A DNA stretch of 27,858 nucleotides from a virus. The position numbers and the translations under genes are program-made. The stretch lies in the IMG/VR virus record IMGVR_UViG_3300034104_004093, positions 1 to 27,858 of that record; one strand, written 5' to 3'. This document shows, one piece after another, positions 1 through 27,858 of this stretch (the first letter of the stretch is position 1; each line of letters starts with the position of its first letter). The notes under the pieces were generated by a model that saw only the letters and a list, made by a program, of their open reading frames with translations, did no database searches and was not told the origin of the DNA.

Positions 1-114
1 AAGTTGTTTTGCCAACCCCCCACCCATAACATTATAGCAGTTACAACCTTGAATAATAATATCAAAATTACCTTTTTCGGCAAGTTTAATTAGATCTCCT
101 TTGATTGTTTTCAT
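1..114 (-). CDS. Macrodomain (ADP-ribose-binding) protein, N-terminal fragment
   Basis: The ATG is at 112-114 and the frame stays open to the left edge, so only 38 N-terminal residues are visible. They read MKTIKGDLIKLAEKG, then IIIQGCNCYNVMGGGLAKQL. This matches the start of macrodomains: a first strand with a GDL/GDI loop, followed by the N-C-N...GGG(V/L)A signature that binds ADP-ribose. Family members hydrolyse ADP-ribose-1''-phosphate or remove ADP-ribose from macromolecules; which applies here cannot be told. The gene lies 9 bases after the NMN adenylyltransferase/Nudix gene, and its Shine-Dalgarno (GAGG) overlaps the TGA stop of that gene, so the two are very likely co-translated. The context suggests ADP-ribose/NAD+ handling. 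Identification is by motif only and the fragment is short. Confidence 0.72.
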   Translation of the reverse strand, partial: MKTIKGDLIKLAEKGNFDIIIQGCNCYNVMGGGLAKQL

Positions 115-123
115 AAGTTTACC

Positions 124-1179
124 TCATATAAAGTAGCGAATAATTTGATAATGGTCTTCAAAGCACTCTCTTGGGTCGAGTTCAGAGAAAGGAATCCAGA
201 ATGCCTTATCAGCATCAGAACCACCTTTTACTCTTGGGAGTTCTCCATCAGGAAGAACAACATTGAATGCGTGAGTGATTGTCCTACCACGGCTGCTTCG
301 GTGAATTGAATCAAAAACGTGATTGTTTCTGATTGAACCACGAAGAACCGGAGAAGGGACCTTAAGACCGGTTTCCTCCCGGAGTTCCCGAATCATAGCA
401 TCTTCTATAGATGCGTCAGTGCCTGCATCAACAAAACCACCCGGCAGTGCAATTAATCCTTTACCTGGATATGCATCTCTACGGACCATCAATACGTGAC
501 CAGACTGAAAGACTACAGAATCTACTGTAACAAAAGTCGGAGGCCAAGGTAGAGATGCATATTGAGACTTATACTTTTCAATAAATCTCCGCTCATTGAC
601 AATGTGATTATGCCACTCAGTACTCTTCATATTATCAAGATAACTGAAGATTTTTTCTGGAACAACACTCTTTACGAAGTCCATATTCGGCTCTTCTACA
701 AAGTAAAGTTCCCGAATTTGAGTTGCACTTAGATTCTGCTCAAGAGGAACCTCAATCAGCTCCCATTGAGGAAACATTTTCAAGTAGTAAGAAGTCTCGT
801 CTTTATCACAACCGATGATACCAATTTTACCATGAGATTCAAGAGTTTCGGTGCAATACTTTACTTTTTCTTGAACTGCATCGCACCATTTGGCATCACC
901 ATAAATATCTTCTTGAATTTCGATTTCTAAATATTTTTCCTCTGTTTCAGAATTAACAGAACCTAGAATAGCCTGTCGAATTGCCGACCAATAACTATTA
1001 GTAGTTAGATGTTCTAACGATATTTGGAGTGGATTCTTATAAGTTACTGGCTTGTACTGAGAACCTATAATCATAATGAGATTATCAGTTAGTTCATATG
1101 CTCTTTTTACAATTTGAAGGTGAGCATTATGAAATGGCTGAAATCTTCCAATAAAAACAATTGCGTCGTATTTTTTCAT
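124..1179 (-). CDS. nadM: Bifunctional NMN adenylyltransferase / Nudix hydrolase (NadM-Nudix)
   Basis: This 351-residue protein has two enzymes in one chain. The N-terminal nucleotidyltransferase has GRFQPFHNAH (residues 11-20, H17 and H20 of the HxGH-type motif) and the second ATP-binding motif SATQIR (151-156). It should join NMN and ATP to give NAD+. The C-terminal Nudix domain (from about 215) has a box at 247-272 ending REL-REET-GL, expected to hydrolyse ADP-ribose or a similar nucleotide. The spacing from GG to REL is two residues longer than in the usual box and the first conserved Glu is not in place; the catalytic REXXEE part is intact. The start is the ATG with TAAGGAGT upstream. 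The same architecture occurs in Synechocystis and in T4-like vibriophage KVP40, where it belongs to an NAD+ salvage route. The neighbouring macrodomain gene fits that setting. No nicotinamide phosphoribosyltransferase gene is in this window. Confidence 0.93.
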   Translation of the reverse strand: MKKYDAIVFIGRFQPFHNAHLQIVKRAYELTDNLIMIIGSQYKPVTYKNPLQISLEHLTTNSYWSAIRQAILGSVNSETEEKYLEIEIQEDIYGDAKWCDAVQEKVKYCTETLESHGKIGIIGCDKDETSYYLKMFPQWELIEVPLEQNLSATQIRELYFVEEPNMDFVKSVVPEKIFSYLDNMKSTEWHNHIVNERRFIEKYKSQYASLPWPPTFVTVDSVVFQSGHVLMVRRDAYPGKGLIALPGGFVDAGTDASIEDAMIRELREETGLKVPSPVLRGSIRNNHVFDSIHRSSRGRTITHAFNVVLPDGELPRVKGGSDADKAFWIPFSELDPRECFEDHYQIIRYFI

Positions 1180-1230
1180 TCTAAACTCCTTAGAATTTTA
1201 AGTTTGGCGTGGTCTATCCCACATCCATAG

Positions 1231-1239
1231 TATATAGCA
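1231..1239 (-). promoter_or_regulatory. Possible extended -10 promoter ahead of nadM
   Basis: The 96-base gap at 1180-1275 holds TGCTATATA (minus strand), an extended -10-like element with an overlapping TATACT. No convincing -35 hexamer lies 16-18 bases upstream. A weak GTGG/CCAC hairpin (about 1209-1222) sits nearer the gene. It is the only promoter-like element in this gap, and the phage late motif CTAAATA is absent, so an early-type host-sigma promoter is the guess. Confidence 0.25.
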
Positions 1240-1275
1240 CAGATGAATCTTAAAGTAAGGCCTATGTGCCAGTTC

Positions 1276-1434
1276 TTAAACCGGTTCGTTCTTATAAATT
1301 TCTAATTTGAGCCAATTAATCAGGGCATTTAGCTCCATTCGTTTTTCTTGAGTTAAATCTGAACCCTTGTTAAAAAGGTAACAATCTATCGCCTCAATGG
1401 CAAGTTTTCGATCTTTTTGTGAAACAAGTGACAT
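1276..1434 (-). CDS. Small hypothetical protein, 52 residues
   Basis: This short ORF encodes a 52-residue, probably mostly helical, soluble protein (MSLVSQKDRK...IYKNEPV). I do not recognise a family. It has a good Shine-Dalgarno (GGAG, about 9 bases before the ATG) that lies inside the 3' end of the deaminase-like gene, and its ATG begins 2 bases after that gene's TAA stop. This tight spacing in the same direction is the main reason to believe it is expressed. It is the last gene of the group 2065-1276 before the gap that precedes nadM. Confidence 0.5.
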   Translation of the reverse strand: MSLVSQKDRKLAIEAIDCYLFNKGSDLTQEKRMELNALINWLKLEIYKNEPV

Positions 1435-1436
1435 AA

Positions 1437-1862
1437 TTAATCGCTCCAGTTTTCGTATAAAAATCCATCATTAGTGGAATAATGGATATGATAAATTCCG
1501 TTTTTTATAAGATAAATTGAACACAGTCTACATGGCCTGGCATTTCTTATGTATTTTTTGCCATGTCCACCAACACGACAAACAATAATAGTGTCGGCAT
1601 CTTCCCTTTTCTTTAGTAAGGCTTTTATTTCAGCGTGAAGATACTGCTTTTTTGCAAGAGAAGCATCATTGAAGATCTTTGCGGCATTCTGGGCTGCCCA
1701 ATATTGGACTGGATGAGTCTTTTCATAATCGTTGACCGCAGCCGAAATGATCTTATTTCGCTTAAGAAGAATGGCTCCCATTTTCTTAGGGGCATCCGAG
1801 GCCATGGCAACAGCAATGGCCTGATCAAGAATACTCTTTTTTAGATGACTTTTTTGGATCAC
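1437..1862 (-). CDS. Zinc-dependent deaminase-fold protein (cytidine/dCMP deaminase superfamily)
   Basis: The 141-residue protein carries the paired zinc motif of the cytidine deaminase superfamily: HAE (76-78, zinc-binding His and catalytic Glu) and PCRLC (110-114, two Cys ligands), with the usual strand-helix spacing and a later IYHIHYS strand. Such enzymes replace a ring amino group by water on cytosine or related bases. T4 itself has a dCMP deaminase, but this protein lacks the rest of the dCMP deaminase signature (HAExNA, PCPxC), so the substrate is open and could be a nucleoside, a nucleotide or a base in RNA. The start is GTG, overlapping the stop of the upstream gene as GTGA. No strong Shine-Dalgarno is seen, so translational coupling is likely. 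Confidence 0.68.
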   Translation of the reverse strand: MIQKSHLKKSILDQAIAVAMASDAPKKMGAILLKRNKIISAAVNDYEKTHPVQYWAAQNAAKIFNDASLAKKQYLHAEIKALLKKREDADTIIVCRVGGHGKKYIRNARPCRLCSIYLIKNGIYHIHYSTNDGFLYENWSD

Positions 1863-2065
1863 GATTTACCATTAATTAAGCTATAAAAATATTCCCTAGT
1901 AATAGGATCATAAGAGTTCATAAGCTGCCCCCAATACTGAAAAGGGAGCCAAAGGCGAGAAATCTGGTAACGTAATTCTGACATGGTACACAATGCAACG
2001 AACCCTAATAATATCACAAAAAACAGGTAATTGTGTAATGAGTGGTCAGTTTGCTTTCTGTCCAT
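1859..2065 (-). CDS. Small single-pass membrane protein, 68 residues
   Basis: This 68-residue protein has a polar N-terminus (MDRKQTDHSLHNY), one clear hydrophobic segment at about 14-28 (LFFVILLGFVALC) and an aromatic-rich tail outside the membrane segment. I do not recognise a family. Its stop overlaps the GTG start of the deaminase-fold gene, so the two are probably translated together. No strong Shine-Dalgarno precedes the ATG. It follows a long hairpin at 2114-2143 and a short gap (2066-2113) without a clear promoter. Function unknown. Confidence 0.5.
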   Translation of the reverse strand: MDRKQTDHSLHNYLFFVILLGFVALCTMSELRYQISRLWLPFQYWGQLMNSYDPITREYFYSLINGKS

Positions 2066-2113
2066 TAAAGCAGAGCGAGTAGTGGGACTATAATCATTAA
2101 ATAACCAATAATC

Positions 2114-2143
2114 GCTCCAGACACCTCATTAAGTGTCTGGAGC
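2114..2143. terminator. Perfect 11-bp hairpin after the HNH gene, without a U-tract
   Basis: GCTCCAGACAC (2114-2124) and its exact reverse complement (2133-2143) enclose an 8-base loop. The hairpin starts 7 bases after the HNH gene stop, the position of a terminator for leftward transcription. No run of T follows on either strand, so it may stop transcription weakly, protect the 3' end of the HNH mRNA, or be a processing site. It is too strong a stem for chance. Confidence 0.55.
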
Positions 2144-2149
2144 ATCGTA

Positions 2150-2476
2150 CTATCGTCTTCCATTTTGCCAGTTAATAATTTCAGACAGTCTGTCTGTTGT
2201 AAAAAAATCTTGTTTTAAATACCAATCAGACCAAAATTGATGTCCCTTAGAATGATTACATTCATTACAGGCACACACAATATTGGTAATTCGATCAGAA
2301 CCACCTTTTATCCTAGGTGTTATGTGGTCTAAAGTCAAGTTTTCAGGAGATCCGCAATAGGCGCACTCATGATTCCATTCTTCTTTTATTGATTCTTTCC
2401 ATTTTTTTCTTGCTTCTGAACTTGTTGTTGCTTCTAGATTAAACAATAGATCTTGAGACGTTTGGTACAGTCGCAT
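2150..2476 (-). CDS. HNH endonuclease
   Basis: The 108-residue protein is a compact HNH nuclease. It shows a zinc ribbon formed by CAYC (38-41) and CNEC (70-73), the catalytic DH pair (50-51, in LTLDHITPRIKGG), Asn65 and the closing CN-H-S-KG segment (73-78). Family members nick or cut DNA; in phages they are often free-standing homing enzymes or packaging helpers. The N-terminal 30 residues are helical and lysine-rich. It has its own late-type promoter (CTAAATA at 2499-2505) and a strong hairpin behind it, so it looks like a one-gene unit. A packaging role is less likely because no terminase gene is near. A small mobile homing-type nuclease is the simplest reading. Confidence 0.85.
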   Translation of the reverse strand: MRLYQTSQDLLFNLEATTSSEARKKWKESIKEEWNHECAYCGSPENLTLDHITPRIKGGSDRITNIVCACNECNHSKGHQFWSDWYLKQDFFTTDRLSEIINWQNGRR

Positions 2477-2498
2477 TTAAAATTGGCGAACCTTTGAT

Positions 2499-2505
2499 TA
2501 TTTAG
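2499..2505 (-). promoter_or_regulatory. Late-type promoter CTAAATA for the HNH gene
   Basis: CTAAATA on the minus strand ends 22 bases before the HNH ATG. It resembles the T4 late -10 element TATAAATA. It forms a perfect inverted repeat (ATTATTTAG / CTAAATAAT, 2497-2522) with the plus-strand copy. Confidence 0.6.
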
Positions 2506-2513
2506 GAAAAAAT

Positions 2514-2520
2514 CTAAATA
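2514..2520 (+). promoter_or_regulatory. Late-type promoter CTAAATA for the plus-strand gene pair
   Basis: CTAAATA on the plus strand ends 18 bases before the ATG at 2539. It is back-to-back with the copy for the HNH gene; the 8-base spacer is 2506-2513. Confidence 0.6.
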
Positions 2521-2538
2521 ATTAAAAGAGTTAATATT

Positions 2539-2790
2539 ATGGATAATAGAAAAAAAACATTAACCAATTTAATTTTCATTATCTGTGTATCCATAATAGG
2601 TTTCACCGGAGTAAATTTTATATCATGTAATTTCTTGGTGCCTGGATCCATTAACCGGGCCAATGTAATGGGTGGACTTAAAAATCCACCTTCACTAGAT
2701 TGTAAAGAATCTGAAAGAAGAGGGTATGAGGCAATTTTAACATTATTGACGACTATTATTGCCCTTAAAACAAAAATGGAAGATGACTAA
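2539..2790 (+). CDS. Small membrane protein, 83 residues
   Basis: A charged N-terminus (MDNRKKT) is followed by one strong membrane segment at about 9-25 (TNLIFIICVSIIGFTGV). A short Cys/Pro region contains GGLKNPPSLDC, and a C-terminal amphipathic or second hydrophobic segment (EAILTLLTTIIALKTK) ends in acidic residues. I do not recognise the family. Small phage membrane proteins of this shape include holins and spanin-like proteins, but nothing specific supports either. It is one of three plus-strand genes in the window, has its own CTAAATA promoter, and its stop overlaps the ATG of the next gene (TAATG). A weak AAGAG lies before the start. Confidence 0.62.
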   Translation: MDNRKKTLTNLIFIICVSIIGFTGVNFISCNFLVPGSINRANVMGGLKNPPSLDCKESERRGYEAILTLLTTIIALKTKMEDD

Positions 2791-2978
2791 TGCCAAGAGA
2801 ATTTGACACTGATTCTAGAAAAGACTGGAACGCCCCGATTCACAATTTACTGAAGGCCATCGATAACCACAATAGAGAATATTTTAAAAATGGCGATTTA
2901 TGGCACCTGGAGAAAGCCGAGCAGTTGAGGTCTTATGTTCGGGAACTAAAAGAATGGATCAAGAAAAGAGAAACTTAA
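2790..2978 (+). CDS. Conserved-looking small protein, 62 residues
   Basis: The 62-residue protein (MPREFDTDSRKDWNAPIHNLLKAID..., ending LKEWIKKRET) is hydrophilic and helical, with many Trp, His and charged residues. Similar short ORFs seem familiar from marine T4-like phages, but I cannot name one or give a function. Its ATG shares one base with the stop of the membrane protein gene (TAATG), so translation is probably coupled. Its 3' end overlaps by 20 bases the 3' end of the convergent DUF1353 gene. No terminator is visible at that convergence. Confidence 0.62.
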   Translation: MPREFDTDSRKDWNAPIHNLLKAIDNHNREYFKNGDLWHLEKAEQLRSYVRELKEWIKKRET

Positions 2979-3321
2979 AAAATCTCCAAACTGTTTTGTA
3001 AATTCTTACAATTTCTAATGCAATAAAAGAAACACCAGATTTCCACTTGGGAATATTGTCTAACTTTATTGCATTAAAATAGAAATTTATGTTCGCTTTA
3101 TGATAATCATACAAAATAAAATCTCCCAATAACCACTCATAATCATGTATAATTGATGAGTATTTAACGTCATGAGGAGACAAAAACCACCAAAACAATC
3201 GAGGAATAGAACCTAAATCCGACTCAAATCCAACGGAGATATATTTTCCATGACATAGTTTATATTCCTTTATTATTTTTATTCTTTGTGGACCAATGTA
3301 CACAAAGAGAGGTAGCGTCAT
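2959..3321 (-). CDS. DUF1353 family phage protein
   Basis: The 120-residue protein contains the DUF1353 core: SVGFESDLGSIPR (29-41, matching the family's GF-x-TDLASIPR), then FLSPHDVKYSSIIHDYEW (46-63, matching PxG...AA-IHDYLY). The conserved Asp and His residues suggest a catalytic or metal-binding site, but the family's function is not established. Such proteins are often encoded near tail or lysis genes in phages. The C-terminal 30 residues are aromatic and basic with a hydrophobic stretch. Its ATG overlaps the stop of the 372-residue gene (ATGA), making it the last gene of that operon. Confidence 0.75.
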   Translation of the reverse strand: MTLPLFVYIGPQRIKIIKEYKLCHGKYISVGFESDLGSIPRLFWWFLSPHDVKYSSIIHDYEWLLGDFILYDYHKANINFYFNAIKLDNIPKWKSGVSFIALEIVRIYKTVWRFFKFLFS

Positions 3322-4436
3322 CCTCTTATGATCGAAATAAATTCTTCTGGTAGATTAAAAGCCGTTGCAACCGCAATAAATGACATAACGACATTAGTAT
3401 CAACCGGGGATAGTTTCGTTAGTTCTTCCCAGACAATTCTAAAACTATTAAAGTTACCATGTTTTACCTCATAAAATGCGGCAGTAAAGGCCGAGGTTAC
3501 TAGTGCATTTTTTTGAGAAACGGCGAACATAAACTGCCTCATTTCTTCTGATTGCAAGACTATTCTTTCAAACCTATTCCAGTCTGCCGCTTTAGTCAGA
3601 ACCTTATCGGACCCACTATCAATCAAAATAATAGTATCTTCAATAATCGAAATAAATTGTTGTGGTAAATTAAGTGCCTGGGCCACGCCAATTATGGCCA
3701 GGATAACGTTTTTATTGACCGGGGAAATCCTTATCAGCTCATTCCAGACTATCTTAAAACTATTATACTTACCATTTTTTGATTCAAAAAAGGCCGCAGG
3801 AAAAGTAGAAGCAACTAATGGATTTTGAGTCGCGGCATAAGAAATAAAATCTCTTATTTCGGTAGACTGGAGAATAATGGTTTCAAAATTATCCCAGTCT
3901 GGGGGTAGTTGGGGTTTAGGTGGTTCTGTTGGGGGAACCGGGCGATTCAGGGCCTCTTCTAGAAGATTTATGATGACGTATTGCCTTATTGAATCATCCC
4001 ATTCCCATCTTTCTATTTCGGGATCATAATCATAATCAGGTACTGAATCAGTAAAAGTGGTTATAAAATAGGCCGGTCCTGATTCAAAAGATACTTCTTC
4101 TGGTAATTCAAGTGTATTATCTTCTGGGTTAAAGGTGGCCGAAGAAAAAATACCATTTCCGGATCTTGAAATCCAACCAGAAGTTGTTTCAGTAATACTA
4201 GAATTTTCAGGAGTAAAAGTATTGGTTTCTTGATTATAAGAGCCTTCTACTTTTTCTACGTTTTCAATAATTCTAGAAATTGGTCTTTCATGAGGACCGC
4301 TCCAACCTAACGAAATTAGTTCTTCATGAGAAATTTCTCTTAGGTCGGTTCTTACGGTTCCATCTGGATACCTATAATATTCTGGCAATTCTTGTGGCCA
4401 ACCGCCGTGGGGAGGACTATATTCTGGGAGTTTCAT
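3318..4436 (-). CDS. Putative virion/fibre-associated protein with a tandem 87-residue repeat
   Basis: This 372-residue protein falls into three parts. The N-terminal part (1-160) has YPDGTVRTDLREIS...LGWSGPHERP, resembling N-termini of tail-associated proteins in marine myoviruses; this is an impression, not a family match. A Pro-rich linker (PVPPTEPPKPQLPP, 166-179) follows. The C-terminal half is two copies of an 87-residue helical unit (180-266 and 285-371) sharing DWxxFExIxLQSxEMRxF, LVxSxFxAAF, SFxIVWxEL, SPVxxNV and FNLPxxFISII. The spacer 267-284 is not repeated. No catalytic motif is seen. It lies just downstream of a lectin-type variable gene and ends ATGA-coupled to the DUF1353 gene. 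No late promoter or clear Shine-Dalgarno precedes it, so it is probably transcribed through from 4999. Confidence 0.7.
   Translation of the reverse strand: MKLPEYSPPHGGWPQELPEYYRYPDGTVRTDLREISHEELISLGWSGPHERPISRIIENVEKVEGSYNQETNTFTPENSSITETTSGWISRSGNGIFSSATFNPEDNTLELPEEVSFESGPAYFITTFTDSVPDYDYDPEIERWEWDDSIRQYVIINLLEEALNRPVPPTEPPKPQLPPDWDNFETIILQSTEIRDFISYAATQNPLVASTFPAAFFESKNGKYNSFKIVWNELIRISPVNKNVILAIIGVAQALNLPQQFISIIEDTIILIDSGSDKVLTKAADWNRFERIVLQSEEMRQFMFAVSQKNALVTSAFTAAFYEVKHGNFNSFRIVWEELTKLSPVDTNVVMSFIAVATAFNLPEEFISIIRG
3324..3899 (-). repeat. Internal gene duplication: two 87-codon units
   Basis: Codons at 3639-3899 (residues 180-266) and 3324-3584 (residues 285-371) encode homologous units of identical length, separated by 18 codons. 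The DNA has diverged well beyond recent duplication, so the repeat is old and under protein-level constraint. Confidence 0.85.
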
Positions 4437-4454
4437 GGGCTTAGGAAAAAATTG

Positions 4455-4496
4455 GGTTCAAGGATCAAGGTTCAAGTTTCAAGGTTCAAGGTTCAA
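4455..4496 (-). repeat. Heptamer array, six units of TTGAACC
   Basis: Six 7-base units follow directly. On the plus strand they are GGTTCAA, GGATCAA, GGTTCAA, GTTTCAA, GGTTCAA, GGTTCAA. The array begins in the stop codon of the lectin-like gene at 4493-4999. A near-identical five-unit array with the same two variant units in the same order lies at 8106-8140, after the paralogous gene. The array does not look like a terminator or a CRISPR. Confidence 0.92.
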
Positions 4497-4999
4497 TAGG
4501 TTACACACCGGAAGGGGCGAACACAGAAAGTATTCGTCTTACTGCAACTGGCGATACTGCCATTACTGAAGTTCTGACCGCAGGCATTAGTAGAGGATAC
4601 CTCCGTAGAAGACCAATAATTGGAGCTGGCAAACGTGTCCCATTGGGTTCTACAGACGTAGCCGGGGTTGTTGAGTTGTGAAGAGGATGGAACAAACCAG
4701 TCACAAGGATTAAATCCACATTGGAGTAGTCGTGTATTGAGGGCTGGCCATTCGCAAATACAACATTTGTCTCCAACCTGGGTTGAGTTGTATTGACCAC
4801 CGGCCCATTGAGAACCTAGTTGAACACAGTTGGGAGCTACAAACCAGGCAACACCATTTGCCTTACAAATAAGTCTTGCACCATCTCTGGTTGCACAAGA
4901 AAGAGCACAACACCTGGCAAATGCCTTGTAATAACAATCATTAGGGGCCTCGGGAGAAGATAACCACCACCAGTTTGTCGGACCAACGTATATAGTCAT
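4493..4999 (-). CDS. C-type-lectin-like (DUF1566-type) variable protein, copy 1
   Basis: The 168-residue, cysteine-rich protein has a unique N-terminus (IYVGPTNWWW...) and a shared core (CVQLGSQWAGGQYNS, CCICEWPALNTRLL). The C-terminal fold resembles the DUF1566/C-type-lectin domain: CDWFVPSSSQL, YWSSTE-x6-A, F-x-NG and CVRPFRC. Many target proteins of diversity-generating retroelements use this fold to display a hypervariable ligand-binding surface. A paralogue lies at 8137-8607. They share a 152-bp identical block (4674-4825 here), but between residues 125 and 158 fifteen codons differ, nearly all changing the amino acid. A late promoter (CTAAATA, 5021-5027) lies 21 bases upstream and AAGG precedes the ATG. 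The likely role is a receptor-binding tip on the virion; this is inferred from fold and location. Confidence 0.78.
   Translation of the reverse strand: MTIYVGPTNWWWLSSPEAPNDCYYKAFARCCALSCATRDGARLICKANGVAWFVAPNCVQLGSQWAGGQYNSTQVGDKCCICEWPALNTRLLQCGFNPCDWFVPSSSQLNNPGYVCRTQWDTFASSNYWSSTEVSSTNACGQNFSNGSIASCSKTNTFCVRPFRCVTY
4526..4627 (-). other. Candidate DGR variable region (VR) of copy 1
   Basis: This 34-codon stretch (residues 125-158) differs from copy 2 (8170-8271) at 15 codons while the flanks are identical. Ten of the 15 keep the third base and change only positions 1 and/or 2, as expected when adenines of AAY codons in a template repeat are mutated. A GC-rich stretch follows (CGCCCCTTCCGG), where DGRs have their IMH element. 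Confidence 0.6.
4674..4825 (-). repeat. 152-bp block identical to 8318-8469
   Basis: This coding block is identical base for base, including third positions, to the same part of the paralogous lectin-like gene about 3.6 kb away. It covers the CVQLGSQW to SSSQ region. The N-terminal parts of the two genes are far more diverged, so recent gene conversion or recombination is likely. Confidence 0.88.
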
Positions 5000-5020
5000 A
5001 TTAGAGCCTTGTTTTATTAT

Positions 5021-5027
5021 TATTTAG
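5021..5027 (-). promoter_or_regulatory. Late-type promoter CTAAATA for lectin-like copy 1
   Basis: CTAAATAATAAT on the minus strand begins 2 bases after the stop of the DUF6165 gene and ends 21 bases before the ATG at 4999. It gives copy 1 its own late transcript. Confidence 0.6.
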
Positions 5028-5029
5028 TT

Positions 5030-5380
5030 CTAGTAACACTTTATTTCTTTGTATTCAGAATTTGTTTCTTCATTAATTTGTTTTTTAATTTCGGCTCTTT
5101 TGTCATTTAAAATATAAACGTCTCTAGCAAGTTCAATAAAAACTCGATCAAAGTCCTGGTCTTTTTCTTTCAATCTCAACTCGTCTTCAACGACCCATAA
5201 TTTCTTATTAATTCTATAAAGTTCCTGCTTTAACTCACCATCATAATCAATGCTAGTCTCTATTTCCAATAATTCTTTAAGTTCTTTTTTTACAAATTCA
5301 CTATCAGAAAACTCTGACTTTATTTGTAAAATCGTAATCTTATCAATAAGTTCTCCAATTGAAACAGGAATTTTAACCAT
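5030..5380 (-). CDS. DUF6165 family protein
   Basis: The 116-residue protein starts MVKIPVSIGELIDKITILQIKSE, the hallmark of DUF6165. Helical segments follow (ELYRINKKLWVVEDELR, 55-71; FIELARDVYILNDKRAEIKKQIN, 82-104). The family is mostly helical, has no known activity, and is often encoded with, or fused to, glycosyltransferase or TPR proteins in bacterial surface-polysaccharide regions. That fits the gene just upstream, a GT9-like glycosyltransferase, with which it overlaps by 8 bases. Its Shine-Dalgarno AGAGG lies inside that gene. It is the last gene of the modification operon before the promoter of lectin-like copy 1. Confidence 0.75.
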   Translation of the reverse strand: MVKIPVSIGELIDKITILQIKSEFSDSEFVKKELKELLEIETSIDYDGELKQELYRINKKLWVVEDELRLKEKDQDFDRVFIELARDVYILNDKRAEIKKQINEETNSEYKEIKCY

Positions 5381-6311
5381 AACTAAGACCTCTTTTATTT
5401 TCTAGTCTTTTTAATATTTCCTCATAAACTAAATTTTTCTCCTCTAATGTAAATTTAATTCGGTCCTCATTGAGCCTTACCGCAAGAGAACTATCATAAC
5501 TACAAATTCTCATCGGAGCCGGATAATACGTGCAGTCTCGTTCTATAATATGAAAATCGTCTGGATAAGACACATTATTTTTATGAGTACCCGCAATAAA
5601 AACGGATGCGGGGGTATTAACGGCCTTTGCAAAATGCTGACCACAACTATCACATCCGATAAAATAATCTGCCGCCTTAATGATTCCGACCCATTCTCTC
5701 ATGTTTGGGTCTGGCTGGGGCTTATATGACGTTCCGTCGTGGTGTTCATGGGCTCCCATATAAACAATATTGTACTTTAATGATAACTTTTTAATCAGGT
5801 CTTCATAAAAATCCTGAGGAAAAGACCGATAAGATGGGTCAAAAATACCTAAAGGACAACGATTTGCAGTACTTCCATATGGCTGAACCACAATTGTTTT
5901 TTGTTTTTTCTGAAGTTCCCTGACCTCATGAATAATCTGATGTCCTTTTAGTTCTTCAAACTGAGAAAGTTTGATATATTCAGAAGGAAGGTTTTCATAA
6001 TCAGTTGAATTATTGATTTCTTTATGAAATGCCTGAATAAGGTTTATTTCGCCCCTATAATATTCCGGGTCTTTGTATGGTTCTGGGGTGATAACCTTGT
6101 CGGCATCCCAGAAATAAGACTCAAAAATACCCTTATTTTCTGGATTGAATGTTCTTCCTTGTAATTGAGGAAATCCCCAAGAAAGAAAATCCCAGCCATG
6201 AATCATAAAGTAAAAATCTTCTTCTTTATGTTTTTCGGCAAAGTATAATAGTGCCGGAATTGCAGTAAGGGCTCTTCCGAGTCCACCATCAATTGTGATA
6301 ATTGTTTTCAT
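5373..6311 (-). CDS. GT9-like (heptosyltransferase-type) glycosyltransferase
   Basis: The 312-residue protein has a GT-B-like layout. An N-terminal Rossmann start (TIITIDGGLGRALTAIPALLYFAEK, 3-27) resembles the acceptor domain of ADP-heptose:LPS heptosyltransferases. The C-terminal half has IVVQPYGS (140-147) and the GT9-type donor site AADYFIGCDSCGQHFAKAV (213-231; compare DSGxxHLAaAl). It probably transfers a sugar from a nucleotide donor to a glycan; donor and acceptor cannot be read from the sequence. Its ATG overlaps the sulfotransferase stop (ATGA) and its end overlaps DUF6165. The context suggests modification of host surface glycan or of virion proteins. The family assignment is by motif and is moderate. 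Confidence 0.68.
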   Translation of the reverse strand: MKTIITIDGGLGRALTAIPALLYFAEKHKEEDFYFMIHGWDFLSWGFPQLQGRTFNPENKGIFESYFWDADKVITPEPYKDPEYYRGEINLIQAFHKEINNSTDYENLPSEYIKLSQFEELKGHQIIHEVRELQKKQKTIVVQPYGSTANRCPLGIFDPSYRSFPQDFYEDLIKKLSLKYNIVYMGAHEHHDGTSYKPQPDPNMREWVGIIKAADYFIGCDSCGQHFAKAVNTPASVFIAGTHKNNVSYPDDFHIIERDCTYYPAPMRICSYDSSLAVRLNEDRIKFTLEEKNLVYEEILKRLENKRGLSYG

Positions 6312-7132
6312 TTATAGCTTAATAATGTTTTAACCGATTTAGAAGTCTGATTTGGATATTTCCAAAACTCCATATTAGCAGACGAATATTTATCTACTAT
6401 CTCAGGAGGCAAGATTATTCTTGGTGGATTGTATTCTACTTTCTTCTTTACTGTATGCAAGTCCTTAAGATTACAGACATTATCAAATGGCTCATTAGAG
6501 TATTCTAAATTATTAAAATCGTGAGAATAATAATGGAGACCAAGAAAGTCGTAAATTTCTTTTAGGGTTTGCTCTGGATTTTTACAAAGTTTTTCGTATT
6601 CAACAAAGTAAATCATTTCAGGATTTGCATAATACCCTTCTTGAAGATTTAGCCAATTGGTTGTGATGAGTCCTTCTTTATTATCCATCATGGCATCGCA
6701 TCTTGAAAAGACATGGTGCCTTAGGTCTTCTTTGATTAGGGTATTTGTATAAAGTGGATTCTTTTTGAAAATGATCTCAAACGAATTCAGGATGTCAACA
6801 ATGTCTCTTACACAACATAAAATTTTTGTATAAGGAAAAAGTGTTTTGAGTAGGGTTGTCTTTTTAGTCCAGGCCCTTGAGGTGTCTATAATTACTTCTT
6901 TTTTTATGTGAGAATAATATCCCTCAAAAATATGTTGAAGTAATGAGATTCTTCTCTCTTCGTTTACAATGTAATTACTTTCACATCCCGTTAAAAGGTC
7001 TATTGAGGTTGTTGTGAGTCCTTCTACCGGAGACGAAATATCTGCATAAAGATTTGGGTTTTGTCTTAAAATTGAAGACAACAAAGTAGAGCCAGAACGA
7101 GGCAGGCCAGAGATAAAATAGTACTGCTTCAT
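6308..7132 (-). CDS. PAPS-dependent sulfotransferase
   Basis: The 274-residue protein begins with the 5'-phosphosulfate-binding loop SGLPRSGSTLLSSIL (8-22). It also has the 3'-phosphate-binding segment VRDIVDILNS (108-117), in which R109 and S117 keep the usual 8-residue spacing of sulfotransferases. VEYEKLCKNPEQTLKEIYDFLGL (about 178-200) is the typical helical segment near the C-terminus of the fold. It should transfer a sulfo group from PAPS to a hydroxyl or amino group of a sugar, lipid or protein; the acceptor is unknown. No signal peptide or membrane anchor is seen, so it acts in the cytoplasm. It is ATGA-coupled to the oxygenase gene upstream and to the GT gene downstream. Confidence 0.88.
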   Translation of the reverse strand: MKQYYFISGLPRSGSTLLSSILRQNPNLYADISSPVEGLTTTSIDLLTGCESNYIVNEERRISLLQHIFEGYYSHIKKEVIIDTSRAWTKKTTLLKTLFPYTKILCCVRDIVDILNSFEIIFKKNPLYTNTLIKEDLRHHVFSRCDAMMDNKEGLITTNWLNLQEGYYANPEMIYFVEYEKLCKNPEQTLKEIYDFLGLHYYSHDFNNLEYSNEPFDNVCNLKDLHTVKKKVEYNPPRIILPPEIVDKYSSANMEFWKYPNQTSKSVKTLLSYK

Positions 7133-7734
7133 TGTGGCGCGTAGGTTCCAGAAGGAAGGGCCAGGACATTAAAAGAAATTGAAATCCTTTCTTCATCATG
7201 TCTGTTTGGTTCAACTGAATGAGGAAGATAAGAAGGGAAAATAATAAGACTTCCTTCTTCTGGTTCAATCTTTAGCATATCACCAGTAAACTGGTTTTTA
7301 GATGCAGTGAGATTGCAGCCATTCCAAAGACGATTGATTCCAGGGTTTTTAAGAACCAGTTTACCACTTTGAGGTGGGGCCTTTAGATAAAAAGCCCCAG
7401 AAAATGTTTCTTCATGAATGTGCTCGGTGTTTATACATTCTCTTGAATCATTAAAATTCACCCAGGCACTGGTAAGGAATACATCACAATCAACAAAATT
7501 CAGGTCCTTGGTTGCCTGAAGACAGAGATTGCAGATGTAATTAAAAAGAGGTGCCAGATCTTGTTGTGTTTGGAGTGATGGTGGGGATTGATATCCATTT
7601 ACGTTTGATTTTTCTTGGGCCGGATTTTCATATTTGAAATCGTCAACACAAGAAAGAAAAGAGTCTTTATGTTGTTCAAAGTCTGGAAATACAGACATCC
7701 AGACAGGAGTAGAATAAATTGGCAGAAGTTCCAT
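7129..7734 (-). CDS. 2-oxoglutarate/Fe(II) oxygenase-like protein (TIGR02466 type)
   Basis: The 201-residue protein matches the small 2OG-Fe(II) oxygenase type common in marine T4-like phages. It starts with LLPIYSTPVW. The metal site lies in NTEHIHEETFSGAFYLKAP (102-120), where H105 or H107 with E108 would be the first ligands. FPSYLPHSVEPN (166-177) gives the distal His (H172), and R183 in ERISISFN is the expected 2-oxoglutarate contact. Such enzymes hydroxylate proteins, nucleic acids or small molecules. Here the substrate may be the glycan or protein worked on by the neighbouring sulfotransferase and glycosyltransferase. The start is 3 bases after the stop of the Avd/RT-like ORF, and the stop overlaps the sulfotransferase ATG. 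Confidence 0.85.
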   Translation of the reverse strand: MELLPIYSTPVWMSVFPDFEQHKDSFLSCVDDFKYENPAQEKSNVNGYQSPPSLQTQQDLAPLFNYICNLCLQATKDLNFVDCDVFLTSAWVNFNDSRECINTEHIHEETFSGAFYLKAPPQSGKLVLKNPGINRLWNGCNLTASKNQFTGDMLKIEPEEGSLIIFPSYLPHSVEPNRHDEERISISFNVLALPSGTYAPQ

Positions 7735-7737
7735 AAT

Positions 7738-8094
7738 TTAGATCAGTTTTTGATAATAGTACATTGTAAGATTGTTTCTTTTTGCGATTGATTTTCTTAG
7801 GTTGTAGCAGTTAATATGGCGAAACATTCCATAATACGAATTAATCGAGGCTTTTTCGGTTGCTCTTTTTGCGCGATGTTTAGTACAGTTTCTTATGTAT
7901 ATTGAAAATGGTTTAATGTATTTTGTTTTTTCTTTATGTCTTGCTGCTCGATAGATTAAATCAACACAATCAAGCATTGTATTTTGGATTCTAGTGCCAA
8001 GAGTAAATTTATATTCTCTAGGAAAATTTTTCACAATAATAAAAACTCGTTTTGTTAGCTCACGGGCGTCTCGATAGATTTTTAGTTCTTCCAT
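7738..8094 (-). CDS. Avd-like / reverse-transcriptase C-terminus chimera (DGR remnant)
   Basis: This 118-residue ORF appears to be two half-proteins joined. Residues 1 to about 55 (LKIYRDARELTKRV..., FPREYKFTLGTRIQ, VDLIYRAARHKEK) resemble the N-terminal helices of Avd, the four-helix-bundle accessory protein of DGRs. Residues from about 58 (YIKPFSIYIRNCTK, then ASINSYYGMFRHINCYNLRK, 82-101) resemble the end of a DGR reverse transcriptase: the KP-x-IYIRNRT strand and the thumb SINSYxGxxxH-x-x-YxLRK motif. The RT palm with its catalytic aspartates and any template repeat are absent. In Bordetella phage BPP-1 the order is target, avd, TR, RT, so one deletion would give this product. The ATG at 8094 is chosen; a TTG at 8112 inside the heptamer array is the alternative. 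No strong Shine-Dalgarno is seen. Assignment is from remembered motifs. Confidence 0.6.
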   Translation of the reverse strand: MEELKIYRDARELTKRVFIIVKNFPREYKFTLGTRIQNTMLDCVDLIYRAARHKEKTKYIKPFSIYIRNCTKHRAKRATEKASINSYYGMFRHINCYNLRKSIAKRNNLTMYYYQKLI

Positions 8095-8105
8095 TAAAAA
8101 ATTGC

Positions 8106-8140
8106 CGTTCAAGGATCAAGGTTCAAGTTTCAAGGTTCAA
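8106..8140 (-). repeat. Heptamer array, five units, paralogous to 4455-4496
   Basis: The units on the plus strand are CGTTCAA, GGATCAA, GGTTCAA, GTTTCAA, GGTTCAA. The order of variants matches the array after lectin-like copy 1, with one GGTTCAA fewer and one G-to-C change in the first unit. The array spans the gap between lectin-like copy 2 and the Avd/RT-like ORF and begins in the stop codon of copy 2. Confidence 0.92.
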
Positions 8141-8607
8141 TAGGTTACACACCGGAAGGGGCGAACACAGGTCACGGTCACCTTATTGAGGCTGGTGATA
8201 GAGCCATTATCGAAGCCCTGAAAGCAGGCATTAGTAGAGGATACCTCCGTAGAAGACCAATAAAGCGCAGCGGCAAACGTGTCCCATTGGGTTCTACAAA
8301 CGTAACCGGGATTATTTAGTTGTGAAGAGGATGGAACAAACCAGTCACAAGGATTAAATCCACATTGGAGTAGTCGTGTATTGAGGGCTGGCCATTCGCA
8401 AATACAACATTTGTCTCCAACCTGGGTTGAGTTGTATTGACCACCGGCCCATTGAGAACCTAGTTGAACGCAGTTGGGAGCAACTATCCATGCAGTTCCA
8501 CCAGCCTTACAGATAATTCTACTGCCATCAGGAAGAGTTGTTCCAACAGGACAGGCCCTGACTAAATTTGATTGCCACCAAGGAGTTGGTCCGATAATAA
8601 GTCCCAT
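8137..8607 (-). CDS. C-type-lectin-like (DUF1566-type) variable protein, copy 2
   Basis: The 156-residue paralogue of the gene at 4493-4999 has a different, shorter N-terminus (MGLIIGPTPWWQSNLVRACP...), the same cysteine-rich core, and the same DUF1566-like C-terminus (CDWFVPSSSQL, YWSSTE, CVRPFRC). The variable stretch is residues 113-146: FAAALYW here against FASSNYW in copy 1, and FQGFDNGSITSLNKVTV against GQNFSNGSIASCSKTNT. The Avd/RT-like ORF follows directly, the target-then-avd order of known DGRs. A late promoter (CTAAATA, 8628-8634) lies 20 bases before the ATG. It follows the fibre genes, which supports a receptor-binding role at a fibre tip; the exact location in the virion is unknown. 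Confidence 0.78.
   Translation of the reverse strand: MGLIIGPTPWWQSNLVRACPVGTTLPDGSRIICKAGGTAWIVAPNCVQLGSQWAGGQYNSTQVGDKCCICEWPALNTRLLQCGFNPCDWFVPSSSQLNNPGYVCRTQWDTFAAALYWSSTEVSSTNACFQGFDNGSITSLNKVTVTCVRPFRCVTY
8170..8271 (-). other. Candidate DGR variable region (VR) of copy 2
   Basis: This 34-codon stretch aligns without gaps to 4526-4627. Examples of paired codons (copy 1/copy 2) are AAT/CTT, GGT/TTT, AAC/GGC, AGT/GAT, TGC/CTC and TTC/ACC. Thirteen conserved codons (YWSSTEVSSTNAC) sit between the first three variable codons and the rest. Confidence 0.6.
8318..8469 (-). repeat. 152-bp block identical to 4674-4825
   Basis: This is the second member of the identical block pair in the two lectin-like genes. 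Just beyond it, in the seven codons before the shared CRTQWDTFA segment, there are five differences, all silent third-position changes. Confidence 0.88.
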
Positions 8608-8627
8608 AATTTCTTACAATTTTTAGT

Positions 8628-8634
8628 TATTTAG
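8628..8634 (-). promoter_or_regulatory. Late-type promoter CTAAATA for lectin-like copy 2
   Basis: CTAAATAACTA on the minus strand ends 20 bases before the ATG at 8607. The TAA stop codon of the upstream fibre gene (8631-8633) is part of the motif. It probably starts the transcript running through the Avd/RT ORF and the modification genes. Confidence 0.6.
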
Positions 8635-10265
8635 GCAAGAGTAACAATACCAGTTCTGACAATACCATCAGTTCCTCTTACTCTTACAGTAAGGGTAGTA
8701 TTATTAGTTAATTCAAAACTCATTGTTGAATTAACTGTTGGGGTAGAGGTGCTTCCAAGACCAACAGTTGTAACACCAGAAATACTTGCATTACCAATTA
8801 CGTCTAATTTTGTCCTTGGAGTAGCCGTACCTATTCCAAGTCCTCCCATATCGTTAACCGTTACAACATTAGTCCCAGAATTAATTTGCAAAACCTGGGC
8901 CGGATTTGTTGTAGCAATACCTATTCTACCATTAGATAAAACCTGAAATACAGTGGTGATATTTTTTTGACCAGCCGGGGCAAAACTAGCAGAACTTAGT
9001 CCAACAAAATTATTAATAGTAAATAAACTAGAATTGTCGTTTAAAACAGTGAATAATTGCCCCCCACTATTATCACCTGTAATAGAATAATCCCCCTCAT
9101 AAACAACGGCTCCTCTTGATGGCACAAAGGTATTAATTCCAGAAGTTTGGGGTTTTAGGGTTATTCTATTTGTCGATATACCATTACCTGAAACAAGTAA
9201 ATTACCTCTTATTTCAACGTCCGTTGCCGGTGTAAAAGTATTGACCCCGATTCTACCAGAGAAAAACGCAGTGGTATTAACATGAAAAGCCGATTGAGGA
9301 TTTGTGGTGCCTATACCAAGTTTACCGGATTGAGTTACATCTATAACAGGGAGAGTGTTACTCCCGGAAAAATATTGATATCCCCCAACACTAAAAATAT
9401 TACCCCCACCATTAGTAAGAGCAAATAAAGACGCCGGAAAAAAGGTAACCCCATCAGTAGAAATACCCGAAGGACTATCAAAACTTATGGCACCTCTATT
9501 GTCAATAGTACTACCAATCGCAGGCTGATAAGCAATATTTCTATAATGATTTAATTGAATATTTTCAACTGCAGTAGAACCAATAGATGTAAAATTTACT
9601 CTATTTTGAAATAAGTCTCTTATGGTAGTAATACCAGAATCATTAACAGTTAATGCGGAACGACCTTCTAAGTCATTAATAGCATAATTGATTCCATCTC
9701 CAGAGTTATCAATAGAAAATAATTGTCTATCAGGAGACTGAAAAACTAGTGACCCATTATTATTTGAATAATGTTTGGCAGAAATCTCGGTTGTTTTTCC
9801 GGCCCCAGAAGATATAAAATTAACAATAGGGGTCTGAACATAAGAACCAACCCCAACAGAATTGCCCACCCCTAAAGAGAGTCTAACCGTTAATCCGGCC
9901 CCAATAGTTGCCCCAGCGCCAACAGTTAAATTATTTGCTATTGATGCATTACTAGAAGTACTTATTGATAATGCCGGAACCCCATCATTATTACTAACAA
10001 CATATAAAAACTGGTCAGAATTTTTAGAAACAGAAAATAAGTGCTCATTGCCTAATTCATAAGCAATAGTACCACCTTCATTTCTATAATGTTTAATTGC
10101 AATGTGTTCAGTAGATGCTGACCCAGTAGAAGTCACCTTTAATGGACCTCTAAGTTCTACATCGCCCACGACATTTAAATTTGATGTGGGAACTGAGGTT
10201 CCTATTCCAACCTTACCATCTCTTAAAATTAATTCATTATCAAATGTAACTCTATTTTTTGACAT
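8631..10265 (-). CDS. Tail-fibre-like protein with GIGTT repeats, 544 residues
   Basis: The protein starts MSKNRVTFDNELILRDGKVGIGTSVPTSNLNVVGD and is built from repeats. Three or four units have a HYRN / LFSVxNxG / IGTTNP pattern (for example IKHYRNEGG, KHYSNNNGS and NHYRNIAYQ, followed by SGKLGIGTTNPQ). The end is SMSFELTNNTTLTVRVRGTDGIVRTGIVTLA, a C-terminus I associate with fibre proteins of marine T4-like phages. GIGTTNP-type repeats occur in trimeric fibre and adhesin shafts. No Peptidase_S74 chaperone domain is present, so the trimer must fold by another route. It has its own promoter (10284-10290) and is followed directly by lectin-like copy 2. The role in the tail is inferred from repeats and context. 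Confidence 0.75.
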   Translation of the reverse strand: MSKNRVTFDNELILRDGKVGIGTSVPTSNLNVVGDVELRGPLKVTSTGSASTEHIAIKHYRNEGGTIAYELGNEHLFSVSKNSDQFLYVVSNNDGVPALSISTSSNASIANNLTVGAGATIGAGLTVRLSLGVGNSVGVGSYVQTPIVNFISSGAGKTTEISAKHYSNNNGSLVFQSPDRQLFSIDNSGDGINYAINDLEGRSALTVNDSGITTIRDLFQNRVNFTSIGSTAVENIQLNHYRNIAYQPAIGSTIDNRGAISFDSPSGISTDGVTFFPASLFALTNGGGNIFSVGGYQYFSGSNTLPVIDVTQSGKLGIGTTNPQSAFHVNTTAFFSGRIGVNTFTPATDVEIRGNLLVSGNGISTNRITLKPQTSGINTFVPSRGAVVYEGDYSITGDNSGGQLFTVLNDNSSLFTINNFVGLSSASFAPAGQKNITTVFQVLSNGRIGIATTNPAQVLQINSGTNVVTVNDMGGLGIGTATPRTKLDVIGNASISGVTTVGLGSTSTPTVNSTMSFELTNNTTLTVRVRGTDGIVRTGIVTLA

Positions 10266-10283
10266 ACTGGGTACGTTTATTAA

Positions 10284-10290
10284 TATTTAG
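10284..10290 (-). promoter_or_regulatory. Late-type promoter CTAAATA for the 544-residue fibre gene
   Basis: CTAAATATTAA on the minus strand ends 18 bases before the ATG at 10265. Here too the TAA stop of the upstream gene (10287-10289) lies inside the motif. Confidence 0.6.
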
Positions 10291-13200
10291 ATTGTAAAGG
10301 TCGTTCTATAATATTTTATTGTATTAAATGAATAATTAGGGGTAAATCTAAGTCTTGAATTACTCCCAGAAATATCAGAAGTAAAATCGCCCAGGTCAAT
10401 CACATCAGCAATACCAGAAGACTCGACTACATAAGAAGCCGGATTTCCGGTATCTGCAGTCTGAAGAACAAGCAAATCAGACACCTGGAAGTTATTAACA
10501 GTATTATTCACCTGGAAACTGAACCCAGCCCCAACATTAACGTCCGGTCTAGGCGAATCAAGATTTAATGCGGTCAAGGTATTATTAGATTCATATCCAG
10601 ACCCAGATCCTGTTATGTTTACGCTTGTTACAGATCCACCAACAGAAACTCTTGTTGTAGACTTAACCGTATAACCCAATGTTATTGGCTGGCCATTTTT
10701 TGTCTGGGAAATAACAAAGGTGTTATTTGTGACTGGTTGAATATAATAAACGGCGGTAGTTGCTCCTAGACCAGGACCAGGGAATAAGGTAGTCAGGTCA
10801 TAACCAAGTTTTGTTGAAGATGCTGTTGCAGTACTTCCAATCCCTAAAGTAGGAGAAGCAAATGTTATTGACGGAAAAACGGTATAACCAATACCAGTAG
10901 TTAAAAGTGAAATAGACTGTACCCCAAGGCGTACAGTTGCGCCAATTGAAGGATTGCTAAAGGTTGCAGTAACAGGTAGGTCGGCAGAAGTATAACCAGA
11001 ACCAACATTTGTCATTACAACATTCGTTGGAATAATAGTGTTTACTGTTGCAACTGCCCCGGTTCCTATTCCACCGACTGGGGAGAAAACAATATCGGAA
11101 TTAGAAATAACCGTTGTAGAGCCGGATCCACTGTTGTTTACGGTCACGTCAGTAACAACCATCCTAGTAATTGTCACTGCGGCGCCAACGCCATCGCCTG
11201 TTATAGCAACACTTGGAATCGCAGTATAACCAGAACCAACATTTGTTATTCTAAAATTAATCAGGCCATTAGGAGAATTGGGATCGACATCGGCCTCGAT
11301 TGAGGCCCCAACACCAATGTTATTTTGTCCGGTGATAGTTATTAATGGAGTCGTAGTGAATCCAGAACCACCAAATGTTTGCCAGTTTAAAGTAGAAATA
11401 CCTAAACCAACCGAACCAGAAAACCCGGATGCTTTTGCAATTGAAATGTTTGGTGAAACAGTATAGCCAGAACCGACATTTACAATAGAGAGTGTTGATA
11501 CACCCACCCCAACAACTCCTGTTGCGGTAGTACCAGAAGTCGGACTACTGATTGTTACGGTTGGATATGCAGTTGTTGAAATTCCGACTGTTACCGGGAA
11601 ACTTTGGACAATCATAGAATTGACCACTGCAGTTGCAGTTGCACCAGTACCTACTCCTGGAACAGGATTACTGGATATGATTGGTGCCTGTATGGTTACG
11701 CTAGGGATTGTAGTATATCCAAAACCAGAAGAGTTTAATTGTATTTGAGTTAACTTCGATTGCTCTAGTGGAAGGATATTTAATTCCTCATTAAAGTAAA
11801 TTGTTTGACCAGTGGTTATTCCAGTAGTAAATCCAGAAATAGTAAAGGTTCCGCCAATACAAGAAGTTGGAGTCAAGGTAAATTGAGGAGAAACTGTTAT
11901 GGTTGCCCTGCCACTAGTTCCAATTCCATTTATTGAGGTTATTGATTTATCCGAATAAACACCAGGGAAATAATCAGAACCACCACTTAAATTTTTAACA
12001 GATATTGTGGTTCCAAGACCCAAAGAGTTTTCGGTTGTTACCTGCACAAGATATTTGGCACTTCTAAATGAATTAACACTAAATTGATCAATAGTTATTG
12101 GATTCGTGTTAACTGTTGTTATAATTCCGCTAGAAGTCCTTACAATTTCTTCTGTTGAGGTTCCTCTTGAGATAATGTCTCCAACAAAAAGAGTTCCAGA
12201 TACTTGACCGTCACCCCGAACATCTATTTTATAGAGAGGTAAAGTACTTCCAATACCAACATTTCCAGACTGGGTTGTTGTTAAAATTGTCCCACCAGTT
12301 CCAACATTAAGTCTTTGAGTGGTTGTTACACCAGAGACTGAAAGAGAGCCAGAAAGTCTACCACTACCATAAACATCAAGATTGGTCTGAGGATTTGTTG
12401 TTCCTATACCTATTCTTGCGGGATTTATTTTATAAGAAAATCCAGAATTAATTACATTATCAATTTGTAAATAACCAGCAGAACCTATACCATTAGATCC
12501 ATCATTGCCAATAAGTCTAAGGGTTGGATAATAAGTAACATCGTCAGTTGCGGTGAGAATGCCGATTATAAACGGAGGTGGCTCGGCCCAGAACCAAGAT
12601 GATGAATTTGGATCCGAAGTGAGAACGGCACCCTGAGACCCGGCACTATTAAACCGGTCGATTATTCGACCATTTATTTTTACATCACCCTGAACATCTA
12701 ATTTATAGAGGGGTAAAGTACTTCCAATGCCAACATTTCCAGACTGGGTTACTAAAATTGTTCCACCAGTTCCAACATTTATATTCTGGGTGGTTGTTAT
12801 GCCAGAAACAGTTAAAGAAGATACAGATCCTATTCCACCAATAACATTTGTGGAAATACCCGCATTTACAGCATAAGTTGCTACACCGGCAACTTTGGCA
12901 TAATTTGCAACTTCTAAAACAACATCCTCATCAATGGTTCCCTTAAATGTTCCATAATATTCAAGAGCCGTCATAATACCAGAAATGTTTATATCATCTG
13001 GTAATATGTCGTTATCTAAAGTTCCACTAGTAATATTATCTGCGTTTAAAGAAGTTAAACCAGAACCATTTCCAACGAAGAAAGGTGAATTAACAGTATT
13101 GTCGGTGATCTGAACCCCGCCTACGGCAAGCCTTACATTATTAGGAACAAGAGTACTTCCAATACCAACGGCATAATTGAACAAGAAAGCATCAGTCGTG

Positions 13201-15098
13201 CCGACACCATAAGTATTAGATTTAGTCCAAATAAGTTGCTTATATGTATTAGGTAATGTATTAACACCAGCCGCATTTAATGATACTAAAGGACTTCCCT
13301 CGGTAGATGCAATAGCAATTCCACCGCCATTTGCAGTAGTATCATTTACATTATTTGTGGTTGAAAATCCAAGAATAATTTGCTTATCTTTAATGTATTT
13401 TTCGTCTACATTAATAATAACTTCGGTTCCATTTACAGTTAAATTACCCTGAATAATTACATTTTGATGGAATACTGAATCGTTTGCATAAACATCAAAT
13501 TCATTAGTAACACTTAATTCGCTTAATGTCGAAATTCCTGAAACAGTCAGGGTCGAAACGGAAGCAATTCCACCAATAACATTGGTAGCAATACCAGATT
13601 TTACGGCATATGTAGAAAGCCCAGCAACATCCGAATAATCTGCCGTATCAGCATTTCCTGTAAGATTTCCAACAAATGAAGGTGCGGTTATTATTCCAGA
13701 TGCGGAAATATTAGTAAAAGATCCAAAACCAGAATTTATTATTTGAAAAGTACCAGCAGTTGATACTATATTAACAATATTTGCTCTTTGAGAATTTAAA
13801 TTAACAGAAGTTATTGAAGTTCCTAATACATTTGTTGAGTTTATATTAGTAATTGTCGCAGAAGTTCCTACAATATTAGTAAATATTGTATTTTCAAAAT
13901 TAACATTAGTAATGGTGGCCGAAGTTCCGACTAATGAAGTAATAGTTGCAACACCAACCTCTAAGGAAGTTATATTTGCATTATCTAGCTGTCCTTCTGG
14001 AAAATAAAAAGTCCCTATGCCAATTAAGGTGCTGACTCCTACAATAGAAGAAGCATTAAGATTTTCTATTGTTGCACCAATAGAGGTAATATTATCAATC
14101 TGGGCAACTTCAGAAATTAAACTAGTGATAACCCCAGACTGGGAATATAAATTGGTAGTAATTACATCATTACTTACCGAAATACTTCCATCAACATCTA
14201 CATTTTTTGTGGATGTTACTCCAGTAACATTTAAATCATTTAAAGTAGTTATTCCGGTTACTGAAAAATCAGTTGCCACTCCTACATTTATATTAGCAAT
14301 ATTAAATGTAGAAATTCCGGTTGCATTTATATTCTCTAATTCTAAGTCGCCAATTTCTAGCCGACCAGCAAATAATTCTCCACCAACATATAAATCCCCA
14401 CCAGTGGTTGTTATTCCCCCAGCAGACGCAAGAAATACCGAAACAGTGGATCCACCTAGACCAATAACATTTAATGAGTTGGTAATAGTAGTTAGTCCTA
14501 CAATCAGGTTGCTAAAATCAGCATATTCACCAAAATAACCTAATGCACTAACAACCCCAACAGAGCCATCAATTGTTACCCCGGTTGTACCAAAACCAAC
14601 CTGGAAGTCTGTCGTTGGAATAGTAGTTCCGATACCTACATTTTTTGTGGTATAAATTCCAGATTCGCCGCTTTTTGCCCACCTAGGCCTAATAATAATA
14701 TCCGCAAAATTAGGATTTGTTGGATTTTGAACAACCCCAAGTAAATCGTCAGATACTATATTGAGTCCTATAAAAGAACTAACACCTAAAATATTATTAT
14801 TTTCGGCAACAAAAATAGCATTAGTGTCAATAGGAGGGACAGCAACCCATTTAATACCCTCGTTGTCTTTGGTCAGAAAATATCCAAATACACCTCCAGA
14901 ATTAGTAGAATCATAAAGAGTATCACGAACTCTTATTGTACTTAAATCTAAGTCCTCGGTAGGAATAGTAGTCCCAATACCTATCTTTCCAGAAGATACT
15001 AGAACATTACCAATAATTTTAGTGGTATCAGTATTTTCAGAATAACTATTAATACCAATACTTTGTTTTCTTTTTCTACCGCTTAGATATTCTGGCAT
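10287..15098 (-). CDS. Giant tail-fibre/virion protein, 1603 residues
   Basis: The N-terminal part begins MPEYLSGRKRKQSIGINSY and contains SGKIGIGTTIPTEDLDL. A long middle section consists of short hydrophobic repeats of the type SVTGITTLNDLNVTGVT / TSATITNIN, with two or three GNVGIGSTLPLYKLDVxGD blocks that probably form a trimeric shaft. From about residue 1120 to 1430 there are tandem units of about 30-40 residues with the core VGSGYTxxPxVxI (for example NVGSGYTVSPNISI, NVGSGYTAIPSVAI, GIGYTVFPSITF). The end is a non-repetitive domain (SNSRLRFTPNYSFNTIKYYRTTFTI). No S74 chaperone or collagen repeats are seen. It lies 9 bases after the 117-residue virion gene and shares that gene's transcript. 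It is the largest gene in the window and probably a long fibre component. Confidence 0.78.
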   Translation of the reverse strand: MPEYLSGRKRKQSIGINSYSENTDTTKIIGNVLVSSGKIGIGTTIPTEDLDLSTIRVRDTLYDSTNSGGVFGYFLTKDNEGIKWVAVPPIDTNAIFVAENNNILGVSSFIGLNIVSDDLLGVVQNPTNPNFADIIIRPRWAKSGESGIYTTKNVGIGTTIPTTDFQVGFGTTGVTIDGSVGVVSALGYFGEYADFSNLIVGLTTITNSLNVIGLGGSTVSVFLASAGGITTTGGDLYVGGELFAGRLEIGDLELENINATGISTFNIANINVGVATDFSVTGITTLNDLNVTGVTSTKNVDVDGSISVSNDVITTNLYSQSGVITSLISEVAQIDNITSIGATIENLNASSIVGVSTLIGIGTFYFPEGQLDNANITSLEVGVATITSLVGTSATITNVNFENTIFTNIVGTSATITNINSTNVLGTSITSVNLNSQRANIVNIVSTAGTFQIINSGFGSFTNISASGIITAPSFVGNLTGNADTADYSDVAGLSTYAVKSGIATNVIGGIASVSTLTVSGISTLSELSVTNEFDVYANDSVFHQNVIIQGNLTVNGTEVIINVDEKYIKDKQIILGFSTTNNVNDTTANGGGIAIASTEGSPLVSLNAAGVNTLPNTYKQLIWTKSNTYGVGTTDAFLFNYAVGIGSTLVPNNVRLAVGGVQITDNTVNSPFFVGNGSGLTSLNADNITSGTLDNDILPDDINISGIMTALEYYGTFKGTIDEDVVLEVANYAKVAGVATYAVNAGISTNVIGGIGSVSSLTVSGITTTQNINVGTGGTILVTQSGNVGIGSTLPLYKLDVQGDVKINGRIIDRFNSAGSQGAVLTSDPNSSSWFWAEPPPFIIGILTATDDVTYYPTLRLIGNDGSNGIGSAGYLQIDNVINSGFSYKINPARIGIGTTNPQTNLDVYGSGRLSGSLSVSGVTTTQRLNVGTGGTILTTTQSGNVGIGSTLPLYKIDVRGDGQVSGTLFVGDIISRGTSTEEIVRTSSGIITTVNTNPITIDQFSVNSFRSAKYLVQVTTENSLGLGTTISVKNLSGGSDYFPGVYSDKSITSINGIGTSGRATITVSPQFTLTPTSCIGGTFTISGFTTGITTGQTIYFNEELNILPLEQSKLTQIQLNSSGFGYTTIPSVTIQAPIISSNPVPGVGTGATATAVVNSMIVQSFPVTVGISTTAYPTVTISSPTSGTTATGVVGVGVSTLSIVNVGSGYTVSPNISIAKASGFSGSVGLGISTLNWQTFGGSGFTTTPLITITGQNNIGVGASIEADVDPNSPNGLINFRITNVGSGYTAIPSVAITGDGVGAAVTITRMVVTDVTVNNSGSGSTTVISNSDIVFSPVGGIGTGAVATVNTIIPTNVVMTNVGSGYTSADLPVTATFSNPSIGATVRLGVQSISLLTTGIGYTVFPSITFASPTLGIGSTATASSTKLGYDLTTLFPGPGLGATTAVYYIQPVTNNTFVISQTKNGQPITLGYTVKSTTRVSVGGSVTSVNITGSGSGYESNNTLTALNLDSPRPDVNVGAGFSFQVNNTVNNFQVSDLLVLQTADTGNPASYVVESSGIADVIDLGDFTSDISGSNSRLRFTPNYSFNTIKYYRTTFTI

Positions 15099-15107
15099 TG
15101 ACTTTAA

Positions 15108-15461
15108 TTAATTGAGTGTTTCTAAAATACTAAAAATATATTTAATTCCATCATTACTACTTGCAGAAATTCTTAATGAATCTCCAGGCTCTAAACAACA
15201 TTTACCCTTTACAGCACTAATTGCATCATTAGGTTCAATTGGAAATTCTTCAAAAAATTCAGTCACGGTTGTACTAATAGTACCAGCAATATTTGTTACT
15301 CTATTATAAATTAGGGTAACTGTTTCGGTATTTTCACTTACATTTGTAATATTAGAAAGTAAAATAACTCCGGTATAACCAATTGGGGCCTTATATAATT
15401 CAGAAAGGGTTGTGGTGGCTATTCCAACTTTTGTCTTATAAATGTTTAGGGCTAATGCCAT
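15108..15461 (-). CDS. Small virion structural protein, 117 residues
   Basis: This protein (MALALNIYKTKVGIATTTLSELYKAP...) is all-beta in appearance: a first half with VILLSNITNVSENTETVTLIY, then FPIEPNDAISAVKGKCCLEPGDSLRIS and SILETLN at the end. I associate this type with virion proteins next to the giant beta-helix gene in marine T4-like phages. Its start has a very strong Shine-Dalgarno (GGAGGAG) lying in the last codons of the 1314-residue gene, so it may be made in large amounts. No promoter of its own is seen. It may be a small trimeric cap or adaptor protein; no function is established. Confidence 0.7.
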   Translation of the reverse strand: MALALNIYKTKVGIATTTLSELYKAPIGYTGVILLSNITNVSENTETVTLIYNRVTNIAGTISTTVTEFFEEFPIEPNDAISAVKGKCCLEPGDSLRISASSNDGIKYIFSILETLN

Positions 15462-15462
15462 T

Positions 15463-18400
15463 TTATTCTCCTCCGAGTGATAGAATGAATGGAGTCATTG
15501 TTGCAAAAAGACTCTTTGTGTAATCAGTTCCAGAAATTCTTCCGGTGTTTTGGTTAATTACAACTCCATCACCAATCCGGAAATTACCTGCCTGGTCGGT
15601 TGTTGTATAAACAACCAATCCTCCATCTTTTGAAACAGTCTCATTTTCTTGAATCGGAACACCACCTAAAACTGGTATGGCCTTTTCAATATCAATTCCG
15701 GTTCCGATATATTCCATACAATGGCTAGAAGCAAGAATTCTACTTTGTTTATAAAAATAGACGTCGGTTCCAGTATCAATTGAATAAGGAATATTTTCAT
15801 TTAAAGTAATAGTTGTTATACCAGAAGAACTAATTTTTGTCGAGGATGAAACACTATAATAAGTTGGTTTCATTGTTAGAGTTAATACTGCAGTATTTAT
15901 CCCAACATTAGGATTACTTATTGTAAGTGTAGGTGGGGAAGAATACCCTCGACCACTAGAAACTAAATCAACAGCCGTAATTGTTCCATTTCTAATAGTA
16001 ATAACAGCCTGGGCCGGAATACCCCATTCAGTATCAGGCTGACTAAAGATTATCTCAGGAGCGGTTTGATAATTAGAACCACCATTTATAATATTTACGC
16101 TATCAACCTCATAATATAATTGATCAAAGTAAAGGACCTGACCATCATATGGTCTGCTTATATAATTTTTAACATAACCCCCAAAAACATAATTTTGAAC
16201 AAACCCAGAAGTACCAACATTTACGGTAAAAGTATTACTGAAAAAGCCAACCGGATAATTACCCTTTGTTTGATTAGTCAGGTCTACAATTAAATAAGAA
16301 ACAAGATTATCAATAAAAGTTTTTACGTCTGAACAGGAATTTACATCATTATTAGAATCAGTATCTGGATCAGGAATAATAGTAAAGTCCTTAACATTCA
16401 GTTGATTGTTGAGGGCCAATTTTGCATATTCTCTTAAGGAAGTAAACCCAACAATAGATTGCTGTCTTTCGGATGCTATACCAACAACTCCGCTTTGATC
16501 AAAATATGCGTCTCGTGCCTTTAGGGTATTCTCATTTGAAAATGTCCTCAGGTCATTTATAACCGCATCTAGAACAAAACCTAGATCTCTCCTACAAACA
16601 TTTTCACCAGTCAAAAATATTCCAGGATTTACCGTAATATTGTCCAGAGAAGAAAGGTTTCCGTCTCCGATAACAGTTGTTACTATTCCAACAAGAGTGT
16701 CTACCGCATGTTGAACATCGAAACAGGCATTGGTACTAGTAACACCTACATTTCCACCTGGACCATCATAAACGGAAGGACCAGGACTAATACAAAGTTC
16801 CTTGTATCCTAATTGGTTGGTTATGGCCTGCTTCATTAAATCTCTGGCCTGATGGAAAGCAAAAATAGATTCTTGCTCTGAACCGACTAGACCATTTGTA
16901 ATCGCAATACCAGCATTAGTGAAATATTGCTTGACAAACTCGATGCTATAATAGTTACCTCCTATATAAAGATCGGTTGATATGGCATCAACAAAATATC
17001 CTAAATCTCGTTTGCATTTTTCTTCTGCAGTATAAACAACTAATGAACTACAGAAGAAGTTATTATATGTATTGGTCCAGGCGACACCAACGATTTCGGA
17101 TTTGTTTTTTATTACTAGCCTAGTTGCATCTTTGAATCTATAACTTAAATCATCTGCCGGATCATTAGGGAACACAAAATCAGTATATGATAATGCAATG
17201 CCAACCAAGGATTTATCTAGAATTTCTTTTCTATTTGATTCAATAAGGGTGGCCGCATCTAAGTATCTACCAGGTGCAGTATCAATAACCTCAAATATGT
17301 AGCCATTTTTACCACTTGGATAGATTAAAATATCTTCGGATAAATTTGAATTCCCAGGTGGAGTTCCAGAGCCAATAGAAGTTGTAAGTATTCCGACCAA
17401 ATTATCAATAGTCGTTTTTACATTAGCACAAGAATTTACATTATTGTTTGAACCAGTTGCAGGATCTGCAATAATAGTAAAGTCTTTTATATTAAGTTGG
17501 TTATTTATTGCAAGTTTTGCATATTCCCTTACGGCCTGGAATGCGGCAATAGACTCGATTTCTTCTCCAACTAAACCATTAGAAATAGGATTGTCTGAAT
17601 CATCAAAATAGTAATTTGCCGCATTAATTATATTAAAATTAGTATTAAATTTTAGGTCATTTGCAACGGCATCAACAATAAAACCAATATCTCTACGACA
17701 CTTATTTTCTCCAACCGGAATAAAGGTCCCAGACACTTCAGAAAAAGTGTTTAAAAACCCAATATTACTGGTTCCTATTACAGTCGTAACTATTCCGACT
17801 AGATTATTAATAGTAGTCTGAACATTTGAACAAGAGGCCGGATTTGTATTGCTTGATATACCTGAAAGTGGATTTGGATCTGATGTAATAGTTAAATCTT
17901 TAAATCCGAGTTGATTTGTTATGGCCCCCTTCATCAACTCTCTGGCAGTAGAAAATCCTACCAGGGCTCCATTAATTTCTTCAACATCATTAATTCCATT
18001 ACTAATCGGATTGCCACTTGTATCAAAATAGTGTCTAGTAAAGTCCCTAGAGTACTTATTACCACCAATAAAAATATCAGTTGAAATAGCATCAATAAAA
18101 TATCCTAGGTCTCTTTTACACTTAGTTTCAGTTGTAGAAAGAGCCGGATATTGGGATGTTATGCTTACCCACGAAGAATTTACTATTTCTTGTTTATTTT
18201 TTTGTATTAATCTATAAGAATCCTTATAGCGAGAAAATTGATTAGTCTGGGGGTCATTTGGAAAATAAAAATCTGGATAGTCAAGGGCTATAGCCGCTAA
18301 GGACTTGTCTACAATTTCTTGTTTATTTTTTATAATTAAATTTCCGGCATCAACGAATCTTCCAGGTGCCAAGAATGTATCTGGATCCCCACAAGTAAAA

Positions 18401-19407
18401 GCCAGATCCTGAAGCTCAACGCTCATCCCACGCCTAAAATCGTGTGGCTTGTCTGTATAAATTTGGGTAACGCCAGTCTGATTATTGTAGTCCGCCTTTA
18501 CAACAGAAAAAACAGGAGTATTTACGTCAATTTCAACAATAAAATCACTTGGTTCAATTTTGGTTGCAAGAGACCCAGTATATTTTAGAGGGCCAACCAT
18601 GTCGGCAACCAGGGCCTTATTACCAAAAGAAGAGTTACTATTAGTTAGGTCACATGCCCCGCCAGTCCCACAATAAACAGAAGTATCAGAACAAATTGTA
18701 AAGAGTGATACTAGCTGGGCATACCCTTCGTTGGTAATAGAAATGCCAATTCCATTTGGATTATATTGCGTAAAACTATCCAGAACCATTGACTTTAATG
18801 GTCCTAAGGCGTGATTACCGTCAATTTTCATTCCTATACTATTAGGAATGAAATTAGTACAGTTCTGAACGTAAGTTGACTGATTAATGTATTGCTTATC
18901 GGACGGATCAAAGGCTGCAATGGCAAGAGGATAAGTATTTCCGGCCTTTATATACGATAAACCGGTTATATAATTACCATTACCAACATAAAAAAGATCA
19001 TCATCGTTTAAAGGGGTGACGGTTACTTCTCTAAGGCTATCACCAACTATACTGACCTGTGGGGGAAGTTTAATTGGATTATCTTCTTCATAAATCCCCG
19101 CAGTAACCCGAATAACAGTACCTTCTTTTGAATCTGTAACTGCGGCTTTTATGGTTGCCTTTGCGTCTCCTTGTTTTTTTCCACTATTTGTATCCTTACC
19201 ATCTTTGGTTACCCAAATTAGATTTGTTGTAGTAGCACCAGATCCAACTTTTACAACATCGGTCCCGATTCCACTTCTGGATCTTTTGACAAAAAGATCT
19301 CCATCAAAATGGTTTATGGCTATCCAACCAAAAGGAAGTTGTTCTGGAGTAGGAACCTTTCCAGGGACAAAAGACCTAGGGTATTTTACAGAAGGATATG
19401 TATTCAT
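15463..19407 (-). CDS. Large beta-helix virion protein with nested duplication, 1314 residues
   Basis: The N-terminus (1-60, YPRSFVPGKVPTPEQLPFGWIAIN...DLFVKR) is an attachment-type domain. A pectate-lyase-like right-handed beta-helix follows (63-280: LIWVTKDGKDTNSG, GTVIRVTAGIYEEDNPIKLP, VSIVGDS). Next come two long units starting APGR(F/Y)(V/L)DA at 348 and 712, each about 330 residues. Each unit has two C(K/R)RD(L/I)G modules 140 residues apart (C430/C570 and C798/C938), with repeated REYAK/RELMK...NNQL / TNQLGxK segments. The C-terminal part has GGSNYQTAPEIIF and SGRGYSSPPTLTI units like those of the 1603-residue protein, then RIGDGVVINQNTGRISGTDY. It is probably a baseplate- or fibre-associated virion protein. 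Upstream are a 14-bp palindrome and a TATAAATA promoter. Confidence 0.78.
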   Translation of the reverse strand: MNTYPSVKYPRSFVPGKVPTPEQLPFGWIAINHFDGDLFVKRSRSGIGTDVVKVGSGATTTNLIWVTKDGKDTNSGKKQGDAKATIKAAVTDSKEGTVIRVTAGIYEEDNPIKLPPQVSIVGDSLREVTVTPLNDDDLFYVGNGNYITGLSYIKAGNTYPLAIAAFDPSDKQYINQSTYVQNCTNFIPNSIGMKIDGNHALGPLKSMVLDSFTQYNPNGIGISITNEGYAQLVSLFTICSDTSVYCGTGGACDLTNSNSSFGNKALVADMVGPLKYTGSLATKIEPSDFIVEIDVNTPVFSVVKADYNNQTGVTQIYTDKPHDFRRGMSVELQDLAFTCGDPDTFLAPGRFVDAGNLIIKNKQEIVDKSLAAIALDYPDFYFPNDPQTNQFSRYKDSYRLIQKNKQEIVNSSWVSITSQYPALSTTETKCKRDLGYFIDAISTDIFIGGNKYSRDFTRHYFDTSGNPISNGINDVEEINGALVGFSTARELMKGAITNQLGFKDLTITSDPNPLSGISSNTNPASCSNVQTTINNLVGIVTTVIGTSNIGFLNTFSEVSGTFIPVGENKCRRDIGFIVDAVANDLKFNTNFNIINAANYYFDDSDNPISNGLVGEEIESIAAFQAVREYAKLAINNQLNIKDFTIIADPATGSNNNVNSCANVKTTIDNLVGILTTSIGSGTPPGNSNLSEDILIYPSGKNGYIFEVIDTAPGRYLDAATLIESNRKEILDKSLVGIALSYTDFVFPNDPADDLSYRFKDATRLVIKNKSEIVGVAWTNTYNNFFCSSLVVYTAEEKCKRDLGYFVDAISTDLYIGGNYYSIEFVKQYFTNAGIAITNGLVGSEQESIFAFHQARDLMKQAITNQLGYKELCISPGPSVYDGPGGNVGVTSTNACFDVQHAVDTLVGIVTTVIGDGNLSSLDNITVNPGIFLTGENVCRRDLGFVLDAVINDLRTFSNENTLKARDAYFDQSGVVGIASERQQSIVGFTSLREYAKLALNNQLNVKDFTIIPDPDTDSNNDVNSCSDVKTFIDNLVSYLIVDLTNQTKGNYPVGFFSNTFTVNVGTSGFVQNYVFGGYVKNYISRPYDGQVLYFDQLYYEVDSVNIINGGSNYQTAPEIIFSQPDTEWGIPAQAVITIRNGTITAVDLVSSGRGYSSPPTLTISNPNVGINTAVLTLTMKPTYYSVSSSTKISSSGITTITLNENIPYSIDTGTDVYFYKQSRILASSHCMEYIGTGIDIEKAIPVLGGVPIQENETVSKDGGLVVYTTTDQAGNFRIGDGVVINQNTGRISGTDYTKSLFATMTPFILSLGGE

Positions 19408-19430
19408 TTATGTGGTATGTACCGTAAACC

Positions 19431-19444
19431 CCAGTATATACTGG
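19431..19444. promoter_or_regulatory. 14-bp perfect palindrome in the leader of the 1314-residue gene
   Basis: CCAGTATATACTGG lies between the TATAAATA promoter and the ATG at 19407. It could be an operator for a dimeric protein or, in RNA, a 5-bp stem with a 4-base loop. This is the only late promoter here with a leader longer than 30 bases. Confidence 0.45.
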
Positions 19445-19452
19445 TTATTAGT

Positions 19453-19460
19453 TATTTATA
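19453..19460 (-). promoter_or_regulatory. T4-consensus late promoter TATAAATA
   Basis: TATAAATA on the minus strand is the exact T4 late -10 sequence. It ends 45 bases before the ATG of the 1314-residue gene, just after the stop of the preceding gene (19466). Confidence 0.65.
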
Positions 19461-19465
19461 CAAAT

Positions 19466-19771
19466 TCAATACTCACCCATATCAATATCAAATTCATCAA
19501 CAAATCCATTAAATAATTCATCATAAATTTCCTGAGAAAATGTTTCTGGGGGACTTTCTTGTTTGTAAGTGTCCTTTAAGATTTCATCTGAATTTACAAA
19601 ATGATATCTATTTAAATCGGCATCATAGGTCATTACATAACCTTCTTGAAAATCAGTAAAATCAATATACCTTTCGGACCTTACCCCAACTTCAGGAGTT
19701 ATATCAGAACGACCAGTTATTTTGACCTTTTTTAATTCACCCGATATTGTTCTGATTTTAAATGGTCTCAT
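19466..19771 (-). CDS. Small structural protein, 101 residues, paralogous to its neighbour
   Basis: The N-terminal third (MRPFKIRTISGELKKVKITGRSD) is short and basic. Residues 37-101 (DFTDFQEGYVMTYDADLNRYHFVNSDEIL...FDIDMGEY) align with residues 129-188 of the 188-codon reading of the gene just upstream (SNIQDGEVLMFNQEEQKLEFVNPDEVL...FNIDLGEY). The shared pattern is (D/E)G-V-M-(Y/F)-x5-Y/F-x-FVNxDE(I/V)L and a final (I/L)D(M/L)GEY. The ATG shares one base with the stop of the upstream gene (TAATG). The shared tail could be a docking element for a common virion partner. Function unknown; the structural role is inferred from position among virion genes. Confidence 0.68.
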   Translation of the reverse strand: MRPFKIRTISGELKKVKITGRSDITPEVGVRSERYIDFTDFQEGYVMTYDADLNRYHFVNSDEILKDTYKQESPPETFSQEIYDELFNGFVDEFDIDMGEY

Positions 19772-20334
19772 TAATATTCTCCTAGATCAATATTAAAGTT
19801 GTTACTTATATCATCATTGACACTATTAACAAATTCTTCGGGTAGACCATCCTCGGTGGCTTTTTCTAGAACTTCATCTGGATTTACAAATTCAAGTTTT
19901 TGCTCTTCTTGATTGAACATTAATACCTCACCATCTTGAATATTGGAGGTGTCCACTCTTCCAAGATCTCCAATTCTTCCACCCTGATTTGTAATAGCAG
20001 TCGTTGTTTCATGAACAAGAATAGTTCCACGGGCCACTATTTCTATTTTGTTATTGGGATAAACAACAAACATATCAAAGTAATTTCTTCCGGCTTCTAA
20101 AAATAAGGTGGAATTTTTACTCATCAGAAGTTTTATGATTCCTTGCGGTCTATTAATATATGCAACACTAAATGTATTAAATAATTTAGATCCAGGGTAC
20201 TTTTGAATTTTCGCCAGAATACTAGAACCAGTCAAGTTAATAACATTTTCATTTTGATTAGTAAGTTGAAAATCTTCTTCAAAATCAGTTCCTTTAAAAA
20301 TTGCATAATTAACTATTTCTACTGGAACTTTCAT
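19771..20334 (-). CDS. Structural protein with an Ig-like N-terminal domain, 187 residues
   Basis: Residues 1-110 (VEIVNYAIFKGTDFEEDFQLTNQNENVINLTGSSILAKIQ..., then YFDMFVVYPNNKIEIVARGTILVHE) look like the beta-sandwich found in phage tail-associated proteins that begin with an I-x-x-G-x-D/T-F-x-x-x-F and NLTG pattern. The C-terminal 60 residues match the tail of the 101-residue neighbour. The ATG at 20334 overlaps the stop of the endolysin-like gene as TGATG; a TTG one codon earlier is possible but less likely. Both flanking junctions overlap, so this belongs to the transcript starting at 21598. It is probably a virion component; no enzymatic motif is seen. Confidence 0.68.
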   Translation of the reverse strand: MKVPVEIVNYAIFKGTDFEEDFQLTNQNENVINLTGSSILAKIQKYPGSKLFNTFSVAYINRPQGIIKLLMSKNSTLFLEAGRNYFDMFVVYPNNKIEIVARGTILVHETTTAITNQGGRIGDLGRVDTSNIQDGEVLMFNQEEQKLEFVNPDEVLEKATEDGLPEEFVNSVNDDISNNFNIDLGEY

Positions 20335-21572
20335 CAAAATACCTCAAGACATCTATTATAATACATTTGTCTATCAGCAAGACCTCTAGTGCCACCATTA
20401 ACTCTTCTGGTTACTTGCTCGACGGTTGGATTAATGTCACATAATTCGTTCATTTTATTAGTGTGCCACCAAAAACCAGAACTAGTTGCTGGATAATTCA
20501 GGGCAACATAATCAACCCCTTCCATTACTCTTGGGTCCTTAATAAAATCTGCAAACCTTTGGTAGTTGTATCGACCTGTCAATTGGATGAATCCCGCGCC
20601 TTTGAATTTTCTTCCGTCGCCTGGTTGGGTGTTTCCTAGATCAGTTCTGCCTTCATAAGCATCACCAGAAGCAAGTTCTTTCATCCATTTCCCCCCACCG
20701 GACTCATGAGAGATCTGGGAAATAAAGTGACGTATTCTATTAGGCGTATTTATATTAAATTGAGTTAGACACCTGTTTAAATCATTGATAACTCTATCAC
20801 TAATACTTGTTTCAGAAACATCCCAGACCCGAGAGAGTTGGTTTTTGGTGATTAATTGTTGTGGTTGAGATTTATTTCTATACTTTTTCTCAAATTCCCT
20901 TTGCACTTCATCAGAAGTATTTTTTTGGAGGTATTCAAATGCATCTACTTGTTGTGGCTCTTCTTTATAAAACTTGGCGGCATCAGTGAATTTAATAGGC
21001 GGCTTTTGTTGAGAAACTGGTGGTTTAGAAACAGAAGTTGTTGTGGGTTGAATTGCAGGATTTGCCTCTTGATAAACAGAAATATAAACAGTTCCGGTTT
21101 TTGTTAGGGGTAGAACCTTGTCTCTTAGATCAACATTTCTCATTCTTACACAACCATGGGTCGCAAAAAGAGGCTGATTTGGTGCCCAGGCCCCACTCCA
21201 TCCAGCGGCAGACCCACCCCCATGAAGCATAATACCAGATCGACCGTATTTTGATTCTTGATTTTCAAGCTCTACCATGTCAAAAGAATACCAACCATAA
21301 GCGGCCAAGGTTCTATCATAAGCCGGATTGGCGCCAACTCTCTCATAATCTTTATAAATTTGTCCGATTTTATAGATTCCTGGGGGAGTATCGGTTCTTA
21401 CAAGTCTAAATTCAATATCGGATCCTTGGCCTCTAGCAAGAGCCGGAACTTCCCATAAAAGTTTACCATCAAAAGAATAGGCCTTTGCGGTTTCTGAAAT
21501 ATCGTTAACTACAATATGGGAATCACCTTGTTTAAACCCAAAATCTTGTGGTCTTTTAGTCGGGCCGATCAT
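20334..21572 (-). CDS. Endolysin-like fusion: YkuD L,D-transpeptidase plus GH19 lysozyme
   Basis: This 412-residue protein has two peptidoglycan-active domains. The N-terminal part (about 18-168) is a YkuD-type domain: MLHGGG (115-120, His117) and ATHGCVRM (137-144, with H139, catalytic C141 and R143), preceded by PPGIYKIG (63-70). A Pro/Gln-rich linker (about 170-210) follows. The C-terminal part (about 240-412) is a GH19 chitinase-like lysozyme: [10 protein letters not shown] (284-293, E290 as likely general acid), [15 protein letters not shown] (306-320, E307) and [15 protein letters not shown] (323-337). GH19 phage enzymes cut the glycan strand; YkuD enzymes normally form or swap 3-3 cross-links. 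There is no signal peptide, and its own late promoter (21598-21604) and virion-gene neighbours allow either a holin-released endolysin or a virion-borne enzyme. Confidence 0.86.
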
Positions 21573-21597
21573 TTTCTTTATACATATATTACATAAG

Positions 21598-21604
21598 TAT
21601 TTAG
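21598..21604 (-). promoter_or_regulatory. Late-type promoter CTAAATA for the endolysin-like operon
   Basis: CTAAATACTTA on the minus strand ends 25 bases before the ATG at 21572. It overlaps the ribosome-binding region of the divergent GIY-YIG gene, whose AGGA shares bases with it. Confidence 0.6.
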
Positions 21605-21610
21605 GATTCT

Positions 21611-22048
21611 GTGTGGTATTTTAACGGTCAGGAATTTAATGAGGTTGATAAAAAGTATGAGGGATTTGTTTACCTCATAACCAATTTGAATAACAATATG
21701 AAATACATTGGCAAAAAACATTTCTGGGAAAGGAGAAAAAATCCAAAAACCGGAAGACGCCAAACCAAAGAAAGCGATTGGAGAAAATATTTTGGTAGTT
21801 GCGACCAACTAAAAGAAGACGTTAAAACTTTAGGTAATGATAAGTTCAAAAGAGAAATTTTGTATTTATGTCCTCATAAAAAAAGTATGTCCTATTATGA
21901 GACATACGAGCAGTTTAAAAGAAACGTTTTAATGGACGAGAGTTATTATAATACCAATATTGAAGGAAAGTTTTACTCAAGCGAAGTCGAGCGGATTTAT
22001 GGTCTAGTCACAGAATCATTTTGTCAACAAGAAAAAGAACCTCATTGA
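21611..22048 (+). CDS. GIY-YIG nuclease (free-standing, homing-type)
   Basis: The 145-residue protein has the GIY-YIG core: GFVYLITN (18-25), then KYIGKK (31-36), Arg41/Arg42, the helix with E97 in SYYETYEQF (94-102) as likely metal-binding Glu, and YYNTNI (112-117). The segment [19 protein letters not shown] (53-71) and the REILYLC (81-87) strand fit the small Seg-like nucleases scattered through T4-type genomes. It should nick or cut double-stranded DNA at a long target, promoting its own spread. It lies alone on the plus strand between two minus-strand operons, as inserted mobile genes do. The start is GTG, 6 bases after AGGA in TTTAGGATTCT. Its 3' end overlaps a convergent small ORF and a bidirectional hairpin. 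Confidence 0.84.
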
Positions 22049-22160
22049 GGTAATGATCAGCGAGGTTCTTTTCGTTTTGTGGTCTAGGCTCATTATAGAG
22101 CCTAGTTTTTAGGTCGTTTAGTTTTGCTTTTAGATTATAAACGTCGGTTATGTGAACCAT
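22008..22160 (-). CDS. Small protein, 50 residues, coupled to the upstream gene
   Basis: The ORF starts with ATG sharing one base with the TAA stop of the 440-residue gene (TAATG, 22158-22162). It encodes MVHITDVYNLKAKLNDLKTR, then [20 protein letters not shown] and [10 protein letters not shown]: a polar, helical, two-segment protein with a plausible amphipathic pattern. The TAATG junction is the same type as at 2790 and 19771. It overlaps the last 41 bases of the convergent GIY-YIG gene, and two terminator-like hairpins lie within it, which lowers confidence. Function unknown. Confidence 0.55.
   Translation of the reverse strand: MVHITDVYNLKAKLNDLKTRLYNEPRPQNEKNLADHYLNEVLFLVDKMIL
22033..22072. 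terminator. Bidirectional terminator hairpin at the GIY-YIG 3' end
   Basis: AAAAGAACCTC (22033-22043) pairs with GAGGTTCTTTT (22062-22072), an 11-bp stem with an 18-base loop. U-rich tails follow on both strands (TTTTCGTTTT on plus, TTCTTTTTCTTG on minus). It holds the stop codon of the GIY-YIG gene in its loop region and could end both convergent transcripts. Confidence 0.6.
22084..22110 (+). terminator. Rho-independent terminator, plus strand
   Basis: CTAGGCTC (22084-22091) and GAGCCTAG (22098-22105) form a perfect 8-bp stem with a 6-base loop, followed by TTTTT (22106-22110). It is a second stop for the GIY-YIG transcript, protecting the convergent virion operon from antisense transcription. 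Confidence 0.7.
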
Positions 22161-23482
22161 TAGTCGTTAAAATACTCAAGAGCAATATCTACAACACTAT
22201 CTTCTGTTAAAGATTCAAGAATATCCAGGGCCTCTGATTCATCTTGAGCATAACCAATACTCATAATGTCTTCAAGCATAAAATCAATTAGATCATAATA
22301 ATCTGATTCTTTTAGTTGACCCGCAAATTTGGCAAGTCGTTCTTTGACTCCAGTGCTGGCTCTTTGGGTAGAAAGTCTTGCACCCGGAGCCGCGAATCTT
22401 ACACCCCTTGTTCTACTACCAGATGCTGCCTTTTCTAACTTTTTGGCAGCCTCGGCTTTTCTGGCCGAAATTTGCTTTCTTTGCACTGCGGGTTGACCAG
22501 ATGTAGAGGCTGGTAGGGCCTTTCGTGGGGTCGAAGTTTTTACCCCACCATCAGTAGTACCTTTAGCAGCAACATCTAGTTTACGTTGAACAGCGGCCCG
22601 ACGAGTTGCAGTTTCTGGGCGAGCCGGGGGGAGAGCCTTTGGTTTTGCAAAAGCATCACCAACTTCTTTCTTTGCGGCAGCTGTTCTTTCGGCCTTGCGC
22701 TGTTCATAATCGCCACGGGACATTTTAGATGGTTCTTTACCGACTTTTCGTTGCAGGGCGACACCGACTTTACGAATTGCACTACCTACTGCCCTTCGCT
22801 TACTACCAGTTTCTGCTGTTGGCTCTGTGGTGACCGTAACTTGCCTACCACCAACTCTGGCCGTTCTAGTGGTTGCAGGAGCCGCAGCGGCTTTTGTGCC
22901 ACTAGTCATCATTTGTTTACCAGTCTTGCTTAGGGCCTTACCACCACGGCGAAGAAGACCTTTAAGAAGAGCCTTACCACGATCAACAACTTTACCGCCA
23001 AGAGCCTTTACTGATTTTCCCATACCACCAGCCGATCCTGCTACAGCCTGCTTTACTGAAGAAATAGGACCAGTAAGTTTATTTCTAACAGTTCTGGCAG
23101 CACCGCGAACACGGGCTCCCCTTTCCTGCCTTTTTGCTCTTTGTCTGGCTTCTGTTGCGCTTGCCTCAGACTGAGCTGCATATTGTTTGCGACTAGCGAT
23201 TCTAGATGCCATATCAACTCTCCTCGCCTCATAAAGAACATCAGCAACGAGTTGATCATAAGACTCACAGATTACCTCGTCCTCTAGGGCATAATCGATC
23301 ATCTCAAAAGATTCTTCTAGGGTATGGCCATAATCGCGGAATTCCCAGACCATTTCTTCGATTACTTCTTCAATGTGTTCGGGAAGCATGTAATCGACAA
23401 AACGAAGATTATCAAAAGACTCTTCGATCTTGCGGTAGTCATAAATTTCAGAGTAGGCTTCAGAAAGTTGGTATCTAGACAT
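22160..23482 (-). CDS. Acidic-basic-acidic protein, probably virion-internal, 440 residues
   Basis: The charge layout is striking. Residues 1-90 are acidic and helical (YSEIYDYRKIEESFDNLRF, EEVIEEMVWEF). Residues about 92-385 are very rich in Arg, Lys, Ala and Gly with few hydrophobics (RQRAKRQERGARVRGAARTV, LLRRGGKALSKTGKQ) and probably unstructured. The last 50 residues are again acidic and helical (YDLIDFMLEDIMSIGYAQDESEALDILESL). The basic middle could bind DNA or RNA. The C-terminal pattern is one I associate with capsid- or scaffold-related proteins of marine T4-like phages, but no function is established. It has its own late promoter (23510-23516) directly after the nrdB terminator, and the 50-residue ORF is coupled behind it. 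Confidence 0.7.
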   Translation of the reverse strand: MSRYQLSEAYSEIYDYRKIEESFDNLRFVDYMLPEHIEEVIEEMVWEFRDYGHTLEESFEMIDYALEDEVICESYDQLVADVLYEARRVDMASRIASRKQYAAQSEASATEARQRAKRQERGARVRGAARTVRNKLTGPISSVKQAVAGSAGGMGKSVKALGGKVVDRGKALLKGLLRRGGKALSKTGKQMMTSGTKAAAAPATTRTARVGGRQVTVTTEPTAETGSKRRAVGSAIRKVGVALQRKVGKEPSKMSRGDYEQRKAERTAAAKKEVGDAFAKPKALPPARPETATRRAAVQRKLDVAAKGTTDGGVKTSTPRKALPASTSGQPAVQRKQISARKAEAAKKLEKAASGSRTRGVRFAAPGARLSTQRASTGVKERLAKFAGQLKESDYYDLIDFMLEDIMSIGYAQDESEALDILESLTEDSVVDIALEYFND

Positions 23483-23509
23483 ATGTATTGAATGGTTAAG
23501 TTCTTTTAG

Positions 23510-23516
23510 TATTTAG
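23510..23516 (-). promoter_or_regulatory. Late-type promoter CTAAATA for the 440-residue protein gene
   Basis: CTAAATACTAA on the minus strand ends 27 bases before the ATG at 23482 and starts one base after the T-run of the nrdB terminator, marking an early/late operon boundary. Confidence 0.62.
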
Positions 23517-23517
23517 C

Positions 23518-23538
23518 AAAAAGCCCCATTAAAGGGGC
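23518..23538 (-). terminator. Rho-independent terminator behind nrdB
   Basis: On the minus strand GCCCC (23534-23538), a TTTAAT loop and GGGGC (23523-23527) are followed by TTTTT (23518-23522). It lies 6 bases after the nrdB stop and ends the primase-nrdA-nrdB transcript. Confidence 0.85.
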
Positions 23539-23544
23539 CAGTTT

Positions 23545-24684
23545 TTAAAGTTTGAAATTACTAAAATCGTCAGGCGACATATCTTGATTAAGGCCGCCGA
23601 CAATATAAGATTCAAGCGCCTCTTCTTGAGGTGGGTTTTGAACATTTTTAGAATTAAGCCAATTTTCCGTCCAAGGAAGAGGATTATTATTAGCCGGTAC
23701 ATCATAAAGAGGCTTAAGTCCAATACTCTTTATTCGACGGTTAGCAATCCATTCAACATAATTAAAGAGAAGTTTATCATTGAGACCAATCATACTCCCG
23801 TCTTTAAAAAGATATTGAGCCCATCGTTTTTCTTCATCCACGACTTTCTTAAACATTTCATAAACATAGGGCTCTTCTTCTTTGGCAATTTTGGCCATAT
23901 CAGGATCGTCTGCCCCAGTTTTCCATTTTGTCAATATATTTTGAGTCAAGAAAAGATGGAGGCGTTCGTCATGAGCAATTTTAGAAATAATCTTTGCAGA
24001 ACCCTCCATTAAATGGAGTTCACCAAAGGCAAAAGAACATGCGAATGATACATAAAAACGAATACCCTCTAGGATATTAATATTAGAAACAGCCCGAAAA
24101 AGTTTTCGTTTGACTTCATATAATTCAGTTTTTCCTAAATCTACGCCCTCATTATTAAACTTCCAAAGATTAGAAGCACTATAATTCTGGGCCGATTGAA
24201 TATAATCATCATAAGATTCAGTTACACTCTTTGCCCTTTCTAAAATATTCTCATCACCAATAATAGTATCAAATACTTCAGATGGGTTAGCATAAACATT
24301 TTTAATAATAAAAGTGTAAGAATAGCTATGAATCATTTCCATAAATTCCCAACAAATCATGGCAGATTCAAGTTCTGGAAGTGAGCAATAAGGAATTAAT
24401 CCGATTCCGGGTCCTCGTCCCTGCACTGAATCAAGCATAATTTGATACTTTAGGTTAGAAGTAAAAATATGCTTTTGTTCAGGACGAAGTTTTTGATAAT
24501 CCGCCCGGTCCTTAGGGAACATATATTGATAGGCTTCCGGCCTCCAAAAAGCCCCCAATTGTTGCTGGGTTAGCTTATAAAAAACCGGAAACTTATTAAT
24601 GTCGTATCTTTGAATGCCTAAAGGTTGTCCAAAGAACATCGGCTGATTTACCGAGTCTACCTTATTTTTATTAAAAACAGTCAT
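23545..24684 (-). CDS. nrdB: Ribonucleotide reductase class Ia, beta subunit
   Basis: This subunit holds the diiron centre and tyrosyl radical that feeds the alpha subunit during reduction of ribonucleoside diphosphates. Numbering from the GTG at 24714, the metal ligands are D95 (LDSVQGRGP), E126 and H129 (EFMEMIHS), E232 (FAFGELHLMEG), and E250 and H253 (AHDERLH). The radical tyrosine is Y133 (HSYSYTF). The C-terminus (DDFSNFKL) is the usual alpha-docking tail. The start is uncertain. T4 NrdB begins MSTVFNTNPVD, which aligns to MTVFNKNKVD at ATG 24684, giving 379 residues and a 10-base gap after nrdA. The alternative GTG at 24714 has a GGAGG 9 bases upstream inside nrdA and would add ten residues. 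A terminator follows the stop. Confidence 0.95.
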   Translation of the reverse strand: MTVFNKNKVDSVNQPMFFGQPLGIQRYDINKFPVFYKLTQQQLGAFWRPEAYQYMFPKDRADYQKLRPEQKHIFTSNLKYQIMLDSVQGRGPGIGLIPYCSLPELESAMICWEFMEMIHSYSYTFIIKNVYANPSEVFDTIIGDENILERAKSVTESYDDYIQSAQNYSASNLWKFNNEGVDLGKTELYEVKRKLFRAVSNINILEGIRFYVSFACSFAFGELHLMEGSAKIISKIAHDERLHLFLTQNILTKWKTGADDPDMAKIAKEEEPYVYEMFKKVVDEEKRWAQYLFKDGSMIGLNDKLLFNYVEWIANRRIKSIGLKPLYDVPANNNPLPWTENWLNSKNVQNPPQEEALESYIVGGLNQDMSPDDFSNFKL

Positions 24685-24694
24685 ACCTTGTATT

Positions 24695-27421
24695 TCAGAG
24701 TTTACATGCGTCACAATCTTCTTCCTCCGTGTCTAGAATGTCGTCTACTAAATTTTCTACTTCCATATCATCATCTTTACCGTCATAGGTATTGAGATAA
24801 TATGCTGTCTTATGTCCCATCGAGTAAGCGGAAAGGAAATCCTTAACGATAACACTCATTGGAACTTTATTGTCCGGATAATGCTGTGGATTATAGCTCC
24901 AGTTGGTACTTATAGATTGATCAAAGAATTTTTGCATTACTGCAACAATATTAAAGTATCCTTCATTTGATTTCATGTCCCAGAGTAGAGTATAATTATT
25001 TTTTAGTTTATTATACTGAGGGACAATGTTGCGAACTTTTCTCTTAACAGAAAGATATCCGCGAGGTGGCTCGATTCCATTAGTTGTATTAAGTACCTTT
25101 GATGACGATTCACAAGGCATGTTCGATGAGTGAGTAGTATGTCTCAGGCCAAATGTGTCAATTTCTTTTCTAAGAGCCTCCCAATCATGATGTAGGGGTT
25201 CTGAACAAATATTATCAACCTCTTTTTTGTAAGTATCAATTGGTAAAATACCATCAGCATATTTTGTATTCATAAATCCTTCACATGCGCCCTTTTCTTT
25301 TGCTAGTTGCACCGAAGTTTTAAGTAAATAATACTGAAAACTTTCACTCAGTCTATGAACAAGATTGACTGCTTCTGGATCCTCATAATTTACACTATTT
25401 CTGGCCAGATAATGAGCCAGACCAGTTATTCCAATTCCTAGAGTTCTATTTTTCTTTGTAGGAATTTCCGCTGCCTTGACAGGATATTCTTGAATATCAA
25501 TCAATTCATCAAGGAATCTAACAATAAGATCACAATATTCTTGAAGTTCATCAAGAGATCTTAAAGTCCCAACGTTTATAGCAGAAAGAATACAAAGGGC
25601 AATGGCCCCATTAATGTCATCAATATGTTCTAGGGGTTCCGTTAGAAGAGTTATTTCCATGCAATTAGAAACGAGAACTCCATTTGCAAAGAAATTGTGT
25701 GTACCATCTACAGTAATATCATAAACAGGAATTTCTTCCTCAAGATATTCTGTTGAAACAACTTTTAGGCATTCATTTAATTTTGTTGAAACTAATTCAT
25801 CATAAGCAGTCAGGTCCTTGGCCATTATATAATCACGATTTTTGGTATAAACCTTATGATCTGGAGTAACAACAATCTCAGTATTATTACTAAAATTAAG
25901 TTTCATCACCTGGGCTTTTGGTGATGTTTCAGCAAAAGCAGTAATTGGTTTTGTTACATTGAATCCAGTATTAAGGTCATAAGAAAGAACTCTCAAATCC
26001 CCATACTCTGGATTGTTGATAAAATCATTTAGATTTTTTATATCAATTGTTGCCCACCTGTAATCTTCTATATCCTTAACAAAAAGTTTAATTTCAATTT
26101 TAGTATCACCAGCAACACAGAGGTTACTCATCCTTACAGTCTTTTTATAAGGACTGTGAGAATTAACATGGTCAATATTCATCAGATAAAGGCGACCAGT
26201 ATCGCTTCTCTCACCTAAAATTTCAAGAGTTAATTCTTGGGCATTTACAACTTCTTTTGGAATTGATGGATCATTTTCATACCTTACATAAAGATCATCA
26301 AATTCTGGTGTTCCAAATGCCTCATAAAGACCAGGCACATCATAGGGAGAGAACAATGTAATATCTCCATTTTTAATGAATCGCTCATAAAAAATCTTAG
26401 AAGTAGTTACAGCATAATCGAGAGAACGAGCCCGATTTTCGTCATTACCTTTTTCATTTTTTAGTACGATCAACTCACGAATTTCCTGGTGCCAAATAGG
26501 AAAAAATAAAGTTGCCGAACCTTTCCTGATACTTCCTTGAGAACAAGAATTTAAAATACCTTCAAAGGACTTAATAAAAGGAACAAGGCCAGTATGAATA
26601 GCATCACCCTTGCGTATTTCTTTACCTAGACCACGAATTCTTCCTACATTCAGACCAACCCCGGCCTTATTTGAAACATATCTCATCAAGGCAGAATTAG
26701 TCGCAATAATAGACTCAAGAGAATCACCACAATCTAAAAGAGTGCAACTAGAGTATTGCCGCTTTTTAGTCCTAACTGCCGCCATAATTGGCGTAGGAAT
26801 ATTAATTTTATGCTTACTGGCCACATCATAAAATCTTTTAACATAACTTAGTCTAGTCTCTTTTGGATACTTTGCAAATCCAACCAGACCAATCATAATA
26901 TACATAAACTGCGGAGTCTCATAAAGAGTCTTAGTAGTTCTGTTTTGAACAAGATACTTATCCACCGCCTCACGCATTGCAGCATAAGTAAACAATAGGT
27001 CCCGGTCATGGTCAATAAAAGAATTGGCCTCGTCTAATTCTTCTTCGGTATAATTATCATAAATGGCCGAGTCATAAACACCAAGATCCACACATTTTTT
27101 GATGTGCTCGCTTAGATGAGGTAGATCAATTCGGCCACCATAAATCTTCTTCCGAATAGAAAATAGAAGAAGCCTGGCCGCGACGTACTGATAATTTGGA
27201 TGCTCCAAAGAAATTAAATCAGATGCAGATTTAATAAGAATCTCCTGGATCTCATTAGTCGTAATGCCATCATAAAACTGAATCCCAGAGGCCATTTCCA
27301 CTTGGGACACAGAAACCCCAGAAAGGCCCTCACAGGCGCACTGGACCATCTCATGGAGCTTTGATAGCTGCAACGGCTCAATACCGCCATTGCGTTTTTT
27401 TACATTAATTTCCTCGTTCAT
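24695..27421 (-). CDS. nrdA: Ribonucleotide reductase class Ia, alpha subunit, with mini-intein
   Basis: The precursor is 908 residues; removing the intein leaves 756, close to E. coli NrdA (761). Numbering from the ATG: an ATP-cone region (about 8-95), the active-site cysteines C226 (SSCTLLDC) and C610 (ALCILSAIN) as redox pair, C587 (CMEI) as thiyl-radical residue with E589, the tyrosines Y874/Y875 (AYYLNTYDG) of the radical path, and the C-terminal pair C903/C906 (CDACKL). The intein (435-586) interrupts directly before C587. The ATG at 27421 overlaps the primase stop (ATGA) and has GGAAG 6 bases upstream; a TTG four codons earlier was rejected. It supplies deoxynucleotides for phage DNA replication together with nrdB, which follows. 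Confidence 0.95.
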   Translation of the reverse strand: MNEEINVKKRNGGIEPLQLSKLHEMVQCACEGLSGVSVSQVEMASGIQFYDGITTNEIQEILIKSASDLISLEHPNYQYVAARLLLFSIRKKIYGGRIDLPHLSEHIKKCVDLGVYDSAIYDNYTEEELDEANSFIDHDRDLLFTYAAMREAVDKYLVQNRTTKTLYETPQFMYIMIGLVGFAKYPKETRLSYVKRFYDVASKHKINIPTPIMAAVRTKKRQYSSCTLLDCGDSLESIIATNSALMRYVSNKAGVGLNVGRIRGLGKEIRKGDAIHTGLVPFIKSFEGILNSCSQGSIRKGSATLFFPIWHQEIRELIVLKNEKGNDENRARSLDYAVTTSKIFYERFIKNGDITLFSPYDVPGLYEAFGTPEFDDLYVRYENDPSIPKEVVNAQELTLEILGERSDTGRLYLMNIDHVNSHSPYKKTVRMSNLCVAGDTKIEIKLFVKDIEDYRWATIDIKNLNDFINNPEYGDLRVLSYDLNTGFNVTKPITAFAETSPKAQVMKLNFSNNTEIVVTPDHKVYTKNRDYIMAKDLTAYDELVSTKLNECLKVVSTEYLEEEIPVYDITVDGTHNFFANGVLVSNCMEITLLTEPLEHIDDINGAIALCILSAINVGTLRSLDELQEYCDLIVRFLDELIDIQEYPVKAAEIPTKKNRTLGIGITGLAHYLARNSVNYEDPEAVNLVHRLSESFQYYLLKTSVQLAKEKGACEGFMNTKYADGILPIDTYKKEVDNICSEPLHHDWEALRKEIDTFGLRHTTHSSNMPCESSSKVLNTTNGIEPPRGYLSVKRKVRNIVPQYNKLKNNYTLLWDMKSNEGYFNIVAVMQKFFDQSISTNWSYNPQHYPDNKVPMSVIVKDFLSAYSMGHKTAYYLNTYDGKDDDMEVENLVDDILDTEEEDCDACKL
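25664..26119 (-). other. Mini-intein in NrdA (152 residues, no endonuclease domain)
   Basis: It starts with C435 (CVAGDTKIEI, block A). Block B is near 516-532 (IVVTPDHKVYTKNRDY, with T519 and H522 of the TxxH motif). Block F is VYDITVDGTHNFFANG and block G ends VLVSN followed by extein C587. The penultimate residue is Ser where most inteins have His; several inteins splice without that His. About 60 residues separate the N-terminal block from block B and no LAGLIDADG or HNH motif is present, so it is a splicing-only intein. Confidence 0.93.
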
Positions 27422-27858
27422 TTTTTCTTCCAAAAGTTAAATTTGAGTTGTGCTTCTAAGTTACTGTAAACATTTTTGGACAAAACGTCCTCGACATCAA
27501 TACCGGCTAGTACCGCATCATTAACGTCCTTTTCTTTTATTGTTTCTGGCCATATTACGATTGAATACCCTCTTTGAATTGCCTTTGACATTCTGTCATG
27601 GATCTCTTTATTGCGGGGTTCGTTATCATAAACATAAACCGGGTAATAGATATTTAGATTTTTTAAATCTACATCGGCCCCACACATGGCGACCGAATTT
27701 TTAATAAAATAAGAATCAAATGGACCCTCTAAAACATAAACAGGTTTTTCTTTATTGATTGAATCATAATTATAAATTTTAGGAGCATCTTTGTCAAACA
27801 TAATGGTTATATATTTGACGAGAGAAGGGCCAATAGAGCGTCCCTGGACCCCAATTAA
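27418..27858 (-). CDS. DNA primase, C-terminal part (T4 gp61-like, TOPRIM domain)
   Basis: The frame is open to the right window edge, so the 5' part is missing. The visible 146 residues begin LIGVQGRSIGPSLVKYITIM and continue FDKDAPKIYNYDSI. This is the lead-in to the TOPRIM fold, which shows KPVYVLEGPFDSYFI (Glu in the EGPFDS loop) and YVYDNEPRNKEI (the DxD-like acidic motif). KDVNDAVLAG follows. T4 gp61-type primases share this order and make RNA primers at the replication fork with the gp41 helicase. An internal ATG at 27801 would give 127 residues, but the upstream coding similarity shows it is not the start. The stop overlaps the nrdA ATG (ATGA). Confidence 0.88.
   Translation of the reverse strand, partial: LIGVQGRSIGPSLVKYITIMFDKDAPKIYNYDSINKEKPVYVLEGPFDSYFIKNSVAMCGADVDLKNLNIYYPVYVYDNEPRNKEIHDRMSKAIQRGYSIVIWPETIKEKDVNDAVLAGIDVEDVLSKNVYSNLEAQLKFNFWKKK

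Follow-up and report, generated by a model that had tools for sequence, protein, structure and literature searches.

How an open reading frame comes to hold the beginning of one gene and the end of another, and whether its product is a relic or a protein in use, is the question raised by a locus in the IMG/VR record IMGVR_UViG_3300034104_004093, a genome fragment of 27,858 bases analysed here at its full length and referred to as the window. The two genes involved are components of a diversity-generating retroelement (DGR): the accessory gene avd and the gene of the reverse transcriptase (RT). In the DGR of Bordetella phage BPP-1, the elements follow the order mtd-avd-TR-brt (TR, template repeat), the differences in the variable region (VR) are adenine-specific, and a hairpin follows the VR. 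The window very probably carries a dead DGR of a T4-like cyanophage, in which one deletion of about 1.3 kb would have fused the start of avd to the end of the RT gene. The fusion and its parts are located as follows.

7738 to 8094, minus strand: Avd::RT fusion ORF, 118 aa (coding sequence 7741-8094, stop codon 7738-7740).
7918 to 8094, minus strand: Avd-derived part, codons 1-59, matched by PHROG 3206.
7741 to 7917, minus strand: RT-derived part, codons 60-118, the C-terminus of a DGR RT without the catalytic residues, matched by PHROG 1423.
7915 to 7923, minus strand: deletion join, codons 58-60 (AAA TAC ATT), placed by alignment to intact relatives.

The original prediction, made from the letters of the sequence, had claimed that an Avd half and a DGR RT C-terminus share this ORF, and separate profile searches in PHROGs bore it out, each half matching its own profile. 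For residues 1-70 the match is PHROG 3206, 'Avd protein of DGR' (E 3.2e-14). Residues 58-109 align to the RT profile PHROG 1423 at its positions 388-440 (E 2.6e-5), and the RT match was kept when the last 59 residues were searched alone (E 1e-5). Since the intact RT of a relative, L001, spans positions 108-435 of that profile, the match of the fusion corresponds to the C-terminal end of the RT. Pfam bAvd was also matched, at residues 10-60 (E 1.1e-9). In the alignment to intact relatives, codons 1-57 correspond to Avd and codons 60-118 to the RT end, with 72-79% identity in the Avd half and 61-79% in the RT half, far above chance. Avd is thereby represented in the window record by codons 1-59 only, leaving the accessory protein incomplete, and RT by its last 59 residues only, with the catalytic domain missing. 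No homologue spanning the join was found among the IMG/VR relatives, the fusion being present in no other record, and a degenerate DNA pattern spanning the join gave zero matches in viral contigs; no relative carries the 118-residue protein as a single conserved family, which would have spoken against the prediction.

The phage itself can be placed through the genes around the cassette. NrdB of the window shares 89% identity with its counterpart in Synechococcus phage B23 (MN695335, Kyanoviridae), and the two agree in a gene order that runs from NrdA across the tail-fibre genes, as far as the one that precedes the cassette. The 40-kb region of B23 examined has no match to the window's target, oxygenase or glycosyl genes, nor to the fusion. 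In the window NrdA (24695-27433) a small intein is recognised by Pfam Intein_splicing (E 3.5e-13), and the gene has 912 codons versus 757 in B23.

To recover relatives of the locus, IMG/VR was scanned with the fusion, the oxygenase, the RT, the targets and Avd, and the resulting loci were jointly searched for all parts. Six intact lineages were obtained (L001, L002, L051/L053, L055, L070/L071 and L072/L073), in which a target is followed by avd (110-111 aa), TR, RT (about 345 aa) and, within about 25 nt, the same 2OG oxygenase as in the window. The target-avd-TR-RT order proposed as the ancestral layout is thus present among the relatives, and the intact avd-TR-RT that was sought between the two halves lies exactly there, with the same target gene on one side and the same oxygenase gene on the other. 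These cassettes resemble that of BPP-1 in gene order, in the adenine-specific VR differences and in the Avd and RT families. The three VRs of L001 differ from its TR at 14-19 of the 39 A columns and at 0 of the 78 other columns; in L002, L051, L055, L070 and L072 the differences likewise concentrate at adenines, other changes being found mainly at the alignment edges. Judged by these patterns, the cassettes of L001, L002, L051, L055, L070 and L072 look like ordinary, working DGRs. In L001, further targets occur away from the cassette, elsewhere in that phage. Every RT-bearing record examined gave a single RT match, that of the cassette, and in the window the RTs of L001 and L002 find a match at the fusion only.

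Compared with the six intact relatives, a segment of consistent length (1288-1303 nt between the joined points) is missing from the window, comprising the second half of avd, the TR, and the RT from residue 1 up to about residue 284 with the YxDD catalytic motif, which reads YLDD and YMDD in the relatives. A deletion from the middle of avd into the RT, removing the TR and the palm, had been anticipated, and the absence of about 1.3 kb agrees with it; that it happened in a single event is what we infer. The join had been expected near the A-rich tract at 7921-7935 and was located at 7915-7923, on the edge of that tract.

Two target genes, the second of which was absent from the original prediction, accompany the fusion, each with a VR and a set of repeats.

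8137 to 8607, minus strand: target gene 1, 156 aa, with an Lcl_C-like C-terminus, directly upstream of the fusion across a 42-nt gap.
8152 to 8268, minus strand: VR of target 1, the core used in the VR-TR comparison.
8109 to 8140, minus strand: direct repeats TTGAACC, 7 bp, just after target 1, a possible homing element.
4493 to 4999, minus strand: target gene 2, 168 aa, a paralogue of target 1.
4508 to 4624, minus strand: VR of target 2, the core used in the VR-TR comparison.
4458 to 4496, minus strand: direct repeats TTGAACC, 7 bp, just after target 2, a possible homing element.

The target gene that the original prediction placed directly ahead of the fusion is in place, while its description as DUF1566-type stands on less firm ground, the DUF1566/Lcl_C matches of the targets being weak and below the Pfam cut-off (E 0.034 and 3e-4). 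These matches bear on the C-type-lectin-like C-terminal domain in which DGR target proteins carry the VR, a fold that the two targets may have. The targets probably serve in attachment, as proteins of the tail tip. Relatives of the target protein were not found among isolate phages at E 0.01, and genome contigs gave one weak match. The two window VRs differ at 20 of the 39 columns which are A in the L001 TR and at 6 of the 78 others (p 2.6e-7), the adenine columns being defined by the TR of this relative as the window's own is missing. No copy of a TR was detected in the window, where the L001 TR matches only the two VRs. Given adenine-biased VR differences in a record with neither TR nor RT, an absence that refers to this fragment only, the window shows traces of earlier diversification without the machinery that made it.

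In the 200 bp that precede the VR, the two targets are nearly identical along most of the stretch, and within it a short cluster of silent differences (about 4653-4675 versus 8297-8319) suggests gene conversion. Three to five direct repeats of 7-8 bp, then a T-run, follow most VR-bearing targets (window, L001, L002, L008, L051, L055 and L070), and are weak or missing after targets with drifted VRs (L007, L042a/b, L054a and L061); they may represent a homing element. A BPP-1-like hairpin was not found after the VR, and the direct repeats do not fold as one. The window thus departs from BPP-1 in its 7-bp repeats, in its two targets, and in a core that lacks the TR, the catalytic domain of the RT and one half of avd.

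The loss recorded in the window is one of a series. Seven records, the window included, keep differently truncated avd stumps, and the six others are cut elsewhere: at about codon 14 in L009, 15 in L066, 42 in L062 and 94 in L074, and at codons 48-55 with a frameshift in L003, while L008 has an avd of about 37 codons interrupted by an IS605-type TnpB ORF (3709-4893). In L007, L054, L056, L061 and L063, targets stand before the oxygenase with no recognisable avd. No RT was found in the RT-less records examined, including the 243-kb record of L003, from a large T4-like phage with a T4-type major capsid protein, Gp23. Four target-like genes lie in this same RT-less record, near 44785, 170159, 238910 and 241508. 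Intact and lost records are mixed in the oxygenase tree, where well-supported branches force at least five state changes. The avd stumps show that the direction of change in the cassette is loss; of the gain and loss of diversification envisaged in the original prediction, it is loss that stands, documented by several differently truncated relatives.

The VRs of these records can also be compared by their differences at non-adenine columns, which number 0/78 among the L001 paralogues, 1-2/78 in L008, 4/78 in L009, 6/78 in the window, 4/76 in L003 against the L002 TR, and 23-32/78 in L007, where indels are present in the VRs as well. These values may be read as a rough scale of the time since core loss, to which differences between the lost TRs could contribute.

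On the other side of the fusion, the locus is marked by the gene that follows the RT in intact relatives.

7129 to 7734, minus strand: 2OG-Fe(II) oxygenase, right-hand marker of the locus.

Its start lies 3 nt past the fusion stop. In the clade to which L051 and L055 belong, the last RT codons contain a promoter-like site for the oxygenase (L051 5440-5467), and L062, L066 and L074 retain this part of the RT tail although the rest is lost (L062 site 5548-5576). Around the RT tail of the window, the search for a promoter-like site returned 0 versus 2.5 expected, with a score not above shuffles. A promoter as the reason for the retention of the RT tail is accordingly suggested in the sister clade and not detected in the window.

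Taken together, these observations can be arranged in the following sequence. The ancestor would have carried one or more target genes, avd, TR, RT and then the 2OG oxygenase, with RT and Avd copying the TR with errors at adenines and writing the copy into the target VRs. One deletion of about 1.3 kb, from around avd codon 59 to around RT codon 285, would have taken the rest of avd, the TR and the catalytic RT, leaving the reading frame open by chance. Diversification would have ended with it, so that the VRs would now change by ordinary mutation and the fusion protein would be without DGR function. If the fusion is translated, its simplest role would be a passive one, ribosomes being carried to the oxygenase start.

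Other readings of the join need to be weighed against this one. It is very unlikely that the fusion is a selected functional protein, such as an RNA-binding protein put to a new use or a decoy that interferes with the DGR in co-infecting relatives. The frame is open across the join and only 2 of the 63 sites conserved in intact relatives are changed in the two halves, both of which look constrained; this fits a recent deletion and would also fit continuing selection on the fusion, two options that dN/dS leaves inseparable here, the synonymous sites being saturated and the sequences short. However, a random deletion preserves the frame one time in three, the fusion occurs in no other record, and none of the six stumps cut elsewhere is in-frame with RT sequence. 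A structure prediction of the fusion was set aside, its low confidence (mean pLDDT 52) and the lack of a clear fold saying little either way. Service to the next gene, with the RT tail as oxygenase promoter or through translational coupling, is compatible with a dead DGR and is a possibility of some weight, albeit an unlikely one: the promoter-like site in the RT tail of the sister clade, the tails kept by its truncated counterparts and the 3-nt spacing speak for it, but the RT tail of the window is without such a site. That the open fusion frame could help oxygenase translation is a guess.

An assembly artefact concealing a real phage with an intact DGR is very improbable. The window is a metagenome contig and the join lies beside an A-rich stretch, but no long repeat common to avd and RT is seen at the joined points in the relatives, many other records show similar losses, and the window VRs carry non-adenine differences like those of other RT-less records. 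There is likewise little likelihood that an RT outside the cassette, encoded in another part of the genome or by a co-infecting relative, continues to diversify the targets in trans. The adenine bias of the window VRs remains strong and remote targets do exist in L001, but the RT-bearing records examined have the single RT match of the cassette, the RT-less ones have none, and six non-adenine differences separate the window VRs whereas none is found among those of L001. A dead DGR left by one deletion is hence the reading retained here. A bolder version of it, in which core loss itself is favoured in these cyanophages, is rather improbable: attachment genes would be diversified and multiplied, the mutator deleted and the repertoire frozen, with the Avd::RT fusion kept because translated and useful, e.g. 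in oxygenase coupling or in interference with the machinery of relatives.

Orphaned targets of DGRs have been described before, and the fusion is filed among DGR remnants. In Treponema denticola, targets with adenine-biased VRs persist without RT and TR and are read as leftovers of core loss; this case is bacterial, and the parts of the report consulted describe no avd-RT fusion (PMC4891356). Among the epsilon crAss-like phages, one genus has complete DGR cassettes together with cassettes whose RT is fragmented or deleted; these are gut phages of another lineage, and no in-frame Avd::RT fusion is described in the sections consulted (PMC11054128). A cyanobacterium with a degraded DGR between transposases has been reported as well (PMC7517822). 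In a limited literature search, no report was found of an in-frame Avd::RT fusion, of a graded loss series or of DGR loss in cyanophages.

Evidence for the loss of the DGR core has so far come for the most part from orphaned targets. In these related phages, a single locus shows one cassette in intact, freshly cut and long-dead form, with cut points that can be read. How often a virus drops the targeted mutation of its probable attachment proteins yet keeps several copies of the targets, and for what reason, thereby becomes testable.
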